A stretch of DNA of 64,000 nucleotides from Chitinophaga sp. SYP-B3965 (lineage in GTDB: Bacteria > Bacteroidota > Bacteroidia > Chitinophagales > Chitinophagaceae): contig NZ_WJFD01000001.1 of the NCBI RefSeq assembly GCF_009647655.1, positions 744,001-808,000 on the forward strand. The letters are read 5' to 3'. Below are positions 1 through 64,000 of the stretch, piece by piece. How positions within the stretch are numbered: the first letter of the stretch is position 1; the number at the start of each line of letters is the position of its first letter. A model generated the notes under the pieces. That model searched no databases. It was not told where the DNA came from and saw only the letters and a program-made list of their open reading frames with translations. The position numbers and the translations under genes are program-made.

Positions 1-242
1 ACAGCCGAAATCAATCTAAATTAATGAAAAAATCTACGGTTGTAGTATATTTTTTGTTGCATTAAAGAGTGCAAAAGGCGCATTCACTATAAAAAATGCA
101 GTATTGGCGAAGTTCGCTGAAATATTGCAGTGATATAGGTTAACTTAGGAATAATGTACTTTTTGCTTTAACCTATTGTTTCCGGTTGTGATACAATAAG
201 CGTATTAACAAACTTAGGCGCTCTTTTCCAGGGCGCCTTTTT
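1..242. other. intergenic leader of the window
   Basis: No coding sequence with a convincing start, codon use or domain is visible in these 242 bases. The stretch is AT-rich and ends in a hairpin terminator. Any gene to the left lies outside the window. Confidence 0.5.
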
Positions 243-244
243 TT
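216..244 (+). terminator. Rho-independent terminator
   Basis: AGGCGC at 216-221 pairs with GCGCCT at 233-238 and is followed by a run of seven T. The T tract is on the plus strand, so it would end transcription arriving from the left. It abuts the stop codon of the minus-strand gene that follows. Confidence 0.75.
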
Positions 245-1244
245 ACTTTATGTCCAATACGGCTATACGCCCTTTTCCTCCTGCGAAGTATACTGCAGTA
301 CCTTTTTTAGCTTTACGTGCCACATGGTAGCCCTGCGGGTCATTGCCGAGGGGTAACCAGGTATTTCCGCCATCCTCAGAAAGCTCCGTCCCAAAAGGGC
401 CGGTAACGATCAGCCGTTTGGCATCCAGGTATTCCACACTGGTGCGGTAACCTTTGGGAGCCAGGGCAGGTGCCGTCCAGGTGCGCCCGCCATCTTTGGT
501 GATGAGGCAGTTCCGGTTTTCCTGTTTCACATCCTGGTAATCTCCGCCCACGGCTACGCCATTGGAGCCATCCCGGAAGGCAAAGGAAAAGATGCCGGTA
601 GTAGAAAGGCCCTGTGTGGCAGGCCAGGCCCTGAGATACCAGGCTTTACCGTTGTAACGGAAGAAGCGGGATACGGCGCCACCGCTGGCAAATGCAAAAT
701 CCTTGCCTTTCAGCGCCCTTAAAGTAGTGCCGCTGGCAGCAAAACAAGCCTCGCCGGGTAATGCTTTAGGCCCGGGCATCGGTTCCCAGCTTTCCCCGCC
801 ATTGCCGGTACGGAGAATAGTGAAAGTATCATTGATAGGATCTCCGATGATCACGCCTTCCCGGTCATTCCAGAAATCCATGGCGTCTAAAAAGATCCCT
901 TTGGTATCGTTGTAATACGTCTGTTTCCAGTTTTTTCCGCCATCTTTTGTGAGATAGATCCTGGCCGGTTCGCCGGAAGATACAATAACAGCCCTGTCCT
1001 TGCTAAAGGCTTCTATATCCCGGAAATCTACCGTATCACAACCCGGAATGGAATACCATTCCCAGGTGGCGCCGGCATCCATACTCCTGCCCGCTTTACC
1101 CTGGGTGCCGGATACCCATACAAGGGAGTCTGTTACAACACTAAGGCCGCGGATACTGTTAATAGGAGCAGTGGTGAGAACACGGGGTTGTGCATAAGTA
1201 GTTGTTCCCGTCAGCAGGATGAAAAGCAGTATAGTTAGTTTCAT
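243..1244 (-). CDS. secreted BNR/YCF48-like beta-propeller protein
   Basis: A 333-residue protein with an N-terminal signal peptide (hydrophobic residues 4-16, likely cleavage before Q19). At least five Asp-box/BNR-type turns are visible, of the form DGG-x-x-W (for example TKDGGKNW, TKDGGRTW, SEDGGNTW), spaced as in a sialidase-like or YCF48-like propeller. Such proteins are usually annotated as photosystem-stability-like or oxidoreductase-like, but the fold does not define an activity, and no catalytic set was recognised. It is probably periplasmic or secreted. It is divergent from the sensor kinase gene, with about 120 bases between the two starts. The family is a confident call; the function is unknown. 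Confidence 0.8.
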   Translation of the reverse strand: MKLTILLFILLTGTTTYAQPRVLTTAPINSIRGLSVVTDSLVWVSGTQGKAGRSMDAGATWEWYSIPGCDTVDFRDIEAFSKDRAVIVSSGEPARIYLTKDGGKNWKQTYYNDTKGIFLDAMDFWNDREGVIIGDPINDTFTILRTGNGGESWEPMPGPKALPGEACFAASGTTLRALKGKDFAFASGGAVSRFFRYNGKAWYLRAWPATQGLSTTGIFSFAFRDGSNGVAVGGDYQDVKQENRNCLITKDGGRTWTAPALAPKGYRTSVEYLDAKRLIVTGPFGTELSEDGGNTWLPLGNDPQGYHVARKAKKGTAVYFAGGKGRIAVLDIK

Positions 1245-1317
1245 GATCAGGTGTTGATTGTAACGATAAAATATATAAGAAAAATACGAATTAATTAGAA
1301 AGTGTACGTTAGAATTC

Positions 1318-1325
1318 TATATTTG
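1318..1325 (+). promoter_or_regulatory. -7 element of Bacteroidota promoter for the sensor kinase
   Basis: The octamer TATATTTG matches TAnnTTTG, the -7 element used by the Bacteroidota primary sigma factor, 39 bases before the ATG. No good TTG -33 element is seen about 19 bases upstream, so the promoter may be weak or regulated. Confidence 0.5.
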
Positions 1326-1364
1326 CATCTACCGTAAACCAGCTAATACCTTTATAACCAATTA

Positions 1365-4300
1365 ATGCGATCAGCAATACAACTTGGCATCCTGGTTACC
1401 CTATGGTTTATCGCCATTGCCCTACCTGCTCCTGCACAGGACAGGACGTATAATTTCGACGCATACGGGGTGGACAAGGGAATGTCTCAAAGCAGTATTT
1501 ACAGTATCATTCAAGGCGCGGAAGGATTCATATGGATCTCCACGTTCGATGGCGTGAACCGCTTTGACGGATATGTTTTCAACGAATACCGGTTTAATCC
1601 TTCAGACAAAAGATCTGGTGAGAAACCAGAAGAACGTATCCTGTACAATTCCGTATCCCAGCAGGGACGCGCGGTGATCAAAAGTTTTGGGCTGCAGGGC
1701 ACACGGAACCATTCTTTCTACCAGGACGGCCGCAAGCAGATGCTTGTATCCCACAACCTGGGCATCAGTTTATACGACAGGTATAAGAACACTTTCCGGT
1801 CCATTTTCCAGGATACCACCTATGTGAATGAAACAGAACGGGATAATATCCGCAAGTTCCTGATCCTGGGAGAAGATGAAGCCACACAGACCCTCTGGGT
1901 CTGGCGCCCGCTGAAAGGATTATACCTGCTGGATAATATTACCTATGAACTGAAAAAGATCATCCTGTATCCACCAGCTATTGTAAAGCGCAAAAAGGTA
2001 CCACTGACCGTTGTTAAACAGGGAAATAATATCTGGATGTCTTTCGAATCCCAGCAACTGGTGAAGATGGATATTCATACCACCCGGTTAACTACTTTCT
2101 GTCTGCCCACTTTAGCAGATAAACCTGTGATGAAAGTGCTGAACGGAGACTCCCTGTTGCTGGCCAGTACCGGTCATATCACCATCTTTGATACCAAACG
2201 GAATAAGTATACAGACCTCCCCATTGCAGACCGCAATGAACTCGGAGACCTGTTCGCCCCCACTGCCATTGAAGTGGATGACAAGGGGAATGCCTGGGTG
2301 GGCGGGAATAATGGTATCATTATCTACAGTGTGGCCAATCATGAAGTGATCAACCACATCACCAGCTTTAATACTTTTGAAGCCAATTCATTCAACAAGA
2401 TCATTTCTCTTTACCGGGACGGTGCCGATAATATGTGGATTGGAACAGACGGAGATGGTCTGAAAAAATATGCGCCGAATAAAAAAGTATTCTCCCTTTA
2501 CCGTTCTCCCCGTATTTCGCACAACATCGTAAAAGCAGTGTATAAACACGACGATGGCCGTTTGTATGTAGGGCTGCTCCAGGATGGGCTGGATATTTAT
2601 GATAAAGGCGGGAAGTACCTCAAACGGATCTCCAATGAAACAACGCCGGGTAAATTCCCGGTGAACAGCCTGCACAGCATCTGCCGTGAAGACTATGAAT
2701 CCCTCTGGCTGCATTTTGTGAGAGGCAGCATCGGGCTGTTTGATATTAAAACAGAACAGTTCCGCGACCTTACCCCACGTTTGCAATCACTGGGCCTGCC
2801 GGTGCAGGATGATATCTTTCCCTTCATCAGTAAACGTCCTAACGGGGAAACCTATTTCAACTACGGGGAATACCTGCTGATGTTCTCTGAAGCAGAGAAA
2901 GGATACCAGGCAGCGATCGTACACCGTTTCCCCGGAGAACAACTTACCTGTTTCTTCGAAGATTTCTGGGGCAACCAGTATGTAGGCACCCGCGCCAACC
3001 TCTATTGGCGGGATGCCAAAGGCGGCGCCTGGGAAAGTATCCCGCTGGCACTGAAAGACCTGGAGATCAAGTCTATCAACAAGAATGCCCACAAGGAATT
3101 GTTGTTGGGCACCAATAAAGGCCTGCTGATCCTCACGGAACAATACAGTCTGAAATCCCACTATAACAGCTATGACTATACGGGTATGGTCAGCGATTAC
3201 GTATATGCCGTACTGTTAGACGATAAAGATGGCATCTGGGTAAGTCATAATAAAGGGATCACACAGATCAAACAGAACTCTGATAACCTGGTCACCTATA
3301 ACTTTGAGGATGGACTGCAATCCAACGAATTTAATACCGGGGCCTATTTCAAGTCTATGGACGGGGAATTGTTCTTTGGCGGTATTCGTGGTGTAACCGG
3401 TTTCTATCCCCGCAATTTCAAGAATAATCCTTTCACCCCGCAGGTGATCATTAAACGGCTGGAGGTGCTGGATAAGCCCTTTAAATCAGATACCACCATC
3501 TCACTGCTGAGAAAAGTGGAACTGCCGTATAACCAGAACACCATCGCTATTGAATATGTGCCGCTGGAATTCACCAATCCGCTCAAGAACAAAGTACAGT
3601 ATATGCTGGAAGGGGCGGATGAAGACTGGCTGATGGCAGGCAACCAGAGCGTGGCGCGTTATACCAACCTGCGGCCCGGCAATTACATCTTCAAAGTAAA
3701 GGCCTGTAATAACGACGAAGTATGGAACACCGTGCCCACCACACTGGAGATCGTGATCAGGATACCATTCTGGCAATCGCTGTGGTTCCGCTTCTTATTG
3801 TTATTGCTGGTGTTGGGGATTGCTTATTATTTCTCTGCACTCTACCTGGATTATAAGATACGGAATGAAAAGCTGAAGCTGGAAAAAGAACAGGCGGTGG
3901 ACCAGGAACGTGCACGTATTTCCAGCGATATGCATGACGACCTTGGTTCTGGTCTTTCCACGATCCGTTTATTAAGTGAGATCGCTAAACGGAAGATCAA
4001 AGATACTGGGCCAATAAAAGAGATCGAGCGCATCTCTGAAGCAGCAGGAGAGCTGGTGGACAAAATGAGTGAGATCATCTGGGCCATGAGTTCTTCCAAC
4101 GATTCCCTGGCCAACCTCATAGCTTACATGCGGAGTTTTGCAGCGGACTTCCTGGAGCATGCCCACATTCAGCATCACTTCATCATCCCCGAAAATATTC
4201 CCAACGTTAAACTGAGCGGAGGTACCCGCCGTCATATTTACCTGGCTGTAAAAGAGTCTTTACACAATGTAATGAAGCATTCTAAAGCAACGGATGTTAT

Positions 4301-4493
4301 CATTGAAGTAAAAGTTTTTAAAAATATGACGATCATGATCAAGGATAATGGACAGGGTTTCGATCCTGAAAAGGTACGCCTGTTCGGCAACGGACTCAAA
4401 AATATAGAGAAGCGGATGCAGCAGGTAAATGGTCAGGCGGACATTATATCACAGGATGGTACCACAGTTTTCTTAGATATACCATTAAATTAA
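1365..4493 (+). CDS. two-component sensor histidine kinase with Reg_prop propeller and Y_Y_Y domain
   Basis: A 1042-residue membrane sensor kinase. Residues 1-25 form a signal peptide. About 26-690 carry repeated Reg_prop blades (motifs such as GxxWIST-DGVNRFD and MWIGTDGDGL), followed by a Y_Y_Y domain near 700-790. One membrane span lies around 806-826. A HisKA_3 dimerisation domain follows, with the phospho-acceptor His857 in the DMHDDLG motif, then an HATPase_c domain with N-box Asn968 and a DNGQGF motif at about 994. The layout is like the hybrid HTCS regulators of Bacteroidota, but the receiver and DNA-binding parts are absent and are supplied by the LuxR-type regulator 48 bases downstream. 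The periplasmic ligand cannot be read from the sequence. Confidence 0.93.
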   Translation: MRSAIQLGILVTLWFIAIALPAPAQDRTYNFDAYGVDKGMSQSSIYSIIQGAEGFIWISTFDGVNRFDGYVFNEYRFNPSDKRSGEKPEERILYNSVSQQGRAVIKSFGLQGTRNHSFYQDGRKQMLVSHNLGISLYDRYKNTFRSIFQDTTYVNETERDNIRKFLILGEDEATQTLWVWRPLKGLYLLDNITYELKKIILYPPAIVKRKKVPLTVVKQGNNIWMSFESQQLVKMDIHTTRLTTFCLPTLADKPVMKVLNGDSLLLASTGHITIFDTKRNKYTDLPIADRNELGDLFAPTAIEVDDKGNAWVGGNNGIIIYSVANHEVINHITSFNTFEANSFNKIISLYRDGADNMWIGTDGDGLKKYAPNKKVFSLYRSPRISHNIVKAVYKHDDGRLYVGLLQDGLDIYDKGGKYLKRISNETTPGKFPVNSLHSICREDYESLWLHFVRGSIGLFDIKTEQFRDLTPRLQSLGLPVQDDIFPFISKRPNGETYFNYGEYLLMFSEAEKGYQAAIVHRFPGEQLTCFFEDFWGNQYVGTRANLYWRDAKGGAWESIPLALKDLEIKSINKNAHKELLLGTNKGLLILTEQYSLKSHYNSYDYTGMVSDYVYAVLLDDKDGIWVSHNKGITQIKQNSDNLVTYNFEDGLQSNEFNTGAYFKSMDGELFFGGIRGVTGFYPRNFKNNPFTPQVIIKRLEVLDKPFKSDTTISLLRKVELPYNQNTIAIEYVPLEFTNPLKNKVQYMLEGADEDWLMAGNQSVARYTNLRPGNYIFKVKACNNDEVWNTVPTTLEIVIRIPFWQSLWFRFLLLLLVLGIAYYFSALYLDYKIRNEKLKLEKEQAVDQERARISSDMHDDLGSGLSTIRLLSEIAKRKIKDTGPIKEIERISEAAGELVDKMSEIIWAMSSSNDSLANLIAYMRSFAADFLEHAHIQHHFIIPENIPNVKLSGGTRRHIYLAVKESLHNVMKHSKATDVIIEVKVFKNMTIMIKDNGQGFDPEKVRLFGNGLKNIEKRMQQVNGQADIISQDGTTVFLDIPLN

Positions 4494-4577
4494 ATTAAAT
4501 TTGATTTCTATAACATTTTGGTGTTATGACTTTAAACTGAAATGATGGTATATTCGAAAAAAAAGCTGCAAAATAGC

Positions 4578-5207
4578 ATGGATATCATCTCTGTGGCTAT
4601 TGTTGAAGACAATCATGATATCCGGTCTGCCATGGAACTCCTGATCAATGGCTCAGAAGGATACGCGTGTATCGGTGCTTTCAACAATGCTGAAATTGCT
4701 CTCGAAAAGGTTCCCCAATTGTTACCCAATGTAGTGTTGATGGACTTCAACCTGCCAGGCATGAATGGAATTGAATGTATTATCAAGTTGAAAGCTGAGT
4801 ACCCCGACATGCAGTTTATGATGCTGACGGTTTATGAAGATGACGACAAGATCTTTATGGCCCTCGAAGCAGGCGCCAGCGGGTACATACTCAAGAAAAC
4901 ATCACCAGGCGAGTTATTGGATGCTATCCGCGATCTGCATGATGGAGGCTCTCCTATGAGTTCCCAGATTGCAAGAAGGGTGGTAGCATACTTCCAGAAA
5001 CAGGCGAAACCCAATCCGGCATTAGAAGCACTCACGTCCAGAGAAAAAGAGATCTTGGATCAACTGTCTAAGGGTTTCCTGTATAAAGAGATAGCAGGAA
5101 ATTTATTTATTAGCATCGAAACCGTTCGCCGGCACGTGCATAATATCTACGAGAAGCTGCATGTACGCAGCAGAACTGATGCCGTGAACAAGTATTTCAA
5201 CAGATAA
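4578..5207 (+). CDS. NarL/LuxR-family response regulator
   Basis: A receiver plus HTH_LuxR protein of 209 residues from the start preferred here. The receiver begins directly after MDIISVAIVEDN, with the acidic pair at the N-terminus and the phospho-acceptor Asp56 in VVLMDFNLPG. The C-terminal HTH follows the LTSREKEIL signature. An in-frame ATG at 4542 would add 12 basic residues with no family counterpart, so the ATG at 4578 is preferred. It follows the HisKA_3 kinase, which is the class that pairs with NarL-type regulators, so it is very likely the cognate partner. A strong terminator ends the pair. Confidence 0.93.
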   Translation: MDIISVAIVEDNHDIRSAMELLINGSEGYACIGAFNNAEIALEKVPQLLPNVVLMDFNLPGMNGIECIIKLKAEYPDMQFMMLTVYEDDDKIFMALEAGASGYILKKTSPGELLDAIRDLHDGGSPMSSQIARRVVAYFQKQAKPNPALEALTSREKEILDQLSKGFLYKEIAGNLFISIETVRRHVHNIYEKLHVRSRTDAVNKYFNR

Positions 5208-5231
5208 GAAGTATTTCTACATAAAATGCAA

Positions 5232-5263
5232 AGAGTCCCGGTCAGACCAGGACTCTTTTTTTA
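5232..5263 (+). terminator. Rho-independent terminator of the two-component pair
   Basis: AGAGTCC at 5232-5238 pairs with GGACTCT at 5250-5256, with further pairing inside, followed by seven T. It lies 25 bases after the response regulator stop codon. Confidence 0.88.
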
Positions 5264-5270
5264 TTTGGTT

Positions 5271-5443
5271 GATGTAAGCGTGTTTTCTGAATTAAGACCC
5301 GATAACCGGTAGTGCGTTTTTTTACAGATCGATGTAAGTGTTTTGTGAATTAAGACCCGATAACCGGTAGTGCTTTTTTACAGATCGATGTAAGTGTTTT
5401 CTCATTACGACCCGATAGCCAGCAGCGCCTTCTTCACAGACCC
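5271..5443. repeat. three-unit tandem repeat derived from the murQ 3' end
   Basis: Units at 5271-5330 (60 bases), 5331-5386 (56 bases) and 5387-5443 are homologous. The third contains the real end of murQ including its stop codon. Read on the minus strand, units 1 and 2 still spell ALPVIGS-stop, matching the ALLAIGS-stop end of MurQ. Units 1 and 2 are nearly identical to each other and differ more from the murQ tail itself. They lie downstream of the murQ stop, so they look like decayed duplicates of a gene end and not part of the coding region. Confidence 0.8.
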
Positions 5444-6226
5444 ATGTTCCACCAGCAGTTGCTTCGCTTTTTCATAATCACTGATCTGCGCTCTTTCCAT
5501 GAGCATTTTCACCCCTCTGTCCACCAGCTTATCATTGGTTAGCTGCATGTTCACCATCTTGTTGTCTTCTACACGGCCTAACTGGATCATGAGAGAAGTA
5601 GAGATCATGTTCAACACCAGCTTTTGCGCTGTACCACTTTTCATGCGGGTGCTGCCTGTTACAAATTCCGGCCCAACTACTACTTCCATCGGAAAATCCG
5701 CGGTATCGCTTACCGGGCTGCCGGGATTGCAGGAGATGCTGCCGGTGAGTATCCCGTTCTCCCTGCATTTGCGCAGGGCGCCTATCACATAAGGTGTAGT
5801 ACCACTGGCAGCAATGCCTATCACTACATCTTTCTCTGAAATAGAAAACTGTTGCAGATCCCTCCAGCCCTGTGTTTCATCATCTTCCGCATTCTCCACC
5901 GCTCTGCGGATAGCACTATCGCCACCGGCAATAAGCCCTATCACCAGGTCAAAAGGCACGCCGTAAGTGGGCGGGCACTCTGATGCATCCAGTATACCCA
6001 GCCGCCCGCTGGTACCGGCACCCATGTAAAATAACCTGCCGCCGGACAACATCTTATCTGCTGCAGCCAGCACAAATGCTTCTATAGCAGGGATCGCTTC
6101 CTGTACAGCTTTGGGCACACCAGCATCTTCTTCGTTTATACCAGTGAGTATTTCTTTCACGCTCATCTGCTCGAGATGACGATGGCGGGAAGATTGTTCT
6201 GTTACTTTGATAAATTCCTTTTTCAC
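5405..6226 (-). CDS. murQ: N-acetylmuramic acid 6-phosphate etherase
   Basis: MurQ cleaves the lactyl ether of MurNAc-6-phosphate to give GlcNAc-6-phosphate and D-lactate in the cytoplasm, a step of cell-wall sugar recycling. A GTG start at 6226 is chosen: it overlaps the stop of the upstream symporter gene by four bases (GTGA), has AGGAAA upstream, and yields 273 residues beginning VKKEFIKVTEQSSRH, as the family does. The longer reading to 6355 would lie inside the symporter gene. An SIS fold is evident (MGAGTSGRLG at about 68-77). The conserved glutamates fall at E83 (ASECPPTYG) and E114 (ENAEDD), the same numbers as the catalytic residues of the E. coli enzyme. It is the last gene of the DeoR-symporter-murQ operon. 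Confidence 0.96.
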   Translation of the reverse strand: MKKEFIKVTEQSSRHRHLEQMSVKEILTGINEEDAGVPKAVQEAIPAIEAFVLAAADKMLSGGRLFYMGAGTSGRLGILDASECPPTYGVPFDLVIGLIAGGDSAIRRAVENAEDDETQGWRDLQQFSISEKDVVIGIAASGTTPYVIGALRKCRENGILTGSISCNPGSPVSDTADFPMEVVVGPEFVTGSTRMKSGTAQKLVLNMISTSLMIQLGRVEDNKMVNMQLTNDKLVDRGVKMLMERAQISDYEKAKQLLVEHGSVKKALLAIGS

Positions 6227-7674
6227 TTTTGCAGATTTTTTCCTGGTATTAACCACAAACCAAGGAAAGTTAAAAGACCATTGATGAAAAGCAGTTCCAG
6301 TCCTATCTGGTAACCGCCGAATATCTTTGACTGGAACATATCCAGGATAAAACATAATACCGGTGAGATCACTACCACCACAGGTACGAGCGGATCATTC
6401 ACAGATCGTTTGGTAAGGATGCCAAAAGCAAAAAGCCCCAGCAATGGTCCGTAAGTAAAGGCAGCGATCTTCAGGATGAGGCCGATCATGCTGGGATTAT
6501 TCATCCATTTAAACACCATCACCATCAGCAGGAAGAGTGCTGCAAAAGTCAGGTGTACGATCTGGCGGGTACGTTTCTTTTCCTTGTCATCCATATTGGC
6601 ATTTCGGTTAATGCCCAGTATGTCTATGCAGAAAGAAGCCGTTAATGCAGTAATAGCACCATCCGCACTGGGGAACAGTGCAGAGATCAGTGCAATGATA
6701 AAGATGATGGATACGGCGGCAGGCATGTATTCCAGCGCAATAGTGGGGAACAGGCTGTCACCGCGGGCTGCGATACCTTTGCTTTCTGCAAACAATTGTA
6801 ACAGTCCGCCGAGGAAAAGGAATAAGAGCACAACCAGCATAAAGATCACCGCGAAGGTCATCATGTTCTTCTGGGAATCTTTCAGTGTTCTTACACTGAT
6901 GTTCTTCTGCATCATTTCCTGGTCCATCCCCGTCATGGTGATAGAGATGAAAGCACCGGCCACGATCTGTTTCACAAAGAAATACTTACTGGCAGGATCA
7001 GTAACGAAGATGTTGGAATATCCTTTTTCTGCGAGGGCCTTTGTACCATCCAGCAGGCTCATATCCAGGTTGCTCAGGATGTAATACACACATACTATGA
7101 GTCCTATGAGCATACACGCAGTTTGCAATGTATCCGTCCATACAATGGTTTTTACACCACCTTCAAAAGTATACAGCAGGATCATCAGGAGGATGATAAA
7201 AGCGGCTACCCAGAAAGGCAGTCCAAAACGTTCCAGTATAGTAAAGTGCAGGATATTCACCACCAGGTATAACCTGGCTGTGGCACCCAGTATGCGGGAA
7301 AGGATAAAGAACGATGCGCCTACTTTATAAGAAGCAAATCCCAGCCTTACCTGCAGGTAATTGTAGATGGAGGTAAGGTTCATCTTATAATAGATAGGGA
7401 GCAATACATATGCCACCACGATATAACCGATCAGGTTCCCGATGATGATCTGGAAATAGGAGAAGGATTCAATCCCTACTGTTCCCGGTACACTCACAAA
7501 CGTAACACCGCTAAGGGAAGTGCCTATCATCCCGAAAGCCACCAGCATCCAGTTGGAGCCGCGGTTGCCGATGAAGAAGGATTCATTGTTCGCATTACGG
7601 GAAGTGAACCAGGCAACCACCAATAACAACAGAAAATAAACGATAACCAGGGAAAATAATAAGACTGGTGACAT
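6223..7674 (-). CDS. sodium:solute symporter (SSS family), probable muramic-sugar importer
   Basis: A 483-residue polytopic protein with about 13 hydrophobic segments, typical of the SSS/SLC5 family. The segment GTSLSGVTFVSVPGT near residues 52-66 is typical of the family's first helices. It overlaps murQ by four bases and follows the DeoR gene by 33 bases, so translation is probably coupled. In Tannerella forsythia a symporter of this kind next to murQ takes up MurNAc across the inner membrane. The same substrate is inferred here from context, and sequence alone does not distinguish sugars. Confidence 0.88.
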   Translation of the reverse strand: MSPVLLFSLVIVYFLLLLVVAWFTSRNANNESFFIGNRGSNWMLVAFGMIGTSLSGVTFVSVPGTVGIESFSYFQIIIGNLIGYIVVAYVLLPIYYKMNLTSIYNYLQVRLGFASYKVGASFFILSRILGATARLYLVVNILHFTILERFGLPFWVAAFIILLMILLYTFEGGVKTIVWTDTLQTACMLIGLIVCVYYILSNLDMSLLDGTKALAEKGYSNIFVTDPASKYFFVKQIVAGAFISITMTGMDQEMMQKNISVRTLKDSQKNMMTFAVIFMLVVLLFLFLGGLLQLFAESKGIAARGDSLFPTIALEYMPAAVSIIFIIALISALFPSADGAITALTASFCIDILGINRNANMDDKEKKRTRQIVHLTFAALFLLMVMVFKWMNNPSMIGLILKIAAFTYGPLLGLFAFGILTKRSVNDPLVPVVVVISPVLCFILDMFQSKIFGGYQIGLELLFINGLLTFLGLWLIPGKNLQK

Positions 7675-7707
7675 GAATGTATTTTTTGATAAACGTTTCC
7701 AATTTAA

Positions 7708-8454
7708 TCATAAAACTTCTATACCCGTTTCCCGGTAAGGAATTAAGAGTTGATCCTGTGGATCTACTTCCGTGATAAGGGTTGTAAGCTTTGAAAGGTC
7801 GCATACTTTGATGCGTTGTGTGGTGTTGAGTTTCTCTGTGATAGAGAGAGAAACCACCCTGTCAGATGCTTCTATCATAGCTTTTTTCACTTCCACTACA
7901 TCCCAGTCGTTATCCGTAAGGCCATGTTTCACATCAATGGCATTGGTGCCCAGGAAGCAGAGGTCTGCTTTGATCCCGTTTAGTTTAGATACCACACCAC
8001 CGCCGATAGAGATCTGTGAGTTCTTCGAGATCCTGTCTCCCAGGAAGATCACTTCTATGTTCGGATGATGGATGTATTCATATGCGGCGGGTAAACTCAC
8101 CGTGATGAAAGTAGCGGATAGTTCAGGTGGCAATGCTTTAGCCAGTTCTATGATCGTAGTACCGCCTGTGGTGAGTACGAACATGCCATCCTTGATCAAA
8201 CGACAGGCTTTCATGGCAATGAGCTTCTTGCTGTTTAAAGCATACACATGATCTGAAGCAATGGATAAATGGAACGATTTGGAGAGCGCACCGCCGTGTA
8301 CTTTGATCAGTTTATCCTGCTGGGCCATTTCATTCAGGTCCCGGCGGATGGTATCTTCAGAAACGTCCATTTCCTGGCTGAGGTCCACAGACAATACTTT
8401 GTTGTGGAGGTTCACCTGGCGAAGGATAAATGACTGACGTTCCTTTTTAAGCAT
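7708..8454 (-). CDS. DeoR/GlpR-family transcriptional regulator
   Basis: A 248-residue regulator. Residues 1-60 form the DeoR winged helix-turn-helix (VSEDTIRRDLNEM), followed by the KVHGGAL hinge typical of the family. The C-terminal DeoRC sugar-phosphate sensor follows, with the TTGGTT phosphate-binding loop. DeoR repressors usually respond to a phosphorylated sugar intermediate. As first gene of the operon with the symporter and murQ, and divergent from anmK, it probably controls both sides in response to a muramic or GlcNAc phosphate. No operator was identified in the 80-base divergent region. Confidence 0.92.
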   Translation of the reverse strand: MLKKERQSFILRQVNLHNKVLSVDLSQEMDVSEDTIRRDLNEMAQQDKLIKVHGGALSKSFHLSIASDHVYALNSKKLIAMKACRLIKDGMFVLTTGGTTIIELAKALPPELSATFITVSLPAAYEYIHHPNIEVIFLGDRISKNSQISIGGGVVSKLNGIKADLCFLGTNAIDVKHGLTDNDWDVVEVKKAMIEASDRVVSLSITEKLNTTQRIKVCDLSKLTTLITEVDPQDQLLIPYRETGIEVL

Positions 8455-8534
8455 GGATCAATTTACTGCAATTATTCTGATAAAACCGCAAAAAGATGCA
8501 TATATTCACTTAGATACCCGTAAATACCAGCAAA

Positions 8535-9716
8535 ATGAATACAAACATTTCCCGTCTGTATGAGATCTCCCGTAAAGCGGAGCGTTTAGTGATCGGTTTA
8601 ATGTCCGGTACTTCTGTAGATGGACTGGATGTAGCCCTGTGCCGCTTTTCGGGTACTGGCATGGAGGCTGGTATTGAATTGCTGGCCTTTGAAACCCTGC
8701 CCTATGAGGAAGATTATAAAACAGAGATCAGCAGCATCTTCTCTAAAAGGAATGTAGACCTGGAGAAGGTTTGCCTGCTAAATGGCTGGATCGCGCAGAA
8801 ACATGCAGAAATGATCTTGCAATGCCTGCAGAAATGGGGTAAAACCGCAGCGGAAATAGACCTGGTGGCCAGCCATGGCCAAAGTATCTTCCATGCCCCC
8901 AAATCCCTGCATAAACAGGCGAAATTCGGCAATGCCACCCTGCAGATCGGAGATGGGGATCACCTGGCTGTGGAAACCGGTATCATCACCCTCAGTGATT
9001 TCCGGCAGAAACATGTGGCTGCAGGAGGGGAAGGTGCGCCACTCGCAGCCTATGGAGATTACCTGATATTTTCAAAGAAAGGAGAGAACAGGATCATGCT
9101 GAACATAGGCGGTATTGCCAATTTCACTTACCTGCCCGGTGATCTCAACGCAGATGAAGTATTCTGTAGTGATACCGGCCCAGGCAATACACTGATGGAT
9201 GCCTTTATCCAAAAACATTACCCCGGTAAATACTTCGATGAAAATTCCGCCGTCGCTTCTAAAGGAGTGATTCAACCCCATTTATTAAAAGCGCTAAAAA
9301 ACCATCCCTTCTTTCAGCAGCCTTTCCCAAAAACCACCGGCCCTGAACTTTTCAATCTGGCCTACCTGGATAACACTGGCATCAGTAATGAAGACACCAT
9401 GGCCACGCTGAACCGCTTCTCCGCAGAAACGATCACAGAAGCCATCAAAGCAGTAACGAAAGATGGCAGTGGTTTTCATTTCTATGTAAGCGGCGGAGGC
9501 ATGCACAATCCACTACTGATGAAAAACATCGCGGAACTATTACCCGGCTGCACATTTAAAAGCACAAAGGAGTTACACATCAACCCGGATGCGAAAGAGG
9601 CCGTATTATTTGCTGTACTGGCAAATGAAGCCGTTTGCGGCGGCACTGTTAATTTCGGAAAGGGCAGAAATGGTATTCCGAATGTATCTATGGGGAAAGT
9701 TAGTTTTCCCTGGTAA
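8535..9716 (+). CDS. anmK: anhydro-N-acetylmuramic acid kinase
   Basis: AnmK phosphorylates and hydrolyses 1,6-anhydro-MurNAc to MurNAc-6-phosphate, the substrate of MurQ. The protein has 393 residues, close to the family length. The N-terminal ATPase motif VIGLMSGTSVDGLDVALC (about 20-37), DTGPGNTLMDAF (conserved Asp for catalysis) and YVSGGGMHN near 316-324 place it firmly in the family. The gene is divergent from the DeoR-symporter-murQ operon, with 80 bases between starts, so shared regulation is likely. A short hairpin and a repetitive patch follow the stop. Confidence 0.96.
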   Translation: MNTNISRLYEISRKAERLVIGLMSGTSVDGLDVALCRFSGTGMEAGIELLAFETLPYEEDYKTEISSIFSKRNVDLEKVCLLNGWIAQKHAEMILQCLQKWGKTAAEIDLVASHGQSIFHAPKSLHKQAKFGNATLQIGDGDHLAVETGIITLSDFRQKHVAAGGEGAPLAAYGDYLIFSKKGENRIMLNIGGIANFTYLPGDLNADEVFCSDTGPGNTLMDAFIQKHYPGKYFDENSAVASKGVIQPHLLKALKNHPFFQQPFPKTTGPELFNLAYLDNTGISNEDTMATLNRFSAETITEAIKAVTKDGSGFHFYVSGGGMHNPLLMKNIAELLPGCTFKSTKELHINPDAKEAVLFAVLANEAVCGGTVNFGKGRNGIPNVSMGKVSFPW

Positions 9717-10070
9717 AATAAAAGGCCGGCAAAAAAGCCAGCCCCTAAAGAAAGTGTCCTCCCAAAAAGAAAAAAAACTCCGCCCTTTGCTTAAGAAAGT
9801 GCCCTCCCAAAAAGAAGAAAAAATTCCGCCCTTTGCTGCGCGGCAAGGTCTCAGCCCTACAAAAAAGGGCCGGCAAAAAAAACAGCCCCTTAAGAAAGTG
9901 TCCTCCCAAAAAGAAAAAAAACTCCGCCCTTTGCTGCGCGGCAAGGTCTCAGCCCTACAAAAAAAGGGCCGGCAAAAAAGCCAGCCCTTTAAGAAAGTGT
10001 TCTCCCAAAAAGAAAAAAAAACTCCGCCCTTTACTGCGCGGCAAGGTCTCAGCCTACAAAAAAAGAAGCT
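9717..10070. repeat. terminator-like tandem repeat (about 100-base units)
   Basis: Roughly three and a half related units follow anmK. A full unit contains a hairpin (GGGCCGGC-A6-GCCAGCCC), then AAGAAAGTGT(C/T)CTCCC, an A-rich tract, CTCCGCCCTTTGCTGCGCGGCAAGG and TCTCAGCC. Units begin near 9722, 9792 (lacking the hairpin), 9867 and 9967. The A tract before each hairpin becomes a T tract on the minus strand, so the hairpins can act as terminators for the minus-strand operon arriving from 10.3 kb, and the first for anmK. Frames open through the patch only because of the periodic composition. Confidence 0.75.
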
Positions 10071-10072
10071 GA

Positions 10073-10262
10073 TCAGTTCACCAAAGAGCATTCAGTGCTA
10101 CGAGTGTTTTTTTCTTTTCAAATGAAAGAGTTATAAATCAGTTCACCAAAGAGCATTCAGTGCTACGAGTGTTTTTTTCTTTTCAAATGAAAAAGCATTC
10201 AATCAAATGAAATAACATTCAATCAAATGAAAGAGCACTCAGTTAAATGAAAGAGTTATAAA
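10073..10262. repeat. repeats carrying the 3' end of the neighbouring minus-strand gene
   Basis: Two 65-base units start at 10073 and 10138 with TCAGTTCACCAAAGAGC. Between 10185 and 10262 there are about four shorter units of about 20 bases built on AAATGAAA-x-AGCATTCAATC. TCAGTTCACCAA recurs at 10264 as the complement of the last codons and stop (LVN-stop) of the following gene. The gene end therefore appears three times, as murQ's does at 5.3 kb. No coding potential is seen. Confidence 0.7.
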
Positions 10263-12398
10263 TCAGTTCACCAATATCTCATCAATAAATATCCAGGCCG
10301 GTTTACCTTTCCCATTATGCCATGACGGAAGTTTCTGCAAAGGCGCCGCTACGATCTTAATACAAGTGATGTCCTTCGCAGGGAATTCACAGGTGATACC
10401 CTGCATAATATTCGGATCATCTTTGCCCGGCATAACCGGTTGTATCTTTTTCAGCAATTGCATTTTAGCAGGATCAGTACCTCCCCATATTTCCACTTTT
10501 GTAGGCGGGAAGATATAAGCACCTACATTACGCATGGTATTAAGTGTAATAGCATGCACATTTACCGGCTGGTTGAACATCATCAGCAACTCCATTTCAC
10601 CAACCCGGAAACCCACCCATTTGCCACTTCTGATATCAAAGTTACCCGTTTGCAGGTCCCAGAATGTTTTGGGCCCCTCTGCCAGGTAATTTTCATTAGC
10701 AGGTTTCAGTAACACAGCGCTATCCGGTTTATAAGTAGTTTTCAGGAAGCGTGCTACAAGCGCATCACTACCATACCAGCCCACTTTAAAGGCCTTCGCT
10801 TTTACTGTGAAGCTGGAATCTACTATGATAGAATCCTTATACACAGGAGAATTCAAACTATCTACCTCAGATCCATCCAGTGTATACCTGATCTCAACAC
10901 CTTTGATAGGATGTGTGATCGCCAATGTTTGTTTACTTTGGAAGATCGTATTGTCATTGTTCACGATAGGAGCGTTCAGCTTCAATGGTTCCTGCCCGTG
11001 ATTATCATATCCTTTCTCAAAACGGATGTTCTTTATGGTAGCCAGCTGCTGCCAGTCTTTTTCAGTCAATGGCGTATTCCAGCAATACACTTCCTCCAGG
11101 CTTTTACTGGCCTTTAGTTTTTGCAGGTGTTGCAGGCTGATGCCCGTACCGGAAAGAGCGAGTGAACGCAGGTGTTTAAGCCCCGTCAGTTCCTGCAATG
11201 TACTGCCTGTAATAGCAGAGAAATCCAGGTTGATCTTCCGCAGGTTGCTGAATTGTTTGATGATGGAAAGCTCTTCATCTTTCACCGGCATCTTTTGCAT
11301 ATGCAGTTCAACGATCTGCGTTTTCAGCGGAAGTAATTCTTCCAGTGCTTTCGGACTATATTGCTCCTTGCTATAGAAGTTAACGACCAGCGCAGGAGAG
11401 TTCCTGGATAAAGGAAAGACCACCCGGTAGTTGTTGTTTAACTTTTTAATGCTCTCTTCGCTGGCTGCAGCAAAATCAAACGCATCTTCCGTTACAGCAG
11501 GTTTTAACAATTGCGCTGCCAGCACGTATAAACTATCTTCTTTCTTCAGGGAAGCCACCGTCTTTTTAAAATCACCCCCTAAGCGGATCCAGTGTTGCAG
11601 TACTTCTATCTCCTGCAAACTGAGTTGTGTTTTACCGGTAGGCGGCATGTGTTTCTTGTCTTCCATCGGAAGATGTAAACGCTCTATCATCAGGCTGGCC
11701 ATAGGATTCCCGGCAATGAACAAAGGCCCGCTCTTTCCTCCTTTCATGATCTGTGCAGTGGTTTGCATCAGTAATTCTCCTTTTGCTTTGGTGGAATTAT
11801 GACAGCTCATGCACTTTTGTTCCAGGATAGGTTTTACCAGGTGTTCAAAGATCACCGCCTGTTCTATGGGTACTGTTACTTTAGCATATTGCGGTGTAAC
11901 AGGAGCCAGCAGGAAATCACTTCCATGTGTAAGGTTGGCGCCAAAATGCCCCGCCACCGCTAAGCTGATCAGCGTCAGCGCACTGCCGGTGACCATCACC
12001 GATCTTCTCACATACCGGTACCAGTATAAAAGAGAAGATAACCATACCACAGCAATGCCGGACCATTTATGCCAGGCCAGCATATCGCCGGTGTACCCTT
12101 CTTCGCGGGAAAGGAATAATCCCATGATCACTGTAATGGCAGCCGTAAGCGCACCTGCCAGCCAGAGATGGCTGATCAGCGGACGCAGGGAAGCAGAAAG
12201 CTGTTCACTGCGAATAGTCAGCAGGTCCAGTATCAGCGCAAGGATCAGTAATACGATCGGGAAGTGTAAAAGCAGCGGATGCATCCTGCCTATCACCTGC
12301 AACCATGCAGGTACATGCAGGTGCTGATAGAACACCAGGAGGAAAAGGATAAATATGTTTGCAGCGATCAGTAGATTTTCGGACAGTCTTTTCACCAT
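10263..12398 (-). CDS. membrane-anchored planctomycete-type cytochrome c protein with chitobiase-like C-terminus
   Basis: A 711-residue protein. Residues 1-165 hold about five membrane spans, resembling a DUF2231-like module. A PSCyt1-type haem domain follows, with the single CMSCH motif near residue 195 and a downstream MPPTGK segment that could supply the distal Met. Residues about 330-450 show leucine-rich-repeat-like periodicity (LRKINLDFSAITG, LRSLALSGTGI). About 470-560 resemble the CHB_HEX_C_1 module (YTLDGSEVDS), and the last 120 residues are a discoidin/F5-F8-like sandwich. It is the last gene of the four-gene operon, one base from the preceding stop. The electron donor and acceptor are unknown. 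Confidence 0.8.
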   Translation of the reverse strand: MVKRLSENLLIAANIFILFLLVFYQHLHVPAWLQVIGRMHPLLLHFPIVLLILALILDLLTIRSEQLSASLRPLISHLWLAGALTAAITVIMGLFLSREEGYTGDMLAWHKWSGIAVVWLSSLLYWYRYVRRSVMVTGSALTLISLAVAGHFGANLTHGSDFLLAPVTPQYAKVTVPIEQAVIFEHLVKPILEQKCMSCHNSTKAKGELLMQTTAQIMKGGKSGPLFIAGNPMASLMIERLHLPMEDKKHMPPTGKTQLSLQEIEVLQHWIRLGGDFKKTVASLKKEDSLYVLAAQLLKPAVTEDAFDFAAASEESIKKLNNNYRVVFPLSRNSPALVVNFYSKEQYSPKALEELLPLKTQIVELHMQKMPVKDEELSIIKQFSNLRKINLDFSAITGSTLQELTGLKHLRSLALSGTGISLQHLQKLKASKSLEEVYCWNTPLTEKDWQQLATIKNIRFEKGYDNHGQEPLKLNAPIVNNDNTIFQSKQTLAITHPIKGVEIRYTLDGSEVDSLNSPVYKDSIIVDSSFTVKAKAFKVGWYGSDALVARFLKTTYKPDSAVLLKPANENYLAEGPKTFWDLQTGNFDIRSGKWVGFRVGEMELLMMFNQPVNVHAITLNTMRNVGAYIFPPTKVEIWGGTDPAKMQLLKKIQPVMPGKDDPNIMQGITCEFPAKDITCIKIVAAPLQKLPSWHNGKGKPAWIFIDEILVN

Positions 12399-12399
12399 G

Positions 12400-13416
12400 C
12401 TAAACGCGTTTGAATTTATAGGGATATACCTTCCCGGAAGCCCATTGCGCTACATAGATATTTTCTTCATCATCCACGCATACATCATGCGGATTTGCAA
12501 AGATCGGTTCTGCCTGCAACATCGGTTGCAGTTTATCATCTTTATATTCAGGAGCAGTGCCCCCGATATTCGATACTACTTTATTGTTCTTGTCGAGGAT
12601 GGTCACAAAGCCAGTGTTCGCTTTACTCAGATCAGGAGAGCGGAGCACCGCAGCATATAAATGATCTCCTTTGATCACCGGGCGGCATACGCATGCACCG
12701 GGAAGTGGGATGATCTCCATCAGTTCTCCCGCCATGCTGAACCGTTTAAAGCAATTACGCGTACGGTCTGTAACCAGGAGGGTAGGTGTGCCATTACGTT
12801 TGTCTATTGTAATGCCATGTGCATTATCGAGGTTCTTATCTTCTTTCCCCTTGCCGCCAAAGAAGTTTTGCAGTTTTCCTTCAGCGTTATAATGCAGGAT
12901 GTATTGTGATCCGTAACCATCAGCAATGTAGAAATCACCATCGTCTGTTACCGTGGTTTCTGTGGGTACAAAAGCTTTTGCTTCTTTGTACACGCCACTT
13001 TCTTCCGGGAAGTTGATGGTCATTAATATTTTACCATCCAGGGTAGTTTTAAATACCTGGTGTTTATCCGTATCCGTTATATACAGATGATCATGCGCCA
13101 GCGTTAAACCATGCGCACCGGGGAATTCATGGCCCCAGCTGTTGAGCAGTTTGCCGGACTTGTTATAGATGAGGATGTTGTTCTTTGTTTCATTGGTGAG
13201 CAGGATGATACGTCCTTTTTTATCCTGCACCATTTCATGGCAATCCTTTACCGGGTGTTTGGAAGGGTCCAGGTTGCCCCATTTATTATCCATGCGGTAG
13301 CGCATGTTGTTATGGCCATACACAGCGCCATTATCTTTCGCAAACAGATCCTTTGTGATGTAAAAACTACCGGCTATTAACGCGGATGCCTGAATGAAAT
13401 TTCTTCTGTCCATCAT
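12400..13416 (-). CDS. NHL/6-bladed beta-propeller protein with Tat-like signal
   Basis: A 338-residue protein beginning MMDRRNFIQASALIAGS, a twin-arginine-type leader (RRNF plus a hydrophobic stretch). The body contains repeated propeller blades (HGLTLAHDHLYITDTDKHQVFK, DDGDFYIADGYGSQYI, NPHDVCVDDEENIYVAQW), as in NHL-repeat or SMP-30-like proteins. The ATG shares a base with the stop of the DUF1501 gene (TAATG), showing tight operon packing and probable translational coupling. No active-site set was recognised, so a binding or scaffold role for the exported complex is as likely as catalysis. Confidence 0.82.
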   Translation of the reverse strand: MMDRRNFIQASALIAGSFYITKDLFAKDNGAVYGHNNMRYRMDNKWGNLDPSKHPVKDCHEMVQDKKGRIILLTNETKNNILIYNKSGKLLNSWGHEFPGAHGLTLAHDHLYITDTDKHQVFKTTLDGKILMTINFPEESGVYKEAKAFVPTETTVTDDGDFYIADGYGSQYILHYNAEGKLQNFFGGKGKEDKNLDNAHGITIDKRNGTPTLLVTDRTRNCFKRFSMAGELMEIIPLPGACVCRPVIKGDHLYAAVLRSPDLSKANTGFVTILDKNNKVVSNIGGTAPEYKDDKLQPMLQAEPIFANPHDVCVDDEENIYVAQWASGKVYPYKFKRV

Positions 13417-14867
13417 TATGCAATAAGATTGGGAATAACGGTACCAGCTACATCCGTAAGACGATAGCGGCGGCCAAGGTGTTTATAGATTAGTTTCTCA
13501 TGATCCAGCCCCAGGAGGTTCATCACCGTAGCCTGGAAGTCGTGCACATGCACCGGATCTTTTATAATGTTATAACCGAATTCATCTGTTTCTCCATATA
13601 CACCCGGTTTCACACCACCGCCTGCCATCCATACAGAGAAGCAGCGGGGATGATGATCACGGCCGTAATTCTCTGCCGTCATCTTACCCTGGCTGTAATT
13701 CGTTCTGCCAAATTCACCACCCCAGATCACCAGCGTTTCATCTAAGAGACCACGTTGTTTGAGATCTGTGATCAATGCAGCAGAAGCCTGGTCCACATCC
13801 TTTGCCTGGCCTGCCATTTCATTAGGCAGGTTACCATGCTGATCCCAACCCTGGTGATACAGCTGTACAAAGCGCACCCCATTCTCAGAGAGTTTGCGCG
13901 CCAGTAAACAGTTGGATGCAAAGGTGCCGGGAACAAGGCAATTAGGACCGTATAGTTTGATGATATCATCCGGTTCTTTGGAAAGATCGGTGATCTCCGG
14001 CACCGCTGTTTGCATGCGGTAAGCCATTTCGTATTGCTGGATCTTGGTATTGATCTCGGGATCACCAAATTCGCTGTAAGAGAGATTGTTCAGTTCAGCC
14101 AGTTTATCCAGCATCTTGCGGCGGCCTGTGGAATCCATACCGGCAGGATCATTCAGGTATAATACAGGGCTTTCGCCGCTGCTGAATTGCACCCCCTGGT
14201 GAATACTATCCAGGAATCCGTTTGTCCAGAGTTTGGAATATACACCCTGACCATTTCCTTTTCCCCTGGACAGCAATACACAGAATGCAGGGAGGTTTTT
14301 ATTCTCACTGCCTAAACCATAGCTGAGCCATGCGCCCATACTCGGGCGGTTGCCTTGCTGTGCACCGGTTTGGAAGAAGGTCAATGCAGGATCATGATTG
14401 ATGGCTTCTGTATGCATGGAACGGATGATGCAAATATCATCCACCACTTTTGCCGTGTAAGGGAAGAGGTCGCTGACCCATGCCCTGGACTGCCCGTATT
14501 GTTTAAAATCATAGAAAGAACCTACCAGCGGAAAAGAAGCCTGACCCGCGGTCATGCCCGTAAGGCGTTGCCCGTTGCGGATAGAAGCAGGTAGTTCCTG
14601 CCCCATCATCTGGCGGAGCATAGGTTTGTAATCGAAAGATTCCAGCTGGGAAGGAGCGCCGTTCTGAAAGAGGTAGATCACTCTTTTGGCTTTAGGTGCA
14701 AAATGCGGAATGCCGGGAGGGAATCCCATTTCTTCTGCACCGCTGCCACTCAGCAGGTCTGGTATCAACAGCGAGCCCAATGCCACACTTCCCAATCCCA
14801 GGCTTAAACGGGAGAGGAATTTCCGGCGGTTCATATTTAACCCGTGTTCTAAAAGTTCTTTGTCCAT
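13416..14867 (-). CDS. DUF1501 domain-containing exported protein
   Basis: A 483-residue protein. A Tat-type leader, MNRRKFLSRLSLGLGS, begins at residue 12. The rest matches the DUF1501 family, which has an alkaline-phosphatase/sulfatase-like fold: YLFQNGAPSQLESFDYKP near the start, VIWGGEFGRTNYSQG, and HHPRCFSVWMAGGGVKPG. DUF1501 genes are almost always beside DUF1549/DUF1553 cytochrome genes in Planctomycetes and Bacteroidota, as here (three bases after the upstream stop). The biochemical role is not established; participation in extracytoplasmic polysaccharide breakdown is commonly proposed. Confidence 0.93.
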   Translation of the reverse strand: MDKELLEHGLNMNRRKFLSRLSLGLGSVALGSLLIPDLLSGSGAEEMGFPPGIPHFAPKAKRVIYLFQNGAPSQLESFDYKPMLRQMMGQELPASIRNGQRLTGMTAGQASFPLVGSFYDFKQYGQSRAWVSDLFPYTAKVVDDICIIRSMHTEAINHDPALTFFQTGAQQGNRPSMGAWLSYGLGSENKNLPAFCVLLSRGKGNGQGVYSKLWTNGFLDSIHQGVQFSSGESPVLYLNDPAGMDSTGRRKMLDKLAELNNLSYSEFGDPEINTKIQQYEMAYRMQTAVPEITDLSKEPDDIIKLYGPNCLVPGTFASNCLLARKLSENGVRFVQLYHQGWDQHGNLPNEMAGQAKDVDQASAALITDLKQRGLLDETLVIWGGEFGRTNYSQGKMTAENYGRDHHPRCFSVWMAGGGVKPGVYGETDEFGYNIIKDPVHVHDFQATVMNLLGLDHEKLIYKHLGRRYRLTDVAGTVIPNLIA

Positions 14868-14870
14868 ATA

Positions 14871-17183
14871 TCAGGATTTAGAGAGGGTTTCTTCAAGATT
14901 ATAAATAGTGGTCACCACTTGCATCAATGCCGCCAGTACCGGTTTGTTTGCTTTCTCCGGCAAGGGGGTTTCTCCCACGTTCAGGAGCTTAGCCGCTTCC
15001 GTAGGTTTGCCCCGGTAGTGTTGTTGCTGATCTTTATAATAATCACGCAGTAGTGTCAGTTCCTTTTCACTTGGCTTGCGGCATACGATCATGCGGAATG
15101 CTTTCTCCACCGGATCACTTTTATCCAGCAATAATTTAGCTGCCAATACCCTTGATGCTTCCAGCACCTGGGGATCGTTCAGCATCACCAATGCCTGTAA
15201 AGGTGTATTGGTATTAGAACGTTTCACTTCACACTGATCCCGGTTGCTGCCATCAAAGATCATTAAAGAAGGAGGAGGCACGGTGCGTTTAATGAACGTA
15301 TACAATCCTCTGCGGTAGAGGCTTTCGCCATGGTCCTGCTGGTATCTTGCCAAAAGCCCGCGGCCTGATGTGGCCAGTTCCCACAAGCCCTTGGGCTGAT
15401 AAGGTTTCACGCTGGGGCCGCCGATCTTTTTCGTGAGCAGGCCGCTGCTGCTTAATACAAGATCACGTACCAGCTCTGCCTGTAAACGGTAACGTGGTGC
15501 GCGGGACAACCATATATTATCAGGGTCTGCCTGTAATTTTTCTTTCGGTACGATCGCAGACTGACGATAAGTAGCAGAAGTAACGATCTGCCGCATCAGG
15601 CGTTTGATATCCCATCCATGATCACGGAAATCTACCGCCAGCCAGTCTAACAGCTGAGGGTGGGAGGGAAGTTCTCCCTGCATCCCAAAGTCGCCGGATG
15701 TTTTAACAATGCCTTTGCCGAATACTTCCTGCCACATGCGGTTCACAAATACCCTGGCCGCCAGTGGGTTCTTCGGACTGAACAACCAGTTCGCCAGGCC
15801 AAGCCTGTTTGGTGTTACATTATCAAAAGAGAGAATAGACTTTGGCGTGCCCGGCACAACTTCCGTTCCATGCGCATCATATACACCACGGTTAAGGATA
15901 TACGTTTTCCGCACGGTAGTATCCTGATCTCCCATTACAGAAACGATCAGGCGGTTGGTATCCGGTTTGTTGATAAAGGATAACACATTCTTCACCTCTT
16001 CATTGGAGATCTCCATCAAAGGTTTCTTGGCGAATGTTTCCGGTCCGCCCACTACAGATTCCAGCCCTACTTCTTTTACATTATTAAAGAAGGCATACAG
16101 CTGATAATATTCCTTTTGAGAAAAAGGATCGTATTTATGATCATGGCAGTGCGCGCATTCCATGGTAACACCCAGGAAAGCTTTGGCGAATGAATTCGTA
16201 CGGTCTGTTACATATTCCACACGATATTCTTCCTGTATCACCCCACCTTCTTCCGTGATCTTGTGATTACGGTTGAAGCCGGTGGCCAGTAATTGCTCGC
16301 GGGTAGCGCCGGGCATCAGGTCTCCGGCCAGCTGCCAGCTCACAAACTGGTTGTAAGGCATGTTCTTATTAAAGGCATAGATCACCCAATCCCTCCAGGG
16401 CCATTGGCTGCGGTAGTTATCATCCTGGTAACCATGGGAGTCTGCAAAGCGGGATACATCCATCCAGTGCAGCGCCATTTTTTCTCCATACTGGGGCATG
16501 GCCAGCAGGGTATCCACCATCTTTTCATAAGCATTTGGACTGTTATCCGCCATAAAACGGTCCATCATCTCAATAGTAGGGGGCAGGCCTGTTATATCCA
16601 GGCAGGCGCGTTTTAACAGCCTTTCTTTATCAGCTTCCACGTTAGGTTTTAACCCAGCGTTTTCCATGGCTACTAAAACGAATTTGTCAATATCATTCTT
16701 AGGCCATTTTTCATCGTCCACTACCGGTGGTTTTACCGGTTGCGGCGGTACAAAGGCCCAGTGTGGTTTATATTTTGCGCCTTGTTTGATCCATTTTTCA
16801 ATCAGGTCTATCTCATGCTCCGTGAGTGCCAGGTTGGAATTTACCGGTGGCATTTTCAGCGAGGTATCCTGGGAGGTGATACGTTTGTACACTTCAGACT
16901 GATGTGGTTTGCCGGGAACAAATGCAAAAGCACCCGGCGTTTCCTTGAGGGCTTTAAAGGCACTGTCTCCGATATCCAGTCGCAGTCCCGCTTCCCGCTT
17001 ATTGGCGTCAGGGCCATGGCAGGTAAAACACTTGTCTGAGAGGATCGGCCTGATGTGGAAATTGTAGTCTACTTCGTCCGGTAGTTTGCTTGTCTGCGCG
17101 CCTTTGTTTGCACCTGGCTGATTGCAGGCGAAGTAAGCTAGTAAACAGATTGCCGCAAGAGCAGCACGTGATGGTTGTCTCAT
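14871..17183 (-). CDS. PSCyt1/DUF1549/DUF1553 planctomycete-type cytochrome protein
   Basis: A 770-residue exported protein. The leader ends in a lipobox-like YFACN (Cys20), suggesting a lipoprotein. Next comes a PSCyt1 haem domain with CFTCHGPDANKREAGLRLD (residues about 53-71) and MPPVNSNL. DUF1549 (PSCyt2) follows, with WPKNDIDKFVL and LHWMDVSRFADSHGYQDD, containing a second haem-like motif CAHCHDHKYDP. DUF1553 (PSD1) is C-terminal (NPLAARVFVNRMWQEVFGKGIV, SNTNTPLQALVMLNDPQ). It is first in the operon. No glycoside hydrolase or sulfatase gene lies next to it, unlike in many planctomycete clusters. Confidence 0.93.
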   Translation of the reverse strand: MRQPSRAALAAICLLAYFACNQPGANKGAQTSKLPDEVDYNFHIRPILSDKCFTCHGPDANKREAGLRLDIGDSAFKALKETPGAFAFVPGKPHQSEVYKRITSQDTSLKMPPVNSNLALTEHEIDLIEKWIKQGAKYKPHWAFVPPQPVKPPVVDDEKWPKNDIDKFVLVAMENAGLKPNVEADKERLLKRACLDITGLPPTIEMMDRFMADNSPNAYEKMVDTLLAMPQYGEKMALHWMDVSRFADSHGYQDDNYRSQWPWRDWVIYAFNKNMPYNQFVSWQLAGDLMPGATREQLLATGFNRNHKITEEGGVIQEEYRVEYVTDRTNSFAKAFLGVTMECAHCHDHKYDPFSQKEYYQLYAFFNNVKEVGLESVVGGPETFAKKPLMEISNEEVKNVLSFINKPDTNRLIVSVMGDQDTTVRKTYILNRGVYDAHGTEVVPGTPKSILSFDNVTPNRLGLANWLFSPKNPLAARVFVNRMWQEVFGKGIVKTSGDFGMQGELPSHPQLLDWLAVDFRDHGWDIKRLMRQIVTSATYRQSAIVPKEKLQADPDNIWLSRAPRYRLQAELVRDLVLSSSGLLTKKIGGPSVKPYQPKGLWELATSGRGLLARYQQDHGESLYRRGLYTFIKRTVPPPSLMIFDGSNRDQCEVKRSNTNTPLQALVMLNDPQVLEASRVLAAKLLLDKSDPVEKAFRMIVCRKPSEKELTLLRDYYKDQQQHYRGKPTEAAKLLNVGETPLPEKANKPVLAALMQVVTTIYNLEETLSKS

Positions 17184-17374
17184 GAAAGTGGAATATGTAT
17201 GGCCGTTTATAATACATAGCGAATTAAGTACTATAAGACGGGCAATTAAATACTAATGCTGTTCACTGTAGAAGTCAATACCAGATTGTGTTTAGGCAAG
17301 ATAATTGTTTCTTTGGTAGGATGCAAACGGAAGAGGGGATAATCCATCAAAATAATAAGATAATACAGCCAAAA

Positions 17375-17418
17375 AAAGGAAAGATCCGCCTCATGGAGAC
17401 GGATCTTTCCTTTTAAAC
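17375..17418 (-). terminator. long-stem terminator, probably bidirectional
   Basis: AAAGGAAAGATCCGCCTC at 17375-17392 pairs with GAGACGGATCTTTCCTTTT at 17396-17414, with one G-T pair. A7 on one side and T4 on the other allow use on both strands. It sits downstream of the minus-strand small genes at 17.46-17.81 kb. Confidence 0.85.
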
Positions 17419-17459
17419 TTTTCCTGTCACAGGGTAATGCCAGGGGCGCCCGTGTATTC

Positions 17460-17582
17460 CTAGTGGGCAGACCGCACGCGGACAACGCGTACTCTACGTA
17501 AATAAGTGCGCGTAAAATGTGCCATCAACACCATGGAGGCAATGCACAGACATGCCAGTTTGAATAGTAAGCCGGTTTTCAT
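17460..17582 (-). CDS. small membrane protein, 40 residues
   Basis: A short reading frame starting MKTGLLFKLACLC, with one hydrophobic segment (residues 5-22) and a very basic C-terminal tail (RTYLRRVRVVRVRSAH). The hydrophobic/basic layout fits a single-span inner-membrane peptide with the basic tail in the cytoplasm. It stops 46 bases before a strong minus-strand terminator and follows another small membrane gene in the same direction. No family was recognised. The evidence is composition and position only, so it could be chance. Confidence 0.45.
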   Translation of the reverse strand: MKTGLLFKLACLCIASMVLMAHFTRTYLRRVRVVRVRSAH

Positions 17583-17650
17583 AGGTATAGGGATTTATAG
17601 ATCAATGATCCAATAAGTAAAAGAATTCATGTTTAAATTGGAAATTACGC

Positions 17651-17806
17651 TCAGCGCATCATTTGCCAGGAGTCGAACTTTTGCATCAGGCGGATGCACA
17701 CATCTTTTAAACGAAACATGCTCTGTTGTTCTTGTTTAATTAATACAGTAACGATTAGTGCAATGATCAAAACAGATAGTACGACGGCAAAGAAAAATGT
17801 TTTCAT
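17651..17806 (-). CDS. small membrane protein, 51 residues
   Basis: A frame starting MKTFFFAVVLSVLIIALIV, with a membrane span at about 3-23 followed by an amphipathic, basic tail (KQEQQSMFRLKDVCIRLMQKFDSWQMMR). Together with the 40-residue gene 68 bases further along and the terminator after it, this looks like a two-gene unit of tiny membrane proteins. No homologue is recognised. The clear span and the start codon with an A-rich upstream region support it moderately. Confidence 0.5.
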   Translation of the reverse strand: MKTFFFAVVLSVLIIALIVTVLIKQEQQSMFRLKDVCIRLMQKFDSWQMMR

Positions 17807-18055
17807 AGTTATAAGGTTTTTCTGTTTTCAATTGAGCCGGATGTAAATATAGAGAATTTAATCATATAAAATAATAAACGAATAGAAATTTCTGATATTT
17901 AGTGCCTGGGGTATGTAATTAATAAAATATGCAATTATTCGTAACATGTTATATCACGAAAGTGGGATTTATTTTGCTTGCTGGCAGGTTGAATTGTGAA
18001 TATGCATGTTCAAGCATTTCATTTACAATAATATAGGTATAGTGTATAAAATCTA
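17807..18055. other. AT-rich spacer before parE
   Basis: No gene, hairpin or repeat stands out in this stretch. It presumably carries the divergent promoter of the small minus-strand genes. Confidence 0.4.
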
Positions 18056-18086
18056 CTTGGGATATTGTTCTAATCCTTTATTTTTG
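18056..18086 (+). promoter_or_regulatory. promoter of the topoisomerase IV operon
   Basis: TTG at 18056-18058 is separated by 20 bases from TATTTTTG at 18079-18086, which fits the Bacteroidota -33/-7 pattern (TTG, TAnnTTTG). The parE ATG lies about 90 bases further on. Confidence 0.65.
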
Positions 18087-18176
18087 CCAACGACCGGGTT
18101 TTGCTAAAAGAATTAGTAATGGGCCAGGACGATTCCTTCCCAACGGTTTCAACATCAAGCGATTAATTGAAAGACT

Positions 18177-20078
18177 ATGGCAGAAGATAATAAGTTAAAT
18201 GCCTATACGGAAGACTCCATCCGCTCGCTGGACTGGCGGGAACATATCCGCCTCCGCCCCGGAATGTACATCGGGAAGCTGGGGGATGGCAGCAGCATGG
18301 ACGATGGGATCTACATCCTGATCAAGGAAACAGTGGATAACTGTATTGACGAGCACATGATGGGTTTCGGCAAACAGATAGAGATCAAGGTGTCCGAACA
18401 CAGCGTTACCGTGCGGGACTTTGGCCGGGGTATTCCCCTGGGTAAGGTAGTGGATGTGGTGAGTAAGATCAATACCGGTGCTAAATACGACAGTAAGGCC
18501 TTCCAGAAATCAGTGGGATTGAACGGTGTGGGTACCAAAGCGGTGAATGCGCTTTCCAGCTACTTTAAAGTAACCTCCGTAAGAGAAGGCCGGGTAAAAG
18601 TGGCGGAATTTGAAAGAGGGGTATTATTAAAGGAACATAAAGAAGCAGCTACCACGGAACCTAATGGAACGCTGGTAACCTTTACACCAGACGATACCGT
18701 ATTTAAGAACTATCAATATATACCGGACTTCCTGGAGAACCAGATCTGGAACTACTGTTTCCTGAACGCGGGGCTTACCATTAGCTTTAACGGCCAGAAG
18801 TATATTTCCAAAAACGGTTTGCTGGACCTCCTGCAAAGGAAAACCACCGCAGAAGACCTGCGTTACCCCATCATCCACCTGAAAGGAGAAGATATTGAGG
18901 TAGCCATCACCCACGAAAACTCCTACGGGGAAGAATATTATTCCTTCGTAAACGGCCAGCATACCACCCAGGGCGGTACACACCTAGCTGCTTTCCGGGA
19001 AGCATTTGTGAAAACCGTGAGGGATTTCTTCAAGAAAGATTACGATGCTACAGATATCCGCGCCTCCATTTGTGCAGCTATTGCTGTAAGGGTACAGGAG
19101 CCGGTGTTTGAAAGTCAGACCAAAACCAAACTGGGCTCTATCACCGTTACAGAAGGCGGACAGTCCATGAAAGCCTTTGTGCTGGAATTCTTATCCAAAC
19201 AACTGGATGATTACCTGCATAAGAATTCTTCCGTAGCAGATGCGCTGAAGAAACGGATTGAACAAAGTGAAAGAGAAAGAAAGGAACTGGCCGGTATCAA
19301 GAAACTGGCGAATGAAAGAGCGAAGAAAGCAAACCTCCATAATAAGAAACTGCGCGATTGCCGCGTTCACATGAACGAGGAATACACCGGCAAAGGAAAG
19401 GATGATATGGCTACCCGCCAGCGGGAAACCACCCTGTTCATTACGGAAGGTGATTCTGCGAGCGGTTCCATCACCAAATCCCGCAATGTGGAAACACAGG
19501 CGGTATTCAGCTTAAGAGGTAAACCCCTCAACTGTTACGGTCTTACTAAAAAGATCGTGTATGAGAACGAGGAATTTAACCTCCTGCAACACGCACTGAA
19601 TATTGAAGACGGACTGGAAGGCCTGCGTTATAATAATATCGTACTGGCTACCGATGCCGATGTGGATGGTATGCACATTCGCCTGCTGATGCTCACCTTC
19701 TTCCTGCAATTTTTCCCGGACCTGGTGAAGAACGGACATATCTACATCCTGGAAACACCACTTTTCAGGGTACGTAACAAACAGGAAACTATCTATTGTT
19801 ATAGTGAAGAGGAAAAACAGAAGGCCGTGAAGAAACTGGGCAACAAACCGGAGATCACACGATTCAAAGGATTGGGAGAGATCTCTCCGGATGAGTTCGG
19901 CCAGTTTATTGGAGACAGTATGCGGAAAGAACCCATCATTCCCGCCAAGGAAATGACCGTGGCCAAGATGCTGGAATATTACATGGGTAAGAATACACAA
20001 CAACGCCAGGATTTTATCATCGGCAATTTAAGAAGTGAAAAAGATCTGGCAGACGCAGACGCAGTGCCGGTGAGTTAA
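18177..20078 (+). CDS. parE: DNA topoisomerase IV subunit B
   Basis: A type IIA topoisomerase ATPase subunit of 633 residues. The GHKL ATPase begins at once ([57 protein letters not shown]). A transducer domain and a TOPRIM domain follow, with E424 in [10 protein letters not shown] and the metal-binding DADVD at 493-497. It is classed as ParE and not GyrB because it is shorter and lies in the same operon as parC. ParE/ParC decatenate daughter chromosomes in the cytoplasm. Two unrelated small genes lie between it and parC. Confidence 0.95.
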
Positions 20079-20089
20079 GAAATAAAAGT

Positions 20090-20935
20090 ATGATACTACA
20101 TATTGTATTCGGGCAATCATCTGAAGCTAACCTCAAAGCGGCTTTTGAACTGGACCCTGCTTTAGCAGGAGAAATATTGTGTTTTGAAGACGACCTCGCC
20201 GTAGGCCCGTTATTCATCCTGGACACACCGGAAGGCAGAACTGCCCGCCGGGAGTGGTGGAACAACATGCTGGATATTCCCGCCATTGTTCCTGCAGAAG
20301 GAGAAGAAGTGCCCGCACCGGAAGATCCCGTGAGATCGCTGAAAGGAAGGCTGAGAGAAGAAGAGGAGCTGGAAGTTTGGATCTGGGCCGGGCAAAATGC
20401 CTGTGATGTGTCCGGGTATTTCTGGCTGATCAGTCAACTGGATCGTTTCTCCGGACGTATAAACCTCGTTTATCTCAATAATCTTCCTTTCCTGAATGAG
20501 AAGAACGGCGTATTTTATCCTACCCATCTCAGCCAGATCCTGCCAAAGGAATTCATCAAAGCCAAAAAACTGGCCCGCGAAGTATCACTGGCGGAATTTG
20601 AACTGGATGGAGATGAATGGCACCGGCTGATGAATGAGAACGCAGGCATCCGTTTGCTGGAAGGTGGAAAGAAACTCCGTGGAGAACCTGCCAGCTTTTT
20701 TGATAAAGACCTGGTGTTGGCCACTGGCAAAGAATTCCAGAAAGCGAATAAAGTGATCGTACAGGTAACCGGGAAGTTCAAATACCCGGTGATGGATCAG
20801 TTCCTTTCCTGGCGTATAAAAGAATTGATCAAAGAAGGGAAGATAGAAAGCAAAGGTGAATTGAAAACGATGCGTGACTTTGAAATAAAATTACCCGGCG
20901 GCAGTAGCGAAGCAACTCCCGCTGAAAACGCATAA
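20090..20935 (+). CDS. DUF1835 domain-containing protein
   Basis: A 281-residue soluble protein. Residues 1-125 match the DUF1835 pattern (MILHIVFGQSSEANLKAAF, DDLAVGPL). The C-terminal part, with a repeated winged-helix-like segment (FSWRIKELIKEGKIESKG), resembles DUF3658. No catalytic motif is obvious. It starts 11 bases after parE and is followed within five bases by the cupin gene, so it is co-transcribed with topoisomerase IV. The function is unknown. Confidence 0.85.
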   Translation: MILHIVFGQSSEANLKAAFELDPALAGEILCFEDDLAVGPLFILDTPEGRTARREWWNNMLDIPAIVPAEGEEVPAPEDPVRSLKGRLREEEELEVWIWAGQNACDVSGYFWLISQLDRFSGRINLVYLNNLPFLNEKNGVFYPTHLSQILPKEFIKAKKLAREVSLAEFELDGDEWHRLMNENAGIRLLEGGKKLRGEPASFFDKDLVLATGKEFQKANKVIVQVTGKFKYPVMDQFLSWRIKELIKEGKIESKGELKTMRDFEIKLPGGSSEATPAENA

Positions 20936-20940
20936 AACCT

Positions 20941-21354
20941 ATGGCACAGATCACCATTTCCCCTTTAGTATTAATAGGCTCAGATGACAGAGGCCAGGGC
21001 TACGAATGGCAGACATTCCGCACCGGTACTTTCATCCTCTGTTACCGCAATGCCGGTTCCAGCAGTGGCCAGCATTATCATGAAGGGCACAGTGATTACA
21101 AGAACCCGGAGATCATGTACCTGCTCAGCGGAAAAGTGAACCTGCACTGGTGCCCGATGGACGAAAGTGAATTGCGTACAGAGATCATCGAAGCGCCGGC
21201 AAGGATAGAGATAGCCATCCAGATCTGGCATGAGCTGGAAGCCATCACGGATTGTTCTTTCATAGAACTGAATACGCTGGAAGATGTGAAGCGGGATTCC
21301 GTAAGGATCTGGAGAGCAGATTTCCTGGCGGGCAGAAGAACGGCATCATTATAA
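20941..21354 (+). CDS. small cupin-fold protein
   Basis: A 137-residue protein with a single cupin-like barrel. The metal-binding pattern is recognisable in HYHEGHSDYKNPEIMYLLSG, which carries several His and Glu near 42-62, and a later His in QIWHELEAITDCSFIE. Such small cupins bind a metal or small ligand, and the substrate cannot be inferred. It lies five bases after DUF1835 and 24 before parC, inside the topoisomerase operon. Confidence 0.75.
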   Translation: MAQITISPLVLIGSDDRGQGYEWQTFRTGTFILCYRNAGSSSGQHYHEGHSDYKNPEIMYLLSGKVNLHWCPMDESELRTEIIEAPARIEIAIQIWHELEAITDCSFIELNTLEDVKRDSVRIWRADFLAGRRTASL

Positions 21355-21378
21355 TTAAGAAAGTTTTTAAAGGATCAT

Positions 21379-23916
21379 ATGAGTAACACAATCGAATCAC
21401 CGGAAGAATCACTGCATGGCAGAGAGCACGTAGATGACAAGTATAAAGGCTGGTTCCTGGACTATGCATCCTACGTTATCCTGGAACGCGCTGTGCCGGG
21501 GGTAGAAGATGGTTTTAAACCTGTACAACGCCGGATCATGCATGCCATGAAGGAAATGGATGACGGGCGTTTTAACAAGGTAGCTAACGTGATCGGGCAA
21601 ACGATGCAGTATCACCCCCATGGTGATGCTTCCATCACAGATGCCATGGTAAACCTGGGGCAGAAAGAACTCCTGATAGAAACCCAGGGTAATTGGGGAG
21701 ATATCCGCACAGGCGATGATGCCGCTGCCGCGCGTTACATTGAGGCCCGCCTCTCTAAATTTGCGCTGGATGTAGCTTTCAACGCTAAAACCACCTCATG
21801 GCAGCTCAGCTATGATGGCAGAAAGAACGAACCGCTGCACCTGCCCATGAAATTCCCGCTGCTGCTGGCACAAGGCGCAGAAGGTATTGCCGTAGGTTTG
21901 AGCACCAAGATCCTGCCGCATAACTTTAATGAACTCATAGACGCTTCCATCAAATACCTTAGAGGCAGAAAGTTTGAATTATACCCGGATTTCTTAACCG
22001 GTGGCATGGTAGACGTTGCCAACTATAATGACGGCAAGAGAGGAGGTAAAGTACGCGTAAGAGCACATATTGAAGAGAAAGACAAAAAAACCCTGCTGAT
22101 CAAAGACGTGCCCTATGGCGTTACCACTTCGGCCCTGATGGAATCCATCGTAAAGGCCAACGACAATGGTAAGATCAAGATCAAAAAGGTAGTAGATAAT
22201 ACAGCGAAAGATGTAGAGATAGAAGTGCAGCTGGCACCCGGTATCTCTCCGGACATCACCATCGATGCACTTTATGCATTCACGGATTGCGAAGTATCCA
22301 TTTCCCCGAATGCCTGCGTGATCATTGATGAAAAGCCCCGCTTCATCACCGCATCCGAACTCCTGAAGTATGCCACAGATTATACCAAAGAACTGCTGAA
22401 GCGGGAACTGGAGATCAAACTGGCAGAGCTGGAAGAGAAATGGCATTATACCTCGCTGGAAAAGATCTTCTTCGAGAAAGGGATCTACAAGGAACTGGAA
22501 CAAAAGCACAAGGACTGGGAAGCCGTTCTGGTAGCTATTGATAAAGGTTTCGCGCCCTACAAGAAGAACCTCAAACGCGAGATTGCCCGGGAAGATATCC
22601 TCAAACTAACGGAGAAGCCCGTACGCAGGATCTATCGCCTGGATATCAATGAACTCACCGAACAGATCAAGGGCATTGAAGCAGAGATCAAAGAAGTAAA
22701 AAACAACCTCGCCAACCTCACAGACTATGCCGTTCATTATTATGAAGGCTTACTGAAGAAATACGGCAAAGGTCGCGAACGCAAAACAGAGATCAAGACA
22801 TTCGATACCATCCAGGTACAGCAGGTAGCCATTGCCAATACCAAGATCTACGTGAACCGTGCAGATGGCTTCATCGGTACTTCCTTAAAGAAGGATGAAT
22901 TCGTAGCAGATTGTTCTGACCTGGATAACATCATCGTATTCCGCAGGGATGGTAAGATGCTGGTAACAAAGGTGGCAGATAAAACCTTTGTAGGCAAGGA
23001 TATCATTCACATAGACGTATTCCGCAAAGGAGACGAACGGATGACCTATAATATGATCTACGTGGATAATAAAACAGGCTATAGCTTAGCCAAACGTTTT
23101 AATGTAACCGGGATCACGCGCGATAAGGAATACGATCTCACCAAAGGAGAGAAGAATTCCAAAGTGCATTATTTCACTGCCAATCCAAATGGAGAAGCGG
23201 AAGTAGTAACCGTACGCCTCAGTCCTAACTGTGCCGCTAAAAAGAAGGAATTTGATTTCTATTTCGAAACCATTCCCATCAAAGGCCGCAGTTCCATGGG
23301 TAACGTAGTGACGAAGTACCCGATCAAGAGCGTGAAGTTCAAAGAGAAAGGCGTTTCTACTTTATCCGGTATCAAGATCTGGTATGATGATGCAGTAGGC
23401 AGGCTTAACACAGAACAGCGTGGAGTATATGTAGGCAGCTTTGAAGGAGACGATAAGATCCTGGTGTTCTATAAGAACGGTACATACGAACTCACCAACT
23501 ATGAGATCACCAACCGTTACGAATCCAACGATGCTGTGTATATAGAGAAGTTCAATCCGGAGAAAGTGGTTACTGCCGTTTATTTTGACGCGGATAAGAA
23601 GCAGTACAATGCCAAACGTTTCATGATCGAAACGCTGACATTAAATAACAAGTTCCTCTTTATCAAAGAAGGGGCTAATAATCACCTGGAGCTGGTCACC
23701 ACACAGGCAGAACCAATTGTGCTGCTGAGAACAGGCAAGAAACGTGATCCGGAGGAAGAAGAGATCTCACTGCATGAAACCTTAGAGGTAACCGGCTGGA
23801 AAACAGTAGGTACCAAGATTGCCGGGGATGATTTTGTAGATGTAGAATTGCTGGTAGAAGAGGAGGAAGAAGTGCCACCAGAAGATGAAGGCAACGTACA
23901 AGGAGAGTTGTTTTAA
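21379..23916 (+). CDS. parC: DNA topoisomerase IV subunit A
   Basis: An 845-residue breakage-reunion subunit. The active-site tyrosine is Y120 in the segment AAAARYIEARLS, and QTMQYHPHGDASITDAMVNL precedes it. A long coiled-coil tower region (about 330-470) and a C-terminal beta-pinwheel follow, with a strongly acidic tail (EEEEEVPPEDEGN) at the end. Shine-Dalgarno-like AGGA at 21371 sits five bases before the ATG. A terminator directly after the gene ends the operon. It is called parC and not gyrA because of its linkage with parE and the absence of a GyrA-box. Confidence 0.93.
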   Translation: MSNTIESPEESLHGREHVDDKYKGWFLDYASYVILERAVPGVEDGFKPVQRRIMHAMKEMDDGRFNKVANVIGQTMQYHPHGDASITDAMVNLGQKELLIETQGNWGDIRTGDDAAAARYIEARLSKFALDVAFNAKTTSWQLSYDGRKNEPLHLPMKFPLLLAQGAEGIAVGLSTKILPHNFNELIDASIKYLRGRKFELYPDFLTGGMVDVANYNDGKRGGKVRVRAHIEEKDKKTLLIKDVPYGVTTSALMESIVKANDNGKIKIKKVVDNTAKDVEIEVQLAPGISPDITIDALYAFTDCEVSISPNACVIIDEKPRFITASELLKYATDYTKELLKRELEIKLAELEEKWHYTSLEKIFFEKGIYKELEQKHKDWEAVLVAIDKGFAPYKKNLKREIAREDILKLTEKPVRRIYRLDINELTEQIKGIEAEIKEVKNNLANLTDYAVHYYEGLLKKYGKGRERKTEIKTFDTIQVQQVAIANTKIYVNRADGFIGTSLKKDEFVADCSDLDNIIVFRRDGKMLVTKVADKTFVGKDIIHIDVFRKGDERMTYNMIYVDNKTGYSLAKRFNVTGITRDKEYDLTKGEKNSKVHYFTANPNGEAEVVTVRLSPNCAAKKKEFDFYFETIPIKGRSSMGNVVTKYPIKSVKFKEKGVSTLSGIKIWYDDAVGRLNTEQRGVYVGSFEGDDKILVFYKNGTYELTNYEITNRYESNDAVYIEKFNPEKVVTAVYFDADKKQYNAKRFMIETLTLNNKFLFIKEGANNHLELVTTQAEPIVLLRTGKKRDPEEEEISLHETLEVTGWKTVGTKIAGDDFVDVELLVEEEEEVPPEDEGNVQGELF

Positions 23917-23940
23917 AGAGATCTATCAAACTGATCATAC

Positions 23941-23970
23941 AATACCGGGCTTCACGTCCGGTATTTTTTT
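23941..23970 (+). terminator. Rho-independent terminator of the parE-parC operon
   Basis: AATACCGG at 23941-23948 pairs with CCGGTATT at 23958-23965, followed by a T-rich run. It also abuts the promoter of the next gene. Confidence 0.85.
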
Positions 23971-23972
23971 TG

Positions 23973-23980
23973 TACTTTTG
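23973..23980 (+). promoter_or_regulatory. -7 element before the ArsR-type regulator
   Basis: TACTTTTG matches TAnnTTTG and ends 20 bases before the ATG, giving a very short leader. The imperfect palindrome-like AACCAAACGGTTT at 23983-23995 sits over the expected transcript start and could be an autoregulatory operator. Confidence 0.55.
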
Positions 23981-24000
23981 TAACCAAACGGTTTCTAAAG

Positions 24001-24327
24001 ATGAGAAGAGATGTATTCCAGGCGATCGCAGATCCTACCCGCAGAGAGATCATCAGCCTGTTGGCCAATCAATCCCTTAACCTGAATGCGGTAGCGGAGA
24101 ATTTCGATATTAGCCGTCCGGCAATATCCAAGCATATCCGTATCCTCACAGAGTGTGGCCTGGTAACCATTAAACAGCAGGGGAGGGAGCGTTTCTGCCA
24201 TGCAGAGTTGCAAAAGTTGAAACAAGTATCAGAATGGGCAGATAAATACCGCGTTTTCTGGACGAAGAAATTAGATGCGCTGGAGGAATTCCTGGAAAAG
24301 GAACAAAGTAAAAAGAAACGGAAGTAG
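24001..24327 (+). CDS. ArsR-family winged-helix regulator
   Basis: A 108-residue metalloregulator-type protein lacking metal ligands. The winged helix spans residues 5-80 (DPTRREIISLLANQSLN, FDISRPAISKHIRILTECGLV, the wing KQQGRERFCHAE). The short basic tail ends KKKRK. This subgroup of ArsR proteins is usually followed by an SRPBCC/AHSA1 gene, and none is present here, so the regulator is an orphan. The target is unknown; autoregulation is plausible from the compact promoter. Confidence 0.9.
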   Translation: MRRDVFQAIADPTRREIISLLANQSLNLNAVAENFDISRPAISKHIRILTECGLVTIKQQGRERFCHAELQKLKQVSEWADKYRVFWTKKLDALEEFLEKEQSKKKRK

Positions 24328-24416
24328 CTGAAGAGTGCGACGCAACGGCTGTTGAATAAAGAACAAAAGACGGCTACAAAAGTGTTTTATTTTTTAAGGA
24401 AAGAACATTGTACACC

Positions 24417-25406
24417 CTATCCCTTCTTCTTTTTCTTCGCCTTCTTAGCCGCTTCTTCCGCAGCCTTGGCAGCCTCTTCTTCCTGAATTTCAAAATCCAT
24501 TTTAGGCTTTACAAAATCAGACCTTTTCTTATCAACAGGCTCACCAACAGGGTATTTATTCAACTGCAACGCATCATGGAAAACCTTCTCCACATGCACC
24601 CATTTCCCCGCCTTCCATCTAAAACCTTCATAATCCAGATCAGGAATATAAGTGTATTTCTTCAGCGGCTCATTGGTTTCAGAAATAAGGTGATCAAGGA
24701 TGATCATATCCATTTCCTTATCGTAGTTCATAGCAGCAACCGCCTCCCGCTTATATTCAATGATGAAACGATTCTTCCCCGGCTTAGGCACCGTATCCTC
24801 CGCAAAACTGAAGAAAGGCCCGCCAAACACCGGCTCTCCATTTTTGAACGTGAGCATTTCAATCACTTTCTTCTGACTGGTCTGTGAATTAGCATCCCAG
24901 CCAAACAACGTATAAAATTCCGAGTTAAAATAATGCCGTTGCACCATGGCGTAATACAGGCAACCTATCCAGCCCCTGTTATTGGTAACCGTATCCGTGT
25001 TCTTCGAGAAATCAGAATTATCGAACAGCGGAAAGAGCTTGACAGAACCATCTTTCGTATTCATCTGTATCACCCCGAAATGCCGGAAAGTACTGTTATC
25101 ACTTTCCAGCGGCCAGGTAAAGATGCGGAAAGTGCTGTCCTGCGGATATACTTTCGCCACTGTTTTTAAGGAATCGAAAGGGTAGTAGAAGGAGTATTTC
25201 GTTTTGAGGGCATTCACCAGCTGCGGAATGAAATAATCATTACGTGCTTCGCGCACACTTTCTTCCTTCCCGTTGATAACATCATAGCTGATAACACGCA
25301 GTGAATCCTGCAGATTATCCAGCGTAGCCTTATCCGCCGGAGAGAGGCGTTGTGCCACCGCAGAAAAAGAGAAGAAACAAAGCAGTATGACAAAAAGATG
25401 TTTCAT
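24417..25406 (-). CDS. secreted protein of unknown function
   Basis: A 329-residue protein with a signal peptide (residues 1-18, cleavage before QRLSPADK). The body has many aromatic residues and short beta-strand-like segments, with no motif recognised. The C-terminus ends in an Ala/Glu/Lys-rich helix followed by KKKKKG. It lies 28 bases after the glycosyltransferase gene in the same direction and is probably the last gene of the operon that starts at 29.27 kb. Similar proteins occur in Bacteroidota, and none with a known role is recalled. Confidence 0.7.
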   Translation of the reverse strand: MKHLFVILLCFFSFSAVAQRLSPADKATLDNLQDSLRVISYDVINGKEESVREARNDYFIPQLVNALKTKYSFYYPFDSLKTVAKVYPQDSTFRIFTWPLESDNSTFRHFGVIQMNTKDGSVKLFPLFDNSDFSKNTDTVTNNRGWIGCLYYAMVQRHYFNSEFYTLFGWDANSQTSQKKVIEMLTFKNGEPVFGGPFFSFAEDTVPKPGKNRFIIEYKREAVAAMNYDKEMDMIILDHLISETNEPLKKYTYIPDLDYEGFRWKAGKWVHVEKVFHDALQLNKYPVGEPVDKKRSDFVKPKMDFEIQEEEAAKAAEEAAKKAKKKKKG

Positions 25407-25434
25407 AGTAAGGTATAACTTAATATTTCTCGGA

Positions 25435-26565
25435 TTATTGTGTATCCGTCAAAGATCCGAGCGAATCCGCGAAGTGTTCCCAGGAATATAATTGCTTTTG
25501 TTCCCTGATAAAACTACTGAAAACATCCGGAGGTTGCGCCAGGAACCGCAGGATCCCATCTGCGATAGCTGTTGCGTCCAGTGCCACTACATAACCCGCT
25601 TTCCCATCCGGTACAATTTCCGGGAGGCCACCAACAGCAGTAACCAGCATCGGTTTCTCAAAATGATAAGCCATCTGGGAAATGCCGCTCTGGGTGGCTG
25701 TTCTGTAAGGCTGTACAATAAGATCAGCCGCAGAGAAATAGTATTTTACTTCCTCATTCGGGATGAAATCAGAGAATATTTTTACTTTTTCCGTGATCAG
25801 GTGATCGTATTTTTTTCTATCCTCATAAAACTCTCCCGCCACCACCAGCTGAAGGTTCTGAATAGCCTGCAAACGCGGGTCTGCAAAAGCTTCCAGCAGT
25901 AGATCAAGTCCTTTATAGGCACGGATGAAACCAAAGAAAAGCAGGTACCTGTTATTCGCATCCCAGCCCAGGTGTTGTTTAGCAACAGCAGGAGCAACCG
26001 CATCACCAAAGTTATCATAGACAGGGTGCGGGGAATAGGCCACCGGTTTATCCGTAAGCTGTTTGATGTCCGCCAGTACTTCTTTACTGAGAGTGATGAA
26101 AGCATCGCACTGGTTCACGAAATAGCGGGTGAATGGTTTATCGCCCGGGCGTTTTTCGTGAGGGATCAGGTTGTGCACGAGGCCTATGATCTGTGAATGT
26201 TTATTCTTGCGGATGATATTGGCGATGCTGCCCAAAGCCGGCGCCATAATGGGAAGCCAGTAAGCAATGATCACAATATCCGGCCGTTCTTTTTTGATCT
26301 TCCTGCCTGTTTTTAACCAGTTCAGGGGATTCATGGAGTGAATGGTGCGTTGGATGTCAAGTCCTGCCGGCGCGGGGCCATCTGCATATTGCGTTTTGCC
26401 GGGGAACATGAAACCCGGGTATTGAAAGGAGAAGGTGTGAATGCTCACCTTATTCCCCTGGTCCGTGAGTTGCCGGGCAAGGCGTTCATTAAAAGAAGCC
26501 AGCCCGCCCCGCAAGGGATGGGCCGGACCTATGATCACTATTTTTTTGTTGTGGATCTGCGTCAT
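25435..26565 (-). CDS. glycosyltransferase family 4 protein
   Basis: A 376-residue GT-B fold enzyme. The N-terminal donor/acceptor domain begins KIVIIGPAHPLRGGLASFNERLARQL. The C-terminal nucleotide-sugar domain has SPHPVYDNFG, LLFFGFIRAYKGLDLLLEAF, and the E-x7-E region QSGISQMAYHFEKPML with GGLPEIVPDGKAGYV. The acceptor sugar cannot be read. The start overlaps the stop of the GT2 gene by four bases, so both probably act on one surface glycan or lipid-linked product. Confidence 0.9.
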   Translation of the reverse strand: MTQIHNKKIVIIGPAHPLRGGLASFNERLARQLTDQGNKVSIHTFSFQYPGFMFPGKTQYADGPAPAGLDIQRTIHSMNPLNWLKTGRKIKKERPDIVIIAYWLPIMAPALGSIANIIRKNKHSQIIGLVHNLIPHEKRPGDKPFTRYFVNQCDAFITLSKEVLADIKQLTDKPVAYSPHPVYDNFGDAVAPAVAKQHLGWDANNRYLLFFGFIRAYKGLDLLLEAFADPRLQAIQNLQLVVAGEFYEDRKKYDHLITEKVKIFSDFIPNEEVKYYFSAADLIVQPYRTATQSGISQMAYHFEKPMLVTAVGGLPEIVPDGKAGYVVALDATAIADGILRFLAQPPDVFSSFIREQKQLYSWEHFADSLGSLTDTQ

Positions 26566-27503
26566 CTTTCCAATGTTTCTTCCACCAGGTAAGCGTTGCG
26601 CTCCGGTGCATTACGGTTCATCATTTCTGCCAGGAAGCCCGTTAGGAAAAGCTGGGAGCCGATGATCAGTAAGAGCATGGCCAGGAAAAAGATCGGTCTT
26701 TCCGTCATTTTGTATTGCAGGTAGAAGATCTTTTCGATGGAGAGATAAACTGCGATCAGGAATCCGACGAAGAAGAACAGCGTGCCCAGTGCGCCAAAGA
26801 AGTGCATGGGGCGTTTGCCGAACCTGCCTACAAAAGTGATGGAGGCGAGGTCCAGGAACCCGTTCACAAAACGTTCCAGTCCAAATTTGGTGGTACCGTA
26901 TTTGCGTTTGCGGTGTTCCACCACTTTCTCTCCGATCTTCCGGAAGCCGCTCCACTTGGCGATAACAGGGATGTAGCGATGCATTTCGCCATATACCTCG
27001 ATCGTTTTTACTACTTTATTCTTGTAGGATTTCAGGCCGCAGTTGAAGTCGTGCAGTTGGATGCCGCTCATTTTAACCGTGGCCCAGTTGAATAATTTAG
27101 AAGGAATATTTTTAGTGAGGGTGTTATCGTAACGTACTTTTTTCCAGCCGCTCACGAGATCGAACCCATCTTCTTTGATCATTTTGTAAAGGCCGGGAAT
27201 TTCATCCGGGCTATCCTGGAGGTCTGCGTCCATGGTGATCACTACATCACCCTGGGCTTTGCGGAAGCCTTCATTTAAAGCGGCGGATTTGCCGTAGTTG
27301 CGTTGAAATTTAATGCCTTTGATATTTCGGTTTTCGGTGGAGAGCTGGCGGATCACTTCCCAGGATTCGTCAGTACTGCCATCGTCCACCATCCATACTT
27401 CATAGGAATAGTTGTTCTCCTGCATTACACGTGCAATCCAGGCTGCCAGTTCCGGCAGTGATTCTTCTTCGTTTTTTAAAGGAACGATTACGGATATGTC
27501 CAT
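26562..27503 (-). CDS. glycosyltransferase family 2 protein, DPM1/GtrB-like, with two membrane spans
   Basis: Start chosen at MDISVIVPLKNEEES (27503), the usual GT2 beginning. An upstream in-frame start would run into the preceding gene. The 313-residue protein has the GT-A motifs VDDGSTD, TMDADLQDSPDEI (metal-binding DAD) and NYGKSAALNEGF, and two C-terminal membrane spans (about 230-255 and 265-290). This layout is typical of polyprenyl-phosphate sugar transferases such as GtrB/ArnC. It is packed between DUF4199 (seven bases) and GT4 (four-base overlap). Confidence 0.9.
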   Translation of the reverse strand: MDISVIVPLKNEEESLPELAAWIARVMQENNYSYEVWMVDDGSTDESWEVIRQLSTENRNIKGIKFQRNYGKSAALNEGFRKAQGDVVITMDADLQDSPDEIPGLYKMIKEDGFDLVSGWKKVRYDNTLTKNIPSKLFNWATVKMSGIQLHDFNCGLKSYKNKVVKTIEVYGEMHRYIPVIAKWSGFRKIGEKVVEHRKRKYGTTKFGLERFVNGFLDLASITFVGRFGKRPMHFFGALGTLFFFVGFLIAVYLSIEKIFYLQYKMTERPIFFLAMLLLIIGSQLFLTGFLAEMMNRNAPERNAYLVEETLER

Positions 27504-27510
27504 TAGTTTA

Positions 27511-27990
27511 TTACTTCTTTTTTGCGATGGCGGCACCAACGAGGGAGGCCAGCACACCGATTAACAGGTCTATAAAAATAACGCCTGCCAGGCCACCAAC
27601 GAGGAAGAATTTCTCCGCCATTTCCCTGGCCTGGGCTATTTGTTCAGGAGTTGCTCCTTTATTTGCACTCTGCGCCATGGAGGAATCCAGGATCACATCT
27701 TTGTAGTCAGGGAACAGTAGAATAAACAGCACGAAGAATAAAGCAAAGATCACCGTGATCACTGCTGTTGTTTTAAACCCGTTGCCAAATACCTGGCCGA
27801 AGGTTACATTCGCTTCATTGATCTTGCTGAAGTTCATCGCTCCAAGGATAACGACCAGCACAAAAATAGCTGTAGGCAGCCACTTATAAAGCATGTTGTC
27901 CAATGGGATCTTTGCAAACCATTGCAAGGCGAACATAACACATAAGATAATGGCGCCGATCAGGCCGTATGTAATATTGTTAGTCTTCAT
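27511..27990 (-). CDS. DUF4199 integral membrane protein
   Basis: A 159-residue protein with four membrane spans (about 8-24, 34-53, 75-97, 130-152), a DUF4199 signature typical of Bacteroidota. The loop between spans 3 and 4 is polar (SSMAQSANKGATPEQIAQAREMAEKFF). The role is unknown. It lies between the dihydroorotase-like gene and the glycosyltransferases in the minus-strand operon. Confidence 0.85.
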   Translation of the reverse strand: MKTNNITYGLIGAIILCVMFALQWFAKIPLDNMLYKWLPTAIFVLVVILGAMNFSKINEANVTFGQVFGNGFKTTAVITVIFALFFVLFILLFPDYKDVILDSSMAQSANKGATPEQIAQAREMAEKFFLVGGLAGVIFIDLLIGVLASLVGAAIAKKK

Positions 27991-28006
27991 AATAGGGTAT
28001 TTAGGA

Positions 28007-29272
28007 TTACAAGTTAAGATAAGATTGTTTGTTATTAAACACCCCCAGCACTTTACCCTTTAATTCCATATTCAGGAGGGGAGAGTTTTTGCTTTTGGAG
28101 CCGATGTGCTTATCCGTAAAAGTATAAGTGGTATCCGGCTCAAAGCAGGTGAGGTTAGCCGGTTCCCCTTTGGCAAGGATCACACCCGGGAGGCCAAAGA
28201 TGCTCCTGGGGGCTGTACTCAGCAATTCCGTGAGTTTCTCCATGCTGAGGTCTGGCAGGGCAGTGCGGAGTGCGCCGAAGCAGCTTTCCAGCCCTATCAT
28301 GCCATGTTTGGCATATTCAAATTCCACCTGTTTGGCATCCCAGTCCTGCGGCTGGTGGTGGGTGGCGATGCAATCAATGATCCCGTTGCGGATGGCATCT
28401 TTGAGGGCCTCCACATCATCCTGGCTGCGAAGGGGAGGATTTACCTTGAGAAAGCTGTTGTAAGTGTTCAGGTCTGCATCTGTAAAGAGCAGATGGTAGG
28501 GCGTTACAGAGCAGGTGACCTTGATCCCGTCTGCCTTGGCAGCAGCGATCAGTTCCACACTCTGGCGGGTACTGATACCTGTGAAGTGGATATTGGAATC
28601 CGTGTATTTAGCCAGTTCGATATCCCTGCGCAGCATGATCTCTTCTGCGATAGCCGGTTTGCCGGGCATACCCAGTTGGGTGGAAGAGATGCCTTCATGC
28701 ATAAGACCGTGACCGGAGATGCTGATATCGTCCGGGATCTGTATGATAGTGCCGTTAAAAGCTTTTACGTATTGGAGGGCTTTGAGCATGATGCCGGATG
28801 ACTGGACTGGTTTGAGTCCGTCAGAGAAGGCAACGGCGCCCGTTTGCCGCATTTCATACATTTCCGCCAGGTTGGTGCCTTCGAGGTTTTTGCTGATGGC
28901 GCCGATGGGGAGTACGGTCACTACGCCGTAGCGGGTTTTGCTGAGTACGTATTCTATCTGGGTTTTGGTATATAAGGCCGGTTGTGTGTTGGGCACGATC
29001 ATCACTGTCGTGAAACCTCCTTTGGCTGCTGCAGTAGCTCCGCTGTTCAGATCTTCCTTGTATTCCTGTCCCGGGTCGCAAAAATGTGCAAAAACGTCCA
29101 TCCATCCGGCGCTAACGTGAAGATTGTTACCGGAGATCTCTTTCACATTGTCCGCCTGTATGCTTTTGGCGATATCGGCGATGAGTCCGTTTTTTATAAG
29201 AATATCTTGCGTTTGCCCGTGAAGAGGGGAGAGAGGTGCTACGATCCTGACGCTTTTGAGTAAAATGTCCAT
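28007..29272 (-). CDS. dihydroorotase-like protein (PyrC family), probably non-catalytic
   Basis: A cyclic amidohydrolase-fold protein of 421 residues from MDILLKSVRIV (ATG at 29272, the family start). It follows class-I dihydroorotase end to end (PGQEYKEDLNSGATAAAKGGFTT, FLKVNPPLRSQDDVEALKDAI). However, the zinc site is largely lost: the HVH-x-R motif reads FAHFC, the later H-C-E motif reads IPD, the HIST motif reads GIST, and the catalytic Asp of ATDHAPH is His in ATHHQPQ. It resembles the inactive PyrC' subunits that assemble aspartate transcarbamylase in Pseudomonas. A structural role is inferred. It is first in its operon. Confidence 0.88.
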   Translation of the reverse strand: MDILLKSVRIVAPLSPLHGQTQDILIKNGLIADIAKSIQADNVKEISGNNLHVSAGWMDVFAHFCDPGQEYKEDLNSGATAAAKGGFTTVMIVPNTQPALYTKTQIEYVLSKTRYGVVTVLPIGAISKNLEGTNLAEMYEMRQTGAVAFSDGLKPVQSSGIMLKALQYVKAFNGTIIQIPDDISISGHGLMHEGISSTQLGMPGKPAIAEEIMLRRDIELAKYTDSNIHFTGISTRQSVELIAAAKADGIKVTCSVTPYHLLFTDADLNTYNSFLKVNPPLRSQDDVEALKDAIRNGIIDCIATHHQPQDWDAKQVEFEYAKHGMIGLESCFGALRTALPDLSMEKLTELLSTAPRSIFGLPGVILAKGEPANLTCFEPDTTYTFTDKHIGSKSKNSPLLNMELKGKVLGVFNNKQSYLNL

Positions 29273-29386
29273 TGCAGATTTTGTTTTATCCCAGTCAGGT
29301 GCAAATGTAAGCATTTATGCTATCGTCTGTTCCCTGAAAATGGGATAAAAAGGGGGTGAATAATTTTTATAAATCAAATTAATGTT

Positions 29387-29394
29387 TACTTTTG
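29387..29394 (+). promoter_or_regulatory. -7 element before tRNA-Pro
   Basis: TACTTTTG fits TAnnTTTG, 30 bases before the first tRNA base. No clear TTG -33 element is visible, which is common for stable-RNA promoters here. Confidence 0.55.
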
Positions 29395-29424
29395 CATCCC
29401 GTCTTCAATACGGGTACCGGTTTT

Positions 29425-29498
29425 CGGGACGTAGCGCAGCCCGGTAGCGCGCTTGCATGGGGTGCAAGAGGCCGCTAGTTCGAATCTAGTCGTCCCGA
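29425..29498 (+). tRNA. tRNA-Pro (anticodon GGG)
   Basis: A complete cloverleaf. Acceptor arms CGGGACG (29425-29431) and CGTCCCG (29491-29497) pair perfectly, with discriminator A. The anticodon stem CTTGC/GCAAG frames the loop ATGGGGT with GGG at positions 34-36. The T-arm is CTAGTTCGAATCTAG. CCA is not fully encoded. It is the intact left copy for two 3' fragments at 41.34 and 42.77 kb, which mark it as an integration target. Confidence 0.96.
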
Positions 29499-29506
29499 CA
29501 AGCTTT

Positions 29507-29540
29507 AAAGGTCATCAGTTTACTGGTGGCCTTTTTTGTT
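29507..29540 (+). terminator. terminator of tRNA-Pro
   Basis: AAAGGTCATCAG and CTGGTGGCCTTT pair around a TTTA loop, followed by a T run. The same hairpin is copied with the tRNA fragment at 42.80 kb. Confidence 0.85.
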
Positions 29541-29647
29541 TTCTGCTAAGTGAAATAAATCAGCCCAGCGCTTCACCCTCCATCAGGTTTTTAGTATCCT
29601 TCTTATTAAGAATGTAATGTGATTTTTAAATCTAGTTTTATTACTAT

Positions 29648-30553
29648 ATGAAAATTTTTATTAGCTGGTCAGGGTTGCTAAGCAAGGAATTAGCAGAAGT
29701 ATTGAAAAATTGGATACCTAAGGTTATTCAGGCAGCGAAACCGTTTTATTCGCCCGATGATATAAGTAAAGGATCAAGATGGAACAATGATATTACAAAG
29801 GAGCTTGAAGACACTAAAGTAGGGTTATTTTGTTTAACGCAAGATAACCTTGAAAGTCCATGGATAATGTTTGAAGCTGGAGCATTGTCTAAAAATGTTG
29901 AGAGTTCAAAAGTTTGCCCAATTCTTTTCAATGTTGAGCCTTCTCAAATTGTAGGCCCGCTGATTCAATTTCAGGCAGCGACCAAGTTTGCCAGGGATGA
30001 GATTTATAAAACAGTTAGCATGCTCAATGACGAGTTGGGAGAGAATAAACTGAAAACTGCAGATTTAAATGAACAATTTGAAATGTGGTGGCCAAGATTA
30101 AAAGAAAATGTGGAAAGGATATTATTTGCTACAAAGCCGACAGTAAAAACAACAAAAAGATCTACAGATGATATTTTGGAAGAGATCTTGCAATTAACAA
30201 GAACAGCCAGCATTAATAGAACTTCCGGTATTAACGAACTGGGTGGTATAAAATCTGAAAACTTATCTCCGGTTAGCCGCCTGGTAGCAGAAGAACTTGC
30301 AAAAGCCTTTGAAGGGCTTTTTGAGGTAAGTATAGAGTTGAACAACGAAGCTTTTTTTAGAAAACTGAAACGATTATTGATCCCGGTCGAGTATATTGTT
30401 AAAAATTCTTTAATGTCTGTTGAAGATAAAGAGGCCCGATTGACAAAACTTTTGCGAAATAGTGATAGGATTAACTTTGAAATAAATAAGCGTGCTATGG
30501 AATTGTTATCTGCTGAACTAATTAGAAAAAAGATAGATGGGGATGTGAATTGA
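29648..30553 (+). CDS. TIR-domain protein, candidate defence effector
   Basis: A 301-residue protein with a bacterial TIR domain at residues 1-155: FISWSG at the first strand, PFYSPDDISKGSRWNNDI in the BB-loop region, VGLFCLTQDN, and SPWIMFEAGALS. Glu76 of the last motif corresponds to the catalytic glutamate of TIR NADases (W-x3-E). Residues 190-301 are helical with no recognised domain and may bind the partner or oligomerise. The gene is AT-rich against its neighbours. It lies 40 bases before the STAND gene, in the same direction, and directly downstream of the tRNA-Pro integration site. It is probably an NAD-cleaving or cyclic-ADP-ribose-like signal-producing effector; function is inferred. 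Confidence 0.88.
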   Translation: MKIFISWSGLLSKELAEVLKNWIPKVIQAAKPFYSPDDISKGSRWNNDITKELEDTKVGLFCLTQDNLESPWIMFEAGALSKNVESSKVCPILFNVEPSQIVGPLIQFQAATKFARDEIYKTVSMLNDELGENKLKTADLNEQFEMWWPRLKENVERILFATKPTVKTTKRSTDDILEEILQLTRTASINRTSGINELGGIKSENLSPVSRLVAEELAKAFEGLFEVSIELNNEAFFRKLKRLLIPVEYIVKNSLMSVEDKEARLTKLLRNSDRINFEINKRAMELLSAELIRKKIDGDVN

Positions 30554-30593
30554 TAGAGTCTGAAATGAATTCTTTCTTGTTAATTTTTGATTC

Positions 30594-33464
30594 ATGAAAG
30601 CCAGGGAAAAGTTATTAAACGACACAGAAGCAGCCATCCTTTTGGGAATTACAAAAGAATTATTATATGCTTATGTGAGAAATACACCCAAAACGAATTT
30701 GGGACATACCAGGAGATTGGTATCCACCGTAATGGCCGGAAAAAATTACTTTTCAGAGAAAGAACTTTTAGAATTTGATGCATATCTGAAAGAACCCTGG
30801 TCGGATTCAAATAAGACGAGGCCTGCAATTCCTAAGTATATTGAAGAGTATTTAAAAACGGAAATAGGAGGTAAATGCCCAATCACGGGAAAGGGATATC
30901 CATTGGACAATGCTCACATTGTAGGATATGCAGAATCATTAAGCCACCATCACCACAATCTGGTACGTGTTGCAAAGGAAGAACATACAAAGGCGGATAA
31001 TGCTGTTATTTCAAGAGAGTTACTTCAGGAAACAAAGGACAGGCTAATAGAAAGATTGCGTCATCAGTTGAGGACAGACTTGGGAGAGACTACGTCTAAA
31101 GCACCACATCCGCACCCGGTGTTTATAGGAAGGGAAGAAAAGTTGGAAGAATTGAACGGAGCGATGGCCTTGAACCGGTTCATTGTGCTGGAAGGGCTGG
31201 GAGGCATTGGTAAAACAGAATTGTTATTGAATGCGCTTAAAAATTCACCTCCCGATCATCCGGTGTTATGGATTGACGTTGAAACTGTAGGAAGTGTCAC
31301 TGACCTGAATATCATATTGATTAATCAGCTAACTCAATTGACAGGGGAACAGGTGGGGAATTCGCTGATTGAAAGCTTACACGGGAAACCTATAATCCTG
31401 GTATTTGATAGTTTGGAAAAATTGTTGATCCATCAGCGGGAGGAAACAGAGGCATTTATTCAAAAACTTCTTGTTCAAACTACGGAGTTAAAGATAATTG
31501 CCACATGTCAAGTGGACTTATCCTTAATAGATTATCCCAAAAAAGTAATTGGAATAGAAGGTTTGAGCAGAGAGAAGAGCCTTCAGTTGTTGGAAACCCT
31601 GATGGCTGACCGGCCTTTACCAATGGGAGAAGAGCAGGCCTGGTTCCTTGAATTTTGTAATGGCCATCCATTATCATTAAAGTTGGTAGTTTCACTGCTT
31701 ACCTTTTACCAGTCTTCTACAGAGGTGGTGGCACAGCTCACAAAAACAAGTTCTCTCAAACGGCCTATGCTGAAAAAGCATGATAAGTCCAATGCGCTGG
31801 ATGTATGCCTGTCTACTGTTTATGATATATTAACCGATGAGCAGAAGAAAGCTTTACAGTATTTGCAATTCTTTTCGGGTGGGTTAAATTTGAAGCTGGC
31901 AGAATTGCATATTGAAGTGGCTGATCTTTCTGCAAATGTTGCCGCGCTTATGCAATTTTTCTTTGTGGAGATAAAAGAAGATAGGGTATTTGTGGTTAAT
32001 CCTGTTCGTCCCTTTTTAAAAAGTAAGATGCAGGAAAAATCCTTGTTTGTACAACTGCAAAAGGCGGCTATTACCGATATTTTACGTATAGGTTGGGTGG
32101 TGAATAATCATTCTGCCAGGAATAAGGATAACCTTTCCTTTGGGTTTAGATGGAACGATGAAGAATTGACCAATCTGTTGGAGGTGTTTCGTATAACACA
32201 GGAAGAGCTTAATATTTCCAAAGAAGGTCAAGGCCCGGAAAAACGTAAAGAATATCTTGGTTTTATCGTAAGCATAAGTGAATTATTAGGAAAATATTTT
32301 TTTTCGCGAGGCTTTTTTAAGTATGGAATATTGTTGAATAAAGCGGGTATCACGGCCAATATTGAGTTAGGTAATCTTGAAGAGGCTGCTGATAATTACC
32401 TTGCAATGGCAGCCTTTCAATCCAGGCAGTTTGATAGCGAAGCGCATGAGGAAACAGTAAAAGAGTTAAATGAACTCGCACAAACGACCGGTAATTTTGT
32501 TATCCAGATAAGGGCAACCCAGGCTCAGTCGGCCCTTGAGCTTGATAAAGAGAACTATGAAGCTGCCCTTGACTTGTATAAAAAAACACTGCATCTTTTA
32601 GAGGAAGGGGTGAACAATAATATGCTTAGCAATAAGTTTACCAGTATAGCCGATTACTATAAGGATACAATGAAAGGTGAAATTGCTGTGGTCTATTGGC
32701 GCATGGATGAGACTCAGAAAGCTATTACACAGTTTGAAGAGATACTTCCGGCTATAGAAGGATATTTTTCAGAAGACAATAGGTTAGCTTACCTGAATTC
32801 ATATGCTAATTGCCTTTGTGAGGCAGGCCGTGAGCAGGAAGGCTTCCCTTATCTTTTTAGAACGATAGAGGGATTTAAGCGCATTGGACAAATGGAATAC
32901 ATCGGTAATTCTATTTGGAAACTAGGGGCGCATGTTGATAAATATCCTGAACTGGCCACCCATCCGTCTTTGGATAAAGAGGCTTTTGAATTGGCACTGG
33001 AGGGGCTTATGTATCCGATTTTAGAATACTTTGAGCGATTGTCCGCCACATATAGTAAACAGTGGGCTGTCAACAACCTACCCGGAATTTTGTCAACAAA
33101 ACTATTTTATATCATGAGGGTTATTTGTCTGACTCCACACGAGCGGATCTTATCAGAATGGGTACGCAACCTGATTAAGGGGCTACCCAGAATGTCTGAA
33201 ATAAACGCATTTTCTGTGACGTTGAATCTTTGCAAAATTCTGGGAGGGGTGCAGGACTGGAAGGATTCTCCCGAACATGTACCCAAGATAATCCTGTCGA
33301 TCCTGGGAAGCTGCTTTTTATTAAATGGAGAGAAAGGATTGGAAAGTTCTAGCAGAGTTTTTCAGTGGCTGGCTTTTTGGATGAGACATGTTAACCTTGA
33401 TCCGTCAGCTACGGCGGAGGAATTGTGGGATAAGGCTAAGTTCTTGCATCCAGTGGAAAAATAG
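30594..33464 (+). CDS. HTH/HNH-like/STAND NTPase/TPR protein, candidate defence sensor
   Basis: A 956-residue protein. Residues 8-68 resemble an excisionase-like helix-turn-helix (LLNDTEAAILLGITKELLYAYV). Residues 92-136 hold an HNH-like motif with His108 in NAHIVG, HN at 121-122 and His131, but with only one Cys, so no zinc knuckle. Residues 170-480 are an NB-ARC/STAND NTPase: Walker A GLGGIGKT (201-208), Walker B ILVFDSLE (268-275) and a GHPLSLKL motif. The remainder is helical and TPR-like (alternating A/Y/L positions near 580-800). The architecture is that of prokaryotic NLR-like immune proteins. Pairing with the TIR gene suggests sensor plus effector. Confidence 0.85.
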   Translation: MKAREKLLNDTEAAILLGITKELLYAYVRNTPKTNLGHTRRLVSTVMAGKNYFSEKELLEFDAYLKEPWSDSNKTRPAIPKYIEEYLKTEIGGKCPITGKGYPLDNAHIVGYAESLSHHHHNLVRVAKEEHTKADNAVISRELLQETKDRLIERLRHQLRTDLGETTSKAPHPHPVFIGREEKLEELNGAMALNRFIVLEGLGGIGKTELLLNALKNSPPDHPVLWIDVETVGSVTDLNIILINQLTQLTGEQVGNSLIESLHGKPIILVFDSLEKLLIHQREETEAFIQKLLVQTTELKIIATCQVDLSLIDYPKKVIGIEGLSREKSLQLLETLMADRPLPMGEEQAWFLEFCNGHPLSLKLVVSLLTFYQSSTEVVAQLTKTSSLKRPMLKKHDKSNALDVCLSTVYDILTDEQKKALQYLQFFSGGLNLKLAELHIEVADLSANVAALMQFFFVEIKEDRVFVVNPVRPFLKSKMQEKSLFVQLQKAAITDILRIGWVVNNHSARNKDNLSFGFRWNDEELTNLLEVFRITQEELNISKEGQGPEKRKEYLGFIVSISELLGKYFFSRGFFKYGILLNKAGITANIELGNLEEAADNYLAMAAFQSRQFDSEAHEETVKELNELAQTTGNFVIQIRATQAQSALELDKENYEAALDLYKKTLHLLEEGVNNNMLSNKFTSIADYYKDTMKGEIAVVYWRMDETQKAITQFEEILPAIEGYFSEDNRLAYLNSYANCLCEAGREQEGFPYLFRTIEGFKRIGQMEYIGNSIWKLGAHVDKYPELATHPSLDKEAFELALEGLMYPILEYFERLSATYSKQWAVNNLPGILSTKLFYIMRVICLTPHERILSEWVRNLIKGLPRMSEINAFSVTLNLCKILGGVQDWKDSPEHVPKIILSILGSCFLLNGEKGLESSSRVFQWLAFWMRHVNLDPSATAEELWDKAKFLHPVEK

Positions 33465-33501
33465 TACTCATTGATTTGAAGATATTTATATAAAACTATT
33501 C

Positions 33502-34631
33502 ATGATAAAAAACACCATTTTAACCACATTACTCACCTCAACGCTACTAACAGCACTAGCGCAAAGCAATGTAACGATCGAAGCCCGGATCAAAGACCTG
33601 CCTGCCGGTCAGACCATCTATTTAACATCACTCGCCGCTCCGACGAAGGACTCTGCTGTTACTACATCCGGAGGCTTTACGATCAGCACCCATGTAAAAC
33701 CCGGTGACGCGAATGGTTACATACTGCAGATCGGCAGGACCTACAACAATGACAATGGAATGTTCGTATATCTCGATGAAGGAAAGGTACTCATCGATGG
33801 CAATGGCCCCGGATTTAAAGACGCCAAAGCAACCGGCACTACCGCACAGAATGATTTCAACAGCTTCTTTGCAGAGATGGAGAAAGCACCGCAGCTAAAC
33901 GCCGCAAAGAGTTGTATGAGAAATCGGGTAAACTGTCCAAAAGAGACTCCGTTGCTTACCGGACCCTGCAGCCCGAACTGCAGCAAATGCGGGAAGCAGA
34001 GTTGGTATACAAGATCAATTGGGTGAAGGACCATCCGTCTTCCCCCATCAGCGCCTACCTGATCACGAACCTGGGTCGTGATATAAAGCCTGCGGAAAAG
34101 GAAGCGTTATACAATTCTCTGGACGGATCCGCCCGGAACAACGGACCGGCGAAGGAACTGGCGAAGGAATTCCGCGCAGCCAAAGCCGCCGTAATAGGAA
34201 AAGCTGCTCCGCTCTTTACACAGAACGATACGATCGGCAAAGCCGTAAACCTCGCCGATTTCAAAGGGAAATATGTACTGGTGGATTTCTGGGCAAGCTG
34301 GTGTGTACCCTGCCGCGCTGAGAATCCGAATGTGGTGAAAGCATTCAAACAATATCAATCCAGGAACTTCACCGTGCTCGGCGTTGCTTTCGAGCAGCCG
34401 GACGATAAGGACAAATGGATGAAAGCCATTCACGACGATAAACTAACCTGGACGCATGTATCCGATCTCAGTTTTTGGGATAATGCTGCAGGCCAGTTGT
34501 ACGGCATCCGCTCAATCCCTACCAACGTGCTCATAGGGCCGGATGGCATCATCGTAGACAAGAACCTCCGCGGAGAAAAACTGTTCATGAAGCTGAAGGA
34601 ATTGTTAGGCCCTGCCTCCGCCGAAGAGTAA
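33502..34631 (+). pseudogene. frameshifted TlpA-family thioredoxin-like protein
   Basis: Codons from ATG 33502 read as a signal peptide and DUF4369 domain. At about 33896-33898 one base is missing relative to the intact paralogue at 49273 (CAGCTAAACG against CAGCTACAACG), and reading moves to the frame that continues to 34631. Restoring one base gives exactly 376 residues, the length of the paralogue. The downstream frame keeps the thioredoxin CxxC (WCVPC) and the rest of the domain without stops, so the damage is a single recent event. A second product could start at ATG 33912 (239 residues, no signal peptide). A sequencing error is the alternative. Confidence 0.85.
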
Positions 34632-34642
34632 TTGCCAACCCA

Positions 34643-35242
34643 TCAATATCCCGACAGTAAAAAACTATAATCTTTATCCATAACCATTTGAAGATATTCA
34701 TCAAAGCTGCCCGCAATTACTTTGAAGCTATCGGGATCATGAAGGTAGCGGACAACCTGACCTCGCGTGCCTCCGGGCAGAGGATTGAAATCAAGATAAA
34801 GCATGGAAGTCCCACCATTATTCACACAATAAGAGAAACATAACCAACGGTCCATATCTACATCCGGATCAATACCTGGTTCTACTAATCCAGGCATGCT
34901 TTCAAAATGCTCTCCATACGTTTCGCGAATGCTCTTATTGAAATCACTTCCTTCCAGTATCTGTTCAACAGACCTCAAATAATAGGGGTATTCAGTAAGA
35001 TCAACTTCAGCACCAAATATCAGTACGAAGATATCCTGATCTCCATAATGCTGCCCATAGGTTCCATTTATCTGCATTAAGAGTTGTAATAAGGAATCCG
35101 GGCATTCCGGATATTGATCTTTCAACCTGGCTATTTGACTATCCATAGCCCCATAGGCATATGACAAGGCTTTTTTGTCATCTTCGGACAAATGTGTCTG
35201 TAAGCCATTTAAATACTGTTGTATGATATTCTTATTTTCCAT
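34643..35242 (-). CDS. SMI1/KNR4 (SUKH) family protein
   Basis: A 199-residue soluble protein. Features of the SUKH fold are visible: PDSLLQLLMQINGTYGQHYGD near residues 47-67, then GGTSMLYLDFNPLPGGTRGQVV, HDPDSFKVIAGSFDEYL at the C-terminus. SUKH proteins include immunity proteins of polymorphic toxin and contact-dependent systems as well as general binding proteins. No toxin gene is next to it, so it may be an orphan immunity protein carried by the island. It is encoded opposite to its neighbours. Confidence 0.78.
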   Translation of the reverse strand: MENKNIIQQYLNGLQTHLSEDDKKALSYAYGAMDSQIARLKDQYPECPDSLLQLLMQINGTYGQHYGDQDIFVLIFGAEVDLTEYPYYLRSVEQILEGSDFNKSIRETYGEHFESMPGLVEPGIDPDVDMDRWLCFSYCVNNGGTSMLYLDFNPLPGGTRGQVVRYLHDPDSFKVIAGSFDEYLQMVMDKDYSFLLSGY

Positions 35243-35363
35243 ATGGTCTTTTTTGTTACTTATCGCGGCGCGGTGAACCAGCTACCACTCTTAGCCAATA
35301 TCCTATCCACTTTTCAGAAAACAGCGCAGTATATTTAGTTAAGTTAACTAAAACTTCCACATT

Positions 35364-36431
35364 ATGAAAACGAACCCGATCCTCGCCAGGCTACTGGCTG
35401 GCAGCTGCATGTTTGCCCTTATCAGCTGCACAAAAAATCAGAACACCCCGGCAATTGAAAACCCAGGCACGGTTAACAATACTTCCGGAAATTTAAACCT
35501 GCTTTCCACCTTATGGGATGGAGATGCAGCCCTTGGTGCTTCCAATGTTTGGAAAACAGTTAATTATGAAGGCAGTGGCACTATTACAGTAGAAACAGAT
35601 CCTGCCTATGGTGCTGTCTGGAAATTCTACAAACCTGCCGGAAGCCATCGCACAGAAGGCCATGGTGCCGAAAATTACCAGGCATTGGATGGAGATGATA
35701 TCTACATTGGCTGGCGGTCAAAATTAGTTATGCCCATGGATCTGAGGACCAACGCCTTATTTCAATGGAAAGCTTATGGATCCGGGCAGCCCATGACACA
35801 GAACTATCCTATTGTATTAAAAACCACTGAAACAGGCATTCTTGAGTTATGGCATTTTGCGCCGGGCAAAATAGGCACAGCATTATGGTCTGCGCCTTTA
35901 ACCGTAAATATTTGGAACAGTATGGTGATGCGGATTAAAGTATCCAGGGATGGTGCTGTTGGCTTCATCGAGTTCTGGTATAACGGAATAAAACAAACAC
36001 TCGTGAATGGAACGCAACGTTATCCTGCACGTACACTCGATGCGGACTATTGCGATCCCAAATTTGGTGCATATGGTGGTGATGCCGGTACTGTAACGAA
36101 CTACGTACATGCTTTAAAGATCGGGTCTGCTTATGCAGATGTTGCACCTGTTGAAGCATTAAAAGCGCAGCTGTTTAAGAATTGCAGCTACGGTGGATGG
36201 GCGGCTTCATTTGAAATTGGTGATTATACTGCCGTAGACATTGCTGCGAAAGGAGGTATCAACAATGATGCCTCCTCTATTAAAATACCTGCCGGGCTTA
36301 AAGTCACTTTATATGATGGCGATAATTTCACCGGGAGTTCGCTTGTGTTAACAGGTAGTGTGAATGTCAGCTGCCTCAGTAGTAATAGTTTTAACGATAA
36401 AACTTCTTCTCTTAAAGTAAGTGCTAATTAG
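35364..36431 (+). CDS. polysaccharide lyase-like lipoprotein with beta/gamma-crystallin-like C-terminus
   Basis: A 355-residue lipoprotein (lipobox LISC, Cys22). Residues 45-265 resemble the beta-jellyroll of heparin-lyase-I/PL20-type enzymes (GWRSKLVMPMDLRTNALFQW, YPIVLKTTETGILELWH, CDPKFGAYGG). Residues 268-355 form a beta/gamma-crystallin-like module (LFKNCSYGGWAASFEIGDY, VTLYDGDNFTGSSLVL). Catalytic residues were not assigned. A degraded piece of a sister gene lies at 47.68 kb. It is probably an outer-membrane or surface enzyme or binding protein acting on acidic glycans; this is an inference. Confidence 0.72.
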   Translation: MKTNPILARLLAGSCMFALISCTKNQNTPAIENPGTVNNTSGNLNLLSTLWDGDAALGASNVWKTVNYEGSGTITVETDPAYGAVWKFYKPAGSHRTEGHGAENYQALDGDDIYIGWRSKLVMPMDLRTNALFQWKAYGSGQPMTQNYPIVLKTTETGILELWHFAPGKIGTALWSAPLTVNIWNSMVMRIKVSRDGAVGFIEFWYNGIKQTLVNGTQRYPARTLDADYCDPKFGAYGGDAGTVTNYVHALKIGSAYADVAPVEALKAQLFKNCSYGGWAASFEIGDYTAVDIAAKGGINNDASSIKIPAGLKVTLYDGDNFTGSSLVLTGSVNVSCLSSNSFNDKTSSLKVSAN

Positions 36432-36436
36432 AATAG

Positions 36437-36470
36437 AAAGGCCATCTGAGAAATCTGATGGCCTTTGTTA
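36437..36470 (+). terminator. Rho-independent terminator after the lyase-like gene
   Basis: AAAGGCCATC at 36437-36446 pairs with GATGGCCTTT at 36457-36466. The hairpin with loop TGAGAAATCT is close to the one next to the tRNA fragment at 41.39 kb. Confidence 0.8.
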
Positions 36471-36574
36471 ATGCTGCAGGGAATTATTTTTTACATAAGT
36501 TAAAATCGGTTATATTCAATATATAGTTAGCCTTAACATGATAAGAACACTTATAATCTTCAAAAGTATAAGTC

Positions 36575-38986
36575 ATGTTTAAAACATACTTTAAAATAGC
36601 CTGGCGTACCGCCCTCCGCAACCGTAGTTTTACCGCCATCAGCCTGGGTAGCCTGGTATTGGGAATTACCCTGTTCTTCCTCATCAGCCTGTGGGTGAAA
36701 GATGAGATGGGATACGATGACCAATTTGTCGATCAGGAACAGGTATGCCGCCTGGAATCCGATCTGATCCGGCCCGATGGCAGGGTCAGTAAAACGAGTT
36801 CTGTTGGCTGGCCTGTAGGCAATACATTAAAGGCGCAATACCCCGAAATAGAACATCTCACCTACCTCAGGGACTGGAACCCGATCGTGAAACTGAAAGA
36901 GACCCGCTTTTATGAAGATGCTATGTATGCTGATGAGCAATTCTTTTCTGTGTTCGGTTACCAGCTGCAGGAAGGTAATCCTGCTACTGCGCTGAAGCAA
37001 CCTTACAGTGTGGTCATTACAGAAGATATTAAAGAGAAATACTTTGGTAAAGAAGAAGCATTGGGAAAGGTGCTGATGGTGAATGATACTATTCCTTACA
37101 ATGTGACCGGGGTCTTTGCTGAATTGCCCACTAACTCCCACCTTCGTTTTGATATGATCGGTTCTTTTTCTTCCATATGCAGCCTCAATCCGGGGATGTG
37201 CGAAGAAGAATTCGCAGATGGCTGGTTTAATGTCAATGTATACAATTATGTAAGGCTGAGTAAAAATACAACTCCGGCTGCCACTACCGCCAGGATCAAA
37301 AACCTGGTGCAGGTAGCAGGTAAAGCAGCCGTTGCAAAAAGTGGTTTTAAAACAAACATTTCTCTGCGTTCTGTAAAAGATATTTACCTGTATTCTGGTA
37401 TGTCTACCGGCCAGGGAACCGTAGGGAATTATAAGACGATCCGGCTCTTCCTGGCCATCGGTATTTTCATCCTGCTCATTGCCTGCCTCAATTTTATCAA
37501 CCTGTCTACAGCCCGTTCTGTTGAGCGCGCCAAAGAGATCGGGATACAAAAAGTATTGGGCAACGATCGTAAGCGGCTCATTTTACAATTCCTTACCGAG
37601 GCTGCTGTATTATGCAGTATCGCCGCTGTCATCAGTATCGTATTGATGATTGCGCTGCTTCCTGTCTTCAACGCCTTTGCCGGCAAATCATTTACCATTT
37701 CCTCTCTGCTCACCCTGAAAAATGGTTTGCTGCTTTCAGGCATCATTGTGGTGCTCGTACCCCTGGCAGGCTTTTACCCCGCCTGGGTATTGTCTTCCTT
37801 TAAACCTATCAAAGTATTAAAAGGAAATTTTTCCCATACAGCCTCCGGCGCCCTTCTGAGAAAATCACTGGTTGTATTGCAATTCGTTATCTCAGCCGGC
37901 TTCATCATGTGTACGCTCATTATGTGGAAACAAATGAAGTACATGCAGGAGCAGGACCTGGGATTCAATAAAGACAACATGCTCGTGATCGATGCTATAA
38001 AAGTACCCTGGACGTTACGCCATGAAAAAGCCGGTGTGTTCAAATCCGAACTGCTCCGCAAATCAGGCATCACCCAAATGACCGCTGCCGGTGCCATACC
38101 AGGCAGGTCCGGCTGGGCCGGGCAATTTGCCTACCCGGAGGGCAAAACCAAAGAACAGGCCACCATCGTAGAATATATAGCTACTGACCAGGATTATGTA
38201 AAGACCGTTGGTCTGCCCCTGGTGGCTGGTCGTGATTTCCTGCCCAACAGTGAAGCAGATGAGAAAGAAGCCTTTATCATCAATGAAGCAGCCGTGAAAA
38301 CATTTGGCTGGGGCAGCGCACAAAATGCCCTGGGCAAAAAGCTGACCACCTCAGGAAAAGATGGCATCGTAGTGGGTGTGCTGAAAGATTATCATCAGCA
38401 TGGATTGCAAACAACCATCAACCCGGTAGTATTAAGCCCTGTACCGTTTTATATTCTTTTTGCCATGCGTTATCAGGACATTAGCCCTGCACAGGCTGTG
38501 GCCAATGTAAAAGCGGTATGGGATGATGTATACAAGGGTTATCCCCTTGAATACCGGTTTATGGATGAAGATTTTCAACGCCAGTACAGCAAGGAAAACA
38601 AACTGCGCAGCTTTTTCAACATTGCCGCCGGCCTTTCTGTGATCATTGGCTGCCTGGGCTTATTGGGCCTCATCATTTATACAACCCAGAAAAGAATACG
38701 TGAAATTGGTATCCGAAAAGTATTGGGAGCAGGCATTGGTGGCATCGTGGCGCTCTTGTCTGTTGATCTCCTGAAGCTTGTAGGGATTGCCATCATACTG
38801 GCTGTTCCCATTGCCTGGTGGACGATGCACAACTGGTTGCAAGGCTTTGCCTATCGCACTGAGATTAGCTGGCAGGTATTTGTATTATCTGCTGCCGCAG
38901 CCTTATTCATAGCTATGTTCACGATCAGCTTTCAGGCTATTCGTGCTGCATTGATGAATCCGGTGAAGAGTTTAGGGACCTGGTAG
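36575..38986 (+). CDS. ABC transporter permease of the MacB/FtsX type
   Basis: An 803-residue permease with duplicated MacB-PCD/FtsX halves. The N-terminal signature FKTYFKIAWRTALRNRSFTA is followed by span 1 (about 20-42), a large periplasmic loop, a three-span FtsX block (about 285-405), a second span with a large loop (about 430-670) and the final three-span block ending ALMNPVKSLGTW. The family works with a cytoplasmic ATPase and moves lipids or signalling peptides, or transmits mechanical signals. No ATPase gene is adjacent, which is common for Bacteroidota paralogues of this kind. Confidence 0.9.
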   Translation: MFKTYFKIAWRTALRNRSFTAISLGSLVLGITLFFLISLWVKDEMGYDDQFVDQEQVCRLESDLIRPDGRVSKTSSVGWPVGNTLKAQYPEIEHLTYLRDWNPIVKLKETRFYEDAMYADEQFFSVFGYQLQEGNPATALKQPYSVVITEDIKEKYFGKEEALGKVLMVNDTIPYNVTGVFAELPTNSHLRFDMIGSFSSICSLNPGMCEEEFADGWFNVNVYNYVRLSKNTTPAATTARIKNLVQVAGKAAVAKSGFKTNISLRSVKDIYLYSGMSTGQGTVGNYKTIRLFLAIGIFILLIACLNFINLSTARSVERAKEIGIQKVLGNDRKRLILQFLTEAAVLCSIAAVISIVLMIALLPVFNAFAGKSFTISSLLTLKNGLLLSGIIVVLVPLAGFYPAWVLSSFKPIKVLKGNFSHTASGALLRKSLVVLQFVISAGFIMCTLIMWKQMKYMQEQDLGFNKDNMLVIDAIKVPWTLRHEKAGVFKSELLRKSGITQMTAAGAIPGRSGWAGQFAYPEGKTKEQATIVEYIATDQDYVKTVGLPLVAGRDFLPNSEADEKEAFIINEAAVKTFGWGSAQNALGKKLTTSGKDGIVVGVLKDYHQHGLQTTINPVVLSPVPFYILFAMRYQDISPAQAVANVKAVWDDVYKGYPLEYRFMDEDFQRQYSKENKLRSFFNIAAGLSVIIGCLGLLGLIIYTTQKRIREIGIRKVLGAGIGGIVALLSVDLLKLVGIAIILAVPIAWWTMHNWLQGFAYRTEISWQVFVLSAAAALFIAMFTISFQAIRAALMNPVKSLGTW

Positions 38987-39009
38987 GGAGTATTCCGGGT
39001 GGCCTCTTC

Positions 39010-39924
39010 CTAATTCAAAGATTTCTGATACTTATAAGGCGACAGGGATGTCTTCTTCTTAAAAACCTTACTAAACGACTGCGGGTGTTCAAAACCTAAT
39101 TGAAAGGCCACCTCCGCTACAGACATACGCCCACCAGCCAGGAACTCTTTTGCTTTCTCAATCAGTTTCTGATGAATGTGTTGCTGTGTGTTAAGCCCTG
39201 TCAGATTCCTCAGCATATCGCTCAGGTAACCCGGGGACATGGCCAGGTGATCCGCAATGGCTTTCACCGTAGGAGGCCCTTCCTGCAATGCTTTGCCGCT
39301 ATCAAAATACACCTCCAGGAAACCTTCCATTTTAATTAACAGGTCGTCATTGACCGGTTTTCGGGTAATGAACTGGCGATTGAAGAACCGCTCACAATTA
39401 TTTAGCAATAGTTCAATATAATTGATCACAACTTTCTGGCTGATGTTATCAATTCGTTCCTGCATCTCCATACGGATGTTGTCAAATATAGACAGAACAA
39501 TATCCCGCTCCTTGTTCGATAATTGCAGCGCTTCATTAGTGGCATAAGAAAAGTATCCATATTGTTTAATAGTGGAAGCCAATGCAGAACCTTTTAAAAA
39601 ATCCGGGTGGATCAGCAGTGTGATGCCCTCACATTCTTCTTCATAACCGTTGGAAGCCATGAGATGATTAGGCGCAATGAAACTTAAGCCGCCACCATCA
39701 AAATCATAATATTGCTGGCCATATTTGATAGACCCTGTGAAAGAGCTTTTATACGAGATCTGATAGAAATTCAGCATCACTCCCTGGGCCAGGTCTTCAG
39801 GAGCTTCAGTAGCCTCATAAAAATTGCTCAAAGTAATTAATGGATGCAGTGGCGCAGCAAGCCCTAGTACTTTATTGAGTTCCCCGAGGGAGTTGAATAT
39901 ACGTGGTGCATGCTTCCTTTTCAT
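39010..39924 (-). CDS. AraC-family transcriptional regulator
   Basis: A 304-residue protein with an N-terminal cupin-like sensor (about 20-170) and a C-terminal double HTH. HTH signs include TVKAIADHLAMSPGYLSDML, and SVAEVAFQLGFEHPQSFSKVFKKKTSLSPYKY at the end. It is followed, in the same direction from upstream, by a small membrane gene (28 bases between them). The ligand is unknown. Confidence 0.92.
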   Translation of the reverse strand: MKRKHAPRIFNSLGELNKVLGLAAPLHPLITLSNFYEATEAPEDLAQGVMLNFYQISYKSSFTGSIKYGQQYYDFDGGGLSFIAPNHLMASNGYEEECEGITLLIHPDFLKGSALASTIKQYGYFSYATNEALQLSNKERDIVLSIFDNIRMEMQERIDNISQKVVINYIELLLNNCERFFNRQFITRKPVNDDLLIKMEGFLEVYFDSGKALQEGPPTVKAIADHLAMSPGYLSDMLRNLTGLNTQQHIHQKLIEKAKEFLAGGRMSVAEVAFQLGFEHPQSFSKVFKKKTSLSPYKYQKSLN

Positions 39925-39952
39925 ACAATGAATTTACGAATAAACCCAAACG

Positions 39953-40354
39953 TTACTTCACATGCCGTTTATCCCACCAAAGAGCCAGGAGAATGAACAA
40001 AGCACCCGCTCCTTCCCAGGCAGCTGCCGGGATAAAAGCCTGAGGAGCTCTTCCAATGCATACAAGCACCAAAAATCCAAGGCACATCACCATCCGCGCA
40101 AAAATCAGGTATGCTTTAAAACGGTCCCATTTTTTCAGCACACCGTAAATGTAAATGATCCCGACGTAGATGGCTGATAAGGAGCCAGAGCCGAATAAAC
40201 CAGGAATAACACTGTCTGCTGGCAAAGAAGACGCTGTTATTCCCATCATGCTATATTGGGCATCAGGATTGATCAGCCCCATCAAACCCAGAAAAAATCC
40301 TAACGCACCGAGCAGTATTACCACCACATCAGATGGTTTCCATTTCATTTTCAT
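39953..40354 (-). CDS. small four-span membrane protein
   Basis: A 133-residue protein with four predicted spans (about 8-28, 47-70, 78-100, 105-127), and a short basic tail. The second loop has glycine-rich segments (PGLFGSGSLSAIYVG). It is similar in length and span pattern to DUF4345-like proteins, but the match is not certain. It precedes the AraC regulator and is probably transcribed with it, so the regulator may control the membrane protein. Confidence 0.65.
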   Translation of the reverse strand: MKMKWKPSDVVVILLGALGFFLGLMGLINPDAQYSMMGITASSLPADSVIPGLFGSGSLSAIYVGIIYIYGVLKKWDRFKAYLIFARMVMCLGFLVLVCIGRAPQAFIPAAAWEGAGALFILLALWWDKRHVK

Positions 40355-40554
40355 GATATCTTATTGAGAACTATCGGGCAAAGGTCCTGAATGGAGAGAA
40401 GGATTTATAAGCCAAACCATGGAAGTACTTAGCCAAAATGAGAGAATTGCAAGCTTTAAACCCACCTCCCGGCAATCAGTAAACACCCTCTTATAGATTG
40501 TTAAAATATTTAATATTTATATTAAATATACTATATTGCCGCCAAATTTAAACC

Positions 40555-41304
40555 ATGAAAAAGAGAACTTCCCTATTCCTTTTATTATTGTCTTTACATT
40601 TTACTGCTTTTTGTCAAACAGAATCTTCCCTCATGGGAAAATGGATATTCAAAGATGTCTCTAATAAAGAGAAGATGGATGCTGCCAGTCTGAATATGCT
40701 GACTCAGATCTTTGGCAGCTTTTCCGTAGATCTTAAATCTGATCATCACTTTAAAATAGTGATGGGGAAAGAACAGGAAGGCACCTGGAGTTATTCCGAA
40801 GCAGACAAGAAGTTAACCTTAACACCCAATACAGGCAACGCATCTGTAGTAACAGTAAACCAGCCCGATGCTAATACAATGGAGTTTGCTTTTGACAAGA
40901 ATAAAGCGTTGCTTCTTCAAAAAACCACTTCTTCAACAGAGGATAACACAGAAACATCACCAAAATCTCAAACACTCGCAGCAGCTTCTTCAGAGCAGCT
41001 TTGCATGAAATGGTATTTTCAGGGCAGAGAGAAGCCTAATACTTCCAAAGAACTACTGGAAACCAGTAACAAAATGTTCAGGGGTACTTTTTTTGAATTC
41101 AAACAAAACAAAACATATCATCTTAAACTGGGTGAAATTGCGGAAGAAGATGGCACATGGGCTTTAGAGGATGGTAATACCAGCCTGGTGCTTTCTGCAG
41201 ACGGTAATAAAAAGTACTGGCAGATCAAAAGCATCAGCAGTACTACGCTGGTATTGGTTAAAAAAAATACAGAAGAAACCTGGACATTTAGCACCACATT
41301 ATAG
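40555..41304 (+). CDS. secreted protein with two lipocalin-like repeats
   Basis: A 249-residue protein with a signal peptide (1-20, cleavage before QTESSLMG). Two related halves are visible, each with the lipocalin-like pattern GKW-x-F followed by strands and a GTW centre: residues 28-125 (GKWIFKD, EGTWSYSEADKKLTLTP) and 148-249 (MKWYFQG, DGTWALEDGNTSLVL). This pattern is common in Bacteroidota secreted proteins and does not define a ligand. It ends 36 bases before the tRNA-Pro fragment at 41.34 kb. Confidence 0.7.
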   Translation: MKKRTSLFLLLLSLHFTAFCQTESSLMGKWIFKDVSNKEKMDAASLNMLTQIFGSFSVDLKSDHHFKIVMGKEQEGTWSYSEADKKLTLTPNTGNASVVTVNQPDANTMEFAFDKNKALLLQKTTSSTEDNTETSPKSQTLAAASSEQLCMKWYFQGREKPNTSKELLETSNKMFRGTFFEFKQNKTYHLKLGEIAEEDGTWALEDGNTSLVLSADGNKKYWQIKSISSTTLVLVKKNTEETWTFSTTL

Positions 41305-41339
41305 AAGTAAGATTGTCAAAAGTAATTGGTCCGGTTTTA

Positions 41340-41427
41340 TTTGGGGCCGCAACAGGCCAATAGTTCGAATCTGGTCGTCCCGGCAAGCTTTAAGGTCATC
41401 TGAGAAATCGGGTGGCCTTTTTTGTTT
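41340..41427 (+). repeat. degraded 3' half of tRNA-Pro with terminator (att-like)
   Basis: Starting in the anticodon loop (TTGGGG), the sequence follows tRNA-Pro: GCAA-x-AGGCC, TAGTTCGAATCT-x-GTCGTCCCG-x-CAAGCTTTAA, then the hairpin and GGTGGCCTTTTTTGTTTT. The 5' half is absent, so it cannot be a functional tRNA. It shares with the copy at 42.77 kb one fewer A after CAAGCTTTAA than the intact locus. This is the signature left by an integrative element that used the 3' part of the tRNA as attachment site. Confidence 0.82.
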
Positions 41428-41505
41428 TAGCGTGTCTTAATTTTCCCGTTTACCTCCTCACACTACCACCCCCTTCACTTAAATTTGCGGGCACGCCTTT
41501 TTTTA

Positions 41506-42396
41506 TTACTTCAGGAATGCCTGCAAATAACCGCTCTTTACCAGAAAAGCTTTATGGTCCTTAATATCCAGGATCTCCTTTACGGCTTGCTTTTTATCCG
41601 CAGCTTTATTGAAGTACTGCTGTGTTATCTTATATCCCATCCAATACCCGAGGTCGTTGGGCCGGTCATCTTTTCCCGAAATACCATATAGCCAGTCTTT
41701 ATAGTCAGTGCTATCCATTCTGGTTATAAATTCCCTGCATAATCTCGTTTCGTTTTTGTTCCCGTATTCCATGGCTTTCTTATTGATATTTTCGCCGGAT
41801 ATCAATTCTCCCAGGAAGTCGGCACTGCCTTCAATAATGGATTGTTCCAGGAGCGTTGGATTTTCCATCCAATTCTTTTGCTGGAAATGAATTAATTCAT
41901 GCGCTACGATGAAAGGTATATTATTGATATCCGTTTGCATTTCGGCCCCGATGAATACGCCTTCCTCGTTAAATGTTCCGCCTGAATTATAGGCCCCTAT
42001 CACAAAATAGACGGCAGGATACCGGGCTGGGGGGTACCAGTATTTTAATGCATAGAAAGTGCTGCGGCATTGTTTTTCCTTTGCTTTCATCTGCAAAGTG
42101 ATCGGCCTCACTTTCTCGTAATCAGCATATCGTTTTTTCACCACTTTCATCAAATTCTCCGCATTCCTGATCCTGTTCTGAGTAAAGCCTTTAACACCAG
42201 CGCTTCCTATATCAAGATAAGCGCTGCCGAAAGGGTTTGTAGTACTGTCCTTTTGAAATTGGTCAAATGCCTTCCAGAAATTGTCGATGTCTTTCGTTAG
42301 AAAAACGGAGCTGTCCGGGTTGTTGGAAAAAGCCACCTGGGCATGAGCAGCATTTACAATGAAAATAGTTAACAACGTTGCGTAATACTTTAGCAT
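41506..42396 (-). CDS. secreted putative zinc metallopeptidase (DUF2268/GldB-like)
   Basis: A 296-residue protein with a signal peptide (1-19). The zinc site HELIH is at 166-170 in PFIVAHELIHFQQKNW, and the downstream acidic ligand may be in SIIEGSADFLGELISG. This pattern matches the DUF2268/GldB-type gluzincin-like proteins of Bacteroidota. It lies between the two tRNA-Pro fragments, as a one-gene module of the island. The substrate is unknown. Confidence 0.75.
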   Translation of the reverse strand: MLKYYATLLTIFIVNAAHAQVAFSNNPDSSVFLTKDIDNFWKAFDQFQKDSTTNPFGSAYLDIGSAGVKGFTQNRIRNAENLMKVVKKRYADYEKVRPITLQMKAKEKQCRSTFYALKYWYPPARYPAVYFVIGAYNSGGTFNEEGVFIGAEMQTDINNIPFIVAHELIHFQQKNWMENPTLLEQSIIEGSADFLGELISGENINKKAMEYGNKNETRLCREFITRMDSTDYKDWLYGISGKDDRPNDLGYWMGYKITQQYFNKAADKKQAVKEILDIKDHKAFLVKSGYLQAFLK

Positions 42397-42769
42397 GAGC
42401 GGTTAATTTTAATATTTTATGCTTTCGTTTTATAAATAAACAAATTTTATCCGCTTTAAAAGGCAGAAAAAAAGGCTTGATAAGTACTAAGTTTGAAATA
42501 TATCCAGACATCATACTTGTAAGTACAAAAAGACTTACACCCATTTATATAAATTGGATAATGCTTAGCCAACCTCCCAAAAGCAAGGTGGAAGTATCCT
42601 TAAGTTGACAAAGCAAGTATAGACCGTCCATATAAAGGAGACGTTTCGCTATTTCGGGTGAATAGTGTTCATGATGATTTGATTGTCAAATAATTGCACC
42701 ATTTCATTTGCCGTGAATGAGCATATAAATCAAAAAAATAATGAATCAATCCTGGAAATAAGGAATTTT
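42397..42769. other. AT-rich spacer in the island
   Basis: No convincing gene is seen. Short frames here have atypical composition and one overlaps the tRNA fragment. The stretch probably holds the promoter of the metallopeptidase gene. Confidence 0.4.
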
Positions 42770-42834
42770 GGTTCGAATTTAATCGTCCAAACAAGCTTTA
42801 AGGTCATCAGTTTACTGGTGGCCTTTTTTGTTTT
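42770..42834 (+). repeat. degraded 3' quarter of tRNA-Pro with terminator (att-like)
   Basis: GGTTCGAATTTAATCGTCCAA followed by ACAAGCTTTAAGG aligns with the T-arm and acceptor end of tRNA-Pro, and the following hairpin (GGTCATCAG-TTTA-CTGGTGGCC) with its T run is identical to that of the intact locus. This is the right-most copy, about 13.3 kb from the tRNA, and marks the probable outer right boundary of the island, 22 bases before the TetR gene end. Confidence 0.8.
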
Positions 42835-42855
42835 AGTAATATTAGGATGGAAAAT

Positions 42856-43545
42856 TCATTTCTCAACCTTAGCAAGCTTGTACGCCGTTTCAATATTATT
42901 TTGAATGGCTTTCGATATACGCTCTTTACCTTCCGCTTCATTGATGTCGATACCGCAAAAGGTACTACCGTAAGATTTTGCATGCAGGGACAAGTAATAG
43001 ATCCCGGCAACCTGTATGGCCAAAAAAGCCCGAATATCTATTGCAGCATCTTTGAAGTCTTTATCTAAAATGGCAAGTACCTTTTCACCTGTTTCTTCTC
43101 TCTGGTCCGATACGCTCCGTAAAACTTTATTTTTTACCCCCAATCCCCAATGGATGATCTTTTGCTGGGCTTTATCCTTCAACAGGATATCAAATTGCGC
43201 TTGTAAAATGGCATTTATTGCAGCTTTCCCCAGATCGCCTGGATTTTGAACTATATGGTTGATCATTTTCTTCGCGTCTGATTTCCAGAAGTCCTTTTCA
43301 ATAAGGTAGGTTTCTATCAGGTTATCCAGGCTTCCGAAATAGGTATAGATCAGTTTTCTGTCTAATCCGGCTTCCCTGGCAATATTGACTGCATTGAGCC
43401 CGGGATAGCCCTTTTTTTGCAGCACTTTCCCTACAGCAATAACAAGTCTTTTCATGGAACGCGCTTTTTCCCGAAGAGGTCCGGAAGCTATTTTTCTGGA
43501 TTTCTGCTCCTTAATTTTGAGTGCCGCTTTCTTCTTTTTTGCCAT
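42856..43545 (-). CDS. TetR-family transcriptional regulator
   Basis: A 229-residue regulator. A Lys-rich N-terminal extension (about 30 residues) precedes the TetR HTH (GYPGLNAVNIAREAGLDRKLIYTYFGSLDNLIETYL, about residues 46-82). The C-terminal ligand domain is helical and has no recognised motif. It lies just outside the right tRNA fragment. The divergent or downstream target is not evident; the TonB-receptor unit is encoded in the same direction upstream. Confidence 0.88.
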   Translation of the reverse strand: MAKKKKAALKIKEQKSRKIASGPLREKARSMKRLVIAVGKVLQKKGYPGLNAVNIAREAGLDRKLIYTYFGSLDNLIETYLIEKDFWKSDAKKMINHIVQNPGDLGKAAINAILQAQFDILLKDKAQQKIIHWGLGVKNKVLRSVSDQREETGEKVLAILDKDFKDAAIDIRAFLAIQVAGIYYLSLHAKSYGSTFCGIDINEAEGKERISKAIQNNIETAYKLAKVEK

Positions 43546-43618
43546 TGTTTCCCTGGTTGAGACCTCTGTAAATTGTAACTTTTTAGGGATAAATTCAAAT
43601 GCATTAAAACATATGGTT

Positions 43619-46240
43619 TTAAAAAACGAAAGAATGTTTTAATAAAAGTGTTCTTGCTCTGAGTGGCATTTGAAATATTGACTGTTGATTGGGGTTCGAA
43701 TTGATCTGGATGTATGTGCCCTGATCAAACAAATTGATACCCTGAAGCTCAAAATAACTTTTCCATTTAGCAGGAGTGTATTTTACTTTACAATCCATAA
43801 AACCATTAGTGATCGAATGTTGCAAGGATTGCCTATAGGAGGTGAAATTATAAGTTACTCCGTATAATACCTGTTCGGTCAGGTTGTGCTGCCATTCCGC
43901 TTTAATCTTTTCGAAGCGGGTAGTGTTTTTAGTAGCGTAATCAGACGCATTAATGAATTGCCCTGCCTCTCCGGTAACCGAAAGCGTTGCTGCAGCAAAC
44001 AATTTTTTTCTTGCTGTAACTGATAGGTTCATGCTGGTGGAACGGAATGGTGAAATTTGATCATTGTAAAAGATGTTGCCTTTTTGCAAACTTATATTGC
44101 CAAAAGCGGAAACATTGATAGAAAGGAAGAAAATATATTTTGATATGTTCGCACTTAGCGCATATTTGTCTGTGTTGTTTTTAAGATCAATAGCTATTGA
44201 TCTCGTAAGGCCACTATCAATTGTATATGCAGTAATAAAGTTTTGTTGAGTTCTGTCGTAGAGGAGATTCAGGTTATAAAAGAACATCTTTAATGGCTTT
44301 CGGTAGGAATACCTGGCGCCAAATGAAACAATATCCGTTTTCGGCAGGGGAGTGTTATTATAGTTATACTGCCTGTAATTAACCAGTATGGCTCCCGGAT
44401 AAATATCATTGATCTGGCCAAACGTTGTTTGTTGTGTGTGTCGGAAATTCGATTCACCATACTTGCCCATGCTTTTCCGAAATTCAACTATAGGATTGAA
44501 CAAAAGGTACTTGTTTCCCTTAGAAGTGTAATGAATAAAGCTGTAGGTCGGGCTCGTTTCGATGCTGACAGATCCTTTTTTAAAGAGATAAATGGCCGAA
44601 GCCTTGCTGAAAAAATACAAATTATTAAATGTGACATCATTTTTAAACTGGCTGCCGGCATGTTTTATTACATTGGCGCTATCTGTGAAAAATAGATCCG
44701 AGTTTAGTTCATTCCGTTCATAAGAAACTCCCAGGGAAGCGGAAAGAACAAACTGATTAAATTTTGCTTTGTATGTTGCCGATTGGTTGATAAAAACATT
44801 TTTGGTATGTGCCTGCTGCTCCAGCATAATTTCTCCCTGTATACCTGGAGTTAGCGCTAAGTTTTCATCCAGCTTGCTATACTGCACTACCGAGTTATAC
44901 TGAAGCAGGTTATTCTTTCCTAATGCCTTTACAAGGGTAGTTTCGTTGCTTAGGGATGAATGATCAGTGGGTTGGCGCTGTGTAAAATCCTGTCCATTTT
45001 GGACCATGCTCCCTTCTCTGTCCCATTTAGGGAGATCTAATTTGGTCACGGATATTAAATATACCGACTTGCTGTTTTTTTCGATCTGTGAATGGATCTG
45101 CCAATGATTGAGATTAAATACATTATGCTGTATCTCATCATAACCTATTGTATCAGCATTGGGAAGAATATAAGAAACCTGGTTACTGTAGTTATATTTG
45201 CGCTTTAGCTGAAGTGTGGAAACATTTAAGCGAAAAGACCAGTCATCTGTGAACTTGAGTAATGTGTTGATGTTCGCTGTATTGTCGTTATTCATTAAGT
45301 AGTATTTCTCCGCTATACCAGGCAATGTTTCATTCTCCATGGAAAGGTAGGGGTGGGGACTCATTAGTGTTGATTCATTGCCGTTTGACGATACACCGAT
45401 GTCAGCATTTTCGTTTTCCAGGTTCTCCCCAATATTATTGGTTTTGAGGTTATTAATGCTCTTTATCTGCTTCTTAAAAATGAGATTATTCAATTGTGCG
45501 CTATAAGCTTTATTGCCCAGGCCAATATCACCCGTGTTAATAGTCGTAGTGCGGGCATTATCAGTTAGCTTAAGGTTTAACGAAACATTATTGGCAACTA
45601 CATATCCGTTCAGCGCTTTTATGGGCTGGTCACGCTCAATTACCTGTACCTGCTCCACAGCTTCCACAGGTACATTATTGGTGGCAAGCCTGTATTTACC
45701 ACCTAAAAGATTGTCCCCGTCGATATAGATATTATTAATGCGTTTCCCATTGTAGCTGATGGCACCCTTATCGTCCACCTGCAAGCCGGGTAATCTGCCG
45801 ATCAGATCAGCAATTACCCGATCATTTTTATCAGCAAATGCCTTTACATTATATTTTAACGTATCACTGTCCAGCGATATCTTACTATCCGATCTTATGA
45901 CTACTTCCTGTAATTGCCTGGCTGTTTTTCTTAAAGTTATTACGTATTGTTCGTTGGGTATTGAGAGCGGTAGAATAAATTGTTGGTAACCCAGGGCGGT
46001 TACTTTGATAGCAAGATGCTCATCCGTATTTGGAAATATGCAATTGAAGATCCCCTTATGATTGGTTCTTTCAAAAGTAATACCTGCTCCATCTTTGTTG
46101 ATGATAGTTACAGATGCTCCGATAACCGGGCTGCCAACGCTATCTTTTACTAAACCATGTACGGTTTGGGTGGTTTGCGCAAAGAGCAGAGAGGAGGAGC
46201 ATAGCAGAAAAAAAAGTAAGAACAGGTGCCTTGTGTACAA
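43619..46240 (-). CDS. TonB-dependent outer-membrane receptor-like protein with CarboxypepD_reg-like domain
   Basis: An 873-residue outer-membrane protein. The signal peptide ends at about residue 22 (SSSLLFAQ). A CarboxypepD_reg-like domain spans 25-105 (VHGLVKDSVGSPVIGASVTI), a short plug follows (IADLIGRLPGLQVDDKGAISYNGKRINNIYIDG), and the rest is a beta-barrel ending in SFVF. The start is TTG at 46240, because no ATG gives the signal peptide. It lies 12 bases after the GLPGLI stop. With the GLPGLI protein upstream it forms a typical Bacteroidota unit; the ligand is unknown. Confidence 0.85.
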   Translation of the reverse strand: MYTRHLFLLFFLLCSSSLLFAQTTQTVHGLVKDSVGSPVIGASVTIINKDGAGITFERTNHKGIFNCIFPNTDEHLAIKVTALGYQQFILPLSIPNEQYVITLRKTARQLQEVVIRSDSKISLDSDTLKYNVKAFADKNDRVIADLIGRLPGLQVDDKGAISYNGKRINNIYIDGDNLLGGKYRLATNNVPVEAVEQVQVIERDQPIKALNGYVVANNVSLNLKLTDNARTTTINTGDIGLGNKAYSAQLNNLIFKKQIKSINNLKTNNIGENLENENADIGVSSNGNESTLMSPHPYLSMENETLPGIAEKYYLMNNDNTANINTLLKFTDDWSFRLNVSTLQLKRKYNYSNQVSYILPNADTIGYDEIQHNVFNLNHWQIHSQIEKNSKSVYLISVTKLDLPKWDREGSMVQNGQDFTQRQPTDHSSLSNETTLVKALGKNNLLQYNSVVQYSKLDENLALTPGIQGEIMLEQQAHTKNVFINQSATYKAKFNQFVLSASLGVSYERNELNSDLFFTDSANVIKHAGSQFKNDVTFNNLYFFSKASAIYLFKKGSVSIETSPTYSFIHYTSKGNKYLLFNPIVEFRKSMGKYGESNFRHTQQTTFGQINDIYPGAILVNYRQYNYNNTPLPKTDIVSFGARYSYRKPLKMFFYNLNLLYDRTQQNFITAYTIDSGLTRSIAIDLKNNTDKYALSANISKYIFFLSINVSAFGNISLQKGNIFYNDQISPFRSTSMNLSVTARKKLFAAATLSVTGEAGQFINASDYATKNTTRFEKIKAEWQHNLTEQVLYGVTYNFTSYRQSLQHSITNGFMDCKVKYTPAKWKSYFELQGINLFDQGTYIQINSNPNQQSIFQMPLRARTLLLKHSFVF

Positions 46241-46252
46241 GCCGTTATAAGC

Positions 46253-47083
46253 TTAGTTTGTTAACTCCAGTGGGTAATTTATTGTCAATTTTTTACGGGG
46301 TGTCCCCTGGGTGTCCCCTTGAACAGTTACCTTATCTATTGTGATATCAGTTCCACTATTTCCATCTATGTTTAAATTTTCCCGCCAGGCCTTTTCCATG
46401 CGATTATATTCTTTAGTGGTAGTAACAATAGCGTCCAAAGGAGGTTCCAGGGAAATATTGTTGGGGAGCGAGCCGTCTGATACTATTTTTGTGCAGGTGA
46501 ATCTTATTCTTTGGCTGGCGTCATAGGCTTCCAGGATTAAGCCGGGCAGGCCCTGCAATTTCCATGGACCAAAATTTACCGGAATATCAGTTGTGAACCA
46601 GGCGGTATATTTCCGGCCTTTGCATATACCCGTAGCCTTTTGGCAGGTATAGCCCAGTAATGTCCTGGTGTCTTTTTCAATCTGCCAGTTGATCTTTTCA
46701 AGCGCCTCCGCTATCAGATAGTCATTTTCACTAAAAAGCTTACTTATATAAATGGCTTTCTCATTTTCTGAGGTGTATATCTTCTCTGTAGTGGAGGGTA
46801 CCAGAAGTCCCATATTGATCGCGTCGCTACCCGCTTTAGCGGCAGCTTCCATTTGCGCTGTATGGATGGAATCCTGCAGCTGCTTTGTGTAGCTTCTATA
46901 CACACTTCTTTGGTCGTTAAATGCCATCTGAAAATCTTCCTCCCAGATCCGCCGTGCATTCGTCGTATCACGAGTGTGGGAAAAGTGATAATAGGCAACG
47001 CCTGATACCCCGGCGTTATTACTAAACGAACAAAAAAGGAATAATAATGATACCGGTACGGTAAACTTTATATAGTGCAGCAT
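46253..47083 (-). CDS. GLPGLI family protein
   Basis: A 276-residue exported protein with a leader peptide (1-20) and the family-defining motif in the segment GPWKLQGLPGLILEAYD (about 175-191). Four Cys are present, two of them (Cys and Cys in TCQKATGICKGRKYTAWF) in a loop before the motif. GLPGLI proteins are widely linked to TonB-dependent receptors in Bacteroidota and their function is unknown. It lies between a small secreted Cys protein and the receptor, on the same strand. Confidence 0.9.
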   Translation of the reverse strand: MLHYIKFTVPVSLLFLFCSFSNNAGVSGVAYYHFSHTRDTTNARRIWEEDFQMAFNDQRSVYRSYTKQLQDSIHTAQMEAAAKAGSDAINMGLLVPSTTEKIYTSENEKAIYISKLFSENDYLIAEALEKINWQIEKDTRTLLGYTCQKATGICKGRKYTAWFTTDIPVNFGPWKLQGLPGLILEAYDASQRIRFTCTKIVSDGSLPNNISLEPPLDAIVTTTKEYNRMEKAWRENLNIDGNSGTDITIDKVTVQGDTQGTPRKKLTINYPLELTN

Positions 47084-47158
47084 ACATTCTTAATTGGTGA
47101 ATTAAATACCCCAGGGTAATCCCCGGGGTATTTAATTAAGCGAAAACCCATTATTTCA

Positions 47159-47476
47159 TTAGAAGCAACCGCCACCCGCATTCGCATAACCGCAGGCGTA
47201 GTTATACGCTGTTTGCTGGAATTCAGAATTGGGCATGGCATTTCCTCCAGACACATACACCGTCAGCGATCCGCCGCAGTTGTCATAAAATGTAAAGGCC
47301 ATTTGCCGGCGGAATGCACTTTCGTCACCTTTAATTACGATAAACTTGGTTTTGCCTTCGGAAACCTTTGTTGCCGCTGCTTTCGTTGCCTTCGGGGTTT
47401 CTTTTGAAGCAGGGGTACCAGCATAAGCGCCAATAGCCACAAACGAGCATAATAATGCGATAGATAAACGTTTCAT
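47159..47476 (-). CDS. small secreted protein with a Cys/Gly-rich C-terminus
   Basis: A 105-residue protein from ATG 47476, chosen because it starts the signal peptide MKRLSIALLCSFVAIGAYA. The longer frame to 47557 has no signal peptide and would include the 5' leader. A Lys/Ala/Thr-rich spacer (SKETPKATKAAATKVSEG) precedes a compact domain with three Cys and a glycine-rich end (CGYANAGGGCF). No family was recognised. The layout (leader, spacer, compact Cys-containing core, next to a receptor) could suit an exported peptide or a receptor substrate. Confidence 0.65.
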   Translation of the reverse strand: MKRLSIALLCSFVAIGAYAGTPASKETPKATKAAATKVSEGKTKFIVIKGDESAFRRQMAFTFYDNCGGSLTVYVSGGNAMPNSEFQQTAYNYACGYANAGGGCF

Positions 47477-47574
47477 TTTTGTTTTTTTTGATGAATAAAA
47501 AAGCGGAGCTGATATATCCGGATGCTTTATCCGGTATACTCTTTTATGGATGGCCATCGGTGTATTTCCTGTAG

Positions 47575-47606
47575 CAAATGTAGAATCAGTCTTTCAGATT
47601 TCAAAA
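47575..47606 (-). promoter_or_regulatory. promoter of the small secreted protein/GLPGLI/TonB-receptor unit
   Basis: On the minus strand, TTTTG (47606-47602) is separated by 19 bases from TACATTTG (47582-47575), an excellent -33/-7 pair. The transcript would begin near 47568, leaving a leader of about 90 bases that includes a possible hairpin (TATCCGGATGC/TTTATCCGGTATA). Confidence 0.7.
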
Positions 47607-47676
47607 TTTAATTCTCACTAGTGTGATTTATATTCCATGTTCCGTGCAGTTTACTGTTGGATTAGAAATAACCCAA

Positions 47677-47862
47677 TCTGACCGCCTTATTTCAATGGAA
47701 AGCTTATGGATCAGGACCTGTTGAACCATTAAAAGCACAGCTATTTAAGAATTGCAGCTACGGCGGATGGGCCGCATCATTTGAAATTGGTGATTATACC
47801 GCCGCAGACCTTGCTGCGAAAGGAGGGATAAACAATGATGCCTCCTCTATTAAAATACCTGG
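47677..47862 (+). pseudogene. fragment of lyase-like lipoprotein gene
   Basis: Bases 47677-47712 match 35743-35782 of the lyase-like gene, and 47714-47862 match 36143-36291, with the intervening roughly 360 bases deleted and the last 140 missing. Identity is high over the second part (QLFKNC-x-YGGWAASFEIGDYT). It carries no start and no whole domain, so it is a dead remnant. Confidence 0.85.
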
Positions 47863-47867
47863 ATTGA

Positions 47868-47897
47868 AAAAGGTCATCTCGAAAGAGATGACCTTTT
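47868..47897. terminator. bidirectional hairpin terminator
   Basis: AAAAGGTCATCTC pairs perfectly with GAGATGACCTTTT over a GAAA tetraloop. It lies between the fragment and the stop of the minus-strand NamZ-type gene, which it also terminates. Confidence 0.8.
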
Positions 47898-47936
47898 ATT
47901 CATGTATTTTTTTCACCCGCATACCTAAGAACCCCC

Positions 47937-49178
47937 CTAATCTTTATATATCACGTATTTCTTACGCATCTTTTTGTAATTGCTCAGTCCCGGTTCCCAT
48001 GTTTTACGGATCTCCTCTTCAGAAACGCCGTCGATGATCTGTTGCCTGATTAAGCCGGAGCCTATCTGTATTTCGATGTTATTCATTTCCTTACTTTGCT
48101 TTGAATCGAAGAACTTTTCTTTTTGCGGCGATGCTTTATATAACTCCATGATCCATTGCAGGTTTATCTTTTTGCTTTTCAGCAGCAGATTTACATCATA
48201 GTTCCTCAGGTCTAGACCATAACAAACCTGGTCAGCAAACAATGGTGTTTCAGCCATGCCTTTTATGCCCGTAGGAGTATAGGAGAATGAATATTTTTCT
48301 TTGAAATAGGGTGCCCCAATAACTGTAAACGGATAATAAGTGCCGCGCCCATGATTTACATATATTCCTTCAAACATACAGGTGGAAGGATACAGCATGA
48401 TCGCCTGCTGTGTGTTAAGATTGGGTGATGGCTTTGTCGGCAGCGTATAATACATGCTATGATTGTAATTGGCAACCGGTATAATTTTCAGCTGACATTT
48501 TACCTTGTTCGTCAGCCATCCTTCGCCATTCGCCATCTTTGCAAACTCTGCTACAGTTAATCCATGCGACATAGGGATGGGAAACATACCTATCCCCGAT
48601 TTATATTTCATATCCAGTACCGGCCCGTCTATCAAATAAGCATTAGGATTGGGACGGTCGAGGATCATTAGTTCTTTTTTACTTTCCGCACAGGCTTCCA
48701 TCAGTCTCGACAGCGCATTGATATTGGTGTAAAAGCGAACACCAACATCCTGCACATCGTAGATCAAAATATCTACATCTGCCAGGTCTTCTTTGGTTGG
48801 CTTATTCTTTTTTCCATATAAAGAAACGATGGATATGCCTGTTTTTTGATCTTTTTCATCAGCCACTTCCATACCTGCACTGGCATTGCCCCGAAAACCA
48901 TGTTCAGGCCCGAAAACTTTTACGATATTAACGCCGCGCGATTGCAGGCTGTCCACCAAATGCCTGTTGCCTATGATCGAAGTTTGATTAGCAAGTATGG
49001 CTACACGCTTTCCTTTCAGATAAGGCAAATATTTTTCTGTTTGATCAGCACCGGTTTTGATCGAATCTTTTTTATTACTAACAGCAGCTTCTTTTTGCTG
49101 CGAAGGATTTTTATAGGCGGTTATCAGCACTACAACAAAGAATGCGAGCGAAATGAAGGCCAAAGTTTTTTTCATCAT
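47937..49178 (-). CDS. namZ: DUF1343/NamZ-type exo-beta-N-acetylmuramidase
   Basis: A 413-residue exported protein; the ATG at 49178 is used because the TTG at 49184 has no advantage. The signal region is residues 1-21. The family signature is clear: VAILANQTSIIG, KVFGPEHGFRGNASAG, DVQDVGVRFYTNINALSRL, ILDRPNPN, and FEGIYVNHGRGTYYPF. DUF1343 was shown in Bacillus subtilis to be NamZ, which removes terminal MurNAc from peptidoglycan chains (family GH171). In the window this would feed the MurQ/AnmK salvage genes at 5-10 kb. The match is to the family; activity on MurNAc is inferred. Confidence 0.85.
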   Translation of the reverse strand: MMKKTLAFISLAFFVVVLITAYKNPSQQKEAAVSNKKDSIKTGADQTEKYLPYLKGKRVAILANQTSIIGNRHLVDSLQSRGVNIVKVFGPEHGFRGNASAGMEVADEKDQKTGISIVSLYGKKNKPTKEDLADVDILIYDVQDVGVRFYTNINALSRLMEACAESKKELMILDRPNPNAYLIDGPVLDMKYKSGIGMFPIPMSHGLTVAEFAKMANGEGWLTNKVKCQLKIIPVANYNHSMYYTLPTKPSPNLNTQQAIMLYPSTCMFEGIYVNHGRGTYYPFTVIGAPYFKEKYSFSYTPTGIKGMAETPLFADQVCYGLDLRNYDVNLLLKSKKINLQWIMELYKASPQKEKFFDSKQSKEMNNIEIQIGSGLIRQQIIDGVSEEEIRKTWEPGLSNYKKMRKKYVIYKD

Positions 49179-49272
49179 TTTCAAATATAATCAACGCCCT
49201 GTATATACCTGCTATTTCAGACTTTAAATGCCCCCTTTTTTATTATATTGGGGGAAATAGTAAAATACGTTC

Positions 49273-50403
49273 ATGATTAAAAACACCATATTAACCACAC
49301 TGCTCGTCTTCACGGTGCTCCCGGCACTGGGGCAAAACAATGTGACGATCGAAGGCCGGATCAAAGACCTGCCTGCCGGTCAGACTGTCTATTTAACATC
49401 TTTCTCCGCTTCAACGAAGGACTCTGCAGTTACTACATCCGGACGCTTTACCATCAGCACCCATGTAAAGCAAGGTGATGCGAATGTTTACATACTGCAG
49501 ATTGGCAGGGCTTACAATAGAGATAATGGGACGGCCGTATATCTCGATGAAGGAAAGGTACGCATCAATGGTAATGGCCCTGGATTCAGGGACGCCAAAG
49601 CGACCGGCACTACCGCACTGAAGGATTACAACAGCTTCTATGCGGAGATGGAGAAAGTACCACAGCTACAACGCCGCAAAGAGTTGCATGAGAAATCGGG
49701 TAAACTATCCACAAAAGATTCCGTTGCTTACCGGGCCCTGCAGCTTGAACTGCGGCGAATGTGGGAAGCAGAGTTGGCATTCACGATCAATTGGGTGAAA
49801 GACCATCCGTCTTCCCCCATCAGTGCCTACCAGATTAGGACGCTGGGTAGTGACATAAAACTTGCAGAAAAGGAAGCGTTATACAATTCTCTGGACGGAT
49901 CCGCCCGGAACAATATGCCGGCGAAGGAACTGGCGAAGGAATTCCGCTCAGCCAAAGCCGCCGTGATAGGAAAAGCTGCCCCGATCTTTACACAGAACGA
50001 TACACTCGGCAAAGCGGTGAGCCTCGCCGATTTCAAAGGGAAATATGTGCTGGTGGACTTCTGGGCAAGCTGGTGCGTACCCTGCCGCGCTGAAAATCCG
50101 CATGTAGTGAAAGCTTTCAAGCAATATCAATCCAAAAACTTCACTGTGCTGGGTGTTGCTTTCGAGCGGCCGGAAGATAAGGACAAATGGATGAAAGCCA
50201 TTCACGACGATAAACTCACCTGGACGCATGTATCCGATCTCAGTTATGGGGATAATGCTGCAGGCGAGTTGTATGGTATCCGCTCAATCCCTGCTAATGT
50301 GCTCATAGGGCCGGATGGTGTCATCTTAGACAAGAACCTCCGCGGGGAAAAGCTGTTCATGAAACTGAAAGAACTGTTAGGCCCTGTCTCCATAGAAGAG
50401 TAA
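49273..50403 (+). CDS. TlpA-family thioredoxin-like protein with DUF4369
   Basis: A 376-residue exported protein. Signal peptide 1-20 (cleavage before QNNVTIEG), DUF4369 domain (about 22-125), a linker helix rich in Lys/Glu, and an AhpC/TSA-Redoxin domain with the active-site WCVPC (Cys268, Cys271) in LVDFWASWCVPC. It would act in the periplasm as a thiol-disulfide reductase. It is the intact twin of the frameshifted gene at 33.5 kb (same length, same codons over most of the gene), so the two arose by duplication. It is followed by the sialidase-like gene. Confidence 0.9.
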   Translation: MIKNTILTTLLVFTVLPALGQNNVTIEGRIKDLPAGQTVYLTSFSASTKDSAVTTSGRFTISTHVKQGDANVYILQIGRAYNRDNGTAVYLDEGKVRINGNGPGFRDAKATGTTALKDYNSFYAEMEKVPQLQRRKELHEKSGKLSTKDSVAYRALQLELRRMWEAELAFTINWVKDHPSSPISAYQIRTLGSDIKLAEKEALYNSLDGSARNNMPAKELAKEFRSAKAAVIGKAAPIFTQNDTLGKAVSLADFKGKYVLVDFWASWCVPCRAENPHVVKAFKQYQSKNFTVLGVAFERPEDKDKWMKAIHDDKLTWTHVSDLSYGDNAAGELYGIRSIPANVLIGPDGVILDKNLRGEKLFMKLKELLGPVSIEE

Positions 50404-50406
50404 TTG

Positions 50407-50414
50407 TATATTTG
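50407..50414 (+). promoter_or_regulatory. -7 element before the sialidase-like gene
   Basis: TATATTTG matches TAnnTTTG, 20 bases before the ATG. No TTG element is seen at the expected distance. Confidence 0.5.
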
Positions 50415-50434
50415 GAAGTAACATCTTATCATCT

Positions 50435-51460
50435 ATGAGATATTTACCATTTTTATTCGCGGCGGCATTCGCTTTACAGGCTTGCTCCCTGAGTAAGAAC
50501 ACCACAACAGGAAATGAAAACCCTGTAGTAGAAAAGATCTGGAGCCAGGCGCCACACAATGCTTTTACAGACCTGATCCGATTCAAAGGTGCATTTTACT
50601 GCGCTTTCCGTGAAGCAGAAGGCCACATATCCGGCGCTGACGGTAAAGCGCGCATCCTCCGTTCCAAAGACGGCAAAACATGGGAAAGCATAGCGCTGCT
50701 CGAAGTAAAGGACAGGGATATCAGAGATCCTAAATTATCCATCACCCCGCAAAACCGCATCATGGTGCTGATGGACGTAGAAGCGCACGAAGGCAAAAAA
50801 GTGATTAGCCGAAAGCCGCTCATTTCATTGTCCGATGAAGGAGGTGATACATTCAGCACACCGGAAGTTTCAACAGTAGACCCATCCATAGCTTCGTGGT
50901 CTGATTGGATATGGCGGCTGACCTGGCATAAGGGAACCGGCTACGGTATCCTGTACCAGCAGGAGAAGATCTATCTCGTTAGCACTAAAGACGGACGTTA
51001 TTTTCAGCATGTATCGCAGCTCGTGCTGGACGGCAGGCCGAACGAAAGTGCCATCCGTTTCAATGATAACGGTAAAATGTATGTGGTGATCCGTCGCGAA
51101 GCAGGAGATCAGATGGGAGTGCTGGCCACAGCAGAAGCGCCCTACAAGGAGTGGAGTTTCTCGAAGATGGAAAACCGGATCGGCGGGCCTGATTTTCTCT
51201 TTCTTAATCAACAAACGCTCGTGATCGGTACCCGTCAATACCAACCGAAAGTGAGTATGGTAATATATGTAGCCGGACTGGACGGTAAGGTTCGTAAAAC
51301 CATCCCGCTACCCAGTGGTGGTGATACCAGTTATCCAGGCATGCTTATCTGGAAAGGGCAGTTATGGGCTTCCTATTATTCATCCCACGAAGGCAAATCA
51401 TCGATATACATTGCGCAGATTCCATTACAGCTGCTGGACTCAAAGCCCCCTACCTATTAG
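50435..51460 (+). CDS. sialidase-like beta-propeller lipoprotein
   Basis: A 341-residue lipoprotein (lipobox LQAC, Cys17). The propeller has two Asp-box-like turns (RSKDGKTWESI, SDEGGDTFSTP) and FRIP-like FREAEGHIS near residue 63. The rest (RLTWHKGTGYGILYQ, YVVIRREAGDQMGVLATAEAPY) fits a GH33-like or glycosidase-like propeller. Catalytic residues were not assigned, so an exo-sialidase activity is possible but not shown. It follows the TlpA gene by 31 bases with its own -7 element. Confidence 0.7.
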   Translation: MRYLPFLFAAAFALQACSLSKNTTTGNENPVVEKIWSQAPHNAFTDLIRFKGAFYCAFREAEGHISGADGKARILRSKDGKTWESIALLEVKDRDIRDPKLSITPQNRIMVLMDVEAHEGKKVISRKPLISLSDEGGDTFSTPEVSTVDPSIASWSDWIWRLTWHKGTGYGILYQQEKIYLVSTKDGRYFQHVSQLVLDGRPNESAIRFNDNGKMYVVIRREAGDQMGVLATAEAPYKEWSFSKMENRIGGPDFLFLNQQTLVIGTRQYQPKVSMVIYVAGLDGKVRKTIPLPSGGDTSYPGMLIWKGQLWASYYSSHEGKSSIYIAQIPLQLLDSKPPTY

Positions 51461-51509
51461 TGTAATAAATTATCTAAATTTATTACTCAAACGTCTTTAA
51501 TAATTTCAT

Positions 51510-52355
51510 ATGGAAACAAACAGTTTGGAAGCCGTTTCTATGAAACAGGTTGTTATCAGCAGGATGGATGGGCTATCCATCTCAGAGTTTTCCGATATAC
51601 TTTCTGTTGAAGAGCCGTTGGAAATAAAAATAGACTATAGCGCCGGAATAGAGAGAACGCAAAAGAACATCTCAGTTACAATGAGAACTCCCGGTAACGA
51701 CCTGGAGCTGGCTGCCGGCTTTTTATTTACAGAAGGGATCATTTCTTCCAAAGATGATATAAAAAAGGTTTCCCACGCGCAAATGAGCAACATGGTGACA
51801 CTGGAACTCGCGGAAGGATTTACGCCCTCCCTGATGCAATCTGACAGGAACTTTTATACAACTTCCAGTTGTGGCGTTTGCGGAAAGGACTCCATTCAAT
51901 CTATAAGAACAGTAAACTCATTTTGTCATTTAAATAAGCTTCAGCTAGATCTGTCTACTGATCTGCTTTTCCGTTTGCCGGACAAACTAAGAGAAGCGCA
52001 AAGAGGCTTTGCGGCTTCGGGAGGTTTACATGCATCGGGGCTTTTTTCACTGGATGGAGAGTTGATACTGCTGCGGGAAGATGTGGGCAGGCACAATGCG
52101 CTGGACAAATTAATTGGTACTGCGCTGTTCGAAGGGTTGATGCCATTGAACCAGCATATTTTACTGCTCAGCGGAAGAGCAAGTTTTGAATTAATTCAAA
52201 AAGCAGCCATGGCGGGTATTTCTATTGTTGCCGCTATCGGAGCGCCATCAAGCCTGGCTGTAGAGCTTGCTAAAGAATTTGATATGACACTCCTGGGATT
52301 CCTGAAGGAAAACAGGTTTAATATCTATAATGCAGGTCGAATAAATTTTAAATGA
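51510..52355 (+). CDS. fdhD: formate dehydrogenase accessory sulfurtransferase
   Basis: A 281-residue protein. FdhD transfers sulfur from IscS to the molybdenum-pterin cofactor of formate-dehydrogenase-type enzymes. The catalytic SSCGVCGK loop is at about residues 117-124, and the family motifs YSAGIERTQKNISVTMRTPGNDLELAAGFLFTEGII and EDVGRHNALDKLIG are clear. It precedes the YdeP-type oxidoreductase by seven bases, consistent with dedicated maturation of that enzyme. Confidence 0.95.
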   Translation: METNSLEAVSMKQVVISRMDGLSISEFSDILSVEEPLEIKIDYSAGIERTQKNISVTMRTPGNDLELAAGFLFTEGIISSKDDIKKVSHAQMSNMVTLELAEGFTPSLMQSDRNFYTTSSCGVCGKDSIQSIRTVNSFCHLNKLQLDLSTDLLFRLPDKLREAQRGFAASGGLHASGLFSLDGELILLREDVGRHNALDKLIGTALFEGLMPLNQHILLLSGRASFELIQKAAMAGISIVAAIGAPSSLAVELAKEFDMTLLGFLKENRFNIYNAGRINFK

Positions 52356-52362
52356 AAATAAC

Positions 52363-54759
52363 ATGCAAGAGAAACCCAATGCAGAAAACCCCTATAAGTT
52401 ATCCGGTCTGAAACTCACGCCGTTGAAAACATGGGCTGCGGGTATTCCTGCTGTAAAGGCTGCATTGGCCGATCTTTTTGAGCAAGGTGTACCTTTCCGC
52501 GGAGCAAAAGCCTTATTAAAAATGAATCAGTTTGGCGGCTTTGACTGCTCCAGTTGCGCATGGCCAGACCCTGATGATGATCGATCTCCCCTCGGTGAAT
52601 ATTGCGAAAACGGCGTGAAAGCTTTGGCAGAAGAAGCAACCACCAAAAAGATCACGGCAGAGTTCTTTAAGCAGCACGCCGTTTATGATCTGGCCAAATT
52701 GAATGATTTCGAAATTGGCCGTTTGGGAAGACTAACAGAACCTATGTATCTCCCCGCAGGCGGAACACATTATCAGCCGATCACCTGGGATGATGCTTTT
52801 AAGAAAATAGCCACTCATCTGAACGCATTGGACTCCCCGGATGAGGCTGCATTTTACACTTCCGGAAGAACCAGCAATGAGGCATCATTCGTCTACCAGC
52901 TTTTTGTAAGAGAGTATGGCACTAACAATATGCCGGACTGTTCCAATATGTGTCATGAAACATCGGGAACTGCTTTACGCCCTACTATAGGCATCGGAAA
53001 GGGAACTGTAAAACTGGAAGATTTTTATGACACAGATGTAATTATGATCATCGGGCAAAACCCGGGCACCAATGCTCCCAGGATGCTGAGTGCACTGGAG
53101 AAGGGCAAAAAGAACGGGGCTAAGATCATTGCCGTAAACCCATTACCTGAAGCCGGATTAATGGGCTTCCGTAATCCCCAGGAGATTGGTGGCATTGTAG
53201 GGCATGGTGGTAAGCTCGCAGACCTTTATCTGCCTGTAAAAATAAATGGAGATATGGCACTGTTAAAGGCCATCGAATTGCTGTTGCTCGATTTTGAAAG
53301 AAAACATCCCGGCGAAGTAGTGGATCATAAATTTATAGAAGAAAAAACAGTAGGGTATGATGCGTTTATCCGGCAGTTTGAAAGTTATACATTAGAAGAA
53401 CTGGCAGAAGCGTCCGGTGTATCCCAGGCAGATCTTTATGAAGCCGCTCAAATGCTGGCATTTAAAAAACGGATAATCATATGTTGGGGAATGGGTATTA
53501 CCCAGCAACCAAATGGGGTAGACATGATCAAAGAGATGCTCAATATACTTTTATTAAAAGGAAGTATGGGCAAACCCGGAGCCGGTGTTTGTCCGGTGAG
53601 AGGGCATAGCAATGTGCAGGGTAACAGAACCATGATGATCAATGAAAAACCTGCAGGTGCGCAGCTGGACCGCCTGAAGGAAGTTTTTGGTTTTAATCCT
53701 CCGCGTAAACATGGATATGACGTAGTCAGGGCCATAAAAGCAATGGATGAAGGAAAGCTGAAGGTGCTTTTTTGTATGGGCGGGAATTTCTTATCTGCTA
53801 CGCCGGATACCACCTATACCGCTGCTGCTATAAGGAAATTGAACTTAACAGCGTGGGTTTCTACAAAACTTAACAGGGGGCATTTAGTACACGGCAAAGA
53901 GGCTATTATCCTGCCTACCTTATCCCGTAGTGATCTCGATATTGTAAATGGGGAATTGCAGATCATCAGCACGGAAAATTCGATGGGCGTTGTGCAGTCA
54001 TCCAAAGGAATGCTGACACCTGTATCTGATGATCTTGTTAACGAAACGCAGATCGCCTGCCGGTTAGCAATAGCTACCCTTCAGCACACTGTTGTAAACT
54101 GGCAGCGTTATGCTGATAGTTACGATGCGGTAAGAGATGATATTGAAAAATGTATTCCCGGCTTTGAAAATTACAACAAAAGAGTACGGGAAAAAGGAGG
54201 ATTCTATCTGCCTAATGCTGCACGGGATGGCCATTTTATTACGGAGGAATTTGGAAATCATGCTCCCTTTACGGTAACCGGGGTTCCTGAAACCAGGCTG
54301 GCGTATGATGAATATATGATGGCTACTACACGTACGCATGACCAGTTTAATACTACCATCTACGGATTGGATGATCGTTACCGGGGCGTTAAAAACGAAC
54401 GCCGGGTAATATTTATGAATGAAAAGGATATTGAGAAGGCTGGTTTCAAAGCAGGGGATAAGGTAGATCTTTTCAACTACGATGATAACAGGGAGCGGAT
54501 TGCCCCCTTATTCATTATCATTGCCTACCCGATACCGGAGAAAAATACAGTTACCTATTTTCCTGAAACAAACGTTTTGGTTTCTGTCAATAATGTTGTG
54601 AAAGAGAGTAATATGCCTGCTTCAAAGTATGTGAGGATTAAGATCAGGAAACACAGCCCTGAAATATATGAACGGGTGAAAAAACTGGAAGCAGGGGAGG
54701 CCTTTACCCTACCCGCTGATACATCCCAAATAACTTCCAGAACAACTTCTCCTGCTTAA
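52363..54759 (+). CDS. FdhF/YdeP-family molybdopterin oxidoreductase
   Basis: A 798-residue molybdopterin enzyme. Near the N-terminus, FGGFDCSSCAWPDPDD (about 53-68) marks the YdeP subgroup, with a CxxC instead of the usual four-cysteine N-terminal Fe-S motif. The molybdopterin-binding core follows (YTSGRTSNEASFVYQLF, CHETSGTALRPTIG, GQNPGTNAPRMLSALEKGK, GNRTMMINEKPAG, STKLNRGHLVHGKEAIILPTL), and a C-terminal MopB-CT barrel (DKVDLFNYDDNRE). The substrate is not established for this subgroup; formate or acid-stress roles have been proposed. The end overlaps the convergent XRE gene by 56 bases. Confidence 0.92.
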   Translation: MQEKPNAENPYKLSGLKLTPLKTWAAGIPAVKAALADLFEQGVPFRGAKALLKMNQFGGFDCSSCAWPDPDDDRSPLGEYCENGVKALAEEATTKKITAEFFKQHAVYDLAKLNDFEIGRLGRLTEPMYLPAGGTHYQPITWDDAFKKIATHLNALDSPDEAAFYTSGRTSNEASFVYQLFVREYGTNNMPDCSNMCHETSGTALRPTIGIGKGTVKLEDFYDTDVIMIIGQNPGTNAPRMLSALEKGKKNGAKIIAVNPLPEAGLMGFRNPQEIGGIVGHGGKLADLYLPVKINGDMALLKAIELLLLDFERKHPGEVVDHKFIEEKTVGYDAFIRQFESYTLEELAEASGVSQADLYEAAQMLAFKKRIIICWGMGITQQPNGVDMIKEMLNILLLKGSMGKPGAGVCPVRGHSNVQGNRTMMINEKPAGAQLDRLKEVFGFNPPRKHGYDVVRAIKAMDEGKLKVLFCMGGNFLSATPDTTYTAAAIRKLNLTAWVSTKLNRGHLVHGKEAIILPTLSRSDLDIVNGELQIISTENSMGVVQSSKGMLTPVSDDLVNETQIACRLAIATLQHTVVNWQRYADSYDAVRDDIEKCIPGFENYNKRVREKGGFYLPNAARDGHFITEEFGNHAPFTVTGVPETRLAYDEYMMATTRTHDQFNTTIYGLDDRYRGVKNERRVIFMNEKDIEKAGFKAGDKVDLFNYDDNRERIAPLFIIIAYPIPEKNTVTYFPETNVLVSVNNVVKESNMPASKYVRIKIRKHSPEIYERVKKLEAGEAFTLPADTSQITSRTTSPA

Positions 54760-55381
54760 AATTAAAGCGGTGTTTCTTGAAATCATTTAGAACCAGATCT
54801 GTTTGACCATCCTTCATTTCAAACTGCCCGATCATAATTTCCTGCTCAGCGGCATACAGACCCGTTTTATGCTGGCACAAATGAATATTTTGCTGTGTTA
54901 CTTCTTCAAAGACCAATACATCATTTACCTGGAATTGGGCCGTAGAAGCATGGCGGGGGATATTATGAGAAAAGGTAAGTGCCACCAGGCGAAGATTGCC
55001 CGCCTCTGGCAGTACCAGCTTCGGGAATGTGGCCCATTCGTTAAACTGCAGTTCGCGGTGGCTGCATTTCATGTAAATATTATCGTTCATGAAAGGTACC
55101 TCCCGCAATTGCAGGTTGATCATATGGTTGGCATCATCGATGAGCTTGTCACCATTGAATTGCAGGATTTCATTGATAGTCAGCAGCTGCTTCACAAAAT
55201 TATCCAGCGGAATGCAAAAATGATTGGCAATGCGTACCACCGTATCGATCCGTGGTTCCGCCCGGTTTTCCTCATAAGACGAAATATTTCCCCTGGTAAG
55301 TTCAAACAGATCGGCAAAAGCCTGCTGGCTAAGGCCTTTCGTTGTTCTTATTTTCTTAATATTGGCTCCTATTTGTGTCAT
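54704..55381 (-). CDS. XRE-family HTH regulator
   Basis: A 225-residue protein from ATG 55381 (MTQIGANIKKIRTTKGLSQ); the GTG two codons upstream is less likely. The XRE HTH occupies residues 1-60 (GLSQQAFADLFELTRGNISSYEE-NRAEP). The C-terminal part (about 100-225) is beta-rich and has no recognised domain. TATATTTG just upstream on the minus strand (55394-55387) is a candidate -7 element that would give a leaderless or very short leader. Divergent from the YbjN-like gene, convergent to the YdeP gene. Confidence 0.85.
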   Translation of the reverse strand: MTQIGANIKKIRTTKGLSQQAFADLFELTRGNISSYEENRAEPRIDTVVRIANHFCIPLDNFVKQLLTINEILQFNGDKLIDDANHMINLQLREVPFMNDNIYMKCSHRELQFNEWATFPKLVLPEAGNLRLVALTFSHNIPRHASTAQFQVNDVLVFEEVTQQNIHLCQHKTGLYAAEQEIMIGQFEMKDGQTDLVLNDFKKHRFNFKQEKLFWKLFGMYQRVG

Positions 55382-55427
55382 CCCCACAAATATAAGGCAA
55401 AATAGTTTATCTATTGTGCTAATTTAA

Positions 55428-55458
55428 TTTGCAATTGTGTTTTGTTTTTGTACATTTG
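55428..55458 (+). promoter_or_regulatory. promoter of the PspA/flotillin/AAA operon
   Basis: TTTG at 55428-55431, 19 bases, then TACATTTG at 55451-55458: a near-perfect Bacteroidota promoter. The transcript would begin near 55465. Confidence 0.72.
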
Positions 55459-55466
55459 ATGAGGAA

Positions 55467-55877
55467 ATGAATAAAACAACCCGAATGAACTATATCGATA
55501 CCATTGAAGATTTTGCAACCAGGCTCAACTGCCGGATCGTTTACAAAAACGAGCAGAACGGCATTCTGAAGATCGATAATCAGCCTGATGGTATTAATAA
55601 TCTGATCATCGGCATTGCTCCGCCTATCTTAATTATGGAGCAGTTCCTTTTTTCGTTCCGCGATGATCATGCGGAAATGTTTAAAAAGCTGCTGCAGAAG
55701 AACAGGGATACCATACACGGTGCCTTTGTAATTAATGAAGAAGGTAATAAAGTGTTGTTCCGCTACACCATGCAGCTGGGGAATATCGACTTTAATGAAT
55801 TTGAAGGCGCGATCAACTCGCTCGGCCTGTTGCTGAGCGAATATTCGCAACAGATCATCGATTTTTCAAAATTATAG
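55467..55877 (+). CDS. YbjN-like / Tir-chaperone-fold protein
   Basis: A 136-residue protein. The frame opens earlier (GTG at 55437), but the promoter lies at 55428-55458, so translation starts at ATG 55467 (behind GAGGAA) or, if the transcript begins at 55465, ATG 55485 (130 residues, MNYIDTIEDF). The fold pattern (alternating strands and helices, ending EGAINSLGLLLSEYSQQIIDF) resembles the YbjN/type-III-chaperone-like family. It precedes pspA by 22 bases and is probably an adaptor in this operon. The role is inferred from context only. Confidence 0.7.
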   Translation: MNKTTRMNYIDTIEDFATRLNCRIVYKNEQNGILKIDNQPDGINNLIIGIAPPILIMEQFLFSFRDDHAEMFKKLLQKNRDTIHGAFVINEEGNKVLFRYTMQLGNIDFNEFEGAINSLGLLLSEYSQQIIDFSKL

Positions 55878-55899
55878 GGATATAAAAAAACATTAAGCC

Positions 55900-56610
55900 A
55901 TGAACATTTTCAAACGACTTTTCAGAATAGGCCAGGCGGAAATACATGCCGCTGTAGAAAAAATGGAAGATCCTGTTAAAATGACGGAGCAGGGGCTGCG
56001 TGAATTGCGGCAGGACCTGGTGGATGCAACGGAAGCCTACGCGAAAGTGAAGGCCCTGGCTATCCGCACGGAAAATGAACAGGCCGGTTGCCAGAAAGAA
56101 TCGCTTAATTATGGAGAAAAAGCTATTTTGATCATGCAAAAAGCCCAGGCAGGACAAGTTGACCTGGTAAAAGCAGAAGAATTAGCCCGGGAAGCGCTTT
56201 CTTTACGTCGCAAATTTTATGCGGAATCCGAAGAGCTGAGCACACAGGTAGTGGCTTTACAGCAATCTTCCGCTGAGATGCTTCGAAACACCGAGATCCT
56301 CAGGGATAACATGGATAAGTGGGAAAAGGAACTGAGAACGCTGAAGGCCAGAGCCAAAGTAAGCAAAGCTACCGAGCAGGTGAACAAACAACTCGCCCAG
56401 CTGGATACTAACGGAACCATTGCCATGCTGGAGCGGATGAAAGCCAAGGTGGAGGATCAGGAAGCCCTGGCCAAAGCCTACGGTGAAATTGCCCGCGACA
56501 GAAACACATTGAAAGATGAATTGAATACAATTTTAAAAGACGACTCTTTATCTATCGAAAAAGACTTGAAGGCGATCAAGGAAAAACTGGGTATCGCCGA
56601 TAATTCCTGA
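55900..56610 (+). CDS. pspA: PspA/IM30 (Vipp1) family protein
   Basis: A 236-residue ESCRT-III-like membrane-remodelling protein. The short N-terminal amphipathic helix MNIFKRLFRIGQAE precedes a long coiled coil (residues 25-200, with EAYAKVKALAIRTENEQAG and ALSLRRKFYAESEELSTQVVAL). The C-terminal part is shorter than in Vipp1. The family coats and stabilises damaged inner membranes. It lies between the YbjN-like gene and the YqiJ-like gene (six bases). Confidence 0.92.
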   Translation: MNIFKRLFRIGQAEIHAAVEKMEDPVKMTEQGLRELRQDLVDATEAYAKVKALAIRTENEQAGCQKESLNYGEKAILIMQKAQAGQVDLVKAEELAREALSLRRKFYAESEELSTQVVALQQSSAEMLRNTEILRDNMDKWEKELRTLKARAKVSKATEQVNKQLAQLDTNGTIAMLERMKAKVEDQEALAKAYGEIARDRNTLKDELNTILKDDSLSIEKDLKAIKEKLGIADNS

Positions 56611-56616
56611 TGATCT

Positions 56617-57282
56617 ATGGCTAATATAGTTGACCTGTTATTTAATCCGCTCAGTAACGCCATCATGACTGTAACCACAGGCGTTACCGTTATATACTGG
56701 ATCTTTAACCTCATTTTCGGCAGTGTGCTGGGCGATGGAGATCTGGATGCAGACGGCATTGATGCAGATGTAGATGCGGATGCCGATGCAGACCTTGATG
56801 GTGACAGCTCCACCTGGGATAAGCTGTTGGCCTTTGTGAACGTAGGCAAGGTGCCCTTCATGATCGTTTTATCTGTTTTTAAACTAATTGCCTGGATTTT
56901 TACGCTGGCCTCGTCCATTGTATTTAACCTTGTTACCTGGGGCTGGATGTCCGTTTTTATCCTGTTTCCTGTTATTTTCGTAGCTTTCATCGTTACCCGC
57001 TTCGCTACCAAACCACTCGTTAAATTATATCACGCCATGGGCTATAACGGAGAAGAGGCGTACGACCTGCTGGGCCGCTCCGCCCGCATGCTGTCCACCA
57101 TTTCCGGCGATACCATTGGGGCCGCGGAACTGAAGGTGCAGGGAGATGTAGCGCGTATAAACGTAAAAAGCAAAACCGGTGAAACCATCCGCTTCGATGC
57201 AGATGTGATGATCATGGATGAATCGCCGGATAAAAAATATTATATCGTAGTGCCGGAAGTTAACCTGGCAAATATTGTGTAG
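56617..57282 (+). CDS. YqiJ/NfeD-like membrane protein with Asp-rich linker
   Basis: A 221-residue protein. Span 1 at about 15-38, then an Asp-rich low-complexity loop (about 39-62, repeats of D-A-D), span 2 at about 75-97, span 3 at about 104-128, and a C-terminal beta-rich OB-fold domain (about 145-221) typical of NfeD/YqiJ. Such proteins are partners of flotillins, often encoded next to them, as here. The Asp-rich loop could bind cations. The antisense frame is long because of the same composition. Confidence 0.82.
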   Translation: MANIVDLLFNPLSNAIMTVTTGVTVIYWIFNLIFGSVLGDGDLDADGIDADVDADADADLDGDSSTWDKLLAFVNVGKVPFMIVLSVFKLIAWIFTLASSIVFNLVTWGWMSVFILFPVIFVAFIVTRFATKPLVKLYHAMGYNGEEAYDLLGRSARMLSTISGDTIGAAELKVQGDVARINVKSKTGETIRFDADVMIMDESPDKKYYIVVPEVNLANIV

Positions 57283-57345
57283 GCATACTTCTCTTACCTG
57301 AATGAAAAATACATCTATCTTATCATTAAAATCAAATTCAAGACT

Positions 57346-59373
57346 ATGGGAGCTTTAGGAGGAATCACCTTGCTGTTCGTTGGCGGTGTAGTTTTTCTGT
57401 TGTTCATTATTCTGTATGCCTTCGCTGCATGGTACCGGAAAATACCTCAGGGCAAAGCTATTGTGCGCACCGGTGTGGGGGGCGGAAAAGTTGCCTTCAA
57501 CAGAGGTATGTATGTGATCCCCATCTTGCACAAAATGGAAATCATGGATATTTCCGTAAAGAAACTGCAGATCGACCGGATGGAATACGAGGGTTTGATC
57601 TGTAAAGACAATATCCGTGCAGATATCAAAGTAGCGTTGTTTGTGCGGGTGAACAAAAATGTGGACGATGTACTGAATGTGGCACAGATCATTGGCACGG
57701 AAAGAGCCAGTGATGTAGACACACTGCGCAACCTTTTTGAGGCCAAGTTCTCTGAAGCACTGAAAACCGTTGGTAAGAAATTTGATTTCATTGAACTGTA
57801 CGAAGCCCGCCGCGAATTCAGAACAGAGATCCTCAACATCATCGGCACCGATCTGAACGGTTATATCCTCGATGACTGTGCTATCGATTACCTGGAGCAA
57901 ACGGAAATGAAATTCCTGAGCCCGCAGAACATCCTCGATTCGCAGGGTATCAAAAAGATCACTGAACTCACAGCAGAACAAAATATCAAAGCCAACCTGA
58001 TCAAACGGGAGGAAGAAAAAGTGATCAAGAAGCAAAACGTGGAAGCGCGGGAAGCTATTCTTGAGCTGGACCGTCAAATGGCAGAGAAAGAAGAGAAGCA
58101 GAAAAGAGAGATCGACAATATCCGTTCCCGCGAAAATGCGGAGATCATAAAGGTGCGCGAAGAGGAACGCCTCAGATCCCAGTCTGTTCGTATTAAAACA
58201 GATGAATCGCTGGCAGTACAGGAAGAAAACAAACTTCGCCAGATCATCATTGCGGAGAAAAATAAACAACGTACCGATGCGGTGGAAACAGAAAGAGTGG
58301 AGAAAGACCGCGCCCTGGAAGCCACCGAACGTGAAAAAATTGTAACACTGGCGCAGATCGAAAAGGAGAAGACCCTGGAAGTAGAACGTAAAAATATCCA
58401 GGATGTGATCCGCGATCGCGTACGCCTGGAGAAAGGTGTGGTAGAAGAGCAACAGGGCGTAAAAGACCTGGAAGCCTTCCGTGGCGTTGAACGTGCAAAA
58501 ACAGTAGGTATCACCCAGGCTACCCAGCAGGCAGAAGAAAAACTGATCTACACCGTGAAAGCCGCCGAAGCTGAAAAGAAAGCAGCAGAAGAAAATGCCA
58601 AACAATTGGTGATAGAGGCAGACGCGAAGAAAGAAGCGGCCATCAGGGAAGCGGAATCCCGCAAAGTACTGGCAGAAGCGCAGGCGAGGGAAGGAGCTGC
58701 CGTAGGTTTGTCTGAAGCGGAAGTAATGATTGCGAAAGCAGAAGCTGCGGAAAGACAAGGTATCGTGGATGCCGGCATAATTGAGAAACTGGCAGAAGCG
58801 AGAAGGAAAGAAGGTCTTTCTGAGGCTGAAGTAACCAAAGAAAAAGCTTTTGCGGAAGCTGCTGGTATACAGGAAAAAGCAGAAGCCATGAAGAAGCTGG
58901 ACGCGGTAGGCAAGGACCACGAAGAGTTCAAATTGCTGCTCATCAAGGAAAAAGACATCGCGCTGGCGCAGATCAATATCCAGAAAGATATTGCAAATGC
59001 TCAGGCCGCTGTACTGGGCGATGCGCTCAGATCTGCGAGAATTGATATCGTAGGTGGTGAAACCATGTTCTTCCAGAACATCATCAACCAGGTATCTAAT
59101 GCCAAAGGGTTCGACCGCCTGATCAACGAAAGTGAGCATGCTACGCATCTCAAAACGGCCATCCTCGGCGATGGCGCCAATGGTGGTGATCTGCTGGCAC
59201 GCGTCCGGGATTTTGCGGATAAATACAACATTTCATCCAACGATATCAAAAACCTGACAATCTCCAGCCTGCTGCTGAAAATGCAGCAGAACAGCTCCGA
59301 AAGCGACCGCTCTTCGTTGCTGAACCTGGCAGCACTGGCCAACAGCCTGGGTATATCTAACAAGAAGTTGTAA
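57346..59373 (+). CDS. flotillin-like SPFH/YqiK-family protein
   Basis: A 675-residue protein. One N-terminal span (about 5-27), SPFH/band-7 domain (about 30-215), a very long Glu/Lys/Ala-rich coiled coil (about 215-560), and a C-terminal flotillin region with a hydrophobic end (NLAALANSLGISNKKL). YqiK-type flotillins scaffold ordered membrane patches. With PspA, YqiJ-like and the AAA protein it forms a stress or membrane-repair operon. The start follows a 63-base gap. Confidence 0.92.
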   Translation: MGALGGITLLFVGGVVFLLFIILYAFAAWYRKIPQGKAIVRTGVGGGKVAFNRGMYVIPILHKMEIMDISVKKLQIDRMEYEGLICKDNIRADIKVALFVRVNKNVDDVLNVAQIIGTERASDVDTLRNLFEAKFSEALKTVGKKFDFIELYEARREFRTEILNIIGTDLNGYILDDCAIDYLEQTEMKFLSPQNILDSQGIKKITELTAEQNIKANLIKREEEKVIKKQNVEAREAILELDRQMAEKEEKQKREIDNIRSRENAEIIKVREEERLRSQSVRIKTDESLAVQEENKLRQIIIAEKNKQRTDAVETERVEKDRALEATEREKIVTLAQIEKEKTLEVERKNIQDVIRDRVRLEKGVVEEQQGVKDLEAFRGVERAKTVGITQATQQAEEKLIYTVKAAEAEKKAAEENAKQLVIEADAKKEAAIREAESRKVLAEAQAREGAAVGLSEAEVMIAKAEAAERQGIVDAGIIEKLAEARRKEGLSEAEVTKEKAFAEAAGIQEKAEAMKKLDAVGKDHEEFKLLLIKEKDIALAQINIQKDIANAQAAVLGDALRSARIDIVGGETMFFQNIINQVSNAKGFDRLINESEHATHLKTAILGDGANGGDLLARVRDFADKYNISSNDIKNLTISSLLLKMQQNSSESDRSSLLNLAALANSLGISNKKL

Positions 59374-59391
59374 CAATGTTTAAGAGATCGC

Positions 59392-62300
59392 ATGGCAGGT
59401 ACTGAAAACAACACAACAGCCATACTGGATGCAGGTACATATGAGATCATCCGGAACCGTTTAAATGAGCAGCGGCAAGACCTGGTGCAGCGTTTGGCAA
59501 AACTGAACGTTGCCCGTAAGGAAATATTCAATTCCAAAGGCTTCCAGCTCATCGCCAACCAGCGCATCACCACGGAAAATAACGGTGTGGCGCGCGGCAT
59601 CATGGCACTCGGTAACCTCACCATATTTGCCTATAACGTTCATTTTGGTTTAAGAGAAGATATCAAACTGAGCGATGTGTTCAGCATCTATAAGTTCAGT
59701 GGTAGCCACTTTGAGCCGCAGCCGCTTATACTGATAGAAGATGCAGGCTTCATCACAGATTTTACCAATCTGTACAAATACTACCGCGATTCCATCTTCG
59801 CCCGGTTCGTGCGCACGGAAAATTATCTCTACATGATCTTCCAGACGAGCAAGAACCTGGATGACAGAAAAGCATTCAAATGGCTGATAAAAGAACATCA
59901 GTTGTTGTATGTGGACGACCGCAGTATTCATGAAGTAAGAACAGCGCCGCAGCACGATTTTGAATGGATCCAGACGGATCTGAGCAATCGCCGCCTCGGC
60001 AGGCATCCGCACATTTCAGTGCTGGACAAGGTTTTTATTGAAGCCCTCTACGGCGATATCACCTTCAAAATTGAAAACAACACAGACACGGGAAAAGGTA
60101 TTTTCTCCGAACCCGTGCTGAACAGTGATCAGCAACTCGATGATGCGCAATATCACTATGCCGATCTGGGCAACCTGATCGCCATTAAAATAAAGCCTTA
60201 CCAGGAAAATTTTCGCGCGTATATTTTCAATGTACGTACCAAACAGGTAGTACCCATCCCCGCACTGGTAGATGCAGGCGTATTATTGCCGGACAACCAG
60301 GGCGTGATCTTCTCCAACGGATATTATCTCCAGAACGGAGAATACAAAATATTCGAATCGGATATTGCCGGACTGGAATTTGTCCGCAGCATTGCGTCAC
60401 CCAACGGAGAAGATTTTCTGTACATTTTCTACCAGAAAACCACCAATACCTATCTGCTGATGTCGTACAACATGATTGCACAGCAGGTGGAAACGCCTAT
60501 CATCTGTAACGGCTTCACCGTGTTCAACGATGGTACGCTGGTGTATTTCCGGTCGGAAAACGAAGCGGTAAGGCACCACCAGGTACAGATCTGGCAAACG
60601 CCCTATACAGCCGTTCTCCAGGAAAATACTGCCATGAGTGGCAATGTGCTCTACAAGATCGGGAACAAGGATATTGTAAGTGCCATGAGCGAAAGCCAGG
60701 AGGTGATCCTGCTGTTGCAGAAGGAGGATAGTTACGAAGATCTGTATGAAGATATTTACAAAAGAGCCAATGACCTGCTGGATGCCTACTTCTGGATAAA
60801 GGATGAAGCCACCTTCAATATGGCCGCTCCTTTGGCCAGTATCCGCGAAATTGCGGATACTGCCATCGACGAATTTGCGAAGGTGCAGGCACAGCGCCAG
60901 CATGCCCGTGAGGCATTGCAGGCGGTGGAAAAGCGGGTGGAACAGCTGGTGATCGACATTAAGAATGTAACGGTTACCTCCCTGGATCAGTTGGTGGAAC
61001 TGCTGGCTGCCATCCGCAGCATGCAGGGCGCCGTGATCGATCTGCTCAATATCCGCTACATCAATGTGGATGCTGTAAATGCACTGAAGGAAACGCTGCA
61101 GCAATACAACAGCTCACTATCGCAGGACACCATTCAATTCCTGCTGAAAGAAGAAGCGCTGGCGCCTTATGAGGCCAAAGTAGCTGCACAGAAGCAGGTG
61201 GTGGCCGGCGTGACCAAAGTGGTGGATGCCATACCGGTAGACAATGCGGTAAAAAACATTGCAGCCGGGCTCGAAATGTTGATCGACATTCTCAACAGCC
61301 TCAAAATTGGCGATACCACCCAAACCACCCGGATCGTAGAAAAAATTTCGCTGATCTTCGCTTCACTGAACGAAGTAAAAGCGGACCTGGTACGGGTAAC
61401 CACGGCGTTGCGTACTAAAGAGTCCACCGGGGAATTCTATGCGTTGTTAACCCTGCTGGATCAAAGCACCGTCAATTTCCTCGATCTCTCCGCCTCTCCG
61501 GAAAAGTGCGAAGATTATTTTACAAAGATCAGCGTACAGATCGAAGAGCTGGAAAGCAAATTCTCCGATTTCGAAGAGTTTGTGAACAAGATCGCTGATA
61601 AGCGGGATGAAGTGATCAAAGCCTTCAACGGCAAGAAGGAAATGCTGATGGCGCAGATCAGCAAACGCGCTACCGCATTGGAACAGATCGGTGTACGGGT
61701 GTTGAAGAACATTGAGAATAAAGCACAGTCGTTCAGCGATAAAGCAAGCATTTACGCCTTCTTTTCCACGGACCTGATGATCGACAAAGTGCGTGATCTT
61801 GTGGAGGAATTGAAAGATCTGGGCGATGTGGCCAAAGCAGAAAACCTGGAAAACCTGGTGAAGGTGGCCCAGGAAAGCGCACTCCGCAACCTTCGCGACA
61901 AATCGGAATTGTTTGCCGATGGCAACAACATCATATCACTGGGTACGCATAAGTTCGTAGTGAACAAACAGGTGCTGGACCTTACAATTATCCGCCGCAA
62001 CGAACGCCTGTTCTATCACCTGATCGGTACCAGTTTTTACAAGGAAGTAACGTCCGAAATACTTTATCAGCACCGCGCCATATGGGAGCAGGAACTGATC
62101 TCCGAAAACAGTACCGTGTATCGCTCCGAATACCTGGCTTACCAGGCGTTTGCACAAAGCGATTACGAAACATACATCAACGATCGTACAGAGCGCGATT
62201 ATTCCGCCGCCTACCTTAAAGGTGTGCACAATGCAGATGCGTTGCTCATCACAAAAGGTCTTAAAACATTACAGCAGGAACTGGGCATTCTCCAATTCAA

Positions 62301-64000
62301 TCCCGCCGTACGTGTTGCAGCGCAATTGTTTTGGTTCGCGCTGGAAGATGCTGTGAAGCACAAATTACAACAGCTTATCGCGGCAGCACACACCATCCAG
62401 GAAAGCTTCCCGCAAAGCCGCCGCGTACCTTTTGTGGAAAAGGAAATTGCCGACCGGTTTAACCAGTCGTTGCCATCTCCCACACCCGTTGATGCACAGG
62501 ATGTGGCAGATTACCTGTGCAGGGAATTGGCCGTAACGCCGAACTTCACCTGCAGTCAGCAGGCCGCCCATTTAAAGAAGGAATTCAAAGAATACCTGCA
62601 GGCAAAAAAACGCACAGAAGTATTCCTGAAGGAAACGGATAATACGGAATTCAGCACCATAGAGCGTTTTTACATGATCCGCAGCTGGATGCTCGCATTT
62701 TTGCAATCTCAGCAGGAAGTGGTGGATGAGCAGTATGTGGACGAGGCCGTTTGTTTGCTCCTCTTCAGGGAGCATACCTGCAAGGAAAAAGCGGCATCAG
62801 ACAGGCTGGTGCTGGAAGGCCTCAAAGGTACCCACCCGGCTATCGGGGAAGGAGGGAAGTATGTGCTGAATTATCATCTCTTCATGCAAAAGCTGAGCTG
62901 GTATTTTGAAACAATTGTGCCGGCTTTTGCTGCGTTCAGCCAACAGAAAGAACAGCTGGTAACGCAGTACAGGCAGCAGCTGAAAGTACGGGAATTTGAA
63001 CCGAAAGTGCTGAACTCGTTTGTGCGGAACCGTTTGATCAACGAAGTATATTTCCCATTGATCGGTGCCAACCTGGCCAAACAGATCGGCGCAGCAGGCA
63101 ACGATAAACGTACCGCCAGGATGGGCATGCTGCTGCTGGTTTCACCGCCGGGATATGGTAAGACCACGCTGATGGAGTACCTCGCCAAAACAATGGGACT
63201 GCATTTTGTGAAGATCAATGGTCCTACCATCGGGCACAACATCACTTCCATTGATCCGCTGGAGGCTACTACTTCCGGTGCAAGAGAGGAGTTGAAGAAG
63301 ATCAATCTTTCCTTTGAAATGGCGGATAACGTGATGTTATACATCGATGATATTCAGCACTGCAGCCCGGAATTTTTGCAGAAGTTCATTTCCCTGGCCG
63401 ATGGGCAGCGTAAAATGGATGGCATTTTCGAAGGCGAAAGCAAAACTTACGACCTGCGTGGTAAGCGCTTTTGCGTAGTGATGGCAGGTAACCCCTACAC
63501 GGAAAGCGGTGAGCAGTTTAAAATTCCTGACATGCTGGCCAACCGCGCCGATGTGTACAACCTCGGTGATGTAATTGGCGGATCGGGTCACCTTTTCAGG
63601 CTGAGCCTGATCGAAAACAGCGTAGCAGAAAATAGCTTTGTACAACGCATTGCCAACCGCAGTTTCGATGATCTGTACAAACTGATTGAAGGCATTGAAA
63701 CCGGCAACCATCTGATGCCCGAACTGGAAGGCAACTACAGTAAACAGGAATACGATGATGCCGTGGCGGTGCTCAGAAACATTCTCCGCATCCGCGATAT
63801 TGTGATCCGCGTGAATGAGCAATACATTGCCAGTGCTGCTATGAAAGATGCATACCGTACCGAACCTGCCTTCAAATTGCAGGGTTCTTACCGGAACATG
63901 AATAAAATGGCCGGCAAAGTAGTGCCACTCATGAACGTGGAGGAAATTGATACCCTGATCCGCTCGCACTACGAAGGAGAATCACAAACGCTCACTTCCG
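59392..64000 (+). CDS. giant AAA ATPase (annotated 'DNA repair ATPase' type), partial
   Basis: ATG at 59392, 19 bases after the flotillin stop. No stop occurs before the end of the window, so at least 1536 residues are encoded. Residues 1-480 are beta-rich with propeller-like strands, 480-900 are helical with coiled coils, and a MoxR-like AAA domain starts near 1210: Walker A SPPGYGKTT (Lys1257), Walker B YIDDIQH (Asp1319-Asp1320), sensor-1 Asn1367 in MAGNP, then IPDMLANRADVYNLGD. The family name in databases implies DNA repair, but the operon with PspA, a YqiJ-like protein and flotillin points to membrane or envelope work. The C-terminus is unseen. Confidence 0.85.
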   Translation, partial: MAGTENNTTAILDAGTYEIIRNRLNEQRQDLVQRLAKLNVARKEIFNSKGFQLIANQRITTENNGVARGIMALGNLTIFAYNVHFGLREDIKLSDVFSIYKFSGSHFEPQPLILIEDAGFITDFTNLYKYYRDSIFARFVRTENYLYMIFQTSKNLDDRKAFKWLIKEHQLLYVDDRSIHEVRTAPQHDFEWIQTDLSNRRLGRHPHISVLDKVFIEALYGDITFKIENNTDTGKGIFSEPVLNSDQQLDDAQYHYADLGNLIAIKIKPYQENFRAYIFNVRTKQVVPIPALVDAGVLLPDNQGVIFSNGYYLQNGEYKIFESDIAGLEFVRSIASPNGEDFLYIFYQKTTNTYLLMSYNMIAQQVETPIICNGFTVFNDGTLVYFRSENEAVRHHQVQIWQTPYTAVLQENTAMSGNVLYKIGNKDIVSAMSESQEVILLLQKEDSYEDLYEDIYKRANDLLDAYFWIKDEATFNMAAPLASIREIADTAIDEFAKVQAQRQHAREALQAVEKRVEQLVIDIKNVTVTSLDQLVELLAAIRSMQGAVIDLLNIRYINVDAVNALKETLQQYNSSLSQDTIQFLLKEEALAPYEAKVAAQKQVVAGVTKVVDAIPVDNAVKNIAAGLEMLIDILNSLKIGDTTQTTRIVEKISLIFASLNEVKADLVRVTTALRTKESTGEFYALLTLLDQSTVNFLDLSASPEKCEDYFTKISVQIEELESKFSDFEEFVNKIADKRDEVIKAFNGKKEMLMAQISKRATALEQIGVRVLKNIENKAQSFSDKASIYAFFSTDLMIDKVRDLVEELKDLGDVAKAENLENLVKVAQESALRNLRDKSELFADGNNIISLGTHKFVVNKQVLDLTIIRRNERLFYHLIGTSFYKEVTSEILYQHRAIWEQELISENSTVYRSEYLAYQAFAQSDYETYINDRTERDYSAAYLKGVHNADALLITKGLKTLQQELGILQFNPAVRVAAQLFWFALEDAVKHKLQQLIAAAHTIQESFPQSRRVPFVEKEIADRFNQSLPSPTPVDAQDVADYLCRELAVTPNFTCSQQAAHLKKEFKEYLQAKKRTEVFLKETDNTEFSTIERFYMIRSWMLAFLQSQQEVVDEQYVDEAVCLLLFREHTCKEKAASDRLVLEGLKGTHPAIGEGGKYVLNYHLFMQKLSWYFETIVPAFAAFSQQKEQLVTQYRQQLKVREFEPKVLNSFVRNRLINEVYFPLIGANLAKQIGAAGNDKRTARMGMLLLVSPPGYGKTTLMEYLAKTMGLHFVKINGPTIGHNITSIDPLEATTSGAREELKKINLSFEMADNVMLYIDDIQHCSPEFLQKFISLADGQRKMDGIFEGESKTYDLRGKRFCVVMAGNPYTESGEQFKIPDMLANRADVYNLGDVIGGSGHLFRLSLIENSVAENSFVQRIANRSFDDLYKLIEGIETGNHLMPELEGNYSKQEYDDAVAVLRNILRIRDIVIRVNEQYIASAAMKDAYRTEPAFKLQGSYRNMNKMAGKVVPLMNVEEIDTLIRSHYEGESQTLTS

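Follow-up and report, generated by a model that had tools for sequence, protein, structure and literature searches.

A STAND-HNH protein of a phosphorothioation-linked family beside a TIR gene at a tRNA-Pro locus of Chitinophaga

The 64,000-nucleotide stretch of the Chitinophaga sp. SYP-B3965 genome (7.14 Mb) that was analyzed here, hereafter the window, carries two co-directional genes, located downstream of a tRNA-Pro(ggg) gene and its terminator-like hairpin and separated by 40 bp. The first of these encodes a TIR protein and the second, a protein that combines a winged helix-turn-helix (wHTH), an HNH domain, a STAND NTPase and TPR-like repeats (Table 1). Neither a terminator-like site nor a promoter-like site on the + strand was found in the gap between the two genes, in scans that perform at the level of chance and by which an operon is unproven. 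Both genes are AT-rich relative to their surroundings, as a sequence-only reading of this DNA had noted, with a G+C content of 0.36 for the TIR gene and 0.41 for the STAND gene compared to 0.47 and 0.45 in the flanks.

Table 1. Features of the TIR-STAND locus and of the adjoining tRNA site, in window coordinates
Feature	Position	Strand	Evidence and remarks
tRNA-Pro (ggg)	29425..29499	+	ARAGORN; probable insertion hotspot
Terminator-like hairpin 3' of tRNA-Pro	29507..29534	+	Consensus scan; partly copied at ~41390 and ~42790
TIR protein, 301 aa; TIR domain ~residues 1-163	29648..30553	+	TIR_2 2.1e-7; PADLOC TIR-TM 7.8e-74 (residues 1-188); hydropathy and alignment
TIR Glu76 codon	29873..29875	+	Kept in 8/8 aligned TIRs
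wHTH-HNH-STAND-TPR protein, 956 aa	30594..33464	+	
Winged HTH, MerR/excisionase type, residues 6-69	30609..30800	+	
HNH domain, residues 77-162; His108, Asn122, His131	30822..31079	+	
NB-ARC-type STAND NTPase, residues 176-410; Lys207, Asp272, Glu275	31119..31823	+	NB-ARC 1e-5
Helical TPR-like repeat region, residues 482-932	32037..33389	+	TPR_12 1e-6 over residues 694-749, slightly below cut-off; helical model
Partial copy of tRNA-Pro 3' end and terminator, att-like	41349..41428	+	84% match; 3 mismatches in 25 vs 0 expected; sequence
Second partial copy of tRNA-Pro 3' end and terminator	42771..42834	+	92% match; sequence

The same reading had placed the gene pair next to a tRNA attachment site, and comparison with other genomes of the genus is consistent with this. 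The pyrC gene and tRNA-Pro are conserved in all five congeners compared (40 congeners matched), and the genes 3' of the tRNA differ: in four of the five, the 16.6-17.8 kb behind tRNA-Pro contain no counterpart of any window ORF (E 1e-8), and the fifth has two short, weak counterparts there. The 3' end of the tRNA recurs in two partial copies further downstream, as if elements had inserted there repeatedly; inspection by eye of the ORF lists of the stretch bearing these copies revealed no integrase. Thus, the tRNA-Pro site is a probable variable insertion hotspot. When 10 neighboring gene products were compared to PADLOC, a single match was obtained, to PDC-M40A (4.5e-11).

The description of the larger protein as a combination of HTH, HNH-like, NB-ARC-like and TPR-like parts turned out to be largely right, given the domain matches, the alignment and the fold. 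The STAND-TPR part matches STAND proteins, Avs3 and Apaf-1 in fold, and the TPR-like region is presumed to be the sensor. In the HNH domain, the His-Asn-His residues lie on a beta-beta-alpha fold, an assignment based on fold matches, with middling support, and on family matches; the window protein on its own matched no Pfam HNH model. The HNH triad and the Walker residues are invariant in all eight proteins of the family alignment described below. Searches of PDB sequences returned weak or chance matches only, and comparison to PADLOC gave no match at E <= 1. Among the known defense systems, the closest in overall design include AVAST (Avs3, Avs4), which share with the window protein a STAND NTPase, C-terminal helical repeats and an N-terminal nuclease; however, the window protein, at 956 residues, has an HNH domain in place of the Avs nucleases, which are of a different type. 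The NCBIfam model of Avs4 scored 20.7 bits, its cut-off being 1500, and no curated Avs model passed. The arrangement also differs from that of the single-chain TIR-STAND (TIR-NLR) receptors in that the TIR and STAND parts are encoded in two separate frames.

Proteins with this complete architecture are rare. Among 98 related genomes (59 of the genus), nine had matches, all covering the NTPase part only, apart from one that also included some TPR. A scan of contigs from 84,980 species with two short peptide patterns yielded 44 stretches, of which seven were confirmed as loci with full-length relatives, 23-44% identical to the window protein, in Flagellimonas, Dysgonomonas, Plebeiobacterium, a Cyclobacteriaceae MAG, Duganella, a Chlorobiaceae MAG and Sphingomonas. 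Because only these two patterns were used, seven loci is a lower bound; and because one of them (L032, the same site as L016/L024) helped build the query, six are independent of the seed. The alignment of the eight proteins, in which the one from L033 was included as a frame starting at a non-start codon, spans the whole length, with a domain order common to all, so that the window protein is a member of this family. Profile searches recovered, besides the window protein itself, one partial match with one internal stop among 395 genomes of the class (L038, E 5.8e-9) and one HTH-HNH protein lacking the STAND part among 284 genomes of the taxonomic family, the source genome being included in both sets. 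Viral contigs, searched with the STAND protein and its alignments, contained no relatives, and phage records had no match to its N-terminal part. In the tree of the eight proteins, the window protein groups with four Ssp-linked ones (100/100); its placement among these is not firm (80/87), and long branches are flagged. Five weak N-terminal matches (L017-L021, E 0.0015-0.009) were dismissed as chance, the ORF lists around two of them showing no such protein. A separate match, outside the seven full-length loci, was found in a Streptomyces plasmid (H33/L023).

The company that the STAND gene keeps points to DNA phosphorothioation (PT). PT genes are present at all seven loci within flanks of 7 kb on each side (14.5 kb covered), namely, sspD, mostly accompanied by sspC, or dndC, dndD and dndE. 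L027 encodes SspD (6.8e-61); L028, SspD, SspC and DndB; L029, L030 and L031, SspD and SspC each; L032, DndC, DndD, DndE and a product that by eye resembles cysteine desulfurase; and L033, DndA, DndB, DndC, DndD and DndE. At six of the seven loci, the STAND gene lies 8-156 bp behind a co-directional gene; the exception is L033, where it diverges from dndB. Three of those six have PT restriction-type genes among the three genes upstream of the STAND gene: at L029, dndH immediately precedes it, with dndG before dndH; at L030, a 164-aa gene lies between the STAND gene and the PbeC-like and PbeA genes; and at L031, sspH is separated from the STAND gene by a GHKL-ATPase gene and by one of 673 aa. 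We take Pbe and SspFGH to be restriction modules. In the other three, the upstream gene encodes a HATPase-like protein of 821 to 840 aa (L027 and L028) or a 367-aa protein without a Pfam match (L032).

Given that SspD was detected in only 13 of the 277 genomes of the phylum sample (E 1e-40), PT linkage at every locus is far beyond chance. It could partly mirror the general clustering of defense genes, but the control loci speak against that: no PT genes were detected (E 1e-8) at any of 10 loci encoding other STAND proteins, which comprised all the non-own matches from the 98 related genomes, in ten stretches of about 12-20 kb in all. Proteins in which the HTH-HNH module is joined to DnaJ-type zinc repeats (L022 and L090, the repeats of the latter read by eye) were set apart as another architecture; PT genes are absent from the 10-20 kb around their genes, and therefore, the PT link is a property of the STAND form rather than of the HTH-HNH module as such. 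One result speaks against a tight bond. The N-terminal part of the STAND protein had no match in any of the 13 SspD-positive genomes, all within the phylum sample searched; hence most Ssp systems lack a STAND-HNH gene, which is an accessory.

The Chitinophaga genome itself contains no match to SspD or DndC (E 0.001). It has three matches in the PAPS-reductase family: an adjoining pair of 233 and 304 aa, taken to be the assimilatory CysH and CysD, and a protein whose sequence looks like that of GMP synthase; enzymes of other kinds may nevertheless carry out PT modification there. Judging by these searches, the window STAND protein appears to be a detached member of a PT-linked family in a genome without detectable PT.

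A protein that joins an NTPase to an HNH nuclease would not be foreign to PT systems: DndI is a real effector of this kind in a PT system (PMC11662687). Like the PT-sensing nickases DndI and SspE (PMC11662687), the members of the STAND-HNH family unite an NTPase and an HNH domain in a single chain and, in the relatives of the window protein, are encoded beside PT genes. The differences are substantial. The NTPase of the window protein is of the NB-ARC-type STAND variety and is followed by TPR rather than being a DUF262 domain; its HNH domain is N-terminal and of the HNH_2 type, not a C-terminal DUF1524 (neither DUF262 nor DUF1524 had a Pfam match at E <= 1); and the genome lacks detected PT genes. 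Also different are the wHTH-SAD(SRA)-HNH proteins encoded at Dnd loci and the ScoMcrA-type PT-dependent enzymes: the window protein has no SAD(SRA) match, a STAND-TPR region instead, and a wHTH that resembles the MerR/excisionase types. A survey of PT systems proposes that back-up suicide nucleases border Dnd systems (PMC10853773), and such a role fits the STAND gene because it is placed behind other genes of the PT loci. No description of an HNH-STAND-TPR protein of PT loci was found in the literature covered, which excluded most subscription journals and included the available parts of several pertinent articles (PMC10853773, PMC12839542, PMC13251355, PMC7159879, PMC12988326, PMC11662687); neither was experimental work on any member of the family. 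Provisionally, then, this PT-linked family of sensor-nucleases apparently has been undescribed so far.

The matches of the TIR protein to TIR_2 and PADLOC TIR-TM confirm what had been read from the sequence, and Glu76, within the WIMFEAG motif, is conserved in all eight TIRs aligned; we take this residue to be the catalytic-type glutamate of the TIR fold, which makes the protein a likely NAD-destroying enzyme. The resemblance to PADLOC TIR-TM, a family of solitary TIRs, is limited to the N-terminal 188 residues. Unlike that family, the window TIR adjoins a STAND gene and has an unmatched last third, which is variable among relatives, and a transmembrane-like stretch, a criterion inferred from the family name, is missing: none was seen in the eight TIRs, the highest 19-residue hydropathy mean being 1.0 in the window TIR and up to 1.15 in the seven relatives, compared to the usual threshold of 1.6. 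A scan of the genus gave a weak TIR match in one of 78 other genomes, relatives were found in six of 394 other genomes of the phylum sample (E 1e-10) and in 11 plasmid records, and the viral contigs contained none. In the eight neighborhoods examined, out of the 17 relatives listed (11 plasmid records and six genomes besides the source), the TIR genes are mostly solitary, with the exception of an Acidithiobacillus plasmid carrying two more genes annotated as TIR. One relative sits between holin and antitermination genes in a prophage-like stretch.

The two genes had been proposed to form an antiphage module with conserved linkage. The parts of this proposal and a defense role for the STAND gene are supported; a conserved TIR-STAND system is not. 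A relative of the window TIR was found at none of the seven loci with STAND relatives (14.5 kb each), and the eight TIR loci contain neither this STAND gene nor PT genes (E 1e-8). Five of the seven genomes behind the STAND loci were searched whole for the TIR, and one was positive, that of the Chlorobiaceae, in which the TIR is on one contig (C19) and the STAND gene on another (C52). Within this sample, linkage is thus not conserved, an outcome that the sequence-only reading had itself named as refuting its proposal. The conserved company of the STAND gene consists of PT genes, not the TIR, and the TIR-STAND adjacency is a single instance, albeit one with good operon geometry. Functional coupling of the two genes is accordingly unproven.

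The reading that we prefer, at a probability of roughly 0.5, is that the STAND protein is a phage sensor equipped with an HNH effector of its own and acts as a PT-independent back-up or abortive arm, the TIR being a second effector. The TPR region would sense a phage product or a state of the DNA, upon which the STAND domain would bind nucleotide and oligomerize, bringing the HNH domains together for DNA cutting. The TIR, which occupies a place where the relatives carry other genes and is probably co-transcribed, most likely would add NAD destruction. The STAND protein need not depend on the TIR because its own nuclease residues are conserved, and it probably has no need for PT marks because it is present here without PT genes; it could, therefore, work in the window genome without PT. 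A bolder and rather doubtful extension is that an NLR-like sensor nuclease, having evolved as a back-up arm of PT restriction operons, left the PT system and took a TIR NADase in place of the restriction genes, giving rise to a free-standing immune system with two effectors, one cutting DNA and the other destroying NAD.

The serious rival, if a somewhat improbable one, is chance adjacency, in which the TIR and STAND-nuclease genes reached the tRNA-Pro hotspot separately and act independently. The missing linkage on both sides, the mostly solitary TIR relatives, the unlike G+C content of the two genes and the variability of the site all agree with it, but the shared direction, the short gap with no terminator-like site, and the fact that 40 bp falls within the spacing between the STAND gene and its upstream neighbor in six relatives argue for a connection.

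Less probable than mere adjacency is activation of the separate TIR in trans by a STAND protein that senses a phage product, with the HNH domain not being the main effector. Adjacency and common direction, in one genome, and the retained glutamate of the TIR are compatible with such a scheme. The frequent coupling of TIR modules to STAND modules (PMC7159879) also favors it, but the STAND protein bears its own conserved HNH triad, and its relatives do without an adjoining TIR relative. It seems slightly less plausible still that the STAND protein is an orphan remnant, dependent on the marks or proteins of PT and functionless in a PT-less genome: the presence of PT genes at all seven related loci and their apparent absence here could be so explained, but the ORF is intact, and the HNH and Walker residues are retained. 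That the protein is an HTH-STAND-TPR transcription regulator and not a nuclease, as the winged HTH and several annotated regulators or kinases among the 20 listed of 53 plasmid tblastn matches might suggest, is very improbable, given that those matches begin at about residue 144, omitting the HTH-HNH part, and that the HNH triad is invariant.

What is new here is the PT link and the absence of detectable PT in this genome, not a conserved TIR-STAND system, and as a member of a PT-linked family of sensor-nucleases, the STAND gene is more interesting than had been proposed. The family joins NLR-like STAND sensors with PT-based restriction, which mostly have been handled as separate branches of immunity. 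In practical terms, it offers eight defined proteins for experiments. If the STAND-HNH proteins are back-up effectors of PT systems, these systems would possess an arm whose sensing is independent of the PT mark, it would become testable whether restriction systems inhibited by phages are guarded by STAND sensors, and the window would represent a natural case of such a sensing arm without PT.

Directly after the STAND gene, which encodes the wHTH-HNH-STAND-TPR protein, lies a gene that we named by eye as thioredoxin/TlpA-like and that is split into two overlapping frames; an intact frame resembling it is found further along the window. A gene 1.2 kb behind the STAND gene encodes a protein that matches PDC-M40A, a candidate defence family of PADLOC. 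Downstream of the TIR/STAND pair, the 3' end of the tRNA-Pro gene recurs, together with its terminator, in two partial copies, which suggests that insertions have taken place at this tRNA more than once.

Coordinates of the features discussed
Feature	Locus	Coordinates	Details
Split thioredoxin/TlpA-like gene	window	33502-34631	
Intact similar frame	window	49273-50403	
PDC-M40A match	window	34643-35242	199 aa; strand opposite to STAND gene; 4.5e-11
tRNA-Pro partial copy	window	41349-41428	
tRNA-Pro partial copy	window	42771-42834	
HTH-HNH/zinc-repeat gene	L022	4965-6524	Methylobacterium plasmid
HTH-HNH/zinc-repeat gene	L090	8669-10189	genome from the window organism's family
HATPase-like gene	L027	4524-6989	821 aa
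HATPase-like gene	L028	4442-6964	840 aa
Mixed PT locus	L030	705-14477	surrounds one STAND-HNH gene

The HTH-HNH module also occurs in a second architecture, where it is followed by DnaJ-type zinc repeats in place of STAND, and no DNA phosphorothioation (PT) genes were found within the stretches examined around these two genes. One of the loci with a TIR relative, the 14-kb Acidithiobacillus plasmid pGT2 (L034), carries three genes with TIR annotation; genes for a cytosine methyltransferase and of HNH type are present on it as well.

Among the PT loci with STAND relatives, the mixed one combines SspA-, SspC- and SspD-like with PbeA- and PbeC-like genes, and it also encodes an ATPase resembling MzaB and shows a weak match to GIY-YIG. 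In two Ssp loci, the gene immediately upstream of the STAND gene encodes a protein with a weak HATPase_c_3 match; these two proteins, related at 58% identity, are possibly a further PT-linked component.
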